This document shows, one piece after another, positions 1-64,000 of a stretch of DNA of 64,000 nucleotides. The notes beneath the pieces are model-generated. The model made no database searches, was not told the DNA's origin, and saw nothing but the letters and a program-made list of their open reading frames with translations. Source of the DNA: Clostridium sp. Cult1 (GTDB taxonomy: Bacteria; Bacillota; Clostridia; Tissierellales; Tepidimicrobiaceae); NCBI RefSeq assembly GCF_021655095.1, contig NZ_PPXW01000001.1:1458632-1522631 (forward strand), read 5' to 3'. The first letter of the stretch is position 1. Each line of letters begins with the position of its first letter. The position numbers were made by a program, and so were the translations under genes.

Positions 1-603
1 ATCCGTTTTGCAGGGTTAGACCAGATATTTATAACTTCTGTAAAAACCAATAAAAACAAGGATATAATAGGGAAAAACCTTATAGAATTAGGAGAAATAC
101 GGGGTAAAGACCCTTATAATGCAGCTTTTGATCTTATATATGAAGAAGAAAACTCTGTAGGAATGGTGGATTTTTATGGACTGGAGGAACATATCATAAA
201 GATTTTAAAAAGACCTGAACAAAATGTATGTACTGATGGAATGATTTCTGATAATCCTCATCCAAGATTATATAGTTCTTTCCCCAAAGTTTTAGGTAAA
301 TATGTAAGGGAGGAAGAAGTCTTATCATTAGAAGAAGCAATATATAAGATGACAAAGAAACCGGCAGAAACTTTTAGGCTAAAAAATAGGGGGGAAATAA
401 AAGAAGGAAATTTTGCAGATATTGTAATATTCAATTTAGAAAAGATAAAAGACAAGGGAACTTTTGTAGAACCTAAACAATACCCAGAGGGTATAGATTA
501 TGTTATCATTAATGGAAACATAACATTGGAAAAAGGAAAATATAACAAGATTTTGGCAGGGAAAGTGTTAGAGGGGTGTATAGATGGCGATTGTAATAAC
601 TAA
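1..603 (+). CDS. D-aminoacylase / N-acyl-D-amino-acid deacylase, C-terminal part
   Basis: The reading frame is open from the first base, so this is the last 200 residues of a longer gene. The segment from 'SVKTNKNKDIIGKNL' through 'GKDPYNAAFDLI' and 'CTDGM' to 'KKPAETFRLKNRGEIKEGNFADIVIF' has the layout of the C-terminal half of D-aminoacylases in the amidohydrolase superfamily; the Asp of 'CTDGM' (about residue 81 of the fragment) is the likely metal/catalytic Asp. These enzymes remove the acyl group from N-acyl-D-amino acids, and relatives act on N-carbamoyl compounds. Its 3' end overlaps the dihydropyrimidinase start by 20 bases, so the two are translationally coupled and may act in one hydrolytic route. 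The substrate cannot be told from the fragment. Confidence 0.8.
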   Translation: MRFAGLDQIFITSVKTNKNKDIIGKNLIELGEIRGKDPYNAAFDLIYEEENSVGMVDFYGLEEHIIKILKRPEQNVCTDGMISDNPHPRLYSSFPKVLGKYVREEEVLSLEEAIYKMTKKPAETFRLKNRGEIKEGNFADIVIFNLEKIKDKGTFVEPKQYPEGIDYVIINGNITLEKGKYNKILAGKVLEGCIDGDCNN

Positions 604-1981
604 TGGACAAATAGTAAGTTCAAAAGGAATTATGGTAAAGGATATTCGGATAGTAGGAGAAAAGATAGAAGATATAGGAATAGATCTAGTAAAGCCTAAT
701 GATGAAGTAATAGATGCAAAAGGTTTCTATATACTTCCTGGTGGTATAGATGTACACACCCATTTTGATGCTGAGGCTGGAGGAATGGTAGCAGATAGCT
801 TTTCAACGGGAACTAAAGCTGCAATTATGGGTGGAACTACCACTATTATAGATTTTGCTGAACAAGTAAAGGGAGGTACCCTAAGGGAAGCCCTAGAGGA
901 TTGGAAGAATAGGACAAAAGATAATACCTATACTGATTATGGATTCCATATGACCATATCGGATTGGAATGATAATACTTCTATAGAGATGGAGGAGATG
1001 GTTAAGGAGGGGATAACCTCATTCAAAATGTTTTTTGCCTATGAGGATTTAAAGGTAGATGATGGGTCTATATATGAAGCTTTGAAAAAATCTAAAGAGT
1101 TAGGGGTTTTAATAGGATTTCATTGTGAAAATGGCGATATAATAGATAGTCTTAGAAAGGAAGCAGTCTCAAAGGGAAATACAGAGCCAGTCTACCATGA
1201 AAAAACCAGACCATCATCCTTGGAAAGAGAGGCAATATCAAGACTTATTACCATAGGAGAGTTGTTAGATAGTCCCATTTATATAGTCCATTTAAGCTGT
1301 AAGGAAGGCTATAATGAGGTGCAGAAAGCAAGACAAAGAGGGCTTAAAGTGTTAGTAGAAACCTGCCCCCAATATCTATTGTTAAATAAAGAATATTATA
1401 CACCTAAAGTAAAAGACCCATTTGAAGGGGCTAAGTATGTAATGTCACCACCTCTAAGGGATAAAGAAAGTAATAAAATATTGTGGAAAGGTATTAAAGA
1501 TGGAGCAATAGATGTTATAGCAACGGATCATTGTGCCTTCAATTATGAAGGGCAGAAAGAATTAGGAAAAGATGATTTTACTAAGATTCCAAATGGAGCC
1601 CCAGGAGTGGAAAATAGATTTAAACTAATATATACCTATGGGATAATGGAAAACAGAATAAATATGGAAAAACTTGTAGAAGTCCTTTGTGAAAATCCAG
1701 CCAAAATCTTTGGATTATATCCTAAAAAAGGAGTTATTCAAAGGGGAAGTGATGCTGATATTTTGGTGTTTAATCCTCAGGTTAAGTCTATAATAAAAGC
1801 AGAAAATCAAACTCAAAATGTAGACTATAATATTTATGAAGGATTTACCCAGTATGGTAAGTTTGAGTATGTCTTTCTAAGGGGACAGATGATAGTAAAG
1901 GATGAGAAACTTTTGATATCAAAACCTTTGGGAACGTATCAGAAAAGGAAATTGACCATTAGGGGAAGTGAATACGACTAG
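584..1981 (+). CDS. hydA: dihydropyrimidinase / D-hydantoinase
   Basis: A 465-residue cyclic-amidase TIM barrel, full length for the family. Metal-site residues are in the expected order: H58 and H60 in 'VHTHF', the carbamylated lysine K148 in 'SFKMFF', H180 in 'FHCENG', H236 in 'IVHLS' and D315 in 'ATDHCAF'. The family opens dihydropyrimidines or 5-substituted hydantoins to N-carbamoyl amino acids. YqeB and XdhC homologues follow at once, as in the ygeWXYZ/xdh purine-degradation clusters of E. coli and clostridia, so the natural substrate may be a purine-derived cyclic amide rather than dihydrouracil. The ATG has a GAGGGG ribosome site and overlaps the upstream gene. Substrate is inferred from context only. 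Confidence 0.9.
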   Translation: MAIVITNGQIVSSKGIMVKDIRIVGEKIEDIGIDLVKPNDEVIDAKGFYILPGGIDVHTHFDAEAGGMVADSFSTGTKAAIMGGTTTIIDFAEQVKGGTLREALEDWKNRTKDNTYTDYGFHMTISDWNDNTSIEMEEMVKEGITSFKMFFAYEDLKVDDGSIYEALKKSKELGVLIGFHCENGDIIDSLRKEAVSKGNTEPVYHEKTRPSSLEREAISRLITIGELLDSPIYIVHLSCKEGYNEVQKARQRGLKVLVETCPQYLLLNKEYYTPKVKDPFEGAKYVMSPPLRDKESNKILWKGIKDGAIDVIATDHCAFNYEGQKELGKDDFTKIPNGAPGVENRFKLIYTYGIMENRINMEKLVEVLCENPAKIFGLYPKKGVIQRGSDADILVFNPQVKSIIKAENQTQNVDYNIYEGFTQYGKFEYVFLRGQMIVKDEKLLISKPLGTYQKRKLTIRGSEYD

Positions 1982-2014
1982 TCTTAAACTTTATTATACA
2001 AGAAGGTGACAAAA

Positions 2015-2812
2015 TTGGATACCATAATAATACGAGGTGGTGGAGATTTAGCGTCAGGGATAGCCTATAAACTTCATAAAGCTGGGTATAAAATAATCAT
2101 TTTAGAAATAGACAAACCTTTAACCGTTAGAAGAAAGGTGGCTTTTAGTGAGGCTGTCTATGAGGGTGAAACAATAGTAGAAGGTATTAAAGGAATCTTA
2201 GCTAAAGATAAAGATGATATCTATAAAATTTGGAATGCAGATGCTATTCCAGTCTATATAGATGAAGAAGGGGGCATAATTCAGGAGGTTAAACCCTTAG
2301 CAGTTGTAGATGCTATAATTGCAAAGAGAAACTTAGGCACCAATAAATCTATGGCTCCAATTACCATAGGAATTGGTCCTGGGTTTCAAGCAGAAAAAGA
2401 TGTAGATTTAGTAATAGAAAGTAATAGGGGACCAAATTTAGGAAAAATAATTCACTATGGAAAGGCAGAGGAAGATACAGGTATTCCTGGAGAAGTAATG
2501 GGATATAAAGAGGAGAGAGTACTTAGAGCCCCTTGTAATGGGGTGGTTAAAGTCTATTATAAAATAGGAGATATAGTATATGAAGGAAATGCAATATGTC
2601 AAGTAGGAGATGAAAAAGTAATAGCACCTTTCAAGGGGATTTTAAGAGGCATGATAAGAGAGGGATTGTATGTAAAAAAGAGGGTTAAAATAGGAGATAT
2701 AGATCCTAGATGTATAAAGGAATATGCTTTTACTATTTCAGATAAGGCAAAAGTTATTGGTGATGGAGTTTTAGAAGGGATAGAATATTTAAGAAACAAG
2801 AAATCCATTTGA
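2015..2812 (+). CDS. yqeB: YqeB family (EF2563-type) selenium-dependent molybdenum hydroxylase accessory protein
   Basis: About 265 residues. The N-terminus 'IIIRGGGDLASGIAYKLHKAGY' region is a Rossmann-like nucleotide-binding fold, followed by the conserved 'LTVRRKVAFSEAVYEG' stretch. Members of this family are found with selenium-dependent molybdenum hydroxylases and XdhC; their biochemical role is not settled but is thought to be cofactor maturation. A GTG at 2006 is possible, but the AAGGTGA ribosome site at 2003-2009 is correctly spaced only for the TTG at 2015, which I use. The gene lies 33 bases after dihydropyrimidinase and 14 bases before XdhC, so one operon is likely. The hydroxylase subunits themselves are not in the window. 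Confidence 0.85.
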   Translation: MDTIIIRGGGDLASGIAYKLHKAGYKIIILEIDKPLTVRRKVAFSEAVYEGETIVEGIKGILAKDKDDIYKIWNADAIPVYIDEEGGIIQEVKPLAVVDAIIAKRNLGTNKSMAPITIGIGPGFQAEKDVDLVIESNRGPNLGKIIHYGKAEEDTGIPGEVMGYKEERVLRAPCNGVVKVYYKIGDIVYEGNAICQVGDEKVIAPFKGILRGMIREGLYVKKRVKIGDIDPRCIKEYAFTISDKAKVIGDGVLEGIEYLRNKKSI

Positions 2813-2826
2813 AAGGAGTGCCAAAT

Positions 2827-3654
2827 ATGCTAGAAGATAGAAAAGTTTTATTAAAACTTAATAAATGTTTAGAAAAAAATCAATCTGTAGCTATGATAAC
2901 TATTGTAGAAGCAGAGGGTTCGACACCTAGAGGTGTTGGAAGTATGATGCTAGTAGATGGGGAAGGAAATATACTGGAAGGGACAATCGGTGGTGGAGTT
3001 TTAGAACAAAAAGCAAGAAAAGATGCAATTAATTGCATAAAAGAAAACAAATCCTCATTAATAGACTATAATCTAGATAGGGATTCAAAAACTGGCAATA
3101 TTTTGCCTATGGCTTGTGGTGGTAAAGTGAGTCTATTTATTAAGGTATACAACTCCCGAGAAAAGTTAATCCTAGCAGGAGCTGGTCATGTGGCAGAAAG
3201 AATTGCTAAGATGGCTAATATACTAGGTTATTCCATTTCCGTTTTAGATAATAGAGAAGAAAGAGTAAATGAACAATTATTTCCTCAAGTTGAAAATTTA
3301 ATTCTAGGCAATATAGTGGAAAATTTAAAAAAGATGGATATAGATAATAATACCTTCATTATAATAGTAACCCACGGGCATAAACATGATCAAGATGTTT
3401 TAGAAGTAGTACTAAAATCCAAGGCCAAGTATATTGGGATGATAGGAAGCAAAAATAAGGTTAAAACTACTTTTAACAATCTTTTAGAAAGGGGCTGTTC
3501 AAAGGAAGATTTATCAAAGGTCTATAGTCCAATAGGATTGGATTTAGGAGGAGAAACTCCCGAAGAAATTGCTTTATCCATTATGGCAGAAATACAGGCA
3601 GTAAAATATGGAAAAGATGTACCTCATCTTTATAAAAGCAGGTGGAAATTTTGA
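2827..3654 (+). CDS. xdhC: XdhC/CoxI family molybdenum-cofactor insertion protein
   Basis: A 275-residue protein with the N-terminal XdhC/CoxI domain ('VEAEGSTPRGVGSMMLVD', 'GTIGGGVLE') and the C-terminal Rossmann domain ('LAGAGHVAERIAKMANILGY', 'GMIGSKNK'). XdhC proteins bind molybdenum cofactor, help its sulfuration or selenation, and deliver it to xanthine-dehydrogenase-like hydroxylases. A TTG at 2809 opens the frame earlier, but AAAGGAG at 2812-2818 places the start at ATG 2827. The stop overlaps the TTG start of the next gene (TTGA). With YqeB and the ModE-type gene this forms a molybdenum-enzyme support block. Confidence 0.88.
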   Translation: MLEDRKVLLKLNKCLEKNQSVAMITIVEAEGSTPRGVGSMMLVDGEGNILEGTIGGGVLEQKARKDAINCIKENKSSLIDYNLDRDSKTGNILPMACGGKVSLFIKVYNSREKLILAGAGHVAERIAKMANILGYSISVLDNREERVNEQLFPQVENLILGNIVENLKKMDIDNNTFIIIVTHGHKHDQDVLEVVLKSKAKYIGMIGSKNKVKTTFNNLLERGCSKEDLSKVYSPIGLDLGGETPEEIALSIMAEIQAVKYGKDVPHLYKSRWKF

Positions 3655-3986
3655 AATTAGAAAGTAGATTTTGGATGGTACAAAATGGGGAGAAAGTTTT
3701 TGGAAGAGGACCTTATATATTGTTGAAAACCATAGATAGACTTGGGAGCCTAAACAAGGCTGCAAAGGAATTAAACATGTCTTATAGCAAGGCTTGGTCT
3801 ATTATAAATCGAGCAGAAAGAGTTTTAGGATATTTCCTCTTAGAAAGGGAAACAGGTGGTGTTGATGGAGGAGGGTCCTACTTAACCTCTGGTGGAAAGG
3901 CGATAGTAAAGGCATATGAAGAATTTTGTAAAGAAGCAGAGAAGTCGGTGGAAGAAATTTTCAATAAATATTTTAAAGATATTTAA
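3651..3986 (+). CDS. ModE N-terminal-type winged-helix regulator (no molybdate-binding domain)
   Basis: About 111 residues, only the LysR-like winged helix of ModE: 'GSLNKAAKELNMSYSKAWSI' is the helix-turn-helix and 'ETGGVDGGGSYLT' the wing. Full-length E. coli ModE carries two extra molybdate-binding (MOP) domains; they are absent, so how this protein senses oxoanion is unclear. The start is set to TTG 3651 because AGGTGG at 3640-3645 fits it better than the GTG at 3642. A ModE-box-like palindrome lies 12 bases downstream, in front of an ABC importer, which is the obvious target. Confidence 0.82.
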   Translation: MKLESRFWMVQNGEKVFGRGPYILLKTIDRLGSLNKAAKELNMSYSKAWSIINRAERVLGYFLLERETGGVDGGGSYLTSGGKAIVKAYEEFCKEAEKSVEEIFNKYFKDI

Positions 3987-3998
3987 TTTTTTTGGAAG

Positions 3999-4022
3999 CG
4001 TTATATTAACTAAAGAATAACG
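3999..4022. promoter_or_regulatory. ModE-box-like operator
   Basis: CGTTAT and ATAACG form a perfect 6-bp inverted repeat with a 12-base spacer, and the left side reads on as CGTTATATT. This resembles the E. coli ModE box (CGTTATAT, spacer, TAACG). It stands alone between the ModE-type gene and the importer genes, 18 bases before the permease ATG, where binding would block transcription or translation start. Confidence 0.6.
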
Positions 4023-4040
4023 ATGAAGGGGTAGATTTTT

Positions 4041-5042
4041 ATGAAAGATGCAGTAAATAAAAGGAGGTTTTTGTGGGGATTACTAATATTTGTTTTTTTC
4101 CTATCCTTTGCTATCGGAAGATATCCTGTTCCCATTGGAACTTTAATAAAAGTTCTTTTATCTAAGGTTTTTCCTATAGATAAAACTTGGGCAGACACAA
4201 TAGATACTATAGTTTTTAGGGTTAGACTTCCTAGAATATTAGCAGCAATGTTGGTAGGAGGATCCCTTTCCTTATCTGGGGCAGTATATCAAGGAATGTT
4301 TAAAAACCCATTAGTATCCCCTGATATATTAGGAGTTTCAGCAGGGGCTGCTTTTGGAGCTGCTTTAGCCATATTTTTATCTTTTAATACGGTAGGAATA
4401 CAAATATCAGCTTTCTTATTCGGCATATTAGGGGTAGCTTTAGTTTATCTAATTAGTATAAAAGTAAAAGAAGATCCTTTAATTTCGCTCGTCATTATCG
4501 GTATATTAGTAGGCTCCATATTCACGTCTCTTACTTCAATAATAAAATATATTGCTGATACAGAGGACAAACTACCTACAATAACCTTTTGGCTAATGGG
4601 AAGTTTATCTGGAATTTTACCTAAAGACGTTAAAAGGGTATTCGTTCCTATCTCAGTAGGGATAGTACCTTTATACCTACTAAGATGGAAACTAAACGTA
4701 CTTTCCTTAGATGAAGATGAGGCTAAGACTTTAGGTCTTGATACAGGAAGGATTAGGATGATAGTAGTAATCTGTTCTACTCTTATGACAGCAGCTTCTG
4801 TTTCTATTAGTGGCATAATAGGTTGGATAGGCCTTGTAATTCCTCATTTAGGGAGAATATTAGTAGGTCCTGATTATAGAATTTTAGTGCCTACAACCCT
4901 ATTATTAGGCAGTACATATTTATTGATAATAGATAATATAGCAAGGGCAGTTACAACAGTAGAAATACCTCTTGGGATATTGACTTCCCTTATAGGAGCT
5001 CCCTTTTTTATATTTCTATTATTAAATAAGGTAAGGAGTTGA
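4041..5042 (+). CDS. FecCD/BtuC-family ABC importer permease, probably molybdate/tungstate (MolB-like)
   Basis: 333 residues with about nine or ten membrane helices and the FecCD signature 'RVRLPRILAAMLVGGSLSLS' followed by 'GAVYQGMFKNPLVSPDILGV'; 'ISGIIGWIGLVIPHLGR' carries the ATPase-coupling loop. The family imports iron-siderophores, haem, cobalamin or, in the Haemophilus MolABC system, molybdate and tungstate. The preceding ModE-type regulator, ModE-like operator and XdhC/YqeB genes favour an oxoanion; this is inference, and an iron chelate is the main alternative. ATPase and binding protein follow at 5 and 13 bases. Confidence 0.85.
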   Translation: MKDAVNKRRFLWGLLIFVFFLSFAIGRYPVPIGTLIKVLLSKVFPIDKTWADTIDTIVFRVRLPRILAAMLVGGSLSLSGAVYQGMFKNPLVSPDILGVSAGAAFGAALAIFLSFNTVGIQISAFLFGILGVALVYLISIKVKEDPLISLVIIGILVGSIFTSLTSIIKYIADTEDKLPTITFWLMGSLSGILPKDVKRVFVPISVGIVPLYLLRWKLNVLSLDEDEAKTLGLDTGRIRMIVVICSTLMTAASVSISGIIGWIGLVIPHLGRILVGPDYRILVPTTLLLGSTYLLIIDNIARAVTTVEIPLGILTSLIGAPFFIFLLLNKVRS

Positions 5043-5047
5043 GATAA

Positions 5048-5821
5048 ATGATTGAGATCAAAGGCTTAACCTGTGGCTATGGAGAAAGGAGAGTGTTAGA
5101 AGATGTAAGCTTTACTGGGAACTCCGGAGATATTATCTGTATACTAGGGCCAAATGGGTCAGGTAAATCCACTTTAATTAAGACAATTCTAGGTCTATTA
5201 AAACCCTTTGAAGGAGAGATCTTAATAGATAATGAGGATATTAAAAGTTGGAATTGGAGAAAAAGAGCAAATAAGATTAGCTATATCCCTCAATCCTTTA
5301 GTTCTACTTTTCAATATAAGGTTAAGGATATAGTTTTAATGGGAAGAAATTCTTATTTAAGCCTTATCTCTTTTCCTTCTAAAAAAGATGAACAAATTGC
5401 TGAAGAAGCCATGGAAAAACTCAAAATTTTACATCTTAAGGACAAGATATACTCTCAATTAAGTGGTGGGGAACGACAATTGGTAAAAATAGCTCAGGCT
5501 TTAGCCCAGCAATCTGAAATTATAATTATGGATGAACCGACTAACAATTTGGATTTTAGCAACCAAATAGTTATGTTAGGACATTTAAAGGAATGGATAA
5601 GGGAAGGAGTTACAGTCATAATGGCTACCCACTGTCCTGAACATGCTTTTCTATATGGAACGAAAGCTCTATTAGTAAAGGATAAAAAGGTAGTAGAAAT
5701 AGATAATCCAAAGGAGAATTTAAAAGAAAAGGATTTAATAGAACTATATAATGTGGATTTAAAAATTATAGAAATAGATTCGAAAGATAAAGCTAGCAAA
5801 ATATGCATACCTGCATTTTGA
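5048..5821 (+). CDS. ABC importer ATP-binding protein of the FecCD-type system (MolC-like)
   Basis: 257 residues with Walker A 'GPNGSGKST' near residue 34, Q-loop in 'ISYIPQSF', signature 'LSGGERQLVKIAQALAQQ', Walker B 'IIIMDEPTNNLDF' and switch His in 'TVIMATHCPEHA'. It powers uptake by the permease just upstream. The His is followed by Cys-Pro rather than the common Asp, a minor variation. The start ATG follows the permease stop by five bases. Confidence 0.92.
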   Translation: MIEIKGLTCGYGERRVLEDVSFTGNSGDIICILGPNGSGKSTLIKTILGLLKPFEGEILIDNEDIKSWNWRKRANKISYIPQSFSSTFQYKVKDIVLMGRNSYLSLISFPSKKDEQIAEEAMEKLKILHLKDKIYSQLSGGERQLVKIAQALAQQSEIIIMDEPTNNLDFSNQIVMLGHLKEWIREGVTVIMATHCPEHAFLYGTKALLVKDKKVVEIDNPKENLKEKDLIELYNVDLKIIEIDSKDKASKICIPAF

Positions 5822-5834
5822 AAGGAGGAATAAT

Positions 5835-6917
5835 ATGTTTAGAAGAAGTATTTCCTTATTTATTATTTTAGTATTGGTACTTTCCCTATTGGTAGGTTGT
5901 AATAATGAGGTAGCAAATGAAGACTTAGAAGACGAAGAGTATATTAAAATAGAAGATATGGCTGGAAGAATAGTATTAATACCAGCTAAGGCTGAAAAAG
6001 TTTTCGCCACCATACCTACAGGAACCATACTTTTATACTCTTTAAATCCAGAAAAAATGATAGGATGGAATTATAATTTAAGAGAAGGAGAAAAAAGATT
6101 TATTGATGAAGAATACCATGACTTACCTAATCTAGGTGGTGCAGGTAAAAATGCTATTAATATAGAAGAAATGCAAAAGATGGATCCAGCTTTTTTAATA
6201 ATAATGGAAGAATTAGATGATGGTACCATATCAAAAGCTGAAGAACTGGAAGAACAAACGGGAAAACCTGTAATTTTGTTGGATTCTGATTTACATAAAT
6301 TAGATGAGGCTTATAAAATATTGGGGAAGGCATTGGGAGAAGAAGAAAGAGCAGAAAAACTGGGTAATTACTGCAAGGAAACTATAGAAGATATAGAAAA
6401 TAATATATCTAGGATGAATAAAGAAGAAAAAGTAAGAGTATACTATGCAGAAGGACCTAATGGGCTAGAAACGGAACCTTCCAACTCCTGGCATGCTGAA
6501 ATAATTGATATGGTAGGAGGGGAAAATGTAGCGAAGGTAGAAATAAAAGGGGATAAGGGAAAATCGGAAGTATCAATAGAGCAGTTATTAATATGGAATC
6601 CAGATTTAATCATCTCTTGGGATGATGAAAGAGGAGGTTATTATTCAGGGATATTTGAGGACCCAGCTTGGCAAAGTATAAAGGCGGTAGAAAATGGAGA
6701 AATATATGAAATACCTAACAAACCTTTCAATTGGTTTGATAGACCACCTTCTGTAAATAGGATATTAGGAGTGAAATGGTTAGGAAATCTTCTATATCCA
6801 GATATTTTCGATTATAATATGGCGGAAGAGGTAAAGGAGTTTTATAATCTATTCTACCATTATCAACTAACTGAGGGAGAAATAGAAGAGTTGTTGAGAA
6901 ATTCTACAAGATATTAA
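5835..6917 (+). CDS. substrate-binding lipoprotein of the FecCD-type importer (MolA-like)
   Basis: 360 residues. A lipoprotein signal ends at 'LLVGC', so the protein is tethered outside the membrane. The body is a class III (BtuF/FepB-like) binding protein: 'GTILLYSLNPEKMIGW', 'NLGGAGKNAINIEEMQ', 'LLIWNPDLIISW', and near the C-terminus 'FDRPPSVNRILGVKWLG'. That last motif resembles the MolA/HI1472 group that binds molybdate and tungstate, in line with the ModE context. Last gene of the operon, followed by a terminator hairpin. Confidence 0.85.
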   Translation: MFRRSISLFIILVLVLSLLVGCNNEVANEDLEDEEYIKIEDMAGRIVLIPAKAEKVFATIPTGTILLYSLNPEKMIGWNYNLREGEKRFIDEEYHDLPNLGGAGKNAINIEEMQKMDPAFLIIMEELDDGTISKAEELEEQTGKPVILLDSDLHKLDEAYKILGKALGEEERAEKLGNYCKETIEDIENNISRMNKEEKVRVYYAEGPNGLETEPSNSWHAEIIDMVGGENVAKVEIKGDKGKSEVSIEQLLIWNPDLIISWDDERGGYYSGIFEDPAWQSIKAVENGEIYEIPNKPFNWFDRPPSVNRILGVKWLGNLLYPDIFDYNMAEEVKEFYNLFYHYQLTEGEIEELLRNSTRY

Positions 6918-6922
6918 TTTAT

Positions 6923-6967
6923 AATAAGTTGCCTAATTTATGGTTGGTACATAATAGGCAACTTATT
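6923..6967 (+). terminator. intrinsic terminator after the importer operon
   Basis: Perfect 13-bp inverted repeat (AATAAGTTGCCTA at 6923-6935, complement at 6955-6967) with a short, weak T-rich tail. Confidence 0.75.
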
Positions 6968-7088
6968 TGTAATATAATTGTAATAATTTAAAGCCTTGTA
7001 AAATAATATCTTTATAGAAAACCTACAAAGAAAAGTTATAGAATTTATGCTATCATATTTAGGATTATAGATAAAGGGGGGCTTAAAT

Positions 7089-8015
7089 ATGGTAGCTAAG
7101 AAGTACATATTAGCAGTTCCAAACTTTAGTGAAGGTAGAAGAAAGGATGTAATTGAAGCCATAGTAGCTGAAGTTAAGGATAGAGAAGGCGTAAAACTAG
7201 TAAGTTATGAACCAGAACATGATTTTAATAGAACGGTAGTTACAATAGTAGGTGAACCAGAGCCTTTAAAGAAAGCTTTAATTGCTATGGCTGGGAAATC
7301 CTATGAGCTTATAGATATGAGGGAACAAGAAGGAACCCATCCAAGAATTGGCGCTCAGGATACTATACCTATTTTTCCACTGAGAAATATTTCTTTAGAA
7401 GAATGTGTCCAGTTAGCAGAAGAAATAGGAAAGGAATTATTTGAAAAGTATAAAGTACCAATATACTTTTCAGCAGAAAATGCTAGAACAAAAGATAAAA
7501 AAAGCATCTCCTATATAAGAAAGGGACAATATGAAGGGTTAAAGGCATTATTAGAGGATTCTAATCATCCGGATTATGATAATAGAAAGCCAGACTTATC
7601 AGTAGAAGGAAAGTTAAGCGAAAAATCCGGAGCAACTATAGTTAGTGCTGATATGGAAGGATTAACTGCCTATAATGTGTTTTTAGCTACAGAAGATGTA
7701 AATATAGCTAAAGAAATAGCAAAAGCAGTAAGAGGACCTAGTGGCGGATTCTCTACAGTTAGGGCAGTTGGTATTAAATTCCCAGAAAGAGAAGGAGTAG
7801 TAGTTTCTATGAATATGTTTGACTGTGCATCTACACCACTTTATAGAACTTTTGAATTGGTAAAACAAGAGGCTAAAAAGTATGGAGTGGCCGTTACCGG
7901 TTCAGAATTAGTAGGACCAGTGAAATTAGATTATTTGCTAAACAATTTAGAATATTATTTGGGATTACAAGGGTTGAGACGAGACCAAATACTAGAATCT
8001 CATCTAATGGAATAA
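7089..8015 (+). CDS. glutamate formiminotransferase
   Basis: 308 residues matching the formiminotransferase half of FTCD: 'VPNFSEGRRKDVIEAI', 'DFNRTVVTIVGEP', 'EGTHPRIGAQDTIPIFPL' and 'GLKALL' are family blocks. It moves a formimino group to tetrahydrofolate, from formiminoglutamate in histidine breakdown or, in purine-fermenting clostridia, from formiminoglycine. The cyclodeaminase half is not fused here. It stands alone between two terminators with a strong GGGGGG ribosome site. Placement beside a purine-type cluster makes the formiminoglycine role attractive but unproven. Confidence 0.9.
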   Translation: MVAKKYILAVPNFSEGRRKDVIEAIVAEVKDREGVKLVSYEPEHDFNRTVVTIVGEPEPLKKALIAMAGKSYELIDMREQEGTHPRIGAQDTIPIFPLRNISLEECVQLAEEIGKELFEKYKVPIYFSAENARTKDKKSISYIRKGQYEGLKALLEDSNHPDYDNRKPDLSVEGKLSEKSGATIVSADMEGLTAYNVFLATEDVNIAKEIAKAVRGPSGGFSTVRAVGIKFPEREGVVVSMNMFDCASTPLYRTFELVKQEAKKYGVAVTGSELVGPVKLDYLLNNLEYYLGLQGLRRDQILESHLME

Positions 8016-8024
8016 TGATTGTAG

Positions 8025-8063
8025 ACCTCCCTTAGGTGTCTGATACCAAAATGGGAGGTTTTT
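8025..8063 (+). terminator. intrinsic terminator after formiminotransferase
   Basis: ACCTCCC (8025-8031) pairs with GGGAGGT (8053-8059), followed by a T run. Confidence 0.75.
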
Positions 8064-8117
8064 ATTACCATAAAAGGGTATAAACATACTAATTATATTT
8101 AAAAAGGGGGATTTAGC

Positions 8118-10100
8118 GTGAGTTATAAGGGTAAAAAACTGTTTAGCCTTGTGCTTTCATTTTTGCTGATTATAGGAGTTTTTACTTTACCGGCACAAGC
8201 AGAAGAAGGAACGGTACAATTAACTATTTTAGGAACTACTGACCTACATGCAAATATATACAATTGGTCCTATGAAGATGGGAAAGAGGTAGAGGATTTA
8301 GGTATAGCTAAAGTATATTCGGTAATTAAGGAGATTAGAGAGGAAAATCCTAATACCCTGTTATTGGACAACGGAGACACTATTCAAGGAACAATCCTTT
8401 CAGATGACTTATATAATACAAAACTAGATTTACCTCATCCAGTAATCGATGTTATGAATTTTATGGAATATGATGCTATGACTTTGGGAAACCATGAGTT
8501 TAACTTTGGACTTGAATTAATCGACAAAATAGTTGAAGAAGCAGAATTTCCGATCTTAGGTGCTAATATCTACTGGAAAGATGGAACTAATTTTGCTAAA
8601 CCATATATTATTAAAGAAGTAGCTGGTATTAAAATTGGTATCTTAGGTCTTGGTAATCCAAATATTCCAAGATGGGATGGACCTAAGGTAACGGAATTAG
8701 AGTTTGAAGCTATAGATAAAGCTGCAGACAAATATGTAAAGGAATTAAAAGATCAAGTAGATATAATAATTGCTACAGCCCATGCTGGTTTAGAGGAAGA
8801 ATATAGTGAAGCAGATTCAGTAAGGCTTGCAATTGAAAAGAATCCAGAAATTCAAGCTATGCTAGTCGGCCATAGTCATGCTTCAGTGGCTGAAACCGTA
8901 GGTACTACATTGGTTGGTGGTGCAAGGGATGCGGGAAGACAGGTAGTAAGATTTGATTTAACTCTTAAGAAGGATGGAGAAACATGGAATGTAATTGATA
9001 GGAAGGTAGAATTAATTGAAGTAACCGACTATGAAGCTTCAGAGGAATTAAAAGAATATGCTAAGGAATACCATGAAGCTACCTTAGAATTTTTAGAAGA
9101 TGTAATAGGTCAAGCAACAGAAGATTTCCATCCAGCTTCTGAAGTGAAGGGTATTCCAGAGGGACAAATTAGAGACACGGCAGTAATGGATTTAATCAAC
9201 GATGTACAGCTTAAATATTCAGGAGCAGATATATCTTCAGCTGCATTATTCCAACCTTCTTCTAATATAAGGAAAGGGGATATTACTTATAGTAGTATTT
9301 TCGACATATATAAATACCCAAATACCCTTGTAGGAGTAGAAGTTACAGGTAAGGAATTAAAGGATTATATGGAATGGTCAGCTTCCTATTATAATACCTA
9401 TAAACCAGGAGATATAACTATAAGCTTTAATCCAGATATTAGGGCTTATAATTATGATATGTTCCAAGGAGTAGACTATAAAATAGATATTTCTAAGCCG
9501 GCAGGTGAGAGGATAGTTGATTTGAAGTTTAAAGGTGAACCTGTTAAAGATGAAGATACTTTTAAATTGACTATAAACAACTATAGACTTAGTGGTCTTC
9601 AAAGTATGGGAATTATTAGTGGAGAACCCTATTTCAACTCAGACCCAATATCTTTAAGATCCTATATAGCCCAATATATAAGGGAGTCAGGGACTATAGA
9701 ACCAAAGGTTGATAATAATTGGGAAATAATTGGTGCAGATTTAGATCATCCACTTAGAGATTATATAATAGAACAAGTTAATGAAGGTAAAATAGAAATT
9801 CCAACTTCTGAAGACGGAAGAAGTATTAATAGTAGGGCCTTAAATGTATATGAATTGATTAAAGAAGGTTTAATACCTGAAGAAGTGTTAAGAGAACATG
9901 CATCTTCATCTATAGAAGTAGAAGAGTCAGTAGTAGTAGAAGAAGTAAAAGTAGACGAATATGTAGTAAAATCAGGAGATGTGTTGTGGAAAATTGCTGA
10001 AAAATTCAATACTACATGGGAAAAATTAGCCGAATATAATAAAATGAAGAATCCACATCTTATATTCCCTGGACAGAAAATATTAATTCCTGCAAATTAA
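8118..10100 (+). CDS. exported 2',3'-cyclic-nucleotide phosphodiesterase / 5'-nucleotidase (CpdB-like) with LysM tail
   Basis: 660 residues, GTG start after AAGGGGG. Signal peptide ends near 'LPAQAEEG'. The metallophosphatase domain holds 'TTDLHANIYNW' (CpdB-like variant), 'NGDTIQG', 'GNHEFNFG' and 'VGHSHA'; the 5'-nucleotidase C-terminal domain spans roughly residues 330-540; an acidic linker leads to one LysM repeat ('YVVKSGDVLWKIAEKFNTTW', ending 'GQKILIPAN') that should bind peptidoglycan. It would dephosphorylate nucleotides outside the membrane for uptake. The next nucleotidase, 1.1 kb on, has nearly the same LysM tail; together they resemble the two halves of Bacillus YfkN. Confidence 0.9.
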   Translation: MSYKGKKLFSLVLSFLLIIGVFTLPAQAEEGTVQLTILGTTDLHANIYNWSYEDGKEVEDLGIAKVYSVIKEIREENPNTLLLDNGDTIQGTILSDDLYNTKLDLPHPVIDVMNFMEYDAMTLGNHEFNFGLELIDKIVEEAEFPILGANIYWKDGTNFAKPYIIKEVAGIKIGILGLGNPNIPRWDGPKVTELEFEAIDKAADKYVKELKDQVDIIIATAHAGLEEEYSEADSVRLAIEKNPEIQAMLVGHSHASVAETVGTTLVGGARDAGRQVVRFDLTLKKDGETWNVIDRKVELIEVTDYEASEELKEYAKEYHEATLEFLEDVIGQATEDFHPASEVKGIPEGQIRDTAVMDLINDVQLKYSGADISSAALFQPSSNIRKGDITYSSIFDIYKYPNTLVGVEVTGKELKDYMEWSASYYNTYKPGDITISFNPDIRAYNYDMFQGVDYKIDISKPAGERIVDLKFKGEPVKDEDTFKLTINNYRLSGLQSMGIISGEPYFNSDPISLRSYIAQYIRESGTIEPKVDNNWEIIGADLDHPLRDYIIEQVNEGKIEIPTSEDGRSINSRALNVYELIKEGLIPEEVLREHASSSIEVEESVVVEEVKVDEYVVKSGDVLWKIAEKFNTTWEKLAEYNKMKNPHLIFPGQKILIPAN

Positions 10101-10109
10101 TTATCATAC

Positions 10110-10146
10110 AGTTCCCATTTGCATTTTTGCTAATGGGAACTTATTT
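10110..10146 (+). terminator. intrinsic terminator
   Basis: AGTTCCCATT (10110-10119) pairs perfectly with AATGGGAACT (10132-10141), followed by TTATTT. A related hairpin with GTTCCCA/TGGGAAC arms recurs at 35007. Confidence 0.75.
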
Positions 10147-10280
10147 ATAATAAAAGTTTTCGACTAATTTATATTAAATCCTATATATTTCCCGGGAAAA
10201 GGATAAAATAAAGAAAAAGAAGGAAATATGTAATTTATGTAGAATATTCTATATAGGATAATTAGATTAGGGGGAACAAT

Positions 10281-11123
10281 ATGGGTAGAAAGCCTCGAAT
10301 TCAATATTATGGTGCTATTTATCATATAATCCAAAGGGGAAATAATAGGGGATTAGTTTTTAAAGAGGAGAAAGATAAACTTTATTTATTGGAACTATTA
10401 AATGAATCTAGGGATATTTATGATTTCAAAATATTTGCCTATGTTATAATGGATAATTATTATCATCTTTTAATGCGGACTTTTAATATTTCTATTAGTA
10501 GGATAATGCATAATATAAACAGTAAATATGCTAAATATTATAATTTGAAAATGGGGAGAAGAGGTCCAGTATTTAAAGGTAGATATACTAGTGTGTTAAT
10601 TCAAGATGAAAGTTATTTACTAGAACTTGTAAGATATATACACAATAATCCAGTGGCAGCTAATATATGTAACTCAATAGAAGAATACAAATGGAGTAGT
10701 GATATATTCTATAGAATGAACATAGGAAATATAGTAGATATAGATGTTCTATTAGATACACTTTCTCTAGATAGGAAAGAATCTTTGACAAAATATGTTG
10801 AATTAATGGATCAAGAAATATCTAATTATGAAAATCTGAAGAATTTTTATGAAGGAAATGGAATAATAGGCTCACAGGCATTTATAAGATCCTTTGAGAA
10901 AACGAAAAAAGATGAAAGAACTACCTTAGATGAAATATTGAAGAGATCTTGTCCTACAGAAAATGAATTCAATCTTATAAAAAAGGGTTCCAGAAAAAGG
11001 TATTTAACAAAATATAAAATTAAATATATACAACTGGGGAGAGATGAAGGATATTCATATAGGCAGATAGGGGAGAATATAGGAGTTTCAGGGACTTCCA
11101 CCAGAAATATCCTAAAAAAGTAG
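10281..11123 (+). CDS. REP-associated tyrosine transposase-like protein (RAYT, Y1 family)
   Basis: 280 residues with the IS200/Y1 transposase fold: 'YYGAIYHIIQRGNNR', the metal-site region 'MDNYYHLLMRT', 'GRRGPVFKGRY' and 'RYIHNNPVAAN' carrying the candidate catalytic Tyr119. In active enzymes the metal motif is His-x-His; here it reads Tyr60-Tyr61-His62, so the first His is lost and activity is doubtful. The C-terminus ('DEGYSYRQIGENIGVSGTST') is a helix-turn-helix. It sits between two paralogous nucleotidase genes; no terminal repeats or target duplication were seen, as expected for a domesticated RAYT. It has a good GGGGG ribosome site. Confidence 0.85.
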   Translation: MGRKPRIQYYGAIYHIIQRGNNRGLVFKEEKDKLYLLELLNESRDIYDFKIFAYVIMDNYYHLLMRTFNISISRIMHNINSKYAKYYNLKMGRRGPVFKGRYTSVLIQDESYLLELVRYIHNNPVAANICNSIEEYKWSSDIFYRMNIGNIVDIDVLLDTLSLDRKESLTKYVELMDQEISNYENLKNFYEGNGIIGSQAFIRSFEKTKKDERTTLDEILKRSCPTENEFNLIKKGSRKRYLTKYKIKYIQLGRDEGYSYRQIGENIGVSGTSTRNILKK

Positions 11124-11211
11124 GTTTAGGACAAAGGTTGATGTGTATAATACCCATAAAACGGGTAATTGATAATCAATATATTTAATCAAAAAAGGGG
11201 GAGATTTAAAA

Positions 11212-12942
11212 ATGTTTCTAAGAAACAAAAGGTTGTTAAGTCTATTTTTATCCTTAGCACTAGTATTAGGTATGCTTTTAGTACCGGTACAAAATTTAGT
11301 GTTCGCTGAGGAAGGGGAAGTAGTCAAACTTACCATTGTCCATACTAATGATATTCATAGTAGGGTTACAACTGGTGACAATGAAATTGGATTCCCTAGG
11401 TTAGCAACAAAGGTAAAAGAGTTAAAGGAAGAGAATCCAAATGTATTGGTATTAGATGCAGGTGATACTATTCATGGTTTACCAATAATAACCGTTTCCC
11501 GTGGGGAAGCAATGATTAGGCTAATGAATGAAATAGGTTATGATGCTATGACTCCAGGAAATCATGATTTTAACTATGGTTATGATAGGCTGGTTGAATT
11601 AAATGAAATGGCAGGGTTTCCAATATTAGCTGCAAATGTTATTAAAGATGATGGCACTAAGGATTTAGAGGAATATACTATAAAAGAGGTAGATGGACTT
11701 AAAATAGGTATATTTGGATTGGCTACAGAAGAAAGCAAGTATAAATCTAATCCTAAAAATACTGAAGGGATAGATATTGTAGATCCAGTAGCTAAAGCAG
11801 AAGAAATGGTTCAAAAATTAAAGGAAGAAGAAGTAGATATGATAATAGCCTTAGTTCATATTGGTGTAGACGATGAAAGCAATCCAAAGTCTTCTGATAT
11901 AGCAGAAAAAGTAGAAGGGATAGATTTAATGGTAGATGGACATAGCCATACCCTTTTAGAAGCGGGAAGATTAATTGGAGATACTTTACTAGTTCAAACA
12001 GGAAACTATCTTAACAATATTGGAATTGTAAATATAGAATTTACTGATGGTGAAATAACTAAAAAAGAAGCCACACTATTTACTAGGGAAGAAGCGGAAG
12101 AATTAAAAGAAGATGAAGAAGTTAAAGGAATAATCGAAGGCTTAGAAGAAGAGAATAAGGAAGTATTATCAACGGTAATTGGAAGTACTAAGGTGAGACT
12201 AGATGGAGATAGGGAAATAGTTAGGACCCAAGAGTCTAATTTTGGTAACCTAATGGCTGATGCTATGCTTAGTATAACGGGAGCTGATGTGGCTATAACA
12301 AATGGTGGAGGAATTAGATCTCCTATTGAAATAGGTGAAATTACTAAAGGCCATGTATTAGAAGCTTTCCCATTTGGTAACTATGGAGTTATGATGGAGA
12401 TCAAAGGTATAGATATATTGAATGCTCTAGAACATGGGGTTACAGAATATCCAGAGTCTGCAGGGAAATTCCCTCAAGTAGCTGGTATGACCTTTAAAAT
12501 AGATCCAACTGGAGAACCAGGCAATAGAGTAAAAGACCTAGTAATTAAAGGCGAACCTGTAGATTTAAATAAGGTATATAAATTAGCTACTAATGATTTT
12601 ATGGCTGCTGGTGGAGATGGTTATGAAGCTTTAGCAAACGGAAATATTGTGGCTGAATTTGCAGCTTTTGATGAGATGTTAGCTCAGTATATACAAGAAT
12701 TAGGAGAAGTAGATATTTCTGTTGAAGGTAGGATAACAGAAGTAGAAAAAGGAGAAGAATCAGAAAAGATAGAAGAACCAGAAGTAGCAGTAGAAGAAAC
12801 CTATATAGTAAAATCGGGAGATGTACTGTGGAGAATTGCTGAGAAATTTGGACTAACCTGGGAAAGACTTGCAGAATATAATGAGCTCAATAATCCACAT
12901 TTAATATTCCCTGGACAAAAGATATTAGTACCTGCAAAATAG
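11212..12942 (+). CDS. exported 5'-nucleotidase (UshA/YfkN-like) with LysM tail
   Basis: 576 residues. Signal peptide ends near 'NLVFAEEGE'. Metallophosphatase motifs are 'HTNDIHSR', 'DAGDTIHG', 'GNHDFNYG' and 'VDGHSHT'; the C-terminal nucleotidase domain includes 'ITNGGGIRSPIEIGEI' and 'EAFPFGNYGV'. One LysM repeat closes the protein ('SGDVLWRIAEKFGLTW' to 'GQKILVPAK'), almost the same as in the gene at 8118, which suggests duplication of the anchor. Expected to cut 5'-nucleotides at the cell surface. GGGGGAG ribosome site; strong terminator after it. Confidence 0.92.
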   Translation: MFLRNKRLLSLFLSLALVLGMLLVPVQNLVFAEEGEVVKLTIVHTNDIHSRVTTGDNEIGFPRLATKVKELKEENPNVLVLDAGDTIHGLPIITVSRGEAMIRLMNEIGYDAMTPGNHDFNYGYDRLVELNEMAGFPILAANVIKDDGTKDLEEYTIKEVDGLKIGIFGLATEESKYKSNPKNTEGIDIVDPVAKAEEMVQKLKEEEVDMIIALVHIGVDDESNPKSSDIAEKVEGIDLMVDGHSHTLLEAGRLIGDTLLVQTGNYLNNIGIVNIEFTDGEITKKEATLFTREEAEELKEDEEVKGIIEGLEEENKEVLSTVIGSTKVRLDGDREIVRTQESNFGNLMADAMLSITGADVAITNGGGIRSPIEIGEITKGHVLEAFPFGNYGVMMEIKGIDILNALEHGVTEYPESAGKFPQVAGMTFKIDPTGEPGNRVKDLVIKGEPVDLNKVYKLATNDFMAAGGDGYEALANGNIVAEFAAFDEMLAQYIQELGEVDISVEGRITEVEKGEESEKIEEPEVAVEETYIVKSGDVLWRIAEKFGLTWERLAEYNELNNPHLIFPGQKILVPAK

Positions 12943-12955
12943 ATTGAGTATATAT

Positions 12956-13003
12956 AAGTTCTCATTTACAGTTATTCGCTGTAAATGAGAACTTGTTTTT
13001 TTA
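12956..13003. terminator. bidirectional intrinsic terminator
   Basis: Perfect 16-bp stem (12956-12971 with 12979-12994), 7-base loop and an eight-T tail. It lies between the nucleotidase and the convergent IclR gene, and serves the plus-strand side best. Confidence 0.9.
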
Positions 13004-13759
13004 TGGAAATAAATCTCCTTTTATATTTTTTGTACATTTTTTTAATTCTGTTACATAGTAGCCTATGTCTCCTTCATCCAATCTTGCAGCAGGTAGAGAT
13101 ATACTTACACTTGCTACGGCCTCCTGGTTTGAATTTAAGATTGGAACTGCAATGCATACCAATCCTTTTATATACTCCTCATTGTCAAAAGCATATCCCT
13201 GTTTTCTTATCTTTTCCAATTCTTTATTAAATTCTTCATAGGAGCTAATAGTGTTTGCCGTATATTTTACATATTTAATATTTTCTATATCTATATCATA
13301 GTTGAAAGCTGCTAAAGTTTTTCCAAGAGCACTACTATATATGGGCACTTTTAGGCCTATATCTAATTCTATTCTTAGAGGTTCCTTAGATACAATTTTA
13401 TCTAAATAAATTACAGATTGGTTATCTAATATGCCTAAATTAACCGTTTCATTTATTCTGTTAAATAAATTTTCTAAATGGGGCCTTGCTATTTTTTTAA
13501 TAGGAATTTTATTAGCCACCTTATTACCTAACTCATATAATTTGATGGAAACAAAATAATCATCGGTTTCTGGATCCTGATCAACATAATTTAAATACTT
13601 AAGGGTATTTAACATTCTATGTGTAGTGCTTTTACCAAATCCAGTGATTTCGCTTAATTCACTAACCCCTAACTTTTCATGTTCTGCTAATATTTCAAGA
13701 ATAGCAAATACTTTTATAACAGATTTTATGATATTCCTATCTAATTCATTGTTTTTCAA
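13001..13759 (-). CDS. IclR-family transcriptional regulator
   Basis: 252 residues: N-terminal winged helix ('VFAILEILAEHEKLGVSEL', 'GFGKSTTHRMLNTLKYL') and the GAF-like IclR effector domain ('LGILDNQSVIYLDKI', 'PIYSSALGKTLAAF', 'YAFDNEEYIKGLVCIAVPI'). The TTG start is supported by GGAGG eight bases upstream. It is divergent from the aldehyde dehydrogenase/PanE/PanF/PanB cluster and is its natural local regulator; a palindrome lies between the -35 and -10 boxes of that cluster's promoter. The effector, probably a small acid, is unknown. Confidence 0.9.
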   Translation of the reverse strand: MKNNELDRNIIKSVIKVFAILEILAEHEKLGVSELSEITGFGKSTTHRMLNTLKYLNYVDQDPETDDYFVSIKLYELGNKVANKIPIKKIARPHLENLFNRINETVNLGILDNQSVIYLDKIVSKEPLRIELDIGLKVPIYSSALGKTLAAFNYDIDIENIKYVKYTANTISSYEEFNKELEKIRKQGYAFDNEEYIKGLVCIAVPILNSNQEAVASVSISLPAARLDEGDIGYYVTELKKCTKNIKGDLFP

Positions 13760-13838
13760 AATTTATACCTCCATTAAATATTATCCTATATCTAAGTATA
13801 TCAAAATAAAAAATATTTGAAATAGTAATAAAAAACGC

Positions 13839-13867
13839 TTGTCAATATTCAGAATATTTGGTACAAT
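13839..13867 (+). promoter_or_regulatory. promoter of the catabolic cluster with embedded palindrome (candidate IclR operator)
   Basis: TTGTCA (13839-13844), 17-base spacer, TACAAT (13862-13867). The spacer holds a perfect 7-bp inverted repeat around one base, AATATTC-A-GAATATT (13844-13858). A regulator bound there would sit between the two polymerase contacts. A weaker repeat, TTCC-n7-GGAA, lies about 30 bases downstream. Confidence 0.7.
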
Positions 13868-13959
13868 AAAACTAAATACCGCAATGCAGTAATAAATTCC
13901 ACAATAAGGAACAACATTGATTTTTTAATCCATATCAAATTGTAATAGGAGGGATGATT

Positions 13960-15357
13960 ATGTCAAATAGTATGAATTATAATGAATCTGAATTTGTAGC
14001 TAGTTTGGTAAAAAGAGCTAGGAAAGCTCAGGAATCCATTGAAGATTATAGCCAAGAACAGGTAGATAGATTAGTTACAGCTATTGTTTGGAATATAGTT
14101 AAAGATGGTCCAGCCCAGGAGATATCCAAATTAGCAGTAGAGGAATCAAGAATGGGTAATTATGAAGGCAAGTATAATAAGCTAATGGCTAAGGCCAAGG
14201 GTGCCCTTAGAGATATGAAAGGTAAAAAATCTGTAGGAGTTATAGAAATAGATGAAGAAAGGAAATTGATGAAAATTGCAAAACCCGTAGGGGTTATTGG
14301 AGCATTAGTACCTTGTACTAATCCAGAAGCTACACCTACAGTAAAAATTGCTCACGCTATTAAAGGCAAAAATGCTATTATATTGTCTCCTCATCCACGT
14401 ACTAAAAAAACCAATGCTTTAATAGTAAAAATTGTTCGTGAAACTTTAAAAAAGTATAATGCACCTGAGGATTTAGTAATAGGGATTGATGAACCAACTA
14501 TGGAGATAAGTAGCCAGTTAATGAAACAAACGGATTTAGTATTAGCCACTGGCGGTACTGGACTAGTAAAAGCGGCTTATTCATCTGGAACACCTGCATA
14601 TGGTGTAGGTGCAGGTAATGCAGTGGTAGTCGTTGATGAAACAGCTGATTTGAAAGATGCAGCCTCAAAGATTAGAGCTAGTAAGACTTTTGATTTTGCC
14701 ACATCCTGTTCAGCTGAAAATTCTATAATTGTACAAAGCAAAGTGTATGATGCTATGTTAGACGCTTTAAAAGCTGAAGGGGGATATTTAGTAGACGAAG
14801 AAGAAAAGAAAAGGTTACAAACAGCTCTCTGGATAGATGGACATTTAAATCCAGAAATTATTGCTCAATCAGCTCAAGAAATTGCAAGGATAGCAAATAT
14901 AGATATTCCTGAAGAGACCATGTTTATTATGGTGGAAGAGGAAGGTATAGGTAAAGATTATCCTTTTTCAGGGGAAAAGCTTTCTGTTGTCCTAACGGTT
15001 TATAAATACCATGATTTTCAAGAAGCGGTGGATAAGGTTAACGAAATAACCAATTACCAAGGACGAGGCCATTCTTGTGGAATACATTCATTTAATGAAG
15101 AAAATATTATGAAATTAGCCCTTGAAACTAAAGTAAGTCGTATGAACGTTAATCAGGGACAGGCTCTTGCTAATACTGGTAATTGGTTTAATGGGGTACC
15201 CTTTACTACTAGTTTAGGTTGTGGTACTTGGGGAGGAAATATTACCTCTGAAAATATTACATGGAAACATATGATTAACACAACTTTAGTATCTAGATAT
15301 TTTCCACCAATTATTCCTACAGATGAAGAGCTGTTTGGAGATATAATGAATGATTAA
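13960..15357 (+). CDS. CoA-acylating aldehyde dehydrogenase (SauS/EutE-like), proposed malonate-semialdehyde dehydrogenase
   Basis: 465 residues of the CoA-acylating aldehyde dehydrogenase type: 'PVGVIGALVPCTNP', 'GGTGLVKAAYSSGTPAYGVG' and the catalytic Cys250 in 'ATSCSAEN'. The C-terminal 'GHSCGIHS' and 'TSLGCGTWGGN' stretches resemble sulfoacetaldehyde dehydrogenase (acylating) and EutE relatives. It converts an aldehyde plus CoA and NAD(P)+ to acyl-CoA. With the aminotransferase just downstream it would turn an omega-amino acid into an acyl-CoA; PanF/PanE/PanB nearby suggest beta-alanine to malonyl-CoA (inference). GGAGGG at 13948-13953 favours ATG 13960 over ATG 13954. Confidence 0.85.
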   Translation: MSNSMNYNESEFVASLVKRARKAQESIEDYSQEQVDRLVTAIVWNIVKDGPAQEISKLAVEESRMGNYEGKYNKLMAKAKGALRDMKGKKSVGVIEIDEERKLMKIAKPVGVIGALVPCTNPEATPTVKIAHAIKGKNAIILSPHPRTKKTNALIVKIVRETLKKYNAPEDLVIGIDEPTMEISSQLMKQTDLVLATGGTGLVKAAYSSGTPAYGVGAGNAVVVVDETADLKDAASKIRASKTFDFATSCSAENSIIVQSKVYDAMLDALKAEGGYLVDEEEKKRLQTALWIDGHLNPEIIAQSAQEIARIANIDIPEETMFIMVEEEGIGKDYPFSGEKLSVVLTVYKYHDFQEAVDKVNEITNYQGRGHSCGIHSFNEENIMKLALETKVSRMNVNQGQALANTGNWFNGVPFTTSLGCGTWGGNITSENITWKHMINTTLVSRYFPPIIPTDEELFGDIMND

Positions 15358-15381
15358 TTAAATTATGTGAGGGGGTATAAA

Positions 15382-16713
15382 ATGGCTAACTATACAGATA
15401 AAGTTAGAAAAGAAAGCTTAACATACAATCTTCATTCTTGGTCAGCTCAAGGAACGCTGAATCCAATGGTTATCACCAGGTCGGAAGGTATTTATTTTTG
15501 GAACTCGGAAGGCAAACGTTTTACTGATATGTCCTCCCAATTAGTAAATGTCAATATTGGACATGGCAATAAAAAAGTAGTTCAAGCCATAAAAGATCAA
15601 GCAGATAAGCTACCCTATATTGGACCTGGTTTTGCAGTTGATGTTAAATCAGAAGCAGCTAGGAAGATTTTAGAAGTAGCTCCGGATAATATGGGGAAGG
15701 TGTTTTTTACCAATGCTGGTGCAGAAGCCAATGAAAATGCTATAAAGATTGCCCGGATGTATACTGGTAAGTACAAAATTTTTTCAGGTTATAGATCTTA
15801 TCATGGAGCATCCTATGGTGCAGCTAATTTAACTGGTGAAAAAAGGAGATTTCCTAGTGAACCTGGAATTCCTGGTTTTATCAAATACTTTAATCCATAT
15901 CCTTACCGTGGACCCATAAAGTTTGATTCTGAAGAAGAGGCTGCAAAATATTATTTGACTCTTTTACGAGAACAAATAGAATTTGAAGGACCGGAACATA
16001 TAGCTGCTATTTTCCAGGAGACGGTTGTAGGAAGTAATGGCATATTGATTCCCCCAAGGGGTTGGCTAGAAGGAGTAAGGGAACTCTGTGATGAGTATAA
16101 TATTTTAATGGTATGTGATGAAGTAATGACTGGATGGGGAAGAACTGGGGAATGGTTTGCAGTGGATAATTGGAATGTTAAACCGGATATTATTACCATA
16201 GCAAAAGGATGTACCAGTGGCTATATTCCATTAGGTGGAGTCATTGTAAGTAAGGAAATAGCGAAATATTTTGATGACAATGTATTGTGGTGTGGTTTGA
16301 CCTATAGTGGTCATCCCATGGGATGTGCAGCCGCTTCTGCCACAATAGATGTATATAAAGATGAAAATTTAATTGAGAATTCGAAAAAAATGGGATATCT
16401 ACTAGGAGAGATTCTTGAAGAATTGAAGGAGAAGCATTCTTCTGTAGGAGATGTAAGGTATATAGGATTATTTTCTGCCATTGAACTAGTAAAGGATAAA
16501 GGAACAAAAGAACCACTAGTGCCCTATGGTAAAGACCCGGAAGGGTTGATGAAAAAAATACTGGGTATGTTAATTGAAAAAGGATTTTGGACCTATACCC
16601 ATGACAATATTATTATAGTTGCACCACCTCTTATAATAAATGAAGAGCAATTAAGGGAGAGTATGGAAATTATGGATCAGGTGCTTGACTATGTAGATAC
16701 AATTATAGAATAA
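15382..16713 (+). CDS. class III omega-amino-acid aminotransferase (proposed beta-alanine aminotransferase)
   Basis: 443 residues, fold-type I PLP enzyme: 'VFFTNAGAEANENAIKIARM', 'CDEVMTGWGRTG' with the PLP-ring Asp, and the Schiff-base Lys275 in 'TIAKGCTSG'. The N-terminal 'HSWSAQGTLNPM' and 'SSQLVNVNIGHGN' are typical of taurine/beta-alanine/4-aminobutyrate-type transaminases. It should remove a terminal amino group to leave a semialdehyde for the acylating dehydrogenase 24 bases upstream. GGGGG ribosome site before ATG 15382. Taurine is an alternative substrate, but no sulfoacetaldehyde-specific lyase or acetyltransferase is present. Confidence 0.88.
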   Translation: MANYTDKVRKESLTYNLHSWSAQGTLNPMVITRSEGIYFWNSEGKRFTDMSSQLVNVNIGHGNKKVVQAIKDQADKLPYIGPGFAVDVKSEAARKILEVAPDNMGKVFFTNAGAEANENAIKIARMYTGKYKIFSGYRSYHGASYGAANLTGEKRRFPSEPGIPGFIKYFNPYPYRGPIKFDSEEEAAKYYLTLLREQIEFEGPEHIAAIFQETVVGSNGILIPPRGWLEGVRELCDEYNILMVCDEVMTGWGRTGEWFAVDNWNVKPDIITIAKGCTSGYIPLGGVIVSKEIAKYFDDNVLWCGLTYSGHPMGCAAASATIDVYKDENLIENSKKMGYLLGEILEELKEKHSSVGDVRYIGLFSAIELVKDKGTKEPLVPYGKDPEGLMKKILGMLIEKGFWTYTHDNIIIVAPPLIINEEQLRESMEIMDQVLDYVDTIIE

Positions 16714-16781
16714 GCTAAAAATTAAATAGGATTTGTAAGCTTAGACTGTATATTTGTATTCAGAAGATTAGGAGGAATAGG

Positions 16782-18026
16782 ATGGAAGAGTATCAAAAGG
16801 TGTTAGATAAACTTGAAGTAGATAATATGATAGCATTTATCCAAGAGATAATTAGAATAAATAGTGTATATGATCCAGAAGTTGAAGGAGCTAATGAAGA
16901 GGAAGTAGCAAAATATATATATGATTTTTTACTAGAAGAGGGGTTTGAAGTATATATAGAAGAAGTAGTTCCTGGTAGACCTAATGTTATTGCCTTTCTA
17001 AGGGGAGAAGAGGAAGGTAAAACATTATTGTTTGAAGGGCATACAGATGTGGTTTCAGCAGGAGATATAGATAAATGGACCTATGATCCTTTTGGAGGCC
17101 AAATAGTGGAAGTAGATGGGAAAAAAAGAATTTATGGTCGAGGAGCTTGTGATACTAAACAGAATCTAGCAGCAGCTATATATGCAGTTAAGGCTATTAA
17201 GGACTCTAGTGTGAAATTTAAAGGGAATATTCTATTATGCATACCTGTAGATGAGGAAGGATTAATGATAGGTATAAAGGATTTTATCAAAAAAGGTTGG
17301 GCAGATAATGTAGATGCAGCAATAATATGCGAGCCAGAGGAAAAACATTTATGCATCTATCAAAAAGGTGCTATTCGTATAGGTATTTCCTTTAAAGGTA
17401 AGATGGCACATGGTTGTATGCCTTTAGCAGGAAATAACCCTAATTGGGCTGTGGGAAAAGTTATTAATGAATTAAGGAGACTAGAAAATTTTGAAAAAGA
17501 TCGATTAGGAAAACATGAATATTTAGGGTGGCCGAGCATTACCCCTACTGTAATACAAACCCCTATAAAGGGAATAGCCCAAATAAATGTAATACCTACC
17601 GATGCATATATGACTTTAGACATAAGGACAATACCGGGACAAGAACATGATGCCATTAAGAGACAGGTTCAAGGAATATTAGATAGGTTTAAGGAACAAT
17701 ATCGTTATGGCGATGAAAAATTTGATGCTTATATGGAAGTATTGGACGATAGGCCCTATACAGTTACTTCAAAGGATGAACCTGTTGTTAAAGCTGTGGC
17801 TAAAGCCTATGAGAATATTATGAAGGAAAAGCCTATCTATAACGGAGTTCCAGGAGCTACTGATGGTACCTTTTTAGCGGTAGAAAAGGGTATACCTGTT
17901 ATTGTGACGGGAGCGGGGGATAGGGAGGTTCCACATCAAGTAGATGAATGGTGTGAAATAGAGGATATTATAGAGATTAGTAAAATTTACATTTTAGCAG
18001 CTTTATACTATTTAAATGAGGAATGA
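16782..18026 (+). CDS. M20 family metallo-amidohydrolase (YgeY/ArgE/DapE-like)
   Basis: 414 residues with the M20 di-zinc pattern: 'FEGHTDVV', 'GRGACDTKQNL', 'PVDEEG', 'ICEPE' and a C-terminal 'VPHQVDEW'. It is close in layout to YgeY, annotated in purine/ureido degradation clusters. The enzyme hydrolyses an amide, carbamoyl or acyl-amino bond. In this cluster it is one of two M20 candidates for splitting pantothenate into pantoate and beta-alanine, or N-carbamoyl-beta-alanine into beta-alanine. The bond cut cannot be read from sequence. Confidence 0.88.
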   Translation: MEEYQKVLDKLEVDNMIAFIQEIIRINSVYDPEVEGANEEEVAKYIYDFLLEEGFEVYIEEVVPGRPNVIAFLRGEEEGKTLLFEGHTDVVSAGDIDKWTYDPFGGQIVEVDGKKRIYGRGACDTKQNLAAAIYAVKAIKDSSVKFKGNILLCIPVDEEGLMIGIKDFIKKGWADNVDAAIICEPEEKHLCIYQKGAIRIGISFKGKMAHGCMPLAGNNPNWAVGKVINELRRLENFEKDRLGKHEYLGWPSITPTVIQTPIKGIAQINVIPTDAYMTLDIRTIPGQEHDAIKRQVQGILDRFKEQYRYGDEKFDAYMEVLDDRPYTVTSKDEPVVKAVAKAYENIMKEKPIYNGVPGATDGTFLAVEKGIPVIVTGAGDREVPHQVDEWCEIEDIIEISKIYILAALYYLNEE

Positions 18027-18063
18027 CTAAAAGTGAAATATTAATTGGGAAGGAGGTGATTTA

Positions 18064-18987
18064 TTGCGAATAGCTATTATTGGTTCTGGTGCTATGGGAA
18101 GTCTTTATGGTGGTTATTTATCTAAAGGGGATAATGAAGTATATCTAGTGGATATTTGGGAGGAGCATATAAATAGAATAAATGACAAAGGTTTGATAAT
18201 TGTAGAGGATAATATTGAACTAATGACAAAACCTAGAGGGATCACTGACTCCAAAGGTATAGGCCCTGTGGATTTAGTTATAGTTTTTGTTAAATCTACC
18301 CATACAAAAAATGCTATTGAAAATAATTTATCTATTATTGGGCCAAGAACTATGGTGTTATCCTTACAGAACGGCTATGGAAATGCAGATGGGATTGGTC
18401 AGTATGTACCAGAAAATAATATTATTTTGGGAACTACATCTCATGGGGCAACTATGATTCAACCTGGCAAGATAAGGCATGCTGGGAAAGGTAAAACTTA
18501 TATTGGAAAGCTAATAGGAATTAATGATGAAAATGTCACTATAATAAGAAATGTTTTAAACGAAGCTGGTTTTGAAACAATTATATCAGACAATGTAATG
18601 GAGTTAGTTTGGTCTAAATTGTTAGTAAATGTTGGTATAAATGCTTTGACTGCTATTCTTGAAATAAGAAATGGTAAGTTATTAAAATGGGAAGAAAGTA
18701 AAGAATTATTAACTTTAGCAGTTTCCGAAGGAGTTAAAGTTGCCAATGGATTAGGATTAGACTTTAGTAAGGAAGAAGTAATTTCTAGTGTAATAAATGT
18801 AGCAAAAACCACTGGAGAAAACAAATCTTCTATGTTGCAAGATATATTGAATGGAAGAAAGACTGAAATAGAGAAGATTAATGGCGCTATAGTAAAAGAA
18901 GGAGAAAAGTTAGGTTTAGATACACCAGTAAATAGAGTTTTGATGGATATGATTAAAGTTAAGGAGAAGTTAGCAAGAGATGTTTAA
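18064..18987 (+). CDS. panE: 2-dehydropantoate 2-reductase (ketopantoate reductase), PanE
   Basis: 307 residues. N-terminal NAD(P) fold 'IIGSGAMGSLYGGYL'; catalytic Lys185 in 'WSKLLVNVGINALTAI'; the signature 'SSMLQDILNGRKTEIEKING' with Glu268. The family interconverts ketopantoate and D-pantoate. The TTG start follows GGAGGTGAT. In biosynthesis it works with panB, C and D; here it lies with a pantothenate importer and degradative enzymes and no panC/panD, so the oxidation of pantoate to ketopantoate is proposed (inference). 'HATM' and related stretches are normal for the family. Confidence 0.9.
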   Translation: MRIAIIGSGAMGSLYGGYLSKGDNEVYLVDIWEEHINRINDKGLIIVEDNIELMTKPRGITDSKGIGPVDLVIVFVKSTHTKNAIENNLSIIGPRTMVLSLQNGYGNADGIGQYVPENNIILGTTSHGATMIQPGKIRHAGKGKTYIGKLIGINDENVTIIRNVLNEAGFETIISDNVMELVWSKLLVNVGINALTAILEIRNGKLLKWEESKELLTLAVSEGVKVANGLGLDFSKEEVISSVINVAKTTGENKSSMLQDILNGRKTEIEKINGAIVKEGEKLGLDTPVNRVLMDMIKVKEKLARDV

Positions 18988-19010
18988 TTACTACAATAAT
19001 AATAAAATCA

Positions 19011-19039
19011 TTGACACCAAAAGTAATATCATTTAAAGT
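19011..19039 (+). promoter_or_regulatory. sigma-A-type promoter before the YhdT-PanF genes
   Basis: Consensus TTGACA (19011-19016), 17-base spacer and TAAAGT (19034-19039). It would give the transporter genes a start of their own inside the cluster. Confidence 0.5.
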
Positions 19040-19110
19040 TATTAAATTATAAAGAGGGGAGGTAAAACTGTCCGTTATTTCTTAAATTAGATGTATAAGG
19101 AGGGAGCTCT

Positions 19111-19431
19111 ATGTCTATAGGTGACAATGATAAAAAATTTATTGAAGATCCTAGATATAAGCAATGTAATAAAGAAGCTATTTATGCAGGTGCTCTTGGT
19201 ATACTCAATGTAGTCTGGTGGTATGCTTGGGGATATGGTCTTGGTTCAAAGCCTGTCGAAGAATATTCTTATATAATGGGTTTACCTACTTGGTTTTTTA
19301 TGAGTAGTGTTGTAGGTGCCATATTGTTTACTATTTTAACTTTTATAATGGTAGATAAATTTTTCAAGAATATGCCACTTGAAGATATGGATGAAGATGA
19401 AGCTAAGGAATTCTCTGGGGAGGTGAGATAA
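19111..19431 (+). CDS. yhdT: YhdT (DUF997) family membrane protein, partner of PanF
   Basis: 106 residues with two membrane spans ('AIYAGALGILNVVWWYAWGY' and 'WFFMSSVVGAILFTILTF'). The 'NVVWWYAWGYG' block is the DUF997 hallmark. In many bacteria yhdT lies directly before panF, as here, where its TAA overlaps the PanF ATG by one base. Role unknown, presumably assembly or function of the symporter. GGAGGGAG ribosome site. Confidence 0.88.
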   Translation: MSIGDNDKKFIEDPRYKQCNKEAIYAGALGILNVVWWYAWGYGLGSKPVEEYSYIMGLPTWFFMSSVVGAILFTILTFIMVDKFFKNMPLEDMDEDEAKEFSGEVR

Positions 19432-20921
19432 TGGCAGGTTTAAATATATCGGTATTAGTTGCCTTAGTTATTTATTTTATCGGTGTATTTTTAGTTGGAT
19501 TTTACTCAATGAAACATGTTTCTAAAGCGAGAACAGCCCCTACTGGAGAAGGTTTTTTAGATGAATTTTTAATTAGTGGTAGAGATTTAGGTGGATTTGT
19601 ACTTGCAATGACTATGGTTGCAACATATTTAAGTGCAGGTAGTTTTATTGGCGGACCTGGTACAGCTTATACTCAAGGGTTAGGTTGGGTGTTTTTAGCT
19701 ATGACCCAGATGCCCACTGGTTATTTTACATTATCAGTATTAGGTAAAAAGTTTGCCATAGTTGCAAGGAAAATAAATGCGGTAACAATAACTGATTTTA
19801 TAAGAGCAAGATATAAGAGTAAACCTCTTGTAATTATCGTATCTCTATCTATTATATTTTTCTTTATAGCGGCAATGGCAGCCCAGTGGATAGGGGCAGC
19901 TAGACTTTTGGAAGGTTCAGTTGGATTACCTTATGTAACTGCATTATCTATATTTGCAATAACAGTAATAGTATATACTACTATTGGCGGTTTTAGGGCT
20001 GTTGCATTAACGGATACTCTACAAGGGATTATTATGACAATGGGGACAATAATTCTATTTGTTGTTGCAGTACAAGCAGGGGGAGGAATTAGTAATATTG
20101 TAACTAATATGAGGGAAATAAACCCTGGTTTAATATCGCCTTTTGGTGTAACAGAAGGGTTTATGACCAAGGCTTATGTTACTTCCTTTTGGATCTTAGT
20201 AGGTTTTGCTATAGTAGGTCTTCCAAGTGTTGCTGTAAGAGCTATGTCTTATAAGGATACCAATAGTTTACATCGTGGTATAAAATATGGAACCATTATA
20301 TCAATGATACTATTGCTATTGATGCATTTAGTTGGTGCCTTTGGAACGACTTTGGTTTCCGGGATAGAATCTGGAGATTTAGTAGTACCAACTTTAACGG
20401 TAGATTTGTTCCCAGGATGGGTAGCAGGTTTAATATTAGCAGGACCATTAGCTGCTGTTATGTCTACAGTAGATTCCCAACTATTAATTGTAGTAGGTGC
20501 TATGGTTAATGATCTTTATGCAAATTACATTAGACCAGGGGATAGAAAGGATACAGCAAAAATATCTAAGGTTAGTTTTATAGCTACATTAATTATTGGA
20601 CTGATTATATTCTTAGTAGCATTAAATCCACCAGAATTAATGGTGTGGTTAAATCTTTATGCTAACGCTGGTTTGATTTCAACATTTTTGTGGCCAGTAA
20701 TATTAGGACTTTATTGGAAAAAAGCAAACAAAGAAGGTGCTCTTGCTTCAATGATAGTTGGAATAGGAAGTTATATATTGTTTAGCTATAAATGGCCAAG
20801 ACCATTAGGGATGCATACCATAGTTTTACCATTAATATTATCATTGATAGCTTTCATTATCGTTTCTAATATAACTGAAGAGCCATCTCAGGAAATAATT
20901 GAGATTTTCTGGGGCGTTTAA
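19431..20921 (+). CDS. panF: sodium/pantothenate symporter PanF
   Basis: 496 residues, sodium:solute symporter family, about 13 helices. Blocks such as 'RDLGGFVLAMTMVATYLSAG', 'SFIGGPGTAYTQGLGWVFLA', 'LGKKFAIVARKINAVTITDF' and 'YTTIGGFRAVALTDTLQGI' follow E. coli PanF closely. It imports pantothenate with Na+. Its coupling to PanE, two amidohydrolases and PanB is the main reason to propose pantothenate as the substrate of the whole cluster. Followed by overlapping hairpins before the next gene. Confidence 0.9.
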   Translation: MAGLNISVLVALVIYFIGVFLVGFYSMKHVSKARTAPTGEGFLDEFLISGRDLGGFVLAMTMVATYLSAGSFIGGPGTAYTQGLGWVFLAMTQMPTGYFTLSVLGKKFAIVARKINAVTITDFIRARYKSKPLVIIVSLSIIFFFIAAMAAQWIGAARLLEGSVGLPYVTALSIFAITVIVYTTIGGFRAVALTDTLQGIIMTMGTIILFVVAVQAGGGISNIVTNMREINPGLISPFGVTEGFMTKAYVTSFWILVGFAIVGLPSVAVRAMSYKDTNSLHRGIKYGTIISMILLLLMHLVGAFGTTLVSGIESGDLVVPTLTVDLFPGWVAGLILAGPLAAVMSTVDSQLLIVVGAMVNDLYANYIRPGDRKDTAKISKVSFIATLIIGLIIFLVALNPPELMVWLNLYANAGLISTFLWPVILGLYWKKANKEGALASMIVGIGSYILFSYKWPRPLGMHTIVLPLILSLIAFIIVSNITEEPSQEIIEIFWGV

Positions 20922-20966
20922 ATAATCCTACCTAGCTTCATTATTAGGATTATTAATGAAGCTAGG
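20921..20966 (+). terminator. two mutually exclusive hairpins after panF (terminator/attenuator-like)
   Basis: AATAATCCTA (20921-20930) pairs with TAGGATTATT (20945-20954); CCTAGCTTCATTA (20931-20943) pairs with TAATGAAGCTAGG (20954-20966). The order is A-B-A'-B', so only one stem can form fully. The second stem is followed by GTTTG only, a weak terminator. This may tune read-through into the second M20 gene. Confidence 0.6.
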
Positions 20967-21008
20967 TTTGTATTGGATACCTATTGGCAAAATGGAGGGG
21001 ATTGTCTA

Positions 21009-22289
21009 ATGAAAGATTATAAAGGGATAAAAAATGCTATAGATGAAGCTGTAGAAAGCTTAGAAAACGAATTAATTGAATTTGCCCAGGAAATTGTACG
21101 AATTCCGACAGAGAATCCACCTGGAAGATATTATCCTAAATGTGCTGAGATAATTGGGAATATGATGAAAAGGATAGGTTGTGAAGTAGAATATATTAAT
21201 GTTCCAGAGGAATTATTACCTAAATTAGCGCCAAAAGGAGAAAGTCTTCCAAGGGTAAATGTAATTGGTAGATATAAAGGGACCCGTGATAGACCTAATA
21301 TACATTTTTCTGGGCATTATGATGTAGTACCTGCTGGGGATGGATGGTCTGTAGACCCATATGAAGCAGTTGTAAAAGATGGTAAATTATATGGTAGAGG
21401 TTCTTCTGATCAAAAATCTGGTATTGTCTCCCAAATATTCGCTATCTATGCTCTTAAAAAAGCAGGGATAAAGTTAAAGGGAACCATTATATCAAGTGCT
21501 ACTCCAGATGAAGAAACTGGAGGAGAAGCAGGAATGGGTTATTTGGTTAAAGAAGGATATTTGAACAAGGAAAATACAGACTACTGTGTAATAACGGAAT
21601 GTTTAGATGTGGATAAGGTATGTCTTGGGCATAGGGGTACTTTATGGTTTGAGTTGACAACAAAAGGGGTTCAAAGTCATGGTAGTATGCCTTATGAAGG
21701 AGTGAATGCCATTGAAAATATGGTAAAAGTAATAAATGCTATTGATAAGAAAATTAGACCGTTATTAATGGCAGATTCTAAATATCCTATCCAACCTGTA
21801 GAATGTAGAAAAAGTACATTAACAATTACGACTGTAGAGGCTGGGAATAAGGTCAATACGGTTCCAAATCGTTGTAAAGCTACATTCGACTGGCGCCTTA
21901 TCCCTGAACAAAGTGTATCCTGGGCAAAAGAAAAGATATTATCTATATGCGAGGAATTAAAAAGCAAGGATCCTAATTTTGATTATGAATTTAATGTAAT
22001 CATGGAAGTTGAGCCTACCATAGTTCCTGATGATACAGATGTTGTAAATGCTTTCTTGAAAGCTGGAAATGAATATTTAGGAAAAGAAATGGATTTTTCA
22101 CTAAGTCCTGGAAGTGATGACCAGAAATATGTAGTGAAAGAAGGGAATATGGAAGAATGCATAGTATATGGACCAGGACCATTAGTATTAGCCCACAAGG
22201 TAGATGAATACGTGAAAATAGAGGATATGAAAAATTCTGCAAAGATTATGGCCTTAGCTACCGCCATGTTATTAGGAGTTGAAGAGTGA
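21009..22289 (+). CDS. second M20 family metallo-amidohydrolase
   Basis: 426 residues: 'FSGHYDVVPAGDGW', 'GRGSSDQKSG', 'TPDEETGG', 'ITECLD' and 'LAHKVDEY' supply the M20 zinc ligands and catalytic acids. It differs clearly from the M20 enzyme at 16782 (for example 'ECLD' against 'CEPE'), so the two probably cut different amides. GGAGGGG at 20994-21000 fixes the start at ATG 21009 rather than the upstream TTG. Candidate pantothenate amidohydrolase or peptide deacylase; unresolved. Confidence 0.87.
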   Translation: MKDYKGIKNAIDEAVESLENELIEFAQEIVRIPTENPPGRYYPKCAEIIGNMMKRIGCEVEYINVPEELLPKLAPKGESLPRVNVIGRYKGTRDRPNIHFSGHYDVVPAGDGWSVDPYEAVVKDGKLYGRGSSDQKSGIVSQIFAIYALKKAGIKLKGTIISSATPDEETGGEAGMGYLVKEGYLNKENTDYCVITECLDVDKVCLGHRGTLWFELTTKGVQSHGSMPYEGVNAIENMVKVINAIDKKIRPLLMADSKYPIQPVECRKSTLTITTVEAGNKVNTVPNRCKATFDWRLIPEQSVSWAKEKILSICEELKSKDPNFDYEFNVIMEVEPTIVPDDTDVVNAFLKAGNEYLGKEMDFSLSPGSDDQKYVVKEGNMEECIVYGPGPLVLAHKVDEYVKIEDMKNSAKIMALATAMLLGVEE

Positions 22290-22320
22290 CTAAAAATAAA
22301 GTTCAAAGGGGGTAAATTTG

Positions 22321-23953
22321 ATGAAACCTGCTATGGATAACATGAAATACGCAAAGAGTTTTAAAGAGCAGTTAACATTTAGAGGTATTATAATCGGAGC
22401 AATAGGAGCAGTTATCATTACTACTAGTTCTATGTATGTTGCTTTAAGGATGGGTGCATTACCTTGGCCAACTATTTTTTGTTGCAGTTATGTCTATGAC
22501 CATATTAAGACTTATGAAAAATACTAATCTAAATGAAATCAATGTTACTCATACGGCTATGTCAGCAGGGGGGATGGTAGCTGGAGGATTAGCCTTTACT
22601 ATTCCAGGGATTTGGATGCTTGATCAAGGGGCAGAGGTTAGTTTTGTGGCCTTATTAGCTGTAACCTTATCTGGAGCAATTTTAGGGGTCATATTTACAG
22701 CATTGATAAGGAAATATTTTATAGAAGGTGAAAAATTACCTTTCCCTATGGGAATTGCTGCATCTGAAACTGTTCTTGCAGGAGATGAAGGAGGAGGAAA
22801 AGCTAAGATCCTATTTTCTACCCTAGGGCTTACGGCAGTTTTTACAGCAATTAGAGATTGGTTTGGCAAAATACCAGGAGCTTGGTTGCCAGAAAAGTTA
22901 GCTGCGAAGAATATATTCTTTGGATTATGGGTATCCCCTATGGCAGTCGGAATTGGATATTTAATTGGACCTTTGTTTACAGGTGTATGGTTTTTAGGAG
23001 CTGTAATTTCTTATTTTTTCTTAATACCTATAGGGGTGAAGGTAGGTTGGTTTGCCGATGTAGGGGTAGCTACTGCTTTTAAAGATAGTTTAGGTATTGG
23101 TCTTATGGTAGGTACTGGAATTGGTATATTAGTAAAGGGAATACTTCCTAAAGCAAAAGAGATTTATGGACCAATGATAAGTGGAAAAGCAGCAAAAGAA
23201 GGCGGAGTAAATATGAAATGGATACCAATGGCATTGGTAGCAATAGCTTTCCTATTAACTGTATTTACTAATATGGGGTTTATTGCCTCCGTTTTAACTA
23301 TATTAGGAGTATGGCTAACTACAGCTATGGCAGCTTCAATAACCGGGCAAACCGGGATTAACCCAATGGAGATATTTGGTATAATAGTATTGTTAGTTGT
23401 TAAAGCAATAACGAAAATTGGCGGTGTGGAAGCATTCTTAGTTGCAGGTGTAGTTGCCGTAGCTAGCGGATTAGCTGGAGATGTGTTAAACGATTTTAAA
23501 TCAGGATATATATTAAAAACCGATCCAAAAGCTCAGTTAATTGCTGAAACCATAGGGGGAGTAATTGGTGCTGTTGTATCTGTTATTGTAATGTTTGTTA
23601 TGTATAAAGCCTATGGAACTATGGGTCCAGGGACTGAGTTGCCAGCACCTCAAGCTTATGCTGTATCCACTATGGTTGGTGGTTTACCAAATACAGGTGC
23701 TTTTATTGCTGGCCTTGTAATTGGATTTGTATTATATATCCTCAATATACCAGGAATGACTTTAGGTATTGGCATATATTTACCTATGTTCATATCAACT
23801 ACCGCATTTTTAGGAGGATTAATTCATCTTGTAGTTTCCAAGACAAAACCAAAACTATTAGATAAAGGCACTATAGTTTCATCAGGATTATTAGGTGGAG
23901 AAGGGGTTACGGGAGTATTAATTGCAATTATCCAGGTATTGACAATGTCATAA
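22321..23953 (+). pseudogene. OPT family oligopeptide transporter, frameshifted in a T run
   Basis: The first frame gives 'RGIIIGAIGAVIITTSSMYV' and 'GALPWPTIF', then goes off into a non-homologous tail ending at 22527. The +1-shifted frame resumes with 'VAVMSMTILRLMKNTNLNEI' and runs to 23953 with many membrane helices of the OPT family. Removing one T from the six-T run at 22475-22480 joins them as 'PWPTIFVAVMS', a 543-residue protein. So the gene is either broken, read by frameshifting, phase-variable, or a sequencing error. A GGGGG ribosome site precedes ATG 22321. OPT proteins import oligopeptides or chelates. Confidence 0.85.
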
Positions 23954-23969
23954 AAGGAGGGGCTGAGTT

Positions 23970-24950
23970 ATGGAAGAGTATAAAATGGAAGAAATACCAT
24001 TTACTCATATTGATGGTATAAAGGTAGGTCATGTTCAGGATTTTAAAGCTGCTACAGGTTGTACAGTCATAATATGTGAAGGAGGAGCAACAGCTGGCGT
24101 CGATGTAAGGGGAGGTTCTCCTGGAACTAGGGAGACAGATCTATTAGATCCACAAAATTTAGTAGATAAAATCCATGCAGTAATGTTGTCTGGAGGATCA
24201 GCCTTTGGGCTAGATGCAGCTTCTGGAGCTATGAAATATTTAGAAGAAAGGGATATTGGATTTGATGTACAGGTAACTAAAGTACCTATAGTATGTAGTG
24301 CAGTGTTGTTTGATTTGGTAGTAGGGGATTATAGGGTAAGACCAGATTTTAATATGGGATATAAAGCTTGTACTAATGCAACAGATAAGGAATGTCCTAA
24401 TGGTAATATAGGAGCTGGAACTGGTGCTACTGTAGGGAAGTTTTTAGGAATAGAAAGGGCAATGAAAGGGGGATTAGGTTCTTATGCTCTGCAAATAGGG
24501 GATTTAAAGGTAGGTGCTATTGTAGCAGTTAATGCTTTAGGGGATATAATAGACCCAGAAACGGGAGAGATTTTAGCTGGTTTACTAGATGAAGATGGGA
24601 AAAAATTAGTTGGAACAGAAAATGTAATGGCTGAAAAATACTCAGAAAAGAAGAATGTTTTTAGCGGGAATACTACTATAGGTGTTGTGGCTACTAATGG
24701 AATATTTACAAAAGCCGAAGCTAATAAATTAGCATCCATGTCCCATAACGGCTATGCTAGAACCATGAGACCAGCTCATTCTATATTCGATGGAGATACA
24801 ATATTCACTATGGCTACGGGTAAAGTGAAAGCAGATATTAATGTGGTGGGATTTTTAGCCGCAAGAACTATGGAGAGAGCAGTGATAAATGCAATTAAAT
24901 CTGCAGAATCAGCTTATGGATTTAAGGCTTATAGGGAATTACGGAGTTAA
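23970..24950 (+). CDS. P1 family N-terminal-nucleophile peptidase (DmpA/NylC-like)
   Basis: 326 residues. 'GTRETDLLDPQNLVDKIHAV', 'MLSGGSAFGLDAASG' and 'GNIGAGTGATVGK' are family blocks. The self-cleavage site is 'GNTTIGVVATNG', with cleavage expected between N234 and T235 so that T235 becomes the nucleophile. Relatives cleave beta-aminopeptides (BapA/DmpA) or nylon oligomers (NylC), that is, amides of unusual amino acids. In this cluster an amide involving beta-alanine is an attractive substrate (inference). GGAGGGG ribosome site, 17 bases after the OPT gene. Confidence 0.9.
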   Translation: MEEYKMEEIPFTHIDGIKVGHVQDFKAATGCTVIICEGGATAGVDVRGGSPGTRETDLLDPQNLVDKIHAVMLSGGSAFGLDAASGAMKYLEERDIGFDVQVTKVPIVCSAVLFDLVVGDYRVRPDFNMGYKACTNATDKECPNGNIGAGTGATVGKFLGIERAMKGGLGSYALQIGDLKVGAIVAVNALGDIIDPETGEILAGLLDEDGKKLVGTENVMAEKYSEKKNVFSGNTTIGVVATNGIFTKAEANKLASMSHNGYARTMRPAHSIFDGDTIFTMATGKVKADINVVGFLAARTMERAVINAIKSAESAYGFKAYRELRS

Positions 24951-24976
24951 ATAAATTAAAAATGGGGGGATAATAA

Positions 24977-25993
24977 ATGAAACGTAGTTTTAATAAAAAA
25001 ACTTTGCTCATGACTTTGATGGTCTTTGCCATTATGGCGAGCACAGTATTTGCTAGACCAATACTTAAAACCATACAAGTAGATGATAGTTTAATTGAAA
25101 TTCAATTGAATGGTAAAGACATTATATTTGAGGATGATGAAAAACCATTTATATATAATGGCAAAACCTACGTTCCCATAAGAACATTCGCTGAACAGGA
25201 TAACAAAAAAGTGTCTTGGGATGCTAAAAATAACAGAGTTGTTATAGAAGATGGTAGTAAAATATCCAGTGATCCGCGATTGGAGCAAAATGTTTCGGGA
25301 ACATTATGGCTAATGTCTGGTGAAAACAGGGCTAATAGTTATCAAGTGTTTAATTTGGCAAAAATGTTGTATGATAAAGCTTTAGAAGGGAATAAAGGTG
25401 AAGAAAAACTTGCGGTTATTGTGGATATTGACGATGCTATAATAGATAGTACATCTTATACCTGTCAATTAATGGGTGGCAAAGAATGGACTACTCAAGC
25501 TTGGGAAGAATGGGTGGCATCGGATTTACCAAAAGCCATACCAGGTTCGGTAGAATTCTTAAATTATGTCGTAGATAACGGTGGTGAAGTATTTTATATT
25601 ACCAACAGATGGCCTGCAATTAGGGAAGCCACTCTGGAAAGTCTTGAAAAACTTGGATTCCCAATAGATAATGAAAAGCACCTTTTTGTTAGGGAAGATG
25701 GGACTCCCTCTAGCAAAGAAAGTAGAAGAAATGTAGTAGAAAAAGATTACGAAGTTGTATTATTGATAGGTGATAATTTAGAAGATTTTTCTGATGCATT
25801 TTCACCTTCTTTAGGATTGGAAGGAAGAGCTAAAGCCGTAGATGAATTTAAAGAAAAATGGGGAACAAAATTTTTAGTTTTACCTAATCCTATGTACGGA
25901 GACTGGGAAAAAGCCATAATAAACAATGAAAAGGGATTGAGCATAGAAGAAACTATTGAAAGAAGAAGAGAAGTTCTGTTAAAAAATCAATAA
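24977..25993 (+). CDS. exported HAD class C-type acid phosphatase with N-terminal copper-amine-oxidase-like domain
   Basis: 338 residues. Signal peptide ends near 'STVFARP'. Residues about 30-95 ('YNGKTYVPIRTFAEQ', 'WDAKNNRVVIEDG') match the Cu_amine_oxidN1 wall-associated fold. The rest is a P4/class C acid phosphatase: 'IVDIDDAIID' with Asp150 and Asp152, 'YITNRW' and 'VLLIGDNLEDFSDAF'. The usual DxDET motif reads D-I-D-D-A, losing the Thr. It would remove phosphate from nucleotides or phosphopantothenate-like compounds outside the cell before import; the substrate is inferred from neighbours. Confidence 0.85.
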   Translation: MKRSFNKKTLLMTLMVFAIMASTVFARPILKTIQVDDSLIEIQLNGKDIIFEDDEKPFIYNGKTYVPIRTFAEQDNKKVSWDAKNNRVVIEDGSKISSDPRLEQNVSGTLWLMSGENRANSYQVFNLAKMLYDKALEGNKGEEKLAVIVDIDDAIIDSTSYTCQLMGGKEWTTQAWEEWVASDLPKAIPGSVEFLNYVVDNGGEVFYITNRWPAIREATLESLEKLGFPIDNEKHLFVREDGTPSSKESRRNVVEKDYEVVLLIGDNLEDFSDAFSPSLGLEGRAKAVDEFKEKWGTKFLVLPNPMYGDWEKAIINNEKGLSIEETIERRREVLLKNQ

Positions 25994-26089
25994 TATTCAT
26001 ACTGATGATTTTGCTCTAGTTTTCGCACAATTATTAGCAAGGTATATGAGCGGATACAGTTAGCAACACTATTGAAAGGGGACATCAAA

Positions 26090-26929
26090 ATGAAAACAAA
26101 AATAACAACATTGGACTTTAAAAAAATGAAAAAAGAAGGTAAAAAACTTAGAATGGTCACTGCCTATGACTATCAAATGGCTGCCTTAGTAGATAAGTCA
26201 GACATAGAATTAATATTAGTAGGTGATTCCTTAGGAATGGTTATGTTGGGATACGAAGGAACTATTAAGGTAACTATGGAAGATATGATTCACCATATTA
26301 AACCGGTGGTTAAAGGAGCACCTAATACTTTTATTGTTGGAGATTTACCCTTTGGCGCCTATAATGTAAGTGTGGAAAAAGCAGTGGAAAATGCCATAAG
26401 GTTAATGAAAGAAGGGGGTTGTGACTGTATAAAACTAGAAGGCGGAGTGAATGTGGCAGATAAGATAGAGGCAATAGTAGCAGCAGGAATACCGGTAATG
26501 GGCCATATAGGTTTGACACCCCAGACTAGCTCTCAATTAGGTGGGTTTAAAGTACAAGGTAAAGATGTAAAAGCAGCTAAGAGGATACTTGAAGATGCAA
26601 AAGCAGTGGAAGCTGCAGGTGCTTTTTCTGTAGTTGTAGAATGTGTACCTGCTCAAATGGGAAAACTAATAACTGAAACCCTAGAAATATCTACAATAGG
26701 GATTGGAGCAGGTGTACATTGTGATGGACAAGTATTAGTTACACAGGATATGATAGGAATGTTTGACCAATTTGTACCTAAATTTGTTAAACAATATGCC
26801 GATGTTGGAAATATTATATTGGAAGCCTTTAATGCATATGGGAAAGAAGTCCGGGAAGAGAAATTCCCGGAAGATATTCACAGTTTCAATATGAAACAGG
26901 AGGTATTAGACCAGCTAATGAAGCAATAG
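26090..26929 (+). CDS. panB: 3-methyl-2-oxobutanoate hydroxymethyltransferase, PanB
   Basis: 279 residues. 'LVGDSLGMVMLG' carries Mg ligand Asp46, 'VGDLPFGAY' Asp85, 'IKLEGG' the Mg/Glu site, and 'VVECVPA' the catalytic Glu. PanB transfers a hydroxymethyl group from methylene-THF to 2-oxoisovalerate; the reaction is reversible. GAAAGGGGA before ATG 26090 decides the start over TTG 26072. As last gene of the cluster with no panC or panD, it may run in the cleavage direction, giving 2-oxoisovalerate plus methylene-THF (inference); an ordinary biosynthetic role is the alternative. Confidence 0.92.
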   Translation: MKTKITTLDFKKMKKEGKKLRMVTAYDYQMAALVDKSDIELILVGDSLGMVMLGYEGTIKVTMEDMIHHIKPVVKGAPNTFIVGDLPFGAYNVSVEKAVENAIRLMKEGGCDCIKLEGGVNVADKIEAIVAAGIPVMGHIGLTPQTSSQLGGFKVQGKDVKAAKRILEDAKAVEAAGAFSVVVECVPAQMGKLITETLEISTIGIGAGVHCDGQVLVTQDMIGMFDQFVPKFVKQYADVGNIILEAFNAYGKEVREEKFPEDIHSFNMKQEVLDQLMKQ

Positions 26930-26947
26930 CGACAAAAACCCACCTTA

Positions 26948-26990
26948 ACTCCCTCTTATTTCAATATAAAATGAGAGGGAGTCTTTGTTT
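26948..26990 (+). terminator. intrinsic terminator after panB
   Basis: ACTCCCTCT (26948-26956) pairs with AGAGGGAGT (26974-26982), followed by CTTTGTTT. Marks the end of the 13-kb catabolic cluster. Confidence 0.8.
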
Positions 26991-27016
26991 ATAGGTAGTA
27001 TTAAAAAAACCTATAC

Positions 27017-27073
27017 AATCTATACTTACATAGATTTTATTAATTGGAATAAAAGGATTAATTATGCTAAAAT
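27017..27073 (+). promoter_or_regulatory. putative promoter and palindrome before the ribose-type ABC operon
   Basis: AATCTA-n8-TAGATT (27017-27036) is a perfect 6-bp inverted repeat just upstream of TTGGAA (27044-27049), 18 bases, TAAAAT (27068-27073). No regulator gene is adjacent. Confidence 0.4.
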
Positions 27074-27115
27074 AGCTAAAGGTTCAAGAATAATAAGGAT
27101 AATAAGGAGAAAGTT

Positions 27116-27895
27116 ATGGAAGAGCCAAAGGGAAATATAGTATTTGCATCCTTAAAAAATATTTCAAAGAGTTTTGGAAAAGTAAATGCTTTAAAGAATG
27201 TAACTATGGAAATTGAAAAGAATAAAATAACAGCAATAGTTGGAGATAATGGTTCTGGTAAAAGTACCCTTATTAAAATTCTATCTGGTACTATAAGACC
27301 GGATAGTGGGAGTATATACATAGAGGATAATCTTTACAAATATATCACACCTAAACTAGCTTATGAAAAAGGTATAGCAACAGTTTATCAAGATTTGGCT
27401 TTAGATAATTTTAGGGATGTGACCGGAAATATTTTTTTAGGTAAGGAGATAACTAAATTCGGTTTTATATTGGATTATGAAAAGATGTATAGAGAAACTG
27501 AGTTTCTACTAAAAAACCTTAATATAAATATTCCTTATTTAAAAACACCTGTAGGTTATTTGTCAGGAGGCCAGAGGCAGTCTGTGGCAATTGGAAGGGC
27601 TGTTTACCAGGGGAAAAAACTAATAATTTTTGATGAGCCAACAGCTGCCATGGGGGTAAAGGAATCTACAGCAGCTAATCACTTGATAAAATCGTTACCT
27701 GATAAAGGATTTGCAGTACTAATTATAAGTCATGATATATATCAGGTATTTGATATATCTGATAGAATTTTTATTCTGGAACATGGTGAAGTAGTTGATG
27801 ATGTAATGAAAAACCAAGTTACACCGCAGGAACTAAGGGAGAGAATTAGCCTTGGGGCTAAGAATTGTTTAAGAGAGAGTGAATGTATTGATTAA
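27116..27895 (+). CDS. single-domain ATP-binding protein of a ribose/nucleoside-type ABC importer
   Basis: 259 residues with Walker A 'GDNGSGKST', Q-loop 'ATVYQDLAL', signature 'LSGGQRQSVAIGRAVYQG', Walker B 'LIIFDEPTAAMGV' and switch His 'IISHD'. 'EKGIATVYQDLA' is typical of RbsA/MglA-type domains, but those usually carry two fused ATPase domains; this has one, as in Frc/AraG-like short versions. The permease start overlaps its end by 17 bases. Confidence 0.9.
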   Translation: MEEPKGNIVFASLKNISKSFGKVNALKNVTMEIEKNKITAIVGDNGSGKSTLIKILSGTIRPDSGSIYIEDNLYKYITPKLAYEKGIATVYQDLALDNFRDVTGNIFLGKEITKFGFILDYEKMYRETEFLLKNLNINIPYLKTPVGYLSGGQRQSVAIGRAVYQGKKLIIFDEPTAAMGVKESTAANHLIKSLPDKGFAVLIISHDIYQVFDISDRIFILEHGEVVDDVMKNQVTPQELRERISLGAKNCLRESECID

Positions 27896-28856
27896 AGAAT
27901 ATGATAAGAAGTCTGTTGGAATAGAAAAACCTTTTACACAATTATTTTTACTTGGAATTATGATTTTATTAGTTATATTTTTGTCAATAAAATCTCCATA
28001 TTTTCTTACTTGGAATAATTTAAGAAATATACTTGACCATACTTCAACACAGTTAATAATGGCCATAGGAATGACTTTCGTGATTTCTTCTGGAGGTATT
28101 GATTTATCTGTAGGAAGTATTGTTGCACTAACTGGAATATGTATTGGATTAATGCTAAAGGGTGGAGTATCTGTAGTGTTGTCATCTATAATAGGGGTTT
28201 TAATAGGTGGGATATTAGGTGCTATTAATGGTGTTATTATTTCAAAGCTTAAAATAGCTCCTTTTATTGTGACTATAGGTAGTATGTCCCTATTTAGAGG
28301 AATTAGCTTGGTAATAACAGAGGGTATGCCAATATACGGTTTTCCTCCCCAAATTACATATTTTGGAAAAGGGGATCTTGGTAAGATCAATCCTCCAATA
28401 ATATTAGGAATATTTATGGCTATACTCTCTGTTTTTTTACTTAAATATACAAAATGGGGACAATATAGCCTTGCTCTAGGTGGAAATGAGGAGGCCTTAA
28501 GACGAGTAGGGGTTTCTGTTAATTTTTACAAGACAACAATTTACATATTTTCTGGATTAATGGCTGGATTAGCAGGATTAATCTATATATCAAGGCTTAA
28601 TGCAGCTGAACCTAATGCAGGGTTTATGCTAGAATCAGATATTATTGCTGCTGTCATTTTAGGAGGAACTTCTATGAAAGGAGGTAAAGCTAGTATTGGT
28701 GGTACAGTAATAGCTTGCCTTCTGTTAGGAGTAGTTAGAAATGGTCTAACTTTATTGAGTATTTCTTCATATTATCAGCAGTTGTTCATAGGGGCAATCA
28801 TTATCATATCTGTATCAATATCAGAAATAAGGCAAAGAAGACAGATACAGATTTGA
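27879..28856 (+). CDS. ribose-type ABC importer permease (RbsC-like)
   Basis: 325 residues, eight to ten helices. 'QLIMAIGMTFVISSGGIDLS', 'GSIVALTGI', 'LGAINGVIISKLKIAPFIVT' and 'ILGGTSMKGGKASIGGT' are RbsC-family blocks. GTG 27879 is used; TTG 27888 is possible. Pairs with the ATPase and binding lipoprotein beside it. Confidence 0.9.
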   Translation: MNVLIKEYDKKSVGIEKPFTQLFLLGIMILLVIFLSIKSPYFLTWNNLRNILDHTSTQLIMAIGMTFVISSGGIDLSVGSIVALTGICIGLMLKGGVSVVLSSIIGVLIGGILGAINGVIISKLKIAPFIVTIGSMSLFRGISLVITEGMPIYGFPPQITYFGKGDLGKINPPIILGIFMAILSVFLLKYTKWGQYSLALGGNEEALRRVGVSVNFYKTTIYIFSGLMAGLAGLIYISRLNAAEPNAGFMLESDIIAAVILGGTSMKGGKASIGGTVIACLLLGVVRNGLTLLSISSYYQQLFIGAIIIISVSISEIRQRRQIQI

Positions 28857-28897
28857 TAATTGCAGAAAACATATTTTAAAGGAGATGAAGTAATAAA

Positions 28898-29998
28898 ATG
28901 AAAAAAGTTATATCATTAGTATTAGTTTTAACTATGTTAATTAGCATGCTAATTGGTTGTACGTCTAAGGATATGGAAACTACAGAATTAGATAGTACAA
29001 AGGATGCAGAAGAAATGGATTTAGTAGAAGAAAATAATAGTGAAGAGGAAGGTAATTCTAAAATTGCTGAAATGGAAGAAATATTAATGGATCAATTGGA
29101 ACCAATGCCAGAACTTGATGGAGGAGAAAAAATTGGTGTTTTAATAATTTCTCTTACTAATCCCTTCTGGTCAAATATGAAGGATAAATATGAAAAGGCT
29201 GGAGAAGAATTAGGAATTGAAGTAGAAGTGCTATCTGCACCTACAGAAGGTGATACTACTTCCCAACTTGAGACATTAGATGGAATGATAGTGAAGGATT
29301 ACGATGCTATTATATTTTCACCAATAGATGGTAACAATTTAATTCCAGGGCTATTAAGAGCTAATCAAGCTAATGTACCCGTAATAAATTTAGGGCCTGG
29401 AGTAAATCAAGATGCATTAAAAGAACAAGGTGGACATGTGGATGGCATTATTACTGTGGATTTCGAGAATCAAGGTAAAATGGTTGCCGAAGATATGTTA
29501 AAACAAATGCCTGATGGTGGCAAAGTAGCAATAATACAAGGTATCCCTGGAGCTGGACAGAGTGAAGGTCGTACTAAAGGAGCAAAAGAGGTCTTTGAAA
29601 ACACAGAAGGTGTTGAAATTGTAAGTATTCAACCTGGGAATTGGGATAGAAATACAGCTTATAATATTGCTACAGATCTTATTCAAGCTCATCCAGATTT
29701 AAAAGGAATATTTGCTTGTAATGATGTAATGGCTCTTGCTGCAGTAGAAGCTTTAGAAACAGCTGATAAAAAGGATGGAATTATAGTATATGGTGTAGAT
29801 TTTACAGAAGAGGCACAGGTAGCTATAAAGGAAGGGCGTCTTGATGGTTCTATTACCTATTCTCCATCGGTATATACAAAAGCAGCTTTGCTTTTATCTC
29901 TAAAAATTGTTCAAGGTGAAGAAGTGGAAGGCCCAGTATACTCTCCCCTTGCAGTGGTAAATAAGGAGAATATAAATGATTTTGACGGATGGAAATAG
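28898..29998 (+). CDS. ribose-type substrate-binding lipoprotein
   Basis: 366 residues. Lipobox 'LISMLIGC', a long acidic linker to about residue 70, then a periplasmic-binding-protein type 1 domain: 'GVLIISLTNPFWSNMKDKYE', 'DYDAIIFSPIDGNNLIPG', 'IIQGIPGAGQSEGRTKGA' and 'GIFACNDVMALAAVEAL'. It resembles RbsB-type sugar binders. The coupled downstream glycosidase homologue suggests a nucleoside or C-nucleoside such as pseudouridine. Its last 23 bases overlap that gene. Confidence 0.9.
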   Translation: MKKVISLVLVLTMLISMLIGCTSKDMETTELDSTKDAEEMDLVEENNSEEEGNSKIAEMEEILMDQLEPMPELDGGEKIGVLIISLTNPFWSNMKDKYEKAGEELGIEVEVLSAPTEGDTTSQLETLDGMIVKDYDAIIFSPIDGNNLIPGLLRANQANVPVINLGPGVNQDALKEQGGHVDGIITVDFENQGKMVAEDMLKQMPDGGKVAIIQGIPGAGQSEGRTKGAKEVFENTEGVEIVSIQPGNWDRNTAYNIATDLIQAHPDLKGIFACNDVMALAAVEALETADKKDGIIVYGVDFTEEAQVAIKEGRLDGSITYSPSVYTKAALLLSLKIVQGEEVEGPVYSPLAVVNKENINDFDGWK

Positions 29999-30785
29999 AC
30001 CTAAAAACTACTTGGTAGAAACGGCTTTGTTAGGCCATGGCCTTATATCCGTAGAGGATTATGAGATATTATCTGCTTGGCCCAAAGGAGCAATGTTAGC
30101 TTGGATGGAAAAGGGAAAAATACGCATAGGAACCATTGAGGAGTTCATCACATCAAGACAGGAAAGGGATAGCTGGACTAGACTTGATGGCCGTAAGGTT
30201 AAAGAAGAGTGTAATACTAATATAAACGCCTATCTTACAGCTTCAGGTACTATGGCAGTAGCCAAAGAAATAGGCTGCCCGGTAGTAGTTTCAGCTGGTA
30301 TAGGAGGAATAGGAGATATTAAAGAGGAAAGGCTTTGTTATGACTTACCTGCTCTTTCCCAAATGGATATTACCCTTGTGGCTACATCACCTAAAGATAT
30401 GCTAGATATAGAAGGGACTTTAAACTGGCTTAAGGATCACGGGGTAAATATATTAGGGTTTGAAACAGAATATTGTGATGGATATATATTAAGTCTTAAG
30501 CCTTATAGGCTATTAAAGAAATTATCCTATGAAGATGCAAATCAATTGGAATATGGTTGTAATCTAGTTTTAAATCCAATACCTAAGGATCAACGCTTGA
30601 AAGATGGATCTTTTTTAGAGGAAGCTATTAGAGCTGGTAAAGAAGCTGAAGAAAAAGGACAACATTATCATCCAGCAGCTAATGCTTGTTTTGATAGACT
30701 GAGTTTTGGTTTATCATCAAAAATTCAACTTGAATCTTTAATTTCTAATATAAAATTAGCAGAGATAATAACTGAGAATAGATAG
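29976..30785 (+). CDS. divergent pseudouridine-5'-phosphate glycosidase (PsuG/IndA) family protein
   Basis: 269 residues. 'VETALLGHG' matches the PsuG start region with the catalytic Glu (here E15), 'VVVSAGIGGIGDI' the ATGGIGG segment, 'VATSPKDMLDIEGTL' the Schiff-base Lys region (K140), and 'NLVLNPIP' the C-terminal signature. By my alignment from memory, two other active-site residues of E. coli PsuG, Lys93 and Asp149, become Arg and Leu. No pseudouridine kinase is nearby. So it is probably a C-glycosidase-like lyase on a related nucleoside or sugar phosphate, imported by the coupled ABC system. Confidence 0.7.
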   Translation: MILTDGNRPKNYLVETALLGHGLISVEDYEILSAWPKGAMLAWMEKGKIRIGTIEEFITSRQERDSWTRLDGRKVKEECNTNINAYLTASGTMAVAKEIGCPVVVSAGIGGIGDIKEERLCYDLPALSQMDITLVATSPKDMLDIEGTLNWLKDHGVNILGFETEYCDGYILSLKPYRLLKKLSYEDANQLEYGCNLVLNPIPKDQRLKDGSFLEEAIRAGKEAEEKGQHYHPAANACFDRLSFGLSSKIQLESLISNIKLAEIITENR

Positions 30786-30792
30786 TATAAGG

Positions 30793-30838
30793 AAATCAAG
30801 TGGCAAAAAATTTTTGCCATTTGATTTTTGATATTTTT
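30793..30838 (+). terminator. intrinsic terminator after the PsuG-like gene
   Basis: A 17-bp stem with one G-T wobble (30793-30809 with 30811-30827) and a T-rich tail. Confidence 0.8.
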
Positions 30839-30844
30839 TTGATA

Positions 30845-30873
30845 TTGACAATACCAAATAATTAACATATAAT
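30845..30873 (+). promoter_or_regulatory. consensus promoter of the Rrf2 gene
   Basis: TTGACA (30845-30850), 17-base spacer, TATAAT (30868-30873): a full consensus match, implying strong basal transcription that needs repression. Confidence 0.85.
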
Positions 30874-30875
30874 GA

Positions 30876-30900
30876 AAGTACACTAAATTGGTATAACTTT
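30876..30900. promoter_or_regulatory. candidate Rrf2 operator, copy 1 (autoregulation)
   Basis: AAGTACACTAAATTGG followed by TATAACTTT, directly after the -10 box and over the expected transcription start. A close copy lies before cooS at 31367. The site has partial dyad symmetry. Confidence 0.65.
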
Positions 30901-30917
30901 AAACAAGGAGAAGATCA

Positions 30918-31334
30918 ATGAGAATAACTCAAGAAGCAGATTATGCTCTAAGAGCTGTATATTATCTATGTACAATGGAGTCAGGAGCTAGGGTAAGTGC
31001 AAATATAATAGCAGAGGAACAAAATATACCTGTTAGATTTTTATTAAAATTACTACAGAAATTGAGAAATGCAGGATTGGTAGAATCTTTTATGGGGGTA
31101 AATGGAGGATATGTTTTAAATAGAAAACCGCAGGATATAACTTTATTAGATGTGGTAGAAGCCGTAGATGGGCCTATTTATATAAATAGATGTCTATACG
31201 ACCCAGAGGAATGTAATAATATTGGTGTAAAAAATTGTTCTATTCATAAAGCTTTATATCATGTTCAAGAGAATTTAAAAAAGGATTTAGAATCCATTAA
31301 TTTTCAAACCATTTTAGATGATTATAAAATATAG
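30918..31334 (+). CDS. Rrf2/IscR-family regulator of the CODH operon
   Basis: 138 residues. N-terminal winged helix 'RITQEADYALRAVYYL', 'LKLLQKLRNAGLVESFMGVN' and 'GGYVLNRKPQDITLLDVVEA' follow Rrf2/IscR. Three cysteines, C92, C99 and C107, occupy the Fe-S cluster region, so it could sense iron-sulfur status, redox state, NO or CO. It is followed by its own terminator, then cooS; matching operator sites lie before both genes. A role as repressor of itself and regulator of cooSF is inferred. Confidence 0.92.
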   Translation: MRITQEADYALRAVYYLCTMESGARVSANIIAEEQNIPVRFLLKLLQKLRNAGLVESFMGVNGGYVLNRKPQDITLLDVVEAVDGPIYINRCLYDPEECNNIGVKNCSIHKALYHVQENLKKDLESINFQTILDDYKI

Positions 31335-31360
31335 GAAGTGTATAACTTCCATATATTTTT
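31334..31360 (+). terminator. intrinsic terminator after the Rrf2 gene
   Basis: GGAAGT (31334-31339) pairs with ACTTCC (31345-31350), then ATATATTTTT. A short stem, so partial read-through into cooS is possible. Confidence 0.65.
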
Positions 31361-31366
31361 AAATAA

Positions 31367-31407
31367 AAGTACACCAAAGTGGTAAACGTTAACATGATAA
31401 GTATAAT
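31367..31407 (+). promoter_or_regulatory. cooS promoter with Rrf2 operator, copy 2
   Basis: AAGTACACCAAAGTGG plus TAAACGTT (31367-31390) repeats the motif at 30876 with few changes. TATAAT lies at 31402-31407; the matching -35 position (31379-31384, GTGGTA) is weak and falls inside the operator, so the regulator would compete with or aid polymerase there. Confidence 0.65.
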
Positions 31408-31424
31408 ATTAAGGGGGTATTTTT

Positions 31425-33308
31425 ATGGCTTTGAAAATGAAAGCTGCTACTTGCAATTCTGCAGATAAAATATTGGAAAATTTTATTGCAGAATTGGAAT
31501 TTGACACCTGTCATCATAGGATAGAGACTCAGGATATTAAATGTGGGTTTGGACTCCAAGGAGTTTGTTGTAAACTTTGCGCTAATGGACCCTGTAGGAT
31601 TACTCCAGATGCTCCAAAAGGGGTATGTGGTGCTACATCGGATACTATTGTAGCTAGGAATTTTTTAAGAGCAGTTACTGCTGGATCCGCTTGTTATCTC
31701 CATATAGTAGAGAATGCTGCTTGGAATTTAAAAGAAACTGGAGAAAAAAAGGGAGAGATAAGGGGCAAGAATACTTTAAATCAATTAGCTGAACTATTTG
31801 AAATTGATGGAGGAGGTTATCATCAGAAAGCAGTTAAAATTGGCGAAAAGGTATTGGAGGATTTATACAAACCTAGATTTAAGGAAATGGAATTAGTAGA
31901 AAAACTAGCCTATGAACCACGATACGAAAGATGGCAAGAACTAGGCATATTACCGGGAGGAGCAAAATCAGAAGTCTTTGATTCCTTAGTAAAAACCTCT
32001 ACTAACCTTAATAGTGATCCTGTAGATATGTTGTTACACGCTTTAAATCTTGGTATTTCCACCGGATTATATGGGTTATTTTTAACAAACAAACTGAACG
32101 ATATAATGCTAGGAGAGCCTCAGATAAGACCTGCTAGTGTAGGGTTTAAGGTTTTAGATCCAGACTATATAAATATCATGATTACTGGTCATCAGCATTC
32201 TTTATTCTCCCACCTTCAAGAGGCTTTAGTTTCATATTATGCAAAGGAAAAAGCTAAGGAGGTTGGGGCAAAGGGATTTAAATTAGTTGGTTCAACCTGT
32301 GTTGGTCAAGATTTACAGTTAAGGGGAGAACATTATCAGGATGTATTTTCCGGTCATTCTGGAAACAATTTTACTAGTGAGGCTCTAATTGCTACTGGTG
32401 GTATAGATTTGATTTTATCTGAGTTTAACTGTACTTTTCCAGGTATAGAGCCTATTTCTGAAGAATTAATGGTGAAGATGATATGTATTGATGATGTGGC
32501 TAAAAAGCAGAAGGCAGAATTTGTTCAGTATTCCTATGAAGATAGGGAAAACATTTCTCTCTATGTAATAGAAGAAGGGATAAAAAGCTATAAGAATAGA
32601 AGAAATAAAATAAAGATAAATATGCCAGCTAATCATGGAAATGATGATACCTTAACTGGAATTAGCGAGGATTCATTGAGGGAATTTTTAGGAGGTAGTT
32701 ATAAGCCGTTAATAGATTTAATAGTAGCAGGTAAGATAAAAGGGGTTGCAGGAATCGTTGGTTGTTCCAATCTGGTTTCAGGCGGGCATGATGTATTTAC
32801 CGTTGAACTTACAAAGGAACTTATAAAAAGGGATATTATAGTTTTATCAGCAGGATGTTCTAGTGGAGGTTTAGAAAATGTTGGACTTATGTCTCCACAG
32901 GCAGCAGTATTAGCTGGAGATAGTTTAAGAAGCATATGTGAACAATTAGGCATTCCTCCAGTATTAAACTTTGGTCCCTGTTTATCTATTGGAAGGTTGG
33001 AAGCCGTTGCTACAGAATTAGCTAGAATACTTAATATAGATTTGCCACAACTGCCACTTATTCTTTCTGCGCCTCAATGGTTAGAAGAACAGGCTTTAGC
33101 AGATGGTGCTTTTGCTCTTGCTTTAGGGTTACCTCTACATTTAGCGAAACCACCTTATATAACTGGCAGTAAAATAGTTACTAAAGTTTTGACTGAAGAC
33201 TTGGAAGAATTAACAGGTGGTAAGTTAATCATGGACGATGATGTCTTAAGTACAGCAGATAAATTAGAAAATATTATCCTATCTAAAAGAAATGCCTTGG
33301 GTATTTAA
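31425..33308 (+). CDS. cooS: anaerobic Ni-carbon monoxide dehydrogenase catalytic subunit, CooS (variant)
   Basis: 627 residues, normal CooS length. The D-cluster (C40, C48) and B-cluster (C49, C52, C57, C68) cysteines are in 'CGFGLQGVCCKLCANGPCR'. C-cluster ligands are all findable: H256 ('TGHQHS'), C292, C336 ('FNCTFPG'), C447 ('VGCSNL'), C478 ('AGCSSGG') and C519 ('FGPCLS'). However, the His-rich 'AHSDHG'-type segment of well-studied CODHs reads 'ACYLHIVENAAW' here, and the Lys563-like position near 'EEQALADGAF' looks like Gln. Encoded with CooF and an FAD/NAD oxidoreductase, it likely couples CO oxidation or CO2 reduction to NAD(P); catalysis may be altered. Confidence 0.92.
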   Translation: MALKMKAATCNSADKILENFIAELEFDTCHHRIETQDIKCGFGLQGVCCKLCANGPCRITPDAPKGVCGATSDTIVARNFLRAVTAGSACYLHIVENAAWNLKETGEKKGEIRGKNTLNQLAELFEIDGGGYHQKAVKIGEKVLEDLYKPRFKEMELVEKLAYEPRYERWQELGILPGGAKSEVFDSLVKTSTNLNSDPVDMLLHALNLGISTGLYGLFLTNKLNDIMLGEPQIRPASVGFKVLDPDYINIMITGHQHSLFSHLQEALVSYYAKEKAKEVGAKGFKLVGSTCVGQDLQLRGEHYQDVFSGHSGNNFTSEALIATGGIDLILSEFNCTFPGIEPISEELMVKMICIDDVAKKQKAEFVQYSYEDRENISLYVIEEGIKSYKNRRNKIKINMPANHGNDDTLTGISEDSLREFLGGSYKPLIDLIVAGKIKGVAGIVGCSNLVSGGHDVFTVELTKELIKRDIIVLSAGCSSGGLENVGLMSPQAAVLAGDSLRSICEQLGIPPVLNFGPCLSIGRLEAVATELARILNIDLPQLPLILSAPQWLEEQALADGAFALALGLPLHLAKPPYITGSKIVTKVLTEDLEELTGGKLIMDDDVLSTADKLENIILSKRNALGI

Positions 33309-33321
33309 AGGGGGATTAGAG

Positions 33322-33771
33322 ATGAAAAGGATAATGATCGATAAGGATAAATGTATGGCCTGTCTTGGTTGTGTATTAGGATGTATGGCTGAACACAATG
33401 AAAAGGGGAAGTCTATTTATGATTTGGATTTAGAAGATAGGACTAACGAAAGTAGAAATCATATAGAGTTAGATCATAAGCAAAATCCCATTCCCATTGT
33501 ATGCCGTCACTGTCAGGAACCAGAGTGTGCAATTACCTGCATGAGTGGTGCCATGACTAAAAATGATGAAACGGGATTAGTAGAGTACGATAAAGATAAA
33601 TGTGCAGCTTGCTTTATGTGTGTAATGTCCTGTCCCTATGGGGTTTTAAAGCCAGACAGAGTAAATAAGGAAGTCATTATGAAATGCGATATGTGCGATA
33701 ACAAGGATACTCCAAGATGTGTAGAATTCTGCCCTACTAAAGCATTGTATACAGTGGAGGTGATGGAATGA
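33322..33771 (+). CDS. cooF: CooF-like polyferredoxin with four 4Fe-4S sites
   Basis: 149 residues with four cysteine groups: 'CMACLGCVLGC', 'CRHCQEPECAITC', 'CAACFMCVMSCP' and 'CDMCDNKDTPRCVEFCP'. This is the DMSO-reductase-B/CooF type electron carrier, taking electrons from CooS. An upstream ATG at 33292 lies inside cooS, but AAAGGGGGA at 33307-33315 supports ATG 33322. Its stop overlaps the next start (ATGA). Confidence 0.92.
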   Translation: MKRIMIDKDKCMACLGCVLGCMAEHNEKGKSIYDLDLEDRTNESRNHIELDHKQNPIPIVCRHCQEPECAITCMSGAMTKNDETGLVEYDKDKCAACFMCVMSCPYGVLKPDRVNKEVIMKCDMCDNKDTPRCVEFCPTKALYTVEVME

Positions 33772-35000
33772 AATATTTAGTATTAGGCGCTAGTGCGGCT
33801 GGTATTAATGGAGCAAAAACTTTGAGAAAATTAGATAAAAATAGTTCTATTACCCTAATATCTGTTGATGATAAGGTCTATTCCAGATGTATGCTCTATC
33901 TATATATAGGTAAAAAAAGAAATTTAGAGACTTTATCCTTTATAGATAAAGATTTTTTCAATAGGAATAATATAGAATGGATAAAAAACAAAAGGGTTAG
34001 TAAGGTTGAATCAAAGGAAAAGAAGGTGATATTAGAAGATGGTACTTTCCATGAATATGATAAACTCCTTATAGCTACAGGTTCATCAGCGGCAATTCCT
34101 CCTGTAGAAAACTTAAGGGAAGGCAAAAATGTATTTACCCTAAGAAATTTAGAGGATGCTATGGCCATAGACAAACTTGTAAACATATCTAAAACTGCAG
34201 TAGTTATTGGTGGAGGATTGATAGGCATAGATATTGCTGTGGAGCTTATAAATAGGGGTCTTAAAGTCCATATTGTGGAAATGGGGCCAAATATATTGCC
34301 TATGCAATTGGATGAGAGAAGTGCTAAAACTTATGAAAGGGAGTTAATGAAAAGAGGGGCTACTATATTAACGGATAAATTAGCTCAGAAGGGGGTATTA
34401 GATTCAGAAAATAATGTGGTAGAGGTAATATTAACAGATGGTACAAGAATTGGAACGGATATGGTAGTAGTAGCTGCCGGGGTTAGGGCTAATGCAGATT
34501 TTATTGAAGGTACAAATATTGAATTCGACAGGGGGATTATAGTCGATAATAGATGTCAAACGGCTGAAGAGGATATATATGCAGCAGGAGATGTCTGTGC
34601 AAATAAACCGGGTATATGGCCTTTAGCGGTAAATGAAGGTATATCTGCAGCATATAATATGGTGGGGATTGATAAAAAAATAGAGAGTTCTTTTGGATTT
34701 AAAAACTCCATGAATTTCTATGGTATTCCAACTATATCTATAGGTAATCCAAATCCTAAAGACGATAGTTACCAGATTAGCATGTATGATGACGGACAAA
34801 TATATAAGAAGATAGTGCACAAAGATGGTATTGTCTATGGGGCTATATTTCAAAATGATATATCCTATATAGGCCCTTTTACAAAGATAATTGGAGATGG
34901 AATTGCTATGGATTCAATAGATAAAAATATATTCAAGATAGGCTATGGAGATTTCTTCCATGTTAAACCCAATGGAGAGTTTGAGTATAAAATAATATAG
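33768..35000 (+). CDS. FAD/NAD(P)-dependent oxidoreductase of the CODH module (FNOR)
   Basis: 410 residues with two Rossmann folds: FAD site 'VLGASAAGINGAKTLRKL' and NAD site 'VVIGGGLIGIDIAVEL', plus 'LLIATGS' and the FAD phosphate motif 'DIYAAGDVC'. It belongs to the NADH-oxidase/rubredoxin-reductase-like group found next to CODH in several anaerobes, where it is thought to move electrons between CooF and NAD(P). A Cys-containing 'VYSRCML' lies near residue 43, where related NADH oxidases carry a redox-active Cys. Confidence 0.9.
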   Translation: MKYLVLGASAAGINGAKTLRKLDKNSSITLISVDDKVYSRCMLYLYIGKKRNLETLSFIDKDFFNRNNIEWIKNKRVSKVESKEKKVILEDGTFHEYDKLLIATGSSAAIPPVENLREGKNVFTLRNLEDAMAIDKLVNISKTAVVIGGGLIGIDIAVELINRGLKVHIVEMGPNILPMQLDERSAKTYERELMKRGATILTDKLAQKGVLDSENNVVEVILTDGTRIGTDMVVVAAGVRANADFIEGTNIEFDRGIIVDNRCQTAEEDIYAAGDVCANKPGIWPLAVNEGISAAYNMVGIDKKIESSFGFKNSMNFYGIPTISIGNPNPKDDSYQISMYDDGQIYKKIVHKDGIVYGAIFQNDISYIGPFTKIIGDGIAMDSIDKNIFKIGYGDFFHVKPNGEFEYKII

Positions 35001-35006
35001 ATTTAG

Positions 35007-35057
35007 TAAGTTCCCATTAGAAGTTTTAATGATGAAAAGTGGGAACTTATTTTTTTG
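35007..35057 (+). terminator. intrinsic terminator after the CODH operon
   Basis: TAAGTTCCCA (35007-35016) pairs perfectly with TGGGAACTTA (35040-35049), then a seven-T run. Confidence 0.85.
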
Positions 35058-35080
35058 CTTCTAAATTATATAAAAAAGCG

Positions 35081-35130
35081 TTGCAAACCTTTGCTTAATA
35101 TGCTATTATTAATATACAATATTTTGTATA
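35081..35130 (+). promoter_or_regulatory. yhfZ promoter and candidate YhfZ operator
   Basis: TTGCAA (35081-35086), 17 bases, TATTAT (35104-35109). Just downstream, 35111-35130 reads AATATAC-n8-GTATA, with TATACAA/TTGTATA as a perfect 7-bp repeat. The same half-sites and spacing recur at 36113. Confidence 0.7.
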
Positions 35131-35160
35131 CTGATAATGTGTTGAAAGAGGAAGATAGAT

Positions 35161-36099
35161 ATGCTTAGTTGTAAGAGAAAGTTAATGTCTAAAAATGGCG
35201 AAGTTGCAATGCTTTTAGCTAGAGAGCTTATTAGCTATAATATAGGGGATAGAATAAGAACTGTAGGAGATTATGCTGAGAATTTTAGTACTGGAAGAGG
35301 TACTGTTCAATCTGCAATTAAGCTTTTAGAGGATGAAGGAGCAATAGGGCTTGAGAGTAGAGGACATTTGGGTACTTTTATATTATCTATTGATTATAAG
35401 AAATTATGGAGTATTTCTGACTTTGGAGTAGTAATGGGAGTTATGCCTTTACCTTATTCTAAACGTTATGAAGGTTTAGCCACAGGATTATACAAAGCTT
35501 TTGAAAAAGCTGATATTCCCTTTAGTTTAGCCTTCATGAGAGGGGCAGGAAAAAGAATTGAAGCATTAGATATGGGAAAATATGATTTCACTATTACGTC
35601 TAAATTGGCTGCAACTCATGAAAAAGATAAATTTAAATTTATTGATGTGATGCATATTTTTAAAGAAGGAAGTTATGTAGGAGAGCATATTATACTATTT
35701 AGAGATAATCATGTTAATAAAATAGAGGATGGTATGAAAATAGGAATAGATACTACTTCACCAGACCAGTTTTTATTAACTAAATATGAATGTGAAGGAA
35801 AAGATGTAAAATATATTGAAACATCTTATAATCAGATAGTAGAAAAACTAAAAAATAAAGAAATAGATGCAGCAGTATGGAATGAAGATGAGATTAAAGA
35901 AAAAGGTTTAAAGTTTAATACGCAAAGGCTTAAAAACCCAAAAAGCCTAGAAATAAATAAAAATGATACTATGGCAGTTATGGTTATAAATAATAATAAT
36001 TTAGAACTTGAAAATATAATTAAAAAATTTATTGATATGGAATATATAGAAAGTATTCAAAAAAGAGTATTAGAAGGACAGATTATTCCTATGTATTAA
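35161..36099 (+). CDS. yhfZ: YhfZ family regulator (GntR-like HTH plus YhfZ sensor domain)
   Basis: 312 residues. The N-terminus has a GntR-like winged helix ('VGDYAENFSTGRGTVQSAIK', 'LLEDEGAIGLESRGHLGTFI'). The remainder ('VMGVMPLPYSKRYEGLATGL' to 'MYIESIQ'-like C-terminus) is the YhfZ domain with a periplasmic-binding-protein-like layout ('KYDFTITSKLAA', 'KIGIDTTSPDQFLLTK'), so it probably senses a small ligand. It heads the yhf gene set; paired palindromes before it and before yhfY are candidate binding sites. E. coli YhfZ has no proven ligand. Confidence 0.88.
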   Translation: MLSCKRKLMSKNGEVAMLLARELISYNIGDRIRTVGDYAENFSTGRGTVQSAIKLLEDEGAIGLESRGHLGTFILSIDYKKLWSISDFGVVMGVMPLPYSKRYEGLATGLYKAFEKADIPFSLAFMRGAGKRIEALDMGKYDFTITSKLAATHEKDKFKFIDVMHIFKEGSYVGEHIILFRDNHVNKIEDGMKIGIDTTSPDQFLLTKYECEGKDVKYIETSYNQIVEKLKNKEIDAAVWNEDEIKEKGLKFNTQRLKNPKSLEINKNDTMAVMVINNNNLELENIIKKFIDMEYIESIQKRVLEGQIIPMY

Positions 36100-36112
36100 T
36101 TTTTTTAATTTC

Positions 36113-36134
36113 AATATACTGAAAACTGTATATT
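36113..36134. promoter_or_regulatory. candidate YhfZ operator, copy 2
   Basis: AATATAC (36113-36119), 8 bases, GTATATT (36128-36134): a perfect 7-bp inverted repeat with the same half-site and spacing as the site before yhfZ. It lies 17 bases before the yhfY start. Confidence 0.65.
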
Positions 36135-36151
36135 CTTTTGGAGGTAATGAA

Positions 36152-36517
36152 ATGGATAATATGTTGTTAATGAGATTAAATTTATTATTAGATGCTGGAG
36201 AAATAGATGAAGATATAATACAAATTATCAAGGAGTTTACAAAAATAATTGAGAGGGAATTGTCTTTAACAATAACCGAGAAAAACGGGTCTATGCTAGT
36301 AACTCATATGGCAATGGCTTTAGCAAGGATTAAAAAAGGAGAAGAGATTTTGCCTCTTGATGATGTTTTAATGGGAGAAGTAAAAACCTCTGCTATCTAT
36401 GATAGAGTACCTTTACTAATTAGTAAATTGGAAGAAAAATTTAATATTGAAATACCTGAATCAGAATTTGGATATATAGCTCTCCATTTATGTAATTTAA
36501 ATAATATAAATAACTAA
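36152..36517 (+). CDS. yhfY: YhfY-like PRD-domain protein
   Basis: 121 residues, one PRD-type fold: 'EFTKIIERELSLTITEKNGS', 'MLVTHMAMALARIKKGEEI' and 'IPESEFGYIALHLCNL'. PRD domains are usually phosphorylated on His by the PTS; His-containing 'VTHMA' and 'ALHLC' are the two expected positions. It has no DNA-binding part, so it may modulate YhfZ or the transporter. GGAGG ribosome site. Confidence 0.85.
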   Translation: MDNMLLMRLNLLLDAGEIDEDIIQIIKEFTKIIERELSLTITEKNGSMLVTHMAMALARIKKGEEILPLDDVLMGEVKTSAIYDRVPLLISKLEEKFNIEIPESEFGYIALHLCNLNNINN

Positions 36518-36631
36518 GGACTCTTGTCTATTATGACAGGTTGAAAAAGAATTACAAGCAAAGAGGTGATTATTTGTGGATATATGAGTTAATAGATATA
36601 TAAATAGAAAAAAATAAAGGAGGGAATTTAA

Positions 36632-37000
36632 ATGGTAAATATTGTTGTCGGTGGACAGATGGATAAACAACAAATTGGAAAGCTCATTGAAGAACATGGT
36701 AAAGGAAAGGTTAAAGTTAATATCAAAGGGGATATAGAAGCTGTACTTGATCTAAAAAATGGACAAGCAGATTATTACTTTGGTTCTTGTGCAACAGGAG
36801 CAGGAGGGGCTTTAGCTATGGCTATTGGCATAATCGGTGCAGCAAATTGTTTATCTGTAAGTATTCCTGGAAAGGTTTTATCAGAGGAAGAAATGAGAAA
36901 AGCAGTTAAAGATGGAAAGAAAGCTTTTGGTTTTGTAAATACTGACGCAGAGAAGGTTATTCCAATTTTGATTGATGAAATATTGAATAAGGAGGAATAG
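36632..37000 (+). CDS. yhfU: YhfU family protein (DUF2620)
   Basis: 122 residues: 'NIVVGGQMDKQQIGKLIEEH', 'AVLDLKNGQADYYFGSCATG' and 'GGALAMAIGIIGAANCLSVS'. This Gly/Ala-rich, cytosolic-looking protein is always found next to YhfT and is thought to work with it; by layout it could be a PTS-IIB-like or ligand-handling partner. Function unproven. GGAGGG ribosome site; yhfT starts four bases after its stop. The 114-base gap before it holds no convincing gene. Confidence 0.85.
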   Translation: MVNIVVGGQMDKQQIGKLIEEHGKGKVKVNIKGDIEAVLDLKNGQADYYFGSCATGAGGALAMAIGIIGAANCLSVSIPGKVLSEEEMRKAVKDGKKAFGFVNTDAEKVIPILIDEILNKEE

Positions 37001-37003
37001 ACA

Positions 37004-38323
37004 ATGTTATTTGAAATTAATTTACTCACCATAATTGTCATGGCTGCTTTGGGTGGTATTTGTACTTACCTAGCAAACCAAAATATAGCAGTATTTCATG
37101 ATGGCTTACGCCCTTTATACTCTCAATATTTTGATGGAGCAATGGATAGAAAGACTTTGTTTGCTACAAGTTTTGCTTTATCATTTGGTCTGGTAATAGG
37201 ATTTGGTATTCCTACATCTATTGCAGGCAAAATAATTATCGTTCATACTATTATGTTGGCTTGTGATATTATAGGTACTCTATTTCCGGATAACGAAAAG
37301 GGCAAATGGATATCCACATCGGTAGGTGCATTATTTGGAGTTGTTTTGTTATTTGGCATGCAGGTAATAATGGATATTTTTTCAGTACTACCAATTGATT
37401 TTACTGGGGATTTAGGTACAGTAGGAAGTTTAATAATTGTTTCTTTTTCAGTATTTCCAGCAATAGCAGTTGCATATCAAGCAGGAGTAGTAAAAGGTGG
37501 AATTGTATTAGTTTTAACTATGATCATAAAACAAATAACATCTCTATATGGTAAATTTTCTATAAAAACAGTAGAAGTTGTATTAAATGCTGATGGTATG
37601 GCGTTGTTGTTTGGTATTGCTGCTATGATTTTTGTTGCCGCAAGGCATAATAAGAAATCAGATGGGGAAACAGCAAGTGCATTTGCAGTATTCGGTAAAA
37701 ATATAGAAAAGATTAGAAAAAATATGTTTGTTTTAGCTATTAGTGGTGGAATTGTTGCATTGGCTACAACCCTATTGTTAATTGCTGAAGGGCCAGCTTC
37801 TTTAACTCTTACGGCTGAGGGTCAATATGCTGAAGCAGCAATGGTTGCATTAGGAAGAACTTTAGGTTTTATACCTTTAGTAATGACTACTGCAATTATT
37901 TCAGGAGTATATTCACCGGCGGGTACTAAAGCAGTTCATGTTCCTGCAATCCTATTTATCAATATGGGGATCATGGGAATGGTAGGTTCTTTCTTTGTTG
38001 GGGCTTTAATAATGGCAATAGAAATTCTTTTATTAGGATTTATAGCTACAGGAATGGATAAATTTCCAGGTATGAAAGAATTAGGAGATAATGCACGTAC
38101 TGCAATGTCCAAAGTATTAGATATTGCATTGCTTGTTGGTGGTATGTTAGCAGCTAATGCAATAGCTCCTACTATAGGTTATATTTGGGTAATTGGTCTA
38201 TTTTTCTTAAATCAGGTTTCAAAGAAGCCTATTGCATCTATGGCTATTGGACCCCTTGGTGCTATAACAATGGGTTTAATAGTAAATATTCTTCACCTAT
38301 TAGGCTTATTCCCTATTAGCTAA
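37004..38323 (+). CDS. yhfT: YhfT family membrane transporter
   Basis: 439 residues, about eleven or twelve hydrophobic helices. 'NQNIAVFHDGLRPLYSQYFD' and 'GAMDRKTLFATSFALSFGLV' near the N-terminus are YhfT-family blocks. Presumed importer of the unknown yhf substrate. GGAGG ribosome site. A perfect palindromic terminator follows, so the php-S-X-W genes may be expressed separately. Confidence 0.87.
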   Translation: MLFEINLLTIIVMAALGGICTYLANQNIAVFHDGLRPLYSQYFDGAMDRKTLFATSFALSFGLVIGFGIPTSIAGKIIIVHTIMLACDIIGTLFPDNEKGKWISTSVGALFGVVLLFGMQVIMDIFSVLPIDFTGDLGTVGSLIIVSFSVFPAIAVAYQAGVVKGGIVLVLTMIIKQITSLYGKFSIKTVEVVLNADGMALLFGIAAMIFVAARHNKKSDGETASAFAVFGKNIEKIRKNMFVLAISGGIVALATTLLLIAEGPASLTLTAEGQYAEAAMVALGRTLGFIPLVMTTAIISGVYSPAGTKAVHVPAILFINMGIMGMVGSFFVGALIMAIEILLLGFIATGMDKFPGMKELGDNARTAMSKVLDIALLVGGMLAANAIAPTIGYIWVIGLFFLNQVSKKPIASMAIGPLGAITMGLIVNILHLLGLFPIS

Positions 38324-38338
38324 AATAAGGAATCCTTT

Positions 38339-38374
38339 AAAGTTAAGGGAGAAGCTTCTCCCTTAACTTTAGTT
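38339..38374 (+). terminator. perfect palindromic terminator between yhfT and php
   Basis: A 32-base perfect palindrome (16-base arms meeting at AAGCTT, 38339-38370) followed by AGTTT. It divides the yhf genes into two blocks. Confidence 0.8.
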
Positions 38375-38395
38375 TAATTGCTATTTAGGTAAAGT

Positions 38396-38452
38396 TGTCA
38401 GTATTTTAATGGTAATTAAAGTATTGACAGGTTTATCTAAAAAATTTAGAAA
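38396..38452 (+). promoter_or_regulatory. inverted repeat and putative promoter before php
   Basis: 38396-38410 and 38415-38429 form a 15-bp inverted repeat (ends TGTCA/TGACA) with two G-T pairs and a 4-base loop. TTGACA at its right end (38424-38429) could be a -35 box, with TAGAAA (38447-38452) 17 bases on. Confidence 0.5.
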
Positions 38453-38469
38453 AAAGAAGGAGTAAGGAT

Positions 38470-39372
38470 ATGATTACTACAGTAAAAGGAAAGGTAAAAA
38501 GGCTTGGTAAAACCTATATACATGAACATATCAAACTAGATTTATCAGGCCATAAAAAAGATCCTGATACGAATTATAACGATACAAATGAGGTAATGTT
38601 AGAATTAAAAGAACTTAAGAAAAAAGGAATGGATTCATTGGTTGAAGTTACAAATCGTGGTATGGGCAGAGATGTTCTAATAATGGTAGAATTAGCCGAA
38701 AGAACAGGATTAAATATAATTGCTAGTACTGGATTTTATAAAGAGCCCTTTTTACCCCAATATTTTTACCAATTAAGTGATAAAGAATTAACTAATATGT
38801 TAATTAAGGATATTGAGGAAGGTATGGACGAAACCCATATAAAGGCTCATGTCTTAGGAGAAGTGGGCACTAGTCATAACAGAATTACAGATACAGAAAG
38901 AAGACTTTTTTATATTATAGGAAATGTACATCTAAATACAGGAAGGCCAATTTTTACCCATACTACCTTGGGAACAATGGCGTTAGAGCAAATACAAATA
39001 CTTGAAGAAAGAAATGTTGATTTAGAAAAAGTATTAATAGGTCATATGGATTTAAATTATAATATGGAATATCATCTAAGAGTTGCTGATAAGGGTTGTT
39101 ATTTAGGGTTTGATACAATTGGTAAAATAAATTATCAACCTGATGAAAATAGAATTCAATTAATAAAAGAATTAGTAGCAAGGGGACATGAAAATCAAAT
39201 TGTCTTATCTTTAGATTTAACTAGAAAATCCCATTTAAAAAAATATAAAGGAATTGGATATTCTTATATTGTTGATAAATTTATACCTTTATTAATTGAA
39301 TCGGGAATTAAAGAAGAGACGATTAGTAAATTTTTGGTGGATAATCCGAATAGATTACTCAATATATCTTAA
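38470..39372 (+). CDS. php: phosphotriesterase homology protein Php (YhfV)
   Basis: 300 residues, amidohydrolase-fold PTE family. Metal ligands: H18 and H20 ('YIHEHI'), bridging E131 ('LGEVGTS'; Glu rather than carbamylated Lys, as in E. coli PHP), H164 ('FTHTTLG'), H192 ('IGHMDL') and D249 ('SLDLTR'). Relatives hydrolyse lactones or phosphoesters, but PHP has no proven substrate. Start ATG follows AAGGAG. Next gene begins 13 bases on. Confidence 0.9.
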   Translation: MITTVKGKVKRLGKTYIHEHIKLDLSGHKKDPDTNYNDTNEVMLELKELKKKGMDSLVEVTNRGMGRDVLIMVELAERTGLNIIASTGFYKEPFLPQYFYQLSDKELTNMLIKDIEEGMDETHIKAHVLGEVGTSHNRITDTERRLFYIIGNVHLNTGRPIFTHTTLGTMALEQIQILEERNVDLEKVLIGHMDLNYNMEYHLRVADKGCYLGFDTIGKINYQPDENRIQLIKELVARGHENQIVLSLDLTRKSHLKKYKGIGYSYIVDKFIPLLIESGIKEETISKFLVDNPNRLLNIS

Positions 39373-39385
39373 AGGAGGAAGAAGA

Positions 39386-40480
39386 TTGAAGGTTTACCCA
39401 ATAGAAACCATGGATATAGAAAAGGCAAAAGAATTTCAATTTAGACTTGTAGATATAATTCACAGACATTTTAGAGGTGATGAATTTTTAAATGCTGGAG
39501 ACTATGGAGTAGTGCCCGGTATAGGGAAACCTACTTATACTGAAAAAGTAGAAAAAGTAATAGCAGATTTTTTCCATGGAGAGGCCTGTATATTAGTAAG
39601 GGGTTCTGGAACTGGTGCTATAAGAAATGTTATAAATGCTAAAGTTAAGCCTAATGATAAAATATTGATCCATGATGCACCAATATATCCAACTACAAAG
39701 GTTATTATTGAATCCATGGGACTAGAACAAGTTAAGGTGGATTTCAATATAATGGATGATTTTAATGAGAAAATAATTAAGGAAGTGGAATTCTGTCTCA
39801 TCCAACATTCAAGGCAAAGAATAGATGATAGATATAACCTAGAGGAAGCAATTAAAAGACTAAAACAAATTAATAAAAATTTATATATTTTAATTGATGA
39901 TAATTATGTTGTTATGAAGGCGGAGAAAATAGGAATTCAAAGTGGCGGAGATATTAGCGCATTTTCATTATTTAAGCTTTTAGGTCCTCAGGGAATAGGT
40001 TGTGTAGTAGGAGATAGGAAAACCATAGATAGGATAAAAGATATGAACTATTCTGGTGGAAGTCAGGTACAAGGTTATGAGGCTATGGATGCATTGAGAT
40101 CTTTAGTATATGCTCCAGTAATGTTGGCCATTCAAAAACAAGTAGGAGATGAAGTAGTATCAAGAATAAATAAGGGAGAGATAAAAGGCGTTAAGTCTGC
40201 ATTTATAGCAAATGCTCAGTCAAGGGTAATACTTGTAGAATTCGAAGCTCCTATAGCTAAAAAGGTACTAGAGTATACCAATATTCTAGGAGGAGCCCCT
40301 TATCCAGTAGGAGCTGAGTCAAGGTATGAAGTTACGGGAATGTTTTATAGAGTATCGGGTACATTTTTAGCTCATAATCCTAAGCTAGAAGATTATATGA
40401 TTAGGATTAATCCTATGAGATCTGGAGCTGATACTATTATAAGGGTTCTTAAAGAAGCAGTAAATAAAGTATTGATATGA
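39386..40480 (+). CDS. yhfS: YhfS family PLP-dependent aminotransferase-like enzyme
   Basis: 364 residues, fold-type I PLP enzyme. 'RGSGTGAIRNVINA' is the phosphate-cup region, 'ILIDDNYVV' holds the ring Asp and 'SLFKLLGPQGIGC' the Schiff-base Lys197. AAAGGAGG (39371-39378) places the start at TTG 39386; an upstream ATG at 39296 lies inside php. YhfS is grouped with cysteine-desulfurase/aminotransferase types but its reaction is unknown. Confidence 0.88.
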   Translation: MKVYPIETMDIEKAKEFQFRLVDIIHRHFRGDEFLNAGDYGVVPGIGKPTYTEKVEKVIADFFHGEACILVRGSGTGAIRNVINAKVKPNDKILIHDAPIYPTTKVIIESMGLEQVKVDFNIMDDFNEKIIKEVEFCLIQHSRQRIDDRYNLEEAIKRLKQINKNLYILIDDNYVVMKAEKIGIQSGGDISAFSLFKLLGPQGIGCVVGDRKTIDRIKDMNYSGGSQVQGYEAMDALRSLVYAPVMLAIQKQVGDEVVSRINKGEIKGVKSAFIANAQSRVILVEFEAPIAKKVLEYTNILGGAPYPVGAESRYEVTGMFYRVSGTFLAHNPKLEDYMIRINPMRSGADTIIRVLKEAVNKVLI

Positions 40481-40489
40481 GGTGGTTAA

Positions 40490-41665
40490 ATGTTTTTAGA
40501 TATAACATTGAGAAGGAATATAGATTTAGTGGAAACTGCAATTAATCTACACCAGAGTGGGCAAATACGAGCCAATACTTATGTTTTAGACTTAGATAGG
40601 ATAGTAGAAAATGCAAAGCTAATAAAAGAAGAAGCGGATAAAAACAATGTAGAAATATACATGATGACTAAGCAAATTGGCAGAAATCCAGAAGTAGCTA
40701 AGAGAATTGCTCAAGTGGGCATAGAGAAGGCAGTAGCTGTAGATCCTTGGGAGGCTATGGTATTAGCTAAGCATGGAATCAAGATAGGAAACGTAGGACA
40801 TTTAGTTCAAATACCATCTAATATGATTAAGGAAATATTAAAGTTAGATCCTGAAGTGGTAACTGTTTTTTCGGTTGAAAAAGCAAAAGAAATTGCCTTA
40901 GAAGCGGAAAAGCAAGGGAAAGTACAGGATATATTATTGAGAGTAGTAGATAGTGATGATTTAATATATGAAGGACAAACAGGTGGATTTAAATTTGAAA
41001 AATTGCTAGAATCTGCTAAGGAGATAATGAAATATAAGGGAGCAAGGATTGTTGGAGTTACTGTTTTCCCTTGTTTTTTATATAACCCAGAGAAAGGCAC
41101 AGTAGAAAAAACTCATAATTCAAAAACATTGATTAATAGTGCAAAGGTATTAGAAAAAGAATTGAATATAAAATTAAAACAAATAAATGCCCCTAGTGCT
41201 AATTCTATAGCATCCATATCTATGATTAGAGATATTGGTGGAACTCATGGAGAACCGGGTCATGCATTTACAGGTACTATTCCTATCAATGCATATAGGG
41301 ATCAACCTGAAATCCCAGCTATGGTATATGTTAGCGAAATTTCTCATTGCTATAATGGGAAAGCTTATGTATTCGGTGGGGGGTACTATAGAAGAGGTAA
41401 TATAAGAAAGGCGATGGTAGGGTCTAGCCTAGGAAAAGGGTTAAACAATATATTGGAAGCGTCTGATATTTCACCTACCAATATTGATTATTATGGTGAA
41501 CTGATAATAGGGGATAAAAAAATTTCTATAGGAGATACGGTAATCTATGCTTTTAGAACACAAATTTTTGTAACCAGATCTGAGGTAGCTCTAGTAGAAG
41601 GAATTAGTAATAATAATCCTAGGGTTTTAGGGATATACGATAGTTTTGGTAATAGGTTAAGGTAG
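40490..41665 (+). CDS. yhfX: YhfX family alanine-racemase-like PLP enzyme
   Basis: 391 residues. The N-terminal barrel holds the PLP Lys61 in 'MMTKQIGRNP'; 'RANTYVLDLDRIVENAKLI' and 'GVTVFPCFLYNPE' are typical of fold-type III racemases/decarboxylases. Likely racemises or otherwise acts at the alpha carbon of an amino acid made or used by YhfS. Starts nine bases after yhfS. Confidence 0.88.
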   Translation: MFLDITLRRNIDLVETAINLHQSGQIRANTYVLDLDRIVENAKLIKEEADKNNVEIYMMTKQIGRNPEVAKRIAQVGIEKAVAVDPWEAMVLAKHGIKIGNVGHLVQIPSNMIKEILKLDPEVVTVFSVEKAKEIALEAEKQGKVQDILLRVVDSDDLIYEGQTGGFKFEKLLESAKEIMKYKGARIVGVTVFPCFLYNPEKGTVEKTHNSKTLINSAKVLEKELNIKLKQINAPSANSIASISMIRDIGGTHGEPGHAFTGTIPINAYRDQPEIPAMVYVSEISHCYNGKAYVFGGGYYRRGNIRKAMVGSSLGKGLNNILEASDISPTNIDYYGELIIGDKKISIGDTVIYAFRTQIFVTRSEVALVEGISNNNPRVLGIYDSFGNRLR

Positions 41666-41675
41666 AGGTGATAAT

Positions 41676-42878
41676 ATGAAACGTGCTATTTTGGTAGTTG
41701 TTGATAGCTTGGGAATAGGTTATATGAATGATGTTCATAAATATAGGCCACAAGATATAGGAGCAAATACTTTTGGTCATATATTGGATAAGGCTAAAAG
41801 TATTGAAATACCAAATTTTCAAAAGCTGGGTATTAATAATATAATCAACCATAATAGATTGAGTAATATAGACAATATAGGAAGTTATGGCATATTAAAT
41901 CTTGAACATTATGGTGCAGATAGTTATGTAGGTCATCAAGAAATAATGGGTACTAAACCAAAGAAACCCTTATTAGAACCCTTTTCTTTTTTTAGAGAAC
42001 AGGTTATTGGCAAATTAATAAAGGAAGGCCATAAGGTAACTTGTCCTGAAGAAAATAAACCGTATATTCTTGTAGACGATTTAGTGGTGGTAGCAGACAA
42101 TATTGAAACAGATTACGGTCAAATATACAATGTAACTGCTCCATTAGACTTTATTCCTTTCGAAAAAGTTATAGATATAGGGAAAAAGGTAAGATCTGTT
42201 GTAAAAGTAAATAGAGTAATAGCTCTCGGTGGAGAAGGAGTTAGTGTAGAGCAAATACTAGGAAGCATAGAAAAAAGGAAAGATGGACTAATAGGTGTTA
42301 ACTCACCGAAATCTGGAGTATATAATAAAGGTTATTTAAGTAGGCACTTAGGATATGGGGTAAATCCAGAAAAACAGATAAGTGCTATATTAGCTAGAAA
42401 CAATTATGAAGTAACCTTAATTGGTAAGATGCAAGATGTAATAGAATGTGAAAAGGCGACAAAAATTCCCGCAGTAGATACTGAAAAGGTTATGAAAGAA
42501 ACCTTGGATTCTATGAGTTATTTATCTGAAGGGATTATTGCAGCTACGGTTCAAGAAACGGATTTAGCTGGACATGCTCAAGATGTAGAAAAGTATGTAA
42601 AAAAGCTAATGATTGTGGATAAGTATATTGGAGATATTATGAATAGTATGAAGGATGGGGATATATTATTTATTACAGCTGATCATGGCAACGATCCAAC
42701 TATAGGTTTTAGCCAACATACTAGGGAAAAAACATTTTTACTAGTATATGGTAAGAGGTTGAATAAAGTAGCTTTAGGAGAAAGAAATACTTTATCAGAT
42801 ATTGCGGCAACTATTTCTGATTATTTCAATGTAGAAAAAACTGAAAATGGAAATAGTTTTTTAGAATATATTAAGTAG
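41676..42878 (+). CDS. yhfW: YhfW family phosphopentomutase-like metalloenzyme
   Basis: 400 residues, alkaline-phosphatase superfamily like DeoB: 'AILVVVDSLGIGYMNDV' gives the first metal Asp, 'GADSYVGHQEIMGTKP' the Thr/His region corresponding to the DeoB phospho-Thr loop ('SVTGHWEMMG'-like), and 'LFITADHGNDPTIGFSQHTR' the C-terminal metal site. It probably moves or removes a phosphate on a sugar phosphate. Exact substrate unknown. Last gene of the yhf set. Confidence 0.88.
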   Translation: MKRAILVVVDSLGIGYMNDVHKYRPQDIGANTFGHILDKAKSIEIPNFQKLGINNIINHNRLSNIDNIGSYGILNLEHYGADSYVGHQEIMGTKPKKPLLEPFSFFREQVIGKLIKEGHKVTCPEENKPYILVDDLVVVADNIETDYGQIYNVTAPLDFIPFEKVIDIGKKVRSVVKVNRVIALGGEGVSVEQILGSIEKRKDGLIGVNSPKSGVYNKGYLSRHLGYGVNPEKQISAILARNNYEVTLIGKMQDVIECEKATKIPAVDTEKVMKETLDSMSYLSEGIIAATVQETDLAGHAQDVEKYVKKLMIVDKYIGDIMNSMKDGDILFITADHGNDPTIGFSQHTREKTFLLVYGKRLNKVALGERNTLSDIAATISDYFNVEKTENGNSFLEYIK

Positions 42879-42885
42879 ATTGTTG

Positions 42886-42926
42886 ATAATAATAGTAAAG
42901 AATTTTTCTTTACTATTATTATTTTT
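42886..42926 (+). terminator. intrinsic terminator after yhfW
   Basis: Perfect 17-bp AT-rich stem (42886-42902 with 42906-42922), 3-base loop, T run. Confidence 0.8.
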
Positions 42927-42978
42927 ATTTTATTTGAGTTATAATTATATAGATAAAACTAAATGAGAAGGTGGATAT

Positions 42979-43935
42979 ATGGCAAATAGGATAGTAATAG
43001 CATTAGGAGGAAATGCGCTTCAAGAAAATCCAGAGGATATATCAGCGGAAGCTCAGCTTGAAACTGCTAAAAAAACAGCAGCATCTATAGTGGATTTTAT
43101 AGAGGAAGGTCATGAAGTAGTAATTGTCCATGGCAATGGACCTCAAGTAGGTCAAATTGTCTCTGTATATGAAAAGGCAATAGGTATACCCAATATGCCT
43201 TTCCCAGAATGTGGTGCAATGAGTCAGGGGTATATAGGTTACCATTTACAACAATCTATAGGTGAAGAAATGAGAAAAAGGGGTATAGACAAGGGAATAA
43301 CGGCTATGATAACCCAAGTATTAATAGATGAAGAAGATCCAGCTTTCTGCAATCCAACTAAGCCAGTAGGTTCTTTCTTTTCAAAGGAGGAGGCAATGGA
43401 ATTAGAGAAGAGAAAGGGATATATAATGAAGGAGGATGCAGGCAGGGGTTGGAGAAGAGTAGTACCATCACCAGAACCTAAAAATATTATAGAATCTAAA
43501 ACACTTAAAACATTGGTAGAGTTAAATTTCATAGTGATAACTGCAGGCGGTGGCGGTATACCTGTAATAAGGGATGATGATGGAAAATTAAAAGGAGTTT
43601 CTGCAGTAATAGATAAAGACCTAGCTGCAGAGTTGGTTGGGGAGATAGTCGATGCAGATGTACTAATTATTCTAACAGCAGTAGAAAAAGTATGTATCAA
43701 TTTTAACAAACCAACGGAAAAAGGATTGGATACCATTACCATTGAAGAGGCTGAAAAATACATAGAAGAAGGTGAATTTGCTCCAGGCTCTATGCTTCCA
43801 AAGATAAAAGCTGCTATAAAATTTGTAAAAAGTAAACAAGGGCGAAAGGCCATAATAACATCCTTGGATAAAGCTAAGGAATGTATGAAAGGAACTGTAG
43901 GTACTAAAATTGAGGATATCCATAGTAAAAAATAA
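42979..43935 (+). CDS. arcC: carbamate kinase ArcC
   Basis: 318 residues: 'IVIALGGNAL', 'VVIVHGNGPQVGQ', 'PFPECGAMSQGYIGYHL' and 'VITAGGGGIPVIRDD' are carbamate-kinase blocks. It makes ATP from carbamoyl phosphate in arginine, agmatine or purine/allantoin breakdown. No arginine deiminase or carbamoyltransferase is in the window; dihydropyrimidinase and XdhC at the start of the window favour ureide/purine degradation. Single gene with its own TATAAT-like -10 at 42940. Confidence 0.92.
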   Translation: MANRIVIALGGNALQENPEDISAEAQLETAKKTAASIVDFIEEGHEVVIVHGNGPQVGQIVSVYEKAIGIPNMPFPECGAMSQGYIGYHLQQSIGEEMRKRGIDKGITAMITQVLIDEEDPAFCNPTKPVGSFFSKEEAMELEKRKGYIMKEDAGRGWRRVVPSPEPKNIIESKTLKTLVELNFIVITAGGGGIPVIRDDDGKLKGVSAVIDKDLAAELVGEIVDADVLIILTAVEKVCINFNKPTEKGLDTITIEEAEKYIEEGEFAPGSMLPKIKAAIKFVKSKQGRKAIITSLDKAKECMKGTVGTKIEDIHSKK

Positions 43936-44031
43936 ATTTCTACTATAGGTAATAACAATGGTAGGATTATATTGTGAAAATATGTATAATTTTAATATCC
44001 ATTTTTGATTATTTTATGGTATAATGGTCTA

Positions 44032-44127
44032 TGTATTAAACTACCCACACACAAATGAAGATTATCAAAATATTTTGTTAATCTTCAACCCCATAAAAAA
44101 ATTAGCCCTTAAAGGGGCTAATTTTTT
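44032..44127 (+). ncRNA. candidate small RNA between arcC and the chemoreceptor
   Basis: An extended -10, TGGTATAAT (44017-44025), precedes about 95 bases with no reading frame, a hairpin at 44057-44086 (GAAGATTA arms extended by a CAAAATATTTTG palindrome), an unpaired C/A-rich stretch and a terminator (TTAGCCC/GGGCTAA, 44102-44121, then six T). No -35 is obvious. It matches no family I recognise. Confidence 0.4.
44095..44127. terminator. bidirectional terminator
   Basis: TTAGCCC (44102-44108) pairs with GGGCTAA (44115-44121); A-run on the left and T-run on the right serve both the chemoreceptor gene (minus strand) and plus-strand transcripts. The chemoreceptor stop overlaps it. Confidence 0.85.
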
Positions 44128-46208
44128 ATCTGCATTTTTAGTTTAATATTATCCAGAAGCAATTGAAGTTCTTCTGCTAAAGTTGCCAAGCTTTCAGTTG
44201 AAGAAGTAATTTCTTCCATAGAAGCCATTTGTTCTTCCGAAGCTGCGGAGGAATTTTGGATTTGGGAAGCTATATCTTGGCTCATTTTTTCTATGGATGT
44301 AGAAGAGACTACCATATTTTCAACATAATTTTCTACATTACCTGTGGCTTGTGCAATTTCATTTACACCTATAGTTATTTTATGAATCAGGTCGGCAATT
44401 TTATTGAAACTGTCCTTTGCTTCATTAACTCTTGTTATTCCTAATTCCACTTCTTGGCTACTAGAATCCATCTTTTTATTGGCTTCTTCTATTAATAAAT
44501 TGTTTGTATTAATGAGATTGTGGATTTCTTCAGTGGATTTTTGGGTTTCTTCTGCTAATTTTCTAATTTCATCAGCTACTACTGCAAATCCTCTGCCATA
44601 ATCACCAGCTCTAGCTGCTTCTATAGCAGCATTTAGTGCTAATAGGTTGGTTTCTTCTGATACATTTTGAATTATTTCTAACATATTGTTCATCTCTTTA
44701 GAACTCTGACTAATATTCTTTAGAGAGGATTTAACGCTTAAGGTACTGTCTTCTATATTATCCATTTGAGCAATTACTTCTTCTATTTTCTCCTTTCCCA
44801 CTTGGGTCCTATCTACTATTTCTCCTCCTAAGTTTTCTGCGTTTTTAGTCTGTTTAGTCACATTATCTATATGATCAGATATTTCCTTTATGGAGGAAGT
44901 GACATTTAGTATTTCATTAAGCTGAGCATGAGAGGCTTCAGCTATCTCATTGGAGGCTTCAGCAATATTGGTTGCTGCGGCTGTTGATTCCTCAGATATG
45001 GCTGCTAATTCTTCTGAGGAAGCTGCTACTTGATGAGAAGACTCTTGGACTTCCTGGGCAAAGTTTCTCATATTGTCTATTATTAATTGGAGAGAATAGC
45101 CCATTTTTCCAAGTTCATCTTTTCTTTTTAATAATTTTTCTTCTATATCTATGCTAAAATCCAGTTGGGATAGACTATAGGCACAATCCGTAATTTTAGC
45201 AATAGGCTTTGTAAGATTTCTACTAAATAATAAGGAAAATAATATTCCTACTACTATAGCAATTCCCATGGTAATAAGCAAAGTTTGCTTTAGAGAATTT
45301 AATCCACTTAAGACCTCCGATTCATCTATGCTTACCACTAAAGTCCAGCCTTTAGATTTAATAGGAGCAAATCCTATGTGAACTATTTTATTTCCTTCAG
45401 CATATTTACCTATACCTGGTTCTCCAGCTTTTATCTTTTCTTCCATTTCTATGACTTCATCTACAATATTGGAAGGTACTCTATCCTTCAGACCACTAAA
45501 ATTAGGATTTTCATCGGAGTCAGTGGCAATGGTAGCTCTTCCTATTACTGTTGGATGAGATACAATGTCGATGGTTTCATTTAATATATAGGCAAATCCA
45601 TTTTCTCCAAATTTTATACTGTCAGCAATTCTGTAGAAATCTTCAGCAGGTTTATATGCTACAACAACGCCTACTATTACACCTTTATGTTTTAAAGGAG
45701 CTGCTACTACTATTTCTACTTTTCCCGTAGCAGTATTTCTTATAGGTTCTGAAAAATATGTACGGCCAGCCTGAGCCCTTCTAAAATATTCTTCTTGATA
45801 AACATCTACTGTCGTACCGTTATTAAGCAATAAATTTCCCTGTATATCTGCTAAACCAATTGTAGAGAACTGTAGTCTTCCTCTTTCTACATTTAATGCT
45901 TTATACCTTTCTTCTATAGGAATTTCTGGATCAGCAATAGCTTCCAAATTTCCTAAAGTTTCTATGGAAAGAGTATAGCTTTTAATTTGTTCATCAACTA
46001 AATTTGCCGAATCTATTGCCTTATTATATAGAAATTCGTTATAGGATTTAATTAGTTCATCTTTAGAAATAAAATAAGTAATAAGGCCTAGGGATAAAGT
46101 CAATACTATTAAGATAGAAGTAGTAGATATTATCATTCTTTTTCCTATGCTATTTTTTTCTACTTTAGTGACTTTCTTTCTAGGCTTTTTCTTACCTTTT
46201 GAGGTCAT
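44118..46208 (-). CDS. methyl-accepting chemotaxis protein with extracellular dCache sensor
   Basis: 696 residues: basic N-tail, first membrane helix near residue 28-50 ('[20 protein letters not shown]'), a dCache-type outer sensor ('[16 protein letters not shown]', '[20 protein letters not shown]'), second helix ('[20 protein letters not shown]'), HAMP, and a signalling domain with the hairpin-tip region '[20 protein letters not shown]' and '[16 protein letters not shown]'. It senses an outside ligand and controls CheA. It is divergent from livKHMGF, so amino acids are plausible ligands (inference). AAGGAG ribosome site. Confidence 0.93.
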
Positions 46209-46372
46209 TAAACTCCCACTCCTTTATAATAGATTTAAGGATTATTATTTCCATACTTAGAATATTAGACAAAAGTTTGCAAAATCCTCTATTTTTATGA
46301 AAAATTTAGAATTTTATAAATAATTTTGTATAGTTTGCACAAATATGTATATCTTAGATGGGTTAGAATATA

Positions 46373-46401
46373 TTGACAAAGTCAAAGTGGATGGATATAC
46401 T
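46373..46401 (+). promoter_or_regulatory. livK operon promoter with operator-like repeat
   Basis: TTGACA (46373-46378), 17 bases, TATACT (46396-46401). TTGAC-AAA-GTCAA (46373-46385), a perfect repeat, covers the -35. The gene-free stretch 46209-46534 also holds the repeat at 46483; nothing else was recognised in it. Confidence 0.75.
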
Positions 46402-46482
46402 TTAAATAGACCGAACATTTTTAAAAATAAAAATATTTGTTAAATTATCTAGGATTCATTCAATTTCCGCAGACCAATTAAG

Positions 46483-46506
46483 AAGACATGTAAAATTACA
46501 TGTCTT
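46483..46506 (+). promoter_or_regulatory. leader hairpin before livK
   Basis: AAGACATGTAA and TTACATGTCTT (11 bp, perfect) separated by two bases, in the untranslated leader 28 bases before the livK ATG. It lacks a T run, so it is a translational or protein-binding element or mRNA stabiliser rather than a terminator. Confidence 0.5.
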
Positions 46507-46534
46507 AAATATTATAAAAAGGGAGGAAATTTAA

Positions 46535-47698
46535 ATGAAAAAGAAGTTTGGATTATTGTTACTTATATTTGTATTAGTAGCTTCGTCCTTAGTAGGATGT
46601 AGTCAATCTCAAGATACTTCTAGTGGAGGCTCTTCTGATGTAATAAAAATTGGAGTATTTGAGCCAATGACTGGTGCTAATGCAGCTGGTGGACAAATGA
46701 CAGTTGAAGGAATTGAGTTGGCTAATGAAGCTAGAGGAGAAGTATTAGGGAAAAAAGTAGAATTAGTTATAGTCGATAATAAATCGGATAAAGTAGAGGC
46801 AGCTAATGCAGCTTCAAGATTAATAGAGAAGGATGAAGTTGCTGCTATTATTGGTAGCTATGGTAGTTCTTTATCTATGGCAGCTGGAGACATAGTAAAA
46901 AAAGCAGAAGTTCCTGCAGTAGGATGTTCTCCAACTAATCCGTTAGTTACGTTGAATAATGATTATTATTTCAGGGTTTGTTTTATAGATCCTTTCCAAG
47001 GAACGGTAATGGCTAACTACGCAGTAAATGATTTAGGAGCAAAAACTGCAGCTGTAATTCAAGACGTTACACAGGATTATTCTGTAGGACTTAGTAAATA
47101 TTTTATCGATGCTTTCAAAGAATTGACAGGGGATGAAAATAGTATAGTAGAGATATCTTCTTATAACACAGGAGATCAGGATTTCTCCGCTCAGCTAACC
47201 AATGTTAAGGCAAAAAATCCAGATGTAATATTTGCACCAGGAAACTATGGGGAGTCTGCACTATTAATAAGACAAGCTAGGGATTTAGGTATAGACGCTC
47301 CTATTCTAGGAGGAGACACTTGGGAATCACCTGAATTCTTATCCATTGGTGGAGATTCAGTAGAGGGAATTGTATTCAGTACTCACTTTACAGCAGAATC
47401 GCCAGTAACTGATGTATCTAAAGTTTTCCTAGATGCTTATAGGGAAAAATTCGACAAAGAAGCTAATGCTTTTGCTGCCTTAGGTTATGATGCCTATATG
47501 GTAATAATGGATGCTATAGAAAAAGCAGGATCTGCTGATCCAAAAGCCATAAGGGATGAATTAGCAAAAATAGAGGGATTTGTAGGAGCAACGGGAAATA
47601 TTACTTTAGATGAAAATGGGGATGCAGTTAAGTCTGCTGTTATCAATAAAGTTGAAAATGGTGAATTTGTTTATTTGACTACAGTTGAACCTAAATAA
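46535..47698 (+). CDS. livK: branched-chain amino-acid binding lipoprotein LivK
   Basis: 387 residues. Lipobox 'SSLVGC'; then a type I leucine-binding fold: 'IKIGVFEPMTGANAAGGQMT', 'VELVIVDNKSDKVEAANAAS', 'IGSYGSSLSMAAGDIVKKAE' and 'VIQDVTQDYSVGL'. It binds branched-chain or related amino acids outside the membrane. Heads the five-gene liv operon; GGGAGG ribosome site. Confidence 0.92.
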   Translation: MKKKFGLLLLIFVLVASSLVGCSQSQDTSSGGSSDVIKIGVFEPMTGANAAGGQMTVEGIELANEARGEVLGKKVELVIVDNKSDKVEAANAASRLIEKDEVAAIIGSYGSSLSMAAGDIVKKAEVPAVGCSPTNPLVTLNNDYYFRVCFIDPFQGTVMANYAVNDLGAKTAAVIQDVTQDYSVGLSKYFIDAFKELTGDENSIVEISSYNTGDQDFSAQLTNVKAKNPDVIFAPGNYGESALLIRQARDLGIDAPILGGDTWESPEFLSIGGDSVEGIVFSTHFTAESPVTDVSKVFLDAYREKFDKEANAFAALGYDAYMVIMDAIEKAGSADPKAIRDELAKIEGFVGATGNITLDENGDAVKSAVINKVENGEFVYLTTVEPK

Positions 47699-47725
47699 AG
47701 GTTCTAGTCATAAGGGGGACTGAAT

Positions 47726-48619
47726 ATGGGTAATTCAAATTTTTTGCAGCATTTGGCTAATGGTATTTCCTTGGGTAGTTTATACGCTTTGATTGCCATA
47801 GGTTATACCATGGTTTACGGAATTTTAAGGCTTATAAACTTTGCCCATGGGGACATATTTATGTTAGGAGCTTATATTACCTATTATGGTATAGTGTTTA
47901 CCTCTATTCCTTGGTGGCTTGTGTTTATATTTGCCTCAGTATTTACCGGATTTATAGGTCTCCTCCTTGAAAAAATAGCTTATAGACCATTAAGGGAATC
48001 TCCAAGGATTACTATTTTGATTTCGGCCATTGGGGCCTCCTTCTTTTTACAAAATTTTGGAATAGTAGTATTTGGGGGAAGGCCTAAGGCCTTCCCAGTC
48101 CCTAATTTATTTAATAAGGTAATAAGGCTAGGAGGAGTATCTGTAAGTATAGTCACCTTTGTTATTCCAGCAGTTACCATAATATTACTTTTAGGTCTTA
48201 CCTACTTTATAACCAAGACTAAAACTGGCATGGCTATGAGGGCTTTGTCTAAGGATTATGAAACGGCTAGTTTAATGGGAATAGATATAAATAAGATTAT
48301 TTCCATTACTTTTTTTATAGGATCCTTCCTTGCAGCAGTTGGAGGAGTAATGTGGGGGACTAAATATCCACAATTAATGCCTTTAATGGGTGCTATGCCA
48401 GGACTTAAATGTTTTATAGCTGCCGTTATAGGTGGAATCGGTAATATTACTGGTGCTGTTATAGGTGGGTTTATATTAGGATTAGGAGAGATTTTGTTAA
48501 TCGCATTTCTTCCAAATTTAACAGGATATAGGGATGCTTTTGCATTTGTCCTTTTAATTGTAATACTCTTAGTTAAGCCAACAGGTTTAATGGGAGAAAA
48601 AATTACAGAGAAGGTGTAG
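47726..48619 (+). CDS. livH: branched-chain amino-acid ABC permease LivH
   Basis: 297 residues, about eight helices: 'LANGISLGSLYALIAIGYTM', 'VYGILRLINFAHGDIFMLGA' and 'FIAAVIGGIGNITGAVIGG' are LivH hallmarks. Pairs with LivM four bases downstream. Confidence 0.93.
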   Translation: MGNSNFLQHLANGISLGSLYALIAIGYTMVYGILRLINFAHGDIFMLGAYITYYGIVFTSIPWWLVFIFASVFTGFIGLLLEKIAYRPLRESPRITILISAIGASFFLQNFGIVVFGGRPKAFPVPNLFNKVIRLGGVSVSIVTFVIPAVTIILLLGLTYFITKTKTGMAMRALSKDYETASLMGIDINKIISITFFIGSFLAAVGGVMWGTKYPQLMPLMGAMPGLKCFIAAVIGGIGNITGAVIGGFILGLGEILLIAFLPNLTGYRDAFAFVLLIVILLVKPTGLMGEKITEKV

Positions 48620-48622
48620 ACT

Positions 48623-49615
48623 ATGAAAGAAAAAAATAAATTTAATAAAACTACGATTATAATCATAGTTGTTACAATAATAGGGTTATTTATAGCCAAT
48701 CGGACTTTAGATGATTATAAATTACGGATAATAAATCTTTGTGGGATTTATATTACTTTAGGGCTTAGTATGAATCTTATCAATGGATTTACAGGATTAT
48801 TTTCTTTGGGTCATGCTGGGTTTATGGCCATAGGAGCATATACGGTAGCAATTCTTACTATGCCTATTCCAATGAAAGAGATGAATTTTTTCATGAAACC
48901 CATGGTACCTTTTTTAGCTAATTTGGAATGGAGTTTTCTTCCTGCTCTCCTTATGGCTGGGGTTATGGCAGGATTATTTGGATTTTTAATAGGAGCACCA
49001 GTTCTTAGGCTTACCGATGATTATTTAGCTATAGCTACCTTAGGTTTTGCAGAGATAATAAGGGTAGTTTTTACCAATACCCAATCCATAACCAATGGAG
49101 CTTTAGGCCTAAAGGGAATTCCAAATAGTACAAATGTATGGTGGAGCTGGGGAACTGCACTTATTACCATTGGCTTTATGGTCTTTTTAATGGAGGGAAG
49201 TTATGGTAAAGCCTTTAAAGCAATTAGGGAAGATGAAATAGCAGCTAGATCTATGGGTATTAATCTTTTCAAACATAAGGTTATGAGCTTCACCTTTGGT
49301 TCCTTTTTAGCAGGAATTGGTGGAGGGCTTCTAGCAGCATTATTAGGTACAATCGATCCAAATATGTTTAGAATTACTCTTACCTTTAATATATTATTGA
49401 TTGTGGTATTAGGTGGTTTAGGAAGTATAAAGGGATCAGTAATATCTGCCATAATAGTTACAGTTATGATGGAAGCTTTAAGATTCTTAGATGAATCCAT
49501 TAACTTAGGCTTTGTTCAATTAAAAGGAGTGCCAGGAATGAGGATGGTTGTTTTTTCTATAATCCTTATGGTAGTAGTTATATTTAGGAAAGAAGGATTA
49601 TTGAAAGAAAGCTAA
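48623..49615 (+). CDS. livM: branched-chain amino-acid ABC permease LivM
   Basis: 330 residues: 'LSMNLINGFTGLFSLGHAGF', 'DDYLAIATLGFAEIIRVVF' and 'IREDEIAARSMGINLFKHKV' follow LivM. Membrane partner of LivH. Confidence 0.93.
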   Translation: MKEKNKFNKTTIIIIVVTIIGLFIANRTLDDYKLRIINLCGIYITLGLSMNLINGFTGLFSLGHAGFMAIGAYTVAILTMPIPMKEMNFFMKPMVPFLANLEWSFLPALLMAGVMAGLFGFLIGAPVLRLTDDYLAIATLGFAEIIRVVFTNTQSITNGALGLKGIPNSTNVWWSWGTALITIGFMVFLMEGSYGKAFKAIREDEIAARSMGINLFKHKVMSFTFGSFLAGIGGGLLAALLGTIDPNMFRITLTFNILLIVVLGGLGSIKGSVISAIIVTVMMEALRFLDESINLGFVQLKGVPGMRMVVFSIILMVVVIFRKEGLLKES

Positions 49616-49634
49616 AAAGGATGTGAATTGGAAG

Positions 49635-50405
49635 ATGCTAAAAATAGATGATATGACCATGAAATTTGGTGGAGTTATAGCTTGTAATAAATTTAATGCA
49701 AATATAGAAAAGGGAGAAATAGTAGGTCTAATAGGTCCTAATGGAGCTGGAAAAACTACAATCTTTAATGTGGTAACAGGAGTATATAAACCTACAGAAG
49801 GACAAGTTATATTTAGCCCAAGTGAGGAAGAAGAGCATCTATTAACAGGATTAAGTCCTGATGAAATTGCAAAATTAGGCGTATGTAGAACCTTTCAAAA
49901 CATTAGATTATTTAAAGAATTATCGGTTTTAGATAATGTATTTATTGGAAATCATTTAAGGATTAAATCCAATGTATTTTCTTCAATACTACGACTTCCT
50001 AATTATAGGACTGAAGAAAAGGAGATGTATGATAAATCCCTTTATCTTCTTGAAAAAGTAGGCTTAAAGGATGAGATGGATGAAAAGGCCTACTCTCTAC
50101 CCTATGGGATGCAGAGAAGATTAGAAATTGCAAGGGCATTGGCTACAGGACCTAAGCTATTATTATTGGATGAACCTGCAGCTGGAATGAATCCTCAGGA
50201 AACTAGAGAACTAATGGAGTTTATTGAGGAGATTAAGGAAGAATTTGATTTAACCATCTTTTTAATCGAACATCATATGGAAGTAGTCATGGGAATATGC
50301 GAAAAGATATTTGTTTTAGATCATGGGGTTTTAATTGCCCAAGGTAACCCAGAGGAGATTCAAAATGATCAAAGGGTTATAGAAGCCTATTTGGGGGTGG
50401 AGTAA
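49635..50405 (+). CDS. livG: branched-chain amino-acid ABC ATPase LivG
   Basis: 256 residues: Walker A 'GPNGAGKTT', 'GVCRTFQNIRLFKELSVLDN', signature 'LPYGMQRRLEIARALA', Walker B 'LLLLDEPAAGMNP' and 'IFLIEHHMEVVM'. ATG 49635 gives the usual LivG N-terminus; GTG 49623 is possible but AAAAGG is only two bases before it. Its TAA overlaps the LivF ATG. Confidence 0.92.
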   Translation: MLKIDDMTMKFGGVIACNKFNANIEKGEIVGLIGPNGAGKTTIFNVVTGVYKPTEGQVIFSPSEEEEHLLTGLSPDEIAKLGVCRTFQNIRLFKELSVLDNVFIGNHLRIKSNVFSSILRLPNYRTEEKEMYDKSLYLLEKVGLKDEMDEKAYSLPYGMQRRLEIARALATGPKLLLLDEPAAGMNPQETRELMEFIEEIKEEFDLTIFLIEHHMEVVMGICEKIFVLDHGVLIAQGNPEEIQNDQRVIEAYLGVE

Positions 50406-51115
50406 TGCTTAAGGTATCTAATCTACACGTTAGGTATGGAGGTATTAATGCTCTTAGGGGAATTAATATATCCATAGAAGAAAATCGAATAGTCACCCTT
50501 ATTGGAGCTAATGGGGCAGGAAAGTCTTCTACTTTAAGAGCCATTATGGGATTAGTAGATAAGGCAGAAGGAAAAGTTGAATATAATGGAGAAGATTTAA
50601 CTAATCTCCATACAAAAGATATAGTTAAGAAGGGAATAGTACTCGTTCCGGAAGGTAGAAAGGTGTTTGCCAATTTAACAGTAGAGGAAAATTTAATACT
50701 AGGAGCATATACTAGGACAGATCATAATGGAATAAAAGAAGATATGAATAAAGTTTATGATATGTTTCCAAGACTTAAAGAAAGGAGTTGGCAGAAGGCA
50801 GGAACCCTATCGGGAGGGGAACAACAGATGTTAGCTGTAGGTAGAGCCTTAATGGTAAGGCCAAAGGTACTTATGATGGATGAACCTTCTCTAGGGTTAG
50901 CTCCTCTTCTTGTAAAGGATATATTCGAAATAATAAAGATGTTACATCGACAAGGAAATACTATATTGTTAGTAGAGCAAAATGCTAAAAAGGCCCTAGA
51001 AGTTGCCGATTATGCCTATGTGTTAGAAACTGGAGAACTGGTATTGGAGGGACTAGGAAAAGATCTTCTGGAGGATGATAAGGTTAAAGAAGCTTATTTA
51101 GGAGAAGCTAGGTAA
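50405..51115 (+). CDS. livF: branched-chain amino-acid ABC ATPase LivF
   Basis: 236 residues: Walker A 'GANGAGKSST', 'VLVPEGRKVFANLTVEENL', signature 'LSGGEQQMLAVGRALM', Walker B 'VLMMDEPSLGLAP' and 'ILLVEQNAKKAL'. Second ATPase of the Liv importer, last gene of the operon. Confidence 0.93.
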   Translation: MLKVSNLHVRYGGINALRGINISIEENRIVTLIGANGAGKSSTLRAIMGLVDKAEGKVEYNGEDLTNLHTKDIVKKGIVLVPEGRKVFANLTVEENLILGAYTRTDHNGIKEDMNKVYDMFPRLKERSWQKAGTLSGGEQQMLAVGRALMVRPKVLMMDEPSLGLAPLLVKDIFEIIKMLHRQGNTILLVEQNAKKALEVADYAYVLETGELVLEGLGKDLLEDDKVKEAYLGEAR

Positions 51116-51138
51116 CGATTATAAATTGAAAGCAATTC

Positions 51139-51180
51139 ACAAAAGTCTTTTTCTAGTTGTAGAAAAAGACTTTTGTTTTA
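51139..51180 (+). terminator. intrinsic terminator after the liv operon
   Basis: Perfect 17-bp stem (51139-51155 with 51160-51176), GTTG loop and T-rich tail. Confidence 0.88.
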
Positions 51181-51309
51181 ATAGGCATATATACCTATTT
51201 ATGGCTTTGTAACCATATTGTAATGTGAATGTAATACTTTAGTAAATTCTGTTTTATATACTATAGTTGATTAGGGAACCCCTAAAATTTAAAAAAAGGA
51301 GTGATTTCA

Positions 51310-52422
51310 GTGAGAAGGTTCATAACTTCGGCATTAGTAGTAGTATTGATTTTGGCTATGACAATACCAGTGTTGGCAGAAAGAAGTGGAAGAACAAAAG
51401 AACCAAATCAAAACAAACCAATATCCAGAGAAGAATTTAATTCAGCATTAAATTCTTTATTAGAAGAATATGGATATTCCTGGAAGCCTACTAAAGAGAA
51501 AGGCAATGTTACCAGAGAAGAGTTAATAATTATTTTAGGAGAACTATTGATAGATGAAGACATAATAGATATAAGTTTTACTGAATTACCTTTTAAGGAT
51601 ATAAAAAATATTGAAAAGACCACAAAAGAGAAATTAACAGTGCTATTTAAAGAAGGAATAATAAACGGTAAATCAAAGCATACATTTAATCCAAACAGTA
51701 AAGTAACCTACGGAGAACTAAAGGTAATTTTAGAAAGAGTCAGAAAGTTACTTGAATGGAAAGGAGATAAATGGAATAGAAAAACTATTCCTTTCAGAGT
51801 AAAAAATATTGTTGATTCTAGACAAGGTAAAGAGGGTATTGTTTACACAAGGAACAAGGACAAAGTAATTGTATCTGTTACTAAGGAGTTTAGAACACCA
51901 GGATACGATATGAAGATAAATAGAATAAGGAAAGTTGATAGTAGGTATGAAATAGATCTATCGATTATTCCACCAGAGAAGAATACAATTCTACCACAGG
52001 TAGTGACCTATTTAACAGCCAATATAGAAATAGATGCAAAATATTTAGGAAAGCCTCCTTATAAGTTTTATGTAGATGAAGCCATAGAGGATTCAGATAT
52101 AGTAAAGGAAGTATCCTTTAAACAAGTAAAGACAGAGTCAACTTATAATGGCAAGGAAGGGATAGCTGTAAAAGAATATAAGGGCAAAATATCCCTATCA
52201 ATCACAAAAGAATTTCCTACTCCTGGGTACGCTATGGCTATAGAAAAAATTCTTTATGCAGATGGTAAATATAAAGCCTATGTAATTATTGCTCCCCCAA
52301 AGAAAGATGCTATTTTACCTCAAGTGATAACTTATAGGACTATCCATCTAGAAATTGATAAGGATGATATGGAAAAAGGTTCCTATAAATTTGATTGGAA
52401 GGTCCTACCTGTAGAATTGTAA
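51310..52422 (+). CDS. exported protein with S-layer-homology-like region and two PrcB_C domains
   Basis: 370 residues. Signal peptide ends near 'TIPVLAERS'. Residues about 35-150 resemble SLH motifs ('LPFKDIKNIEKTTKEKLTVL', 'FKEGIINGKSKHTFNPNSKV'). Two similar beta-type domains follow (about 165-245 and 270-365), each with 'VTKEFRTPGYDMKI'/'ITKEFPTPGYAMAI' and 'LPQVVTYLTANIEID'-like strands; this is the PrcB_C (protease-complex inhibitor) pattern. Role: cell-surface protein, perhaps a protease inhibitor or wall component. AGGAGTG (51298-51304) favours GTG 51310 over GTG 51301. Confidence 0.7.
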   Translation: MRRFITSALVVVLILAMTIPVLAERSGRTKEPNQNKPISREEFNSALNSLLEEYGYSWKPTKEKGNVTREELIIILGELLIDEDIIDISFTELPFKDIKNIEKTTKEKLTVLFKEGIINGKSKHTFNPNSKVTYGELKVILERVRKLLEWKGDKWNRKTIPFRVKNIVDSRQGKEGIVYTRNKDKVIVSVTKEFRTPGYDMKINRIRKVDSRYEIDLSIIPPEKNTILPQVVTYLTANIEIDAKYLGKPPYKFYVDEAIEDSDIVKEVSFKQVKTESTYNGKEGIAVKEYKGKISLSITKEFPTPGYAMAIEKILYADGKYKAYVIIAPPKKDAILPQVITYRTIHLEIDKDDMEKGSYKFDWKVLPVEL

Positions 52423-52508
52423 CTATAATGTAACCAATTAAAAGGATAAAGGGGATATAATAGAGTTGATAATATATTGTCAACTTCTATGGATTAAGGG
52501 GTGATTGG

Positions 52509-53429
52509 ATGAAAAGAGCGGTTTTATTAATTCTAATTTTTGTTCTAACTATGCCTTCGTTGGTCTTTGCATCTGTAGATATGGAACAGAAATTAGGAGA
52601 TCATTGGTCTAAAGATATGATAAGAAAAGACTTCTTGCTCTATTATTTTCCCTATCTGGCTAAAGAAAACTTTAATCGCCTAAATCCTAATGAACCCTTT
52701 TATGAAGATGAATTTCTTTTATCCTTTTCATCTTTATTAAAAGACAAGGGCTATACTAGAGCAGAAATAGGTTGGAAAATGAAGATGACTAGAATAGAAA
52801 TGGCCCAGATCTTAGGAGAAAAGCTATTAGATATTAAGGCCATTGAGCCAAGCATGGAAAAAGTTCCTTTTACTGATATGGATGAAATTTCTGTAGAAAA
52901 GAAAAAAGCATTAGCAGATTTATTCCATGCAGGCCTAATTAATGGCCAATCTAAGACTAAATTCAATCCTTATGCTCATGCTACTCAAGCTGAAGTCATA
53001 ATACTGTTACAAAGAGTTAATGATTTTTTAGACCAGGTAGATGGAAAAGAAGAAATTAAAGATAAGACAGTTAAAAAAAATGAAGAACCTAAGGAGCCAG
53101 AAGTTGTGGATATTCCTTATAAACTATCAGGAATTGTCCAATCTTATTCAGGAATTGAAGGAATAATTTCTAGAGTTGAAGAAGATAAGGTATATGTAAC
53201 TATTACCAAGTCTTTCCCAACCTCTGGCTATTCTATGGGAATAGAAAAAATACTTAATGAAGATGAAGAATATAAAGTTTACTTAAATATTACTCCCCCA
53301 AGTAAAAATAGTGAACATTTGACAGTGGTAACATATAAAACTATAACCGTAGAAATAGATAAGAAAAATTTAGGTGATCCCCCGTACAATTTTGTATGGG
53401 GTAATTTTTTATTTTTGGTACGTGTTTAG
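52509..53429 (+). CDS. exported protein with S-layer-homology-like region and one PrcB_C domain
   Basis: 306 residues, paralogue of the gene before it. Signal peptide ends near 'SLVFASVD'; SLH-like region ('VPFTDMDEISVEKKKALADL', 'FHAGLINGQSKTKFNPYAHA'), an acidic linker, then one PrcB_C-type domain ('TITKSFPTSGYSMGIEKIL', 'HLTVVTYKTITVEIDKKNLG'). The C-terminal 'NFVWGNFLFLVRV' tail is coded by a terminator hairpin and its T run, and the stop lies after it; the original end may have been 'YNFVWG' followed by a stop now out of frame. Confidence 0.7.
   Translation: MKRAVLLILIFVLTMPSLVFASVDMEQKLGDHWSKDMIRKDFLLYYFPYLAKENFNRLNPNEPFYEDEFLLSFSSLLKDKGYTRAEIGWKMKMTRIEMAQILGEKLLDIKAIEPSMEKVPFTDMDEISVEKKKALADLFHAGLINGQSKTKFNPYAHATQAEVIILLQRVNDFLDQVDGKEEIKDKTVKKNEEPKEPEVVDIPYKLSGIVQSYSGIEGIISRVEEDKVYVTITKSFPTSGYSMGIEKILNEDEEYKVYLNITPPSKNSEHLTVVTYKTITVEIDKKNLGDPPYNFVWGNFLFLVRV
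53380..53416 (+). terminator. terminator inside the 3' end of the PrcB_C gene
   Basis: CCCCGTACAA (53380-53389) pairs with TTGTATGGGG (53392-53401) with one wobble, followed by TAATTTTTTATTTTT. The gene's stop codon (53427-53429) lies beyond the T run. Confidence 0.7.
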
Positions 53430-53431
53430 TA

Positions 53432-53440
53432 TGGTATAAT
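53432..53440 (+). promoter_or_regulatory. extended -10 promoter for murJ
   Basis: TGGTATAAT, the extended -10 consensus, 80 bases before the murJ start; no clear -35. Confidence 0.45.
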
Positions 53441-53520
53441 ATATTAATATGTATAGAGTAGAATAATATTTAATTGATGAGTAATAGGTATGAACTTGAA
53501 GGCAAAAAAGGAGAATATAT

Positions 53521-55059
53521 ATGACAAAGACAAGTAAAGTAGCTAAATCAGCAGCTATGATTGCAATTTTCACTTTAATAAGCAAATTTTTAGGTTTTTT
53601 AAGGGAAGTATTAATTGCTTCTAAATATGGGTCAGGTTATGAGACGGATACATATTTTGTTGCCATGACTGCTACAACTATATTAATGACTACAATTGGT
53701 GCTTCTTTAAATACAACTTTAATTCCTATTTTTACTGAAATTGAAGGAAGGGGAGGCAGAAGAGCTAAATTAAAGTATTTAAATAATATACTTAATATGG
53801 TATTTTTTATTACTATAATATTGGCTCTTTTAGGTTTCTTCCTATCACCTATAGTTATTAGAATACTGGCTAAAGGTTTTGAAGGAGAACAATTCCAATT
53901 GGCAGTAAAACTGAATAGGATAGGTTTGCCTATAGTAATATTTCTAGGCTTTACTTATGTGTTTTCTGGATATCTACATAGTAGTGAGATATTTGGACCT
54001 CCTGCTATTATGGGAATTCCTTATAATTTTGTATTTCTATTTTTCTTAATGTTTTTTGCAGATAAGGGAAATATAGAAGGGCTTATGTTGGTTAGTGTAG
54101 TAGCAGCTTCTACTCAATTTTTAATTCAGGTTCCTGCTATTAAGCATCAGGGTTATAGATATAGAGTAGATATAAACTTGCATGAACCCTATTTAAAGAA
54201 GGCATTAATCTTAGTGTTACCTGTAATGGTAGGTTCAGCAGTTCAACAGATAAACACGGTAATAGATAGGACTTTAGCATCTAGCTTAGTGGAAGGAAGC
54301 ATTTCAGCTCTTACTTATGCTTCTAGATTGAAGGATCTAATTATATCTGTATTCATTATGGCTATAACTACGGTAGTATTTCCAATGTTATCTAAAGCTT
54401 TTTCTCAGGATGATAATATGCAGGTGAAAAAGATAATGGGACAAGGTATCAATATAATATTGATTATCACTGTACCTGCAACTATTGGGATATTAATACT
54501 AGCGGAGCCCATGGTAAGAATATTCTTTCAAAGAGGAGCCTTTGATTCAACTGCTACTATTATGACCTCCCAAGCTCTTATATTTTATTCATTAGGACTA
54601 GTAGGAGCTTCATTAAGACTTATGTTAAATAGGGTATTTTACTCTTTTCAAGACACTAAAACCCCTATGATAAATGGAGCATTGGCAGTAGGATTGAATA
54701 TAGTATTAAACTTAATTCTCATTAGATTTATGGATCATGCAGGCCTTGCCCTAGCTACTAGTATATCGGCTACTTTTACAACTTTATTGTTATTTTTAAG
54801 TTTAAGAAAAAAAATAGGGCCTATGGGGATCAGGCGGTATTTAATATGTTTCATGAAAACTCTGTTTGCATCTATGGTAATGGGAATAATAGTATATTTT
54901 ATGTATTTTGGATTAACAGGTCGGTTCATTAGTACTGGTATAGGTGAGCTATTTGTACTATTATCATCTATAGGAGTTGGTGCACTGATATATTTCATAC
55001 TATGCTCCGCATTAAAAGTAAAAGAGATTAGGATATTAATTAAAGGATTGATTAAGTGA
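53521..55059 (+). CDS. murJ: lipid II flippase MurJ
   Basis: 512 residues, 14 predicted helices of the MVF family. 'SKFLGFLREVLIASKYGSGY', 'TDTYFVAMTATTILMTTIGA' and 'VAVMVGSAVQQINTVIDRTL'-type segments are MurJ features. It moves lipid II across the membrane in wall synthesis. A second, more divergent MurJ lies at 56876. Confidence 0.9.
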   Translation: MTKTSKVAKSAAMIAIFTLISKFLGFLREVLIASKYGSGYETDTYFVAMTATTILMTTIGASLNTTLIPIFTEIEGRGGRRAKLKYLNNILNMVFFITIILALLGFFLSPIVIRILAKGFEGEQFQLAVKLNRIGLPIVIFLGFTYVFSGYLHSSEIFGPPAIMGIPYNFVFLFFLMFFADKGNIEGLMLVSVVAASTQFLIQVPAIKHQGYRYRVDINLHEPYLKKALILVLPVMVGSAVQQINTVIDRTLASSLVEGSISALTYASRLKDLIISVFIMAITTVVFPMLSKAFSQDDNMQVKKIMGQGINIILIITVPATIGILILAEPMVRIFFQRGAFDSTATIMTSQALIFYSLGLVGASLRLMLNRVFYSFQDTKTPMINGALAVGLNIVLNLILIRFMDHAGLALATSISATFTTLLLFLSLRKKIGPMGIRRYLICFMKTLFASMVMGIIVYFMYFGLTGRFISTGIGELFVLLSSIGVGALIYFILCSALKVKEIRILIKGLIK

Positions 55060-55089
55060 GTCGGTAAATAATTATACCGGCTCATATTT
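55058..55089 (+). terminator. intrinsic terminator after murJ
   Basis: GAGTCGGTA (55058-55066) pairs with TACCGGCTC (55075-55083), one wobble, then ATATTT; overlaps the murJ stop. Confidence 0.65.
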
Positions 55090-55196
55090 AGGGAGCAAAT
55101 TGTCGGATAATTAACAATATTTTACGTTTGCTAAATTATCTCAATAATGATAAAATATTGACTATATTAAAAGAGGTATAAAAGTGAGGTGCTTAA

Positions 55197-56492
55197 ATGA
55201 CAAAAAGGAGAAATGATGCGTTAATATTTGGCTTGGCATTGTTTTCTATGTTTTTTGGGGCAGGGAACTTAATTTTCCCTCCATTTTTAGGATTAATATC
55301 AGGAGATAAGTGGAATTGGTCCATGGTAGGATTTTTTTTAACAGGTATCGGATTGCCATTTTTGGGGATTATGGCATCGGCTAAAGTAGGAGGCAGTATA
55401 GATAAATTAGGAAATAAAGTATCTCCATTATTTTCAAAATTTTTAGGAATTACTATAGTTTTAGCTATAGGACCTTTATTGGCTTTGCCAAGAACAGGTG
55501 CTACTGCATATGAAATGGGTGTTATGCCACTCTTCCCCAATACAAATCCTATTATATTTACAGTTATATATTTTAGTATTGTTCTATTTTTTACTATAAA
55601 ACCAACAGATATTATAGATAAAATTGGGAAAATATTGACACCGGCTTTATTGATACTATTGGGCATACTGATAATAAGGGGAGTTATTCATCCTATGGGC
55701 ACGCCAATAGAGGAGAATTTGGCCAGACCTTTTTCCGATGGATTTACTCAAGGTTATCAGACTATGGATGCTTTAGCAGCTATTTTATTTGGTGGAATAG
55801 TATCTTCTTCTTTAATTCAACAAGGATATAAAGATGAAAAACAACAGGTTTCCATGACTAAAAAGGCGGGGATAATTGCTATAGCAGGTTTGACATTTGT
55901 TTATGGGGGATTAGGTTATTTAGGAGCTACAGGTGGAGGATTATTTCCTAAAGATATAGCTAAAACGGATTTAATAATGAATATTGCCAACAATACTTTA
56001 AAATCCTTTGGGGAACTGGGATTAGGATTAGCCGTAGCTTTAGCTTGTTTAACTACAGCTATAGGGCTTACCGCTACTGTAGGTCAATATTTTAATCAAT
56101 TAAGTAAAGGCAAGTTTAAATATGAAGTGGTAGTAATAATTACTACCATATTTAGTGGAATTATGTCCTATAAAGGAGTAGAGTCCCTTATATCTTTCGC
56201 AGAACCAATTTTAGTATTTATGTATCCTTTGGTAATAGTATTAATCTTACTAATTGTATTTTTAGGGGATTATATAAAAAATAATAATATTTATAGATAT
56301 GCTATTTATGCTACTTTGATAGTAAGTGCTGTTGATACTTTAGGAATGTTAGGAATAAAAAGTTACTTATCGAAATTAGTTAAAATGCTACCCTTAGCAT
56401 CTTCTGGGTTCTCTTGGATAGTACCAGCTATAATTGGCGGTATAATAGGGGCATTCGTTTCGCCTAGGAATATAAAAGAAGGAATTCAATAA
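55197..56492 (+). CDS. brnQ: branched-chain amino-acid:cation symporter BrnQ
   Basis: 431 residues, about 12 helices. 'GLALFSMFFGAGNLIFPPFL', 'PRTGATAYEMGVMPLFP' and 'GYQTMDALAAILFGGIVSSS' are LIVCS-family blocks. It imports Leu/Ile/Val with a cation, in addition to the Liv system 5 kb upstream. GTGAGG ribosome site. Confidence 0.93.
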   Translation: MTKRRNDALIFGLALFSMFFGAGNLIFPPFLGLISGDKWNWSMVGFFLTGIGLPFLGIMASAKVGGSIDKLGNKVSPLFSKFLGITIVLAIGPLLALPRTGATAYEMGVMPLFPNTNPIIFTVIYFSIVLFFTIKPTDIIDKIGKILTPALLILLGILIIRGVIHPMGTPIEENLARPFSDGFTQGYQTMDALAAILFGGIVSSSLIQQGYKDEKQQVSMTKKAGIIAIAGLTFVYGGLGYLGATGGGLFPKDIAKTDLIMNIANNTLKSFGELGLGLAVALACLTTAIGLTATVGQYFNQLSKGKFKYEVVVIITTIFSGIMSYKGVESLISFAEPILVFMYPLVIVLILLIVFLGDYIKNNNIYRYAIYATLIVSAVDTLGMLGIKSYLSKLVKMLPLASSGFSWIVPAIIGGIIGAFVSPRNIKEGIQ

Positions 56493-56501
56493 TTCTAATA
56501 C

Positions 56502-56546
56502 AGTTCAATGGCAAGGAAAGTGTTCCCTTGCCATTGGACTATTTAA
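56502..56546. terminator. bidirectional terminator between brnQ and the small minus-strand gene
   Basis: 15-bp stem with one wobble (56502-56516 with 56526-56540) and T-rich flank. Confidence 0.8.
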
Positions 56547-56718
56547 ATTTCATAGTATTGGAATTTTGTGAAGATCTTATTCTTTGTGCTTCTTCTTCTG
56601 ATACCATATAAGCATTAACCGTCTTATCATCATAGCTTTTAACCTTTTTTATAGCTTCTTCTTTTGGCATAGGTTCAGAAAATTTTTCATCTACTACCAC
56701 TACAAATTTTTCCCCCAT
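56539..56718 (-). CDS. small hypothetical protein
   Basis: 59 residues, 'MGEKFVVVVDEKFSEPMPKE' to 'NSNTMKFK', charged and without a membrane span or known motif. A longer frame starts at 56757, but GGGAGA five bases before the ATG at 56718 marks the likely start. I do not recognise it. Confidence 0.6.
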   Translation of the reverse strand: MGEKFVVVVDEKFSEPMPKEEAIKKVKSYDDKTVNAYMVSEEEAQRIRSSQNSNTMKFK

Positions 56719-56875
56719 ATATATCTCCCTTCTCCCTTTTATACTTATTATGTCCAAAAATATAAAAAGTATCCTTTAAGTTTCTTTTAGCCATTTATGT
56801 TTTGATCAAACTATATCAGGGTAACATAATAATCACTATTGTAGATATGGTGATTATTAACACGGGGGAATACAA

Positions 56876-58378
56876 TTGAAATCGATGATGAGGAAGGCAT
56901 TTGAATCTGCCAGATTTATTATTATATTTGGGATACTAAATAGAATATTGACCTTTTGGAAAGAAACATTAATAGCTTCTAAAATAGGTTGTTGTTTTGA
57001 AACTGATGCTTATTTTACAGCTTTTGTGGCAGCCACATTGTTGGCTGAAATAATTGGAGAAGGGATTAGTGCTGGCATGGTACCCATATTGCTAAAAATC
57101 GAAGACAAGGAAGGAAGCTGGCGAAAGGTAGATTATGTAAATAACCTTTTGCACATTATAATAATTCTATCTATAATATTGATGATATTGGGTTGGATCC
57201 TATCTCCAGTAATAGTTAAAGTTTTAGCAAAAGGTTTTATTGGTGAAGAATTTAAAACTACTGTAAAGCTTATGAAAATAGGATTGCCTATTACTATTTT
57301 TATAATGATAAGGGCAGTTTTTATTGCTTTTTTACAAAGTTTCCATGCTTTTAAAGCTGGTACTAAATCTTGGATTTATTATAATATAGTATATTTAGTG
57401 TTTCTGATATTTTTGAATCAATATGGAGTTTATGGATTGATGTTAGCTGGTATATTAGCTTCAGCTGTACAACTGTATTCTGTAATACCCGCTTCTATAA
57501 ATTTAGGATATAGATATGAAAGGATATTAAATTTTAAGAATGTATATATAAAAGAATTTTTTATAATGTTTATACCTATAGTTATAGGGATTTCTATAAA
57601 TAGGATTAATGTAGTTATAGATAAATCAATAGCTTCTACATTGCCTATAGGTTCTATTTCTTGGTTAAACTATGCTAATGATATTATCCAACTGGTTTTA
57701 GGAATATTTATCACTGCCATAGTAACTGTACTATTTCCTATAATATCTCAAGAATATAATAGAGAAAATATTGAATCTTTAAAATCGGCTATGAAAAGAG
57801 GAACTAACACCGTTTTTTCTATAGTTATACCTGCTATGGTAATATTGGTAACATTATCTAAACCTATAGTAAGGCTATTATTTGAAAGAGGAGAATTTGG
57901 AGCAACTGCTACTTTAATGACCTCAGGAGCCTTAACCTATTATGCTTTAGGTCTTGGAAGTATGGCAATGGTATTAATTTTAACAAAGATTCATTATGCG
58001 ATGCATGATTCAATAACACCAATGATTTCCTCAATAGTAGGGGTGTTGGCAAATTTAGTATTAAATATAATTTTATCTAGACCTATGGGGGTAAATGGTT
58101 TAGCCTTAGCTACTAGTATCTCCACAACTTTAGTCACAATACTGTTGATAAGGGATTTGAATAAAAGGGTAAAAGTTATAGATATCCACAGAGAATTTAA
58201 GGGTTTTTTAAAATATGTTATAGCAACAGCAATTATGGCAGTAGTAGTTTTATTTTTCTACAACATATTGGCGAAAATACTAGTTGCAACTATGGTTGGA
58301 GGTATATTACATCTTATTTTAACAATTGGAATTGGAATAACGGTTTTTATTGGAGTTAATAAATTCCATTATATTTAA
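56876..58378 (+). CDS. second MurJ/MVF-family flippase paralogue
   Basis: 500 residues, 14 helices, aligned with MurJ throughout: 'WKETLIASKIGCCFETDAYF', 'ISINRINVVIDKSIASTLP' and 'VRLLFERGEFGATATLMTSG'. TTG start after GGGGGAA. A 9-bp inverted repeat (AATAATCAC/GTGATTATT, 56828-56858) precedes it. Copies like this may handle spore or special wall synthesis, or an oligosaccharide-lipid other than lipid II. Confidence 0.85.
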   Translation: MKSMMRKAFESARFIIIFGILNRILTFWKETLIASKIGCCFETDAYFTAFVAATLLAEIIGEGISAGMVPILLKIEDKEGSWRKVDYVNNLLHIIIILSIILMILGWILSPVIVKVLAKGFIGEEFKTTVKLMKIGLPITIFIMIRAVFIAFLQSFHAFKAGTKSWIYYNIVYLVFLIFLNQYGVYGLMLAGILASAVQLYSVIPASINLGYRYERILNFKNVYIKEFFIMFIPIVIGISINRINVVIDKSIASTLPIGSISWLNYANDIIQLVLGIFITAIVTVLFPIISQEYNRENIESLKSAMKRGTNTVFSIVIPAMVILVTLSKPIVRLLFERGEFGATATLMTSGALTYYALGLGSMAMVLILTKIHYAMHDSITPMISSIVGVLANLVLNIILSRPMGVNGLALATSISTTLVTILLIRDLNKRVKVIDIHREFKGFLKYVIATAIMAVVVLFFYNILAKILVATMVGGILHLILTIGIGITVFIGVNKFHYI

Positions 58379-58403
58379 ATTATTTATAGAATAAGAAAAT
58401 TTA

Positions 58404-58439
58404 AATAATAAGTCAGGGACTTGTCCCTGACTTATTATT
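58404..58439. terminator. bidirectional terminator between the MurJ paralogue and sleB
   Basis: Perfect 17-bp stem (58404-58420 with 58423-58439), 2-base gap at the centre. The minus-strand stop codon lies inside it. Confidence 0.85.
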
Positions 58440-59130
58440 GGTAGAATACATGTCCACCGATTCTTGATACATAAGATTTATTTTTCACAATCCAAGTACC
58501 TGCCGCTTTATCTGGATTAAAGAAATATGTGGAATTTCCAACAGGTCTTATACCATTTAGGGCATCCTTTGCAGCATTTATACTTTCTTGTGACGGAGTG
58601 TTGTAAATAGTGCCATCAGCAACAGGACTGAATTGAGGAATATTTCCATAATATTCGAATATTACATTATATATGGTATTTGGGAAACTACTGGAATTAA
58701 CTCTGTTTAGAATTACATTTCCAACAGCTACCTTGCCTTGATATGGTTCGCCTCCAGCTTCTGCTTGGATAATTCGGGCTAACCAGTAAAGATCACCTGA
58801 ACTGTAATTTCTAATGCTTGTCTTACCTCTAGATGCTGTAGGTGAACCATATAAAGTCCTTTGGGTTTCTGGTCCTGTAATACCATCAATTCTTATACGA
58901 TGGTCTATTTGAAAATTAATAACTGCTCTTTCAGTTATTTTTCCATATATTCCATCTATATAAAAATTGTAATATCCCATACGATTTAAACTTCGTTGAA
59001 GATTCAATACGTCTTCTCCTCGATGTCCAAATTGTAATGTTCTGGTAGAACCGCTGGCTAGTATTGGTGTATTTAAAACCACCATTATTAGCAAGACTAG
59101 TAGAATATGTGCTAATTTCTCTCTCTTCAT
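58435..59130 (-). CDS. SleB-like cell-wall hydrolase with peptidoglycan-binding domain
   Basis: 231 residues. Signal peptide ends near 'TPILASGST'. Residues about 32-90 form a PG_binding_1 domain ('RGEDVLNLQRSLNRMGYYNF', 'GITGPETQRTL'), and about 112-231 the Hydrolase_2 (SleB) domain, with catalytic Glu in 'RIIQAEAGGE' and 'GKVAVGNVILNRV'. SleB/CwlJ enzymes are lytic transglycosylases acting on spore cortex or wall. A ydaO-type riboswitch in the leader ties expression to c-di-AMP. AGGAG ribosome site. Confidence 0.92.
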   Translation of the reverse strand: MKREKLAHILLVLLIMVVLNTPILASGSTRTLQFGHRGEDVLNLQRSLNRMGYYNFYIDGIYGKITERAVINFQIDHRIRIDGITGPETQRTLYGSPTASRGKTSIRNYSSGDLYWLARIIQAEAGGEPYQGKVAVGNVILNRVNSSSFPNTIYNVIFEYYGNIPQFSPVADGTIYNTPSQESINAAKDALNGIRPVGNSTYFFNPDKAAGTWIVKNKSYVSRIGGHVFYQ

Positions 59131-59147
59131 TCCTATGCACTCCTTCC

Positions 59148-59262
59148 TAAATTTTGTATCCGAAGTTAGCTTTCGAATTAGGGGTAAGCCCCTTCATGTT
59201 GGTTCCCTCGTACCTAGAAATTTAGGATTCAGCCACTGCATTAATTTACAACAAAGGTTATT
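59148..59262 (-). ncRNA. ydaO/yuaA-type c-di-AMP riboswitch before sleB
   Basis: Read on the minus strand, the leader has the landmark segments of the ydaO class in order: GTGGCTGAATCC (about 59225-59236), GTACGAGGGAACC, GGGGCTTACCCC and CGAAAGCTAACTTCG (about 59160-59174). ydaO riboswitches bind c-di-AMP and often precede wall-hydrolase genes, as here. CCTAAATTT in the aptamer (59218-59226) can also pair with AAATTTAGG (59145-59153) just before the ribosome site, a possible switch. Limits are approximate. Confidence 0.8.
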
Positions 59263-59323
59263 ATATAGGAATCGAAATATTATGTAAACACTTTATAGGT
59301 AAATACCAGAAATTACATTTTTG

Positions 59324-59367
59324 ATAAAGTTAATGAGCTAGGGATATTCCTAGCTCATTAACTTTAT
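59324..59367. terminator. terminator after the TraB gene
   Basis: Perfect 19-bp stem (59324-59342 with 59349-59367), GATATT loop. It covers the TraB stop codon; on the minus strand it is followed by CAAAAATG, a weak tail. Confidence 0.8.
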
Positions 59368-60743
59368 TTGTATATTTCAACATTGTAACCTTTTTCTTTT
59401 AATTGGTGGATTATTGTATTCTCTTCTACAAAATGGCCTGCTCCTACTACTAAGAAATAGGTTCCCTTTTTATTGGATTCTAAAATTTCTATAATCTTAT
59501 CTGCCATATCTTTATCTCTTTGTCCAAATAGCATGCTGGAGAACTCATCTTCTGTTCCTGTGTTTGCAGCTCTATAACTATCAGTAAATTCTTCTACATT
59601 ACCATTTTTCCATTGGTTTAACCATGTTTCTAAGTAATTTGTAGAACTTTGGGTTTCATTAGTTGGTGGCTCTAAAATACTGTCTAGTACCATGTTTAAA
59701 TAATTTTCTTGAAACTCAGTAGATAATCCGTCAAATAAATCTGCTTGATATCTAATACCTTCTAGCTCGATAATTGGTTTTTGATCTAATATAGCTTTTG
59801 AAAGAAAATACATATCAATTCCTAAATTAGCTGCTTGTGAACCTGCCTCAATATTTTGTGAATCTGTTGAGGATATAACTGACAGGTTATTAGCTAAACT
59901 CCAAGGCTTAAAGTATATAAAGGATTGTTCTGGAATATTTAACTTTTCAAATACTTTAATGACTTTTTCATAGGTTTCTTGTTTGACATTGTCTTTTAAA
60001 GTAGTTCCATCTTGATAGGTGGATTTTTCTATAAAGTAGTCTATGCCACCTTCTTGTTCAAATAAATTAGCTTCTACAATAAGGGCATCTGATTTATAGA
60101 AGGAATCCTTTAATTTTTGATTTATAGGGTAAAGCTGGCTATTTCCTATGTGAATTGATCCCAAAAAATATATAGTATTGCCATTATGTTCTACTTTCCA
60201 AGCAAATCCTTTTGATCCTGCTTCTACTAAATTATAGGTGTCTTCAATTAATCTGGTAGCTAAAACTACTGCTTCTTCAGTTGTGCATATTTTATCTAGT
60301 TCTAAGCCTTTACCTGTTCCGTTTAATATATTACGTTCTTGCATGTAGTCAACAGGTGAATGTTCCAGAGGTAATTGATATTGACCTAGAATATTATAGA
60401 GTCTTATTATAATATCTTCTCGAGTAAGGTTTTCTTCATGAGGAATAGGAATAAATTCATCATTTTTGTCTAATTCTAAAGCAGCAATTTTTTCAGATGT
60501 ATTTGTTATTAAAGTATTTAAACGATCTATTGAAATTTGAGCTTTGAAATCATCATAATACCATTCCATAGGATAGATACCATATCTTTCTCCTTCGTTT
60601 AAATCTTCTATAGCCCATGAACTAATATGGGGAATAGCTACCTCTTGAGCCCAAGTAGGTATTACTACGGTTACCATCATTGTAACAAACAATAACAGAG
60701 TTAAAAGCTTATTTCTCACTACTTTGTTTAATCTTTTATTCAT
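59364..60743 (-). CDS. exported TraB/GumN (Tiki-like) domain protein
   Basis: 459 residues. Signal peptide ends near 'VIPTWAQEV'. Residues about 35-175 are an SLH-like N-terminal region; from 'GFAWKVEHNGNTIYFLGSIH' on is a TraB/GumN domain, with 'GSIHIG' and a late 'VVGAGHF' as the two conserved His motifs that bind metal in Tiki-type proteases. It may be a surface metalloprotease or degrade pheromone-like peptides; function is unproven. CACTCC-complement (GGAGTG) ribosome site. Confidence 0.85.
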   Translation of the reverse strand: MNKRLNKVVRNKLLTLLLFVTMMVTVVIPTWAQEVAIPHISSWAIEDLNEGERYGIYPMEWYYDDFKAQISIDRLNTLITNTSEKIAALELDKNDEFIPIPHEENLTREDIIIRLYNILGQYQLPLEHSPVDYMQERNILNGTGKGLELDKICTTEEAVVLATRLIEDTYNLVEAGSKGFAWKVEHNGNTIYFLGSIHIGNSQLYPINQKLKDSFYKSDALIVEANLFEQEGGIDYFIEKSTYQDGTTLKDNVKQETYEKVIKVFEKLNIPEQSFIYFKPWSLANNLSVISSTDSQNIEAGSQAANLGIDMYFLSKAILDQKPIIELEGIRYQADLFDGLSTEFQENYLNMVLDSILEPPTNETQSSTNYLETWLNQWKNGNVEEFTDSYRAANTGTEDEFSSMLFGQRDKDMADKIIEILESNKKGTYFLVVGAGHFVEENTIIHQLKEKGYNVEIYK

Positions 60744-60867
60744 GTTCTCACTCCTTGCTAATATTTATAGTACTTGATTTAAATTATTCTCTATAAATTA
60801 AGAAAAGTCAATGATAATTTAAATTTTCCATATAAAAAATACATTAATAAATAATATAAAAAAATAT

Positions 60868-60885
60868 TGACTAATGGTCATTTCC
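60868..60885. promoter_or_regulatory. candidate TetR operator
   Basis: TGAC-TAATG-GTCA (60868-60880) is an inverted repeat, overlapped by AATGG-TCATTT-CCATT. It lies just before the TetR-MMPL genes. Confidence 0.55.
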
Positions 60886-60913
60886 ATTCTTGGGGCTGAA
60901 GGAGGTGACAACT

Positions 60914-61495
60914 TTGGTATCAAAGGTAGAGAAAAACAAAAAACAAAAAGAAAACTCTCTATTTACAGCGGCCTATGATCTGTTTACTACGAAAGGGATA
61001 AACGAGACAGCAATAAGCGATATAGTAAAAAAAGCTGGAGTAGCTAAGGGTACCTTCTATCTTTATTTTAAGGATAAGTATGACATATTGGATAAAATAA
61101 TTCTTAATAAAAGTTGTTTTGTATTAAGTGAAGCTATAAGGGATACTCAATTGAAGAGTTTCCAAGAATTTGAAGATGAATTGTTGTATTTCATCGATTA
61201 CGTCATCGAATATTTTAAAAAAGATAAACTTATGTTGAAGTTAATATACAAGAATCTTTCTTGGGGAATATTTAAAAAAGCCTATAAGGACTATGAGGAG
61301 ATACATGAAATATATGGGCTGTTTGAAAGAGGATACAAAGATTCTTCTATATCAAAAGAAGAAATCGATAAGATACTATTTATGATTATAGAATTAACAG
61401 GTTCTGTATGCTATAGTTCTATAATATTAAAAGAACCTGCCAATATAGATGAAATGAAGCCTATTCTCTTTAATACTATAAGGAAAATTATTTAG
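60914..61495 (+). CDS. TetR-family transcriptional regulator
   Basis: 193 residues with the TetR helix-turn-helix ('TAISDIVKKAGVAKGTFYLY', 'FKDKYDILDKI'). The ligand domain is not distinctive. GGAGGTG (60901-60907) sets TTG 60914 as start rather than TTG 60890. It likely represses itself and the MMPL exporter 11 bases downstream through the palindrome at 60868. Confidence 0.9.
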   Translation: MVSKVEKNKKQKENSLFTAAYDLFTTKGINETAISDIVKKAGVAKGTFYLYFKDKYDILDKIILNKSCFVLSEAIRDTQLKSFQEFEDELLYFIDYVIEYFKKDKLMLKLIYKNLSWGIFKKAYKDYEEIHEIYGLFERGYKDSSISKEEIDKILFMIIELTGSVCYSSIILKEPANIDEMKPILFNTIRKII

Positions 61496-61506
61496 GAGAT
61501 GATTGT

Positions 61507-63615
61507 ATGAACAGATTTGGACAATTTGTAGCAAAGCATAGAAAAATGGTCTTAATAATTGCTACGATATTGTTGATGCCATCAATTTATGGGATGGTGT
61601 CAACGAAGATTAATTACGATATTTTAACTTATTTACCAAAGGATTTAGATTCGGTGAAGGGACAGGAAATACTAAATGATGTATTCAACAGTTCTGCAAC
61701 TGGAATGTTAATTATTGGAAACATGGAAGCAAAAGATGTAGTAAAAGTAAAGGAAAAGATATCTAAAATAGAAGGGGTAGAAAATGTAATATGGACAGAT
61801 GATTTTTTAGATATTAGCATACCTAAAGACATGTTACCAAATGAATTGAAGGAAATGTTCTATAGGGAAAATTCCACTTTGCTGATGATTAAGTTTAGTC
61901 ATGAGTCATCATCACCTATAACAGAGCAGGCTATAGTAGATATAAGGAGTATATTGGACAAACAATCCTTCTTAAGTGGAATGGCAGCAGTATTAAAGGA
62001 TACAGTAGACTTGGCTGATCAGCAAACCTCTATATATGTAGCCTTAGCGGTGGCTTTAGCTACAGTTGTACTAATGCTAACACTAGAATCTACCATAGTT
62101 CCATTTATAATTTTAATAAGTATAGGATACGCCATATTATATAATTTTGGAACCAATATATTCTTTGGAGAAATATCTTATATAACTCAATCTTTAGCAG
62201 CTGTATTGCAGCTAGGGGTTACATTAGATTATTCTATATTCTTGCTTCATAGATATGAAGAGGAATGCAAAATAGAAGAGGATAAAAATGAAGCTATGGC
62301 CAAGGCTATAGTCAAAACAGCCTCATCTATAGTAGGCAGCTCTTTAACCACTGTAGCTGGATTTTTAGCTATAGCATTTATGGAATTGACCATAGGAAAG
62401 GATATAGGGTTGGTAATGGCTAAAGGGGTAGTGTTTGGGGTTATTTCAGTACTAACCATATTGCCAGCATTGATACTTGTATTTGACAAGGTTATAAATA
62501 GATTCAATCATGGAACTATATTGCCAGAGTTTGGAGGATTGGCAAAGTTAGTTACTAAGCATTATAGAGTATTTATATTAATTGGAATATTGATATTCTT
62601 ACCAGCTTTCTATGGACAGAAGAATAATGAAGTTTATTATAACTTAGATGAATCATTGCCAGACGATATGGAATCCATAGTAGCTTTTAGGAAATTAAAA
62701 GATGATTACAATATGATGACAACTCACATGGTTCTTTTATCAAAGGATGTACCTAATTATGAAATAAAAGAGATGATAGGGGAAATAGAAAAGGTAGATG
62801 GAATAGAGAATGTACTATCCTATCAAAAGTTAATAGGACCAAGCATACCAGAGGATTTTATTCCAGATGGAATAAAGGATAGGTTTGAACAAGGAGACTA
62901 TAAGCAGATATTAATAAATTCTAAATATAAAGCAGCAACAGATGAAGAAAATGCGCAAATAGAAAGAATAGAGAAGGTTGTTAAAAGTTATGATAGTACT
63001 GGAATAGTTACAGGAGAAGGAGTTCTTACAAAGGATTTAGTAGGTATAGCTGATAGGGACTTTAAAAAGGTAAATAGTGTTTCCTTTATAGCAGTTTTTG
63101 CAATAATCCTTATGGTATTTACCTCTGTTTCCATACCAATATTTCTAATACTTTTAATAATGTTAGCTATATTTATTAATATGAGCGTTCCCTATTATTT
63201 AGGTCATTCAATACCATTTATAGCCAGTATAGTAATCGGCTCTATCCAATTGGGAGCAACGGTGGACTATGCCATATTATTGACTACTAGATTTAGAGAA
63301 GAAATAAGAAATGGTCATGAAAAATTTGAAGCTATGGAGGTTACAGTTAGAGAATCTTCCAGATCTATAATTACTAGCGGTTTAGCATTCTTTGGCTCTA
63401 CTGTTGGGGTGGCCATAATATCAGAGATGGAATTGGTAAAAAGTCTAAGTGCTATGATTGCAAGAGGAGCATTAATAAGTACAGTAATAATCTTACTTAT
63501 ATTGCCAGGAGTATTAATAGCCAGTGAAGGTCTTATCAGTGCAACATCTAAAAACTGGAAAAAGGGCTCAAAGGGAAAAGTGGAGAAAGGAAGGATTGCA
63601 TATGAAAACAAATAA
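61507..63615 (+). CDS. MMPL/RND-superfamily exporter
   Basis: 702 residues, two repeats of one helix, an outer loop and five helices, each with a sterol-sensing-like core ('LQLGVTLDYSIFLLHRYEEE' and 'SIQLGATVDYAILLTTRFRE'). The LDYS and VDYA Asp-Tyr pairs are the proton-relay positions of MmpL proteins. It exports a lipid or hydrophobic compound. Co-transcribed with TetR; the next gene overlaps its end by 14 bases. Confidence 0.92.
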   Translation: MNRFGQFVAKHRKMVLIIATILLMPSIYGMVSTKINYDILTYLPKDLDSVKGQEILNDVFNSSATGMLIIGNMEAKDVVKVKEKISKIEGVENVIWTDDFLDISIPKDMLPNELKEMFYRENSTLLMIKFSHESSSPITEQAIVDIRSILDKQSFLSGMAAVLKDTVDLADQQTSIYVALAVALATVVLMLTLESTIVPFIILISIGYAILYNFGTNIFFGEISYITQSLAAVLQLGVTLDYSIFLLHRYEEECKIEEDKNEAMAKAIVKTASSIVGSSLTTVAGFLAIAFMELTIGKDIGLVMAKGVVFGVISVLTILPALILVFDKVINRFNHGTILPEFGGLAKLVTKHYRVFILIGILIFLPAFYGQKNNEVYYNLDESLPDDMESIVAFRKLKDDYNMMTTHMVLLSKDVPNYEIKEMIGEIEKVDGIENVLSYQKLIGPSIPEDFIPDGIKDRFEQGDYKQILINSKYKAATDEENAQIERIEKVVKSYDSTGIVTGEGVLTKDLVGIADRDFKKVNSVSFIAVFAIILMVFTSVSIPIFLILLIMLAIFINMSVPYYLGHSIPFIASIVIGSIQLGATVDYAILLTTRFREEIRNGHEKFEAMEVTVRESSRSIITSGLAFFGSTVGVAIISEMELVKSLSAMIARGALISTVIILLILPGVLIASEGLISATSKNWKKGSKGKVEKGRIAYENK

Positions 63616-64000
63616 AATAATAGCTAGAGTTTTAGTTATGATAATGGTCTTAACCATTTTATCTTCTAATATTGCAATGGCAGAAGGAAAAGTTTCTAAA
63701 GAAGAAACAGTGTATATAAATTTAAACAATAAAGGCGAAGAATTAGAAAAAATATCCAGCATTTGGATTCACTCCGATACTCCTTTGAATACTGTGGAAG
63801 ATAAGAGTATATTAACAGATGTAGTAAATGTTAAAGGAGATGAAGTACCAACTTTAGAAGAAGGAAAGTTAATATGGAAAACTGATAAAAAAGATATATA
63901 CTATCAAGGGAAAGTAGATAAATCATTGCCAATCCAACCCGAAATCAAATATTATCTAGATGGTGAGAAAGTAGATATAGAGAAGATAGTTGGAAAGTCT
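63602..64000 (+). CDS. exported protein, N-terminal part, cut by the window end
   Basis: 133 residues are visible with no stop. A signal peptide ('ARVLVMIMVLTILSSNIAMA') is followed by a beta-rich, Lys/Asp/Glu-rich region ('ISSIWIHSDTPLNTVEDKSI'). GGAAGGA precedes the ATG. It overlaps the MMPL exporter, so it is probably an outer-face partner of the exporter, such as a YhgE-like or membrane-fusion component; the fragment does not show which. Confidence 0.75.
   Translation, partial: MKTNKIIARVLVMIMVLTILSSNIAMAEGKVSKEETVYINLNNKGEELEKISSIWIHSDTPLNTVEDKSILTDVVNVKGDEVPTLEEGKLIWKTDKKDIYYQGKVDKSLPIQPEIKYYLDGEKVDIEKIVGKS

Follow-up and report, generated by a model that had tools for sequence, protein, structure and literature searches.

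The closest described counterpart of the locus treated here is the php-yhfSTUWXYZ operon of Escherichia coli, of which Php (1BF6, 4LEF), YhfS (4J8L), and YhfX (4KBX) are represented by solved structures. Seven of the php-yhf genes of E. coli K-12 still carry 'y' names, and a literature search on the php-yhf genes yielded no functional paper and no pathway assignment. Further related systems are the MurNAc salvage operons, i.e., murQ-murP-yfeW of E. coli, murQ-murR-murP-amiE-nagZ of Bacillus subtilis, and clusters containing MupG; the AmiE and YfeW genes are located within such operons in B. subtilis and E. coli (PMC5061867). At the level of single proteins, relatives are found among the RpiB/LacAB isomerases and within the PTE family, which includes phospho-furanose lactonases (3PNZ, Lmo2620; 3MSR) and the N-acetyltaurine hydrolase PTER, an enzyme showing that members of this family can cleave amides (PMC11374699). 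In this study, we analyse the php-yhf locus of Clostridium sp. Cult1, located in a stretch of 64,000 nucleotides (the window), and compare it with related loci.

Gene content and order of the php-yhf locus

Eight intact open reading frames on the plus strand at positions 35161-42878 represent all eight php-yhf families and are arranged adjacent to one another in the order Z Y U T php S X W. Matches in Pfam, NCBIfam, and PDB thus bear out the preliminary description, which had reported the eight families together at this place. As in E. coli, the genes are located on one strand with yhfZ in the first position, whereas the gene order differs, being Z Y X W php U T S in E. coli. The difference from E. 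coli had been recognized before, but the claim that the order found here is new did not hold: it is the modal one, present in 32 of the 70 loci that contain all eight families, and the E. coli-type order is a minority (4 of 70). The gap between yhfT and php harbours a 16-bp hairpin with a weak T tail (38337-38372, plus strand), possibly an attenuator or an RNA-processing site; in many relatives, an amidase gene is located at this position. A carbamate kinase gene downstream (42979-43935) was not counted in the operon, since its linkage to yhf is limited to this species.

Rather than occurring often alone or with unrelated genes, the families are found together. In 398 Bacillota genomes, YhfT was present in 12, YhfS in 13, and YhfX in 15, the same 12 genomes being common to all three; as each of these proteins is so rare (about 3-4% of the sampled genomes), a chance grouping can be excluded. 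The one genome with YhfS and YhfX and without YhfT has a contig end close to yhfS. The full set was found in 52 of 65 well-covered loci, the incomplete ones including Photorhabdus (without W) and several Pasteurellaceae and Treponema loci (without Z nearby). The php-yhf genes are thus a widespread, co-inherited unit, in agreement with the earlier view that the eight parts belong together. Such a unit could also be a selfish operon, a mobile cluster held together by transfer in which Z-Y-U-T and php-S-X-W serve partly separate pathways, as its patchy occurrence in Bacillota, Spirochaetota, Fusobacteriota, Thermotogae, and Gammaproteobacteria, the shuffling of gene blocks among loci, the divergent orientation of U-T relative to the other yhf genes in two loci (L033, L034), and the hairpin between T and php would suggest. 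The completeness of most loci, a common operator (see below), and the retention of active-site residues point instead to a joint function, and we consider the selfish-operon explanation quite improbable.

Enzymes and putative transporter encoded by the operon

Php (38470-39372; PF02126, 287 bits) is a binuclear metal hydrolase of the PTE family, whose metal ligands are present (H18, H20, E131, H164, H192, D249) and near-invariant in 87 homologues. Leaving E. coli Php aside, the characterised protein closest to it is 3PNZ, with which it has K219, Y222, R228, and R252 in common in addition to the metal ligands; Php is, however, shorter, matches at about 168 bits, and differs in the pocket residues N221 and H255. 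In NCBIfam, its score for the phospho-furanose lactonase family NF045706 (136 bits) is far below the cut-off of 630. PTER has the PTE-family fold in common with Php (PMC11374699) but is more distant from the protein of the window than 3PNZ.

YhfW (41676-42878) is a phosphopentomutase-like protein of the alkaline phosphatase superfamily (PRK12383, 549 bits, cut-off 254), and its Asp82 and metal ligands are near-invariant in homologues. For the two PLP enzymes, the comparison with solved structures was made at the sequence level alone. YhfS (39386-40480, with a probable TTG start at 39386, the longest reading frame beginning at 39296) belongs to fold-type I (PF22475, YhfS-like_C, 160 bits; 4J8L, E=7e-114), and YhfX (40490-41665) to fold-type III with an alanine-racemase N-domain (PF01168; PF21279, YhfX-like_C, 116 bits; 4KBX, E=6e-95). 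Judged by conservation, the putative catalytic lysines are K61 in YhfX and K227 in YhfS (394-residue frame). Paralogues of YhfX outside yhf loci are located beside sugar ABC transporters and BadF-type kinases or an SIS protein.

YhfU (36632-37000), which had been described as an importer subunit, is predicted to have an RpiB-like sugar-phosphate isomerase fold and not to be part of a transporter. By profile, it matches solely DUF2620 (PF10941, 140 bits) and lies outside the RpiB/LacAB sequence profiles (hhalign to RpiB, E 0.0027, probability 11%), but its AF2 model (pLDDT 95.5) superimposes on RpiB with a Z-score of 13.2 over 113 residues (rmsd 2.6; Foldseek probability 1.00, E 1.3e-3). Cys53 was found in all 88 homologues, and together with Thr55, likewise invariant in a 59-sequence alignment, it is matched to the catalytic Cys and to the Thr of the anion loop of RpiB, so that the Cys and the T-G loop are in register; three sequence features of the RpiB/LacAB isomerases are not conserved in YhfU (the DH motif of the N-terminal part, ANK, and HNxxN further on), and some active-site residues of RpiB are absent. 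YhfT (37004-38323; PF10797, 447 bits) is a predicted polytopic membrane transporter. A search of its AF2 model (pLDDT 87.5) against solved structures gave no confident match, the best one being VcINDY with a Z-score of 6.9 over 103 residues, a value in the noise range of the tool.

Operator, regulators, and a probable link to the PTS

In many relatives, a palindromic operator, TCAATATACA-N6-TGTATATTGA, which is conserved across Firmicutes, precedes Z, Y, or U. Allowing up to four mismatches, 101 sites were found across the loci, most of them before these three genes, compared with none in one mononucleotide-shuffled control. The 2.6-Mb genome studied here contains exactly two sites, both in the php-yhf operon: TTAATATACAATATTTTGTATACTGA at 35109-35134 (two mismatches) and TCAATATACTGAAAACTGTATATTCT at 36111-36136 (three mismatches). 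Additional sites in three genomes (L146, L147, and L148) near a chorismate synthase and a radical-SAM-type gene, a sulfatase gene, and hypothetical genes were attributed to chance, since their counts were similar to those of a reversed-pattern control. A candidate promoter upstream of yhfZ (35081-35109, plus strand; TTGCAA-17-TATTAT with an extended -10 TG) is a consensus match only and as frequent in shuffles of the region.

The operator is presumably bound by YhfZ (35161-36099), a protein with an HTH and a YhfZ_C domain (NF041241, 414 bits, equivalog with a cut-off of 260; PF14503; PF14502). YhfY (36152-36517; PF00874, 61 bits) is a single stand-alone PRD (PTS regulation domain), in which His52, Arg59, and Glu105 are invariant among 82 homologues. 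The regulatory role proposed for both proteins in the preliminary description fits this domain composition and is strengthened by the conservation of the operator. Among 91 loci, an HPr gene was present in or beside the operon in 13 and an EI gene was linked to it in 5; HPr and/or EI genes adjoin yhf in 14. EI occurs in 12 of 12 YhfT-containing genomes compared with 157 of the total of 398 genomes (P about 1e-5), and EI and HPr were both found in all 33 yhf genomes. Because of the PRD domain, the invariant His, and the linkage to HPr and EI genes, YhfY probably ties the activity of the operon to PTS phosphorylation.

The same data could be read as the signature of a PTS permease of a new type, formed by YhfT and YhfU, with YhfU as a phosphocysteine EIIB-like protein and YhfY as a PRD phosphocarrier in place of EIIA, for which Cys53 of YhfU and His52 of YhfY would provide the phosphorylation sites. 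EIIB (3czc) is indeed the best match of YhfU other than RpiB (Z-score 7.9), but the RpiB matches are far better, and the assignment as EIIB was dropped after structure prediction; moreover, the Cys of YhfU, like that of RpiB, lies where strand 3 ends, whereas that of EIIB follows strand 1. Pfam assigns neither YhfT nor YhfU to an EII family, EIIC is absent from the structure matches listed for YhfT, although such a resemblance may fall outside that list, and regulation via the PRD also explains the HPr linkage. We regard such a permease as highly unlikely.

Recurrent neighbours and a proposed pathway

Besides HPr and EI, genes found in or beside the operon encode an amidase-signature protein (48 of 91 loci), the GlcN-6-P deaminase NagB (equivalog; 11 loci), and a secreted YfeW/AmiE-like hydrolase (PF00144; 6 loci); the operator also precedes nagB in one locus (L049) and a PF00144 gene in another (L094). 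The php-yhf operon of the window contains none of these three genes, and an amidase was not found elsewhere in this genome. The recurrent neighbours and the operator in common suggest that the operon degrades an amino sugar, which may come from the bacterial cell wall. We therefore consider php-yhf, with a probability of about one half, to be an operon under local control that serves the catabolism of an amino-sugar derivative, i.e., a PTS-regulated amino-sugar-phosphate pathway that probably converges on GlcN-6-P. An amino-sugar-phosphate or lactone-type substrate had already been suggested, and both the NagB linkage and the Php residues common to phospho-furanose lactonase support it.

In the amino-sugar pathway, YhfZ would repress the operon from the TCAATATACA-N6-TGTATATTGA sites and respond to a pathway ligand, and YhfY would couple activity to PTS phosphorylation by HPr~P. 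YhfT, as the sole membrane protein of the operon, would take up the compound, Php may open a phosphorylated lactone or cut an amide, as its fold and residues suggest, and in many relatives the optional amidase would remove an acyl or peptide group. Judged by their folds, YhfW would shift the phosphate on the sugar, YhfU would isomerise or bind the sugar phosphate, and YhfX and YhfS would act on the amine-bearing carbon or on an attached amino acid. In many relatives, NagB would catalyse the last step, the conversion of GlcN-6-P to fructose-6-P and ammonia.

Several of these proteins could alternatively be arranged in a pentose- or nucleoside-type pathway, in which YhfW, YhfU, and Php act on a modified pentose phosphate to which an amino acid is attached, and YhfX and YhfS then degrade the latter. 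The phosphopentomutase match of YhfW, the fold of ribose-5-phosphate isomerase B in YhfU, the phospho-furanose lactonase 3PNZ as nearest characterised relative of Php apart from that of E. coli, and one locus (L069) in which yhfW is followed by an indigoidine/PsuG-like gene and a PfkB-type kinase gene speak for it. The recurrent neighbour is, however, NagB and not a pentose enzyme, and fold names leave the sugar open, as LacA and LacB have the RpiB fold and act on hexose phosphates; a pentose pathway is thus possible, albeit doubtful.

For the amino-sugar pathway, our leading specific guess is a substrate derived from peptidoglycan. Its source would probably be an amino sugar of the muramic-acid family entering the MurQ/NagB routes, which is the weakest step of the scheme. 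In one locus (L067), genes for a GntR-UTRA regulator, a MurP-like EIIBC, MupG, and MurQ directly follow yhfW, and in another (L025) a MupG fragment precedes yhfZ; by proximity alone, neither MupG (two loci) nor MurQ (one locus) reaches significance among the 91 loci, the linkage P values taking loci as independent, although several have a common ancestry (six Photorhabdus, three Treponema), and using a guessed copy number. MurQ was present in 38 of 40 yhf-positive compared with 14 of 40 EI-positive, yhf-negative genomes, a statistic that we downgraded because lineage confounds the association: it is mixed within families, and one yhf-positive genome lacks MurQ although controls of the same family have it. 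Like the MurNAc salvage operons, php-yhf would serve a PTS-linked amino-sugar catabolism, and the YfeW/AmiE-like hydrolase, MupG, MurQ, or NagB adjoin yhf in some relatives; in contrast to them, it lacks the etherase MurQ, MurP, and NagA, none of which was found within 35161-42878, and contains PLP enzymes, a phosphomutase, and a PTE-fold hydrolase. What a pair of PLP enzymes and a mutase would do is not apparent from any known MurNAc route. The organism studied here possesses a separate EIIA-RpiR-MurQ-EIIBC-MupG run elsewhere in its genome. A tentative and rather unlikely proposal is that php-yhf represents an undescribed branch of peptidoglycan-sugar salvage, in which a muramic-acid-type compound beyond the reach of MurP/MurQ would enter the cell, be opened by either Php or the amidase, and be converted by the two PLP enzymes, the RpiB-fold isomerase, and the phosphomutase to GlcN-6-P for NagB. 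Examples of such compounds are lactam, lactone, or peptide-bearing forms of muramic acid, including the muramic lactam of the spore cortex.

For an operon that had been an orphan, the operator, the revised role of YhfU, the amidase as a ninth gene, and the neighbouring NagB, HPr, and MurNAc-type genes now provide a short list of substrates that can be tested. If the peptidoglycan proposal is true, php-yhf would add a route of cell-wall recycling in gut and environmental bacteria.

Gene content, co-inheritance and order of the php-yhf families

Eight head-to-tail ORFs are read on the plus strand at 35161-42878, and their Pfam and NCBIfam names are unambiguous: YhfZ, a PRD protein in the place of YhfY, YhfU (DUF2620), YhfT, the PTE-family hydrolase Php, YhfS, YhfX, and the phosphopentomutase-like YhfW (PRK12383). 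The best solved homologues of YhfS and YhfX are their E. coli counterparts (4J8L and 4KBX, respectively), and the nearest genome record found is that of [Clostridium] ultunense DSM 10521, whose YhfT is identical. Computation shows that the php-yhf families largely form one unit, as the preliminary description had proposed. All eight occur in 52 of the 65 loci with enough flank, and among 398 Bacillota genomes, in which YhfT, YhfS, and YhfX passed the cut-off in 12, 13, and 15, respectively, each of the 12 YhfT genomes also has YhfS and YhfX. A check for families occurring often singly or with unrelated genes thus yielded no refutation. Incomplete loci are mostly lineage-specific; Photorhabdus loci lack W, several Pasteurellaceae and Treponema loci have no Z nearby, and one Synergistaceae locus contains T and php only.

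The gene order was compared in 80 relatives (Bacillota, Spirochaetota, Fusobacteriota, Thermotogae, and Gammaproteobacteria), sampled genomes, and plasmid records. It had been claimed to be new but is not: Z Y U T php S X W recurs in 32 of the 70 loci with all eight families and U T php S Z Y X W in 18, while E. coli represents a minority, since only four have its order, Z Y X W php U T S. A Breznakiella locus (L033, 1688-11731) carries two yhfY copies, has U-T divergent from the other yhf genes, and contains HPr and EI directly 3′ of yhfW.

In the window, carbamate kinase (arcC, 42979-43935) follows yhfW after 100 bp on the same strand, a linkage confined to this species among the loci seen. 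A 16-bp hairpin (38337-38372) between yhfT and php may serve in attenuation or RNA processing; in many relatives, an amidase gene occupies its place. Directly upstream (30918-35000) are genes for a CO dehydrogenase catalytic subunit, a ferredoxin, and an NAD(FAD)-dependent oxidoreductase, with an Rrf2-type regulator 5′ of them. About 4.4 kb upstream, a PsuG/indigoidine-A-like protein (29976-30785), which clusters with the product of the gene after yhfW in locus L069, adjoins a ribose-type ABC transporter.

Operator and possible PTS control

A scan of upstream regions revealed an operator, the palindrome TCAATATACA-N6-TGTATATTGA, roughly 10 to 170 nt 5′ of the Z, Y, or U start, with 101 sites at ≤4 mismatches in the loci versus 0 in a simple shuffled control keeping base content only. 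The window has copies at 35109-35134 and 36111-36136, and a whole-genome scan (2.6 Mb) found no others at ≤3 mismatches. Elsewhere, the palindrome also precedes nagB (locus L049) and a secreted PF00144 hydrolase gene (locus L094). Because no other product of the operon has a DNA-binding domain, YhfZ would be the natural reader of the palindrome.

In YhfY, which consists of a single PRD, His52 is invariant; this suggests PTS control. EI is present in 12 of 12 YhfT genomes versus 157 of the 398 sampled genomes overall (P about 1e-5), and EI and HPr are both present in 33 of 33 yhf genomes. In Treponema lecithinolyticum (L037, 5045-17404), a BglG-like regulator, EIIA, HPr, and EI lie 5′ of the yhf block and an ascorbate-type EIIB/EIIC pair 3′ of it.

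YhfU, YhfT, and Php

The AlphaFold2 model of YhfU (pLDDT 95.5) matches ribose-5-phosphate isomerase B (RpiB) along its entire length (Z 13.2, rmsd 2.6, 113 of 122 residues), and its first 23 structural matches are RpiB/LacAB-type entries, with nothing else ahead. Computation thus shows a predicted RpiB fold, and the earlier assignment of YhfU to an importer is not supported, as this is not the fold of a membrane importer subunit. The invariant Cys53 aligns with the catalytic Cys of RpiB in two sequence alignments, both weak, but the remaining RpiB motifs are absent, so that isomerase activity is only a proposal. For YhfT, structure comparison gave no confident relative among solved structures.

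The metal ligands of Php are near-invariant in 87 homologues, and its best solved match after E. coli Php is 3PNZ, the phospho-furanose lactonase Lmo2620. K219, Y222, and R252 have counterparts in 3PNZ but none in the lactonase 3ORW, whereas R228 is common to both. The residues shared with 3PNZ suggest a phosphorylated substrate. Amide cleavage is also possible in the PTE family, as in PTER (PMC11374699).

Neighbouring genes and proposed function

A survey of 91 loci, reaching 3.5 kb from the yhf block, found an amidase-signature protein (48 loci), HPr (13), NagB (11), a PF00144 YfeW-like serine hydrolase (6), a HAD phosphatase (6), and EI (5), where a rough model expects about 0.5 per family; because the loci are not independent, P values are a guide only. 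The amidase conserves K60, S111, and S133 (numbering of the L088 protein), its Pfam Amidase match being weak, and yhf-linked NagB is spread over spirochaetes, clostridia, bacilli, and Halanaerobium. Directly 3′ of yhfW, locus L067 contains a GntR-UTRA regulator, PTS EIIBC, MupG, and MurQ, and in L025 a MupG gene ends 5′ of yhfZ. MurNAc operons include AmiE in B. subtilis and YfeW in E. coli (PMC5061867). At a separate site, the genome of the window encodes EIIA-RpiR-MurQ-EIIBC-MupG in a run, as assigned from sequence. Of 40 yhf genomes, 38 have MurQ, compared with 14 of 40 that are EI-positive but lack yhf, a contrast that is mixed inside single families, so that lineage may account for much of it.

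Outside yhf loci, two YhfX paralogues adjoin sugar ABC transporters and a BadF-type kinase, and one adjoins a SIS-domain protein, an aldolase, and kinases. In loci L069 and L070, yhf lies with further sugar genes (PsuG-like and PfkB; LarA-like, SDR, sugar kinase, and KDPG aldolase), a hint of alternative final routes. The leading specific guess, a muramic-acid-type substrate, is tentative and rather unlikely to be right; the best-supported function of the operon is a pathway for amino-sugar phosphates that has GlcN-6-P as its end point, with a probability of about 0.5.
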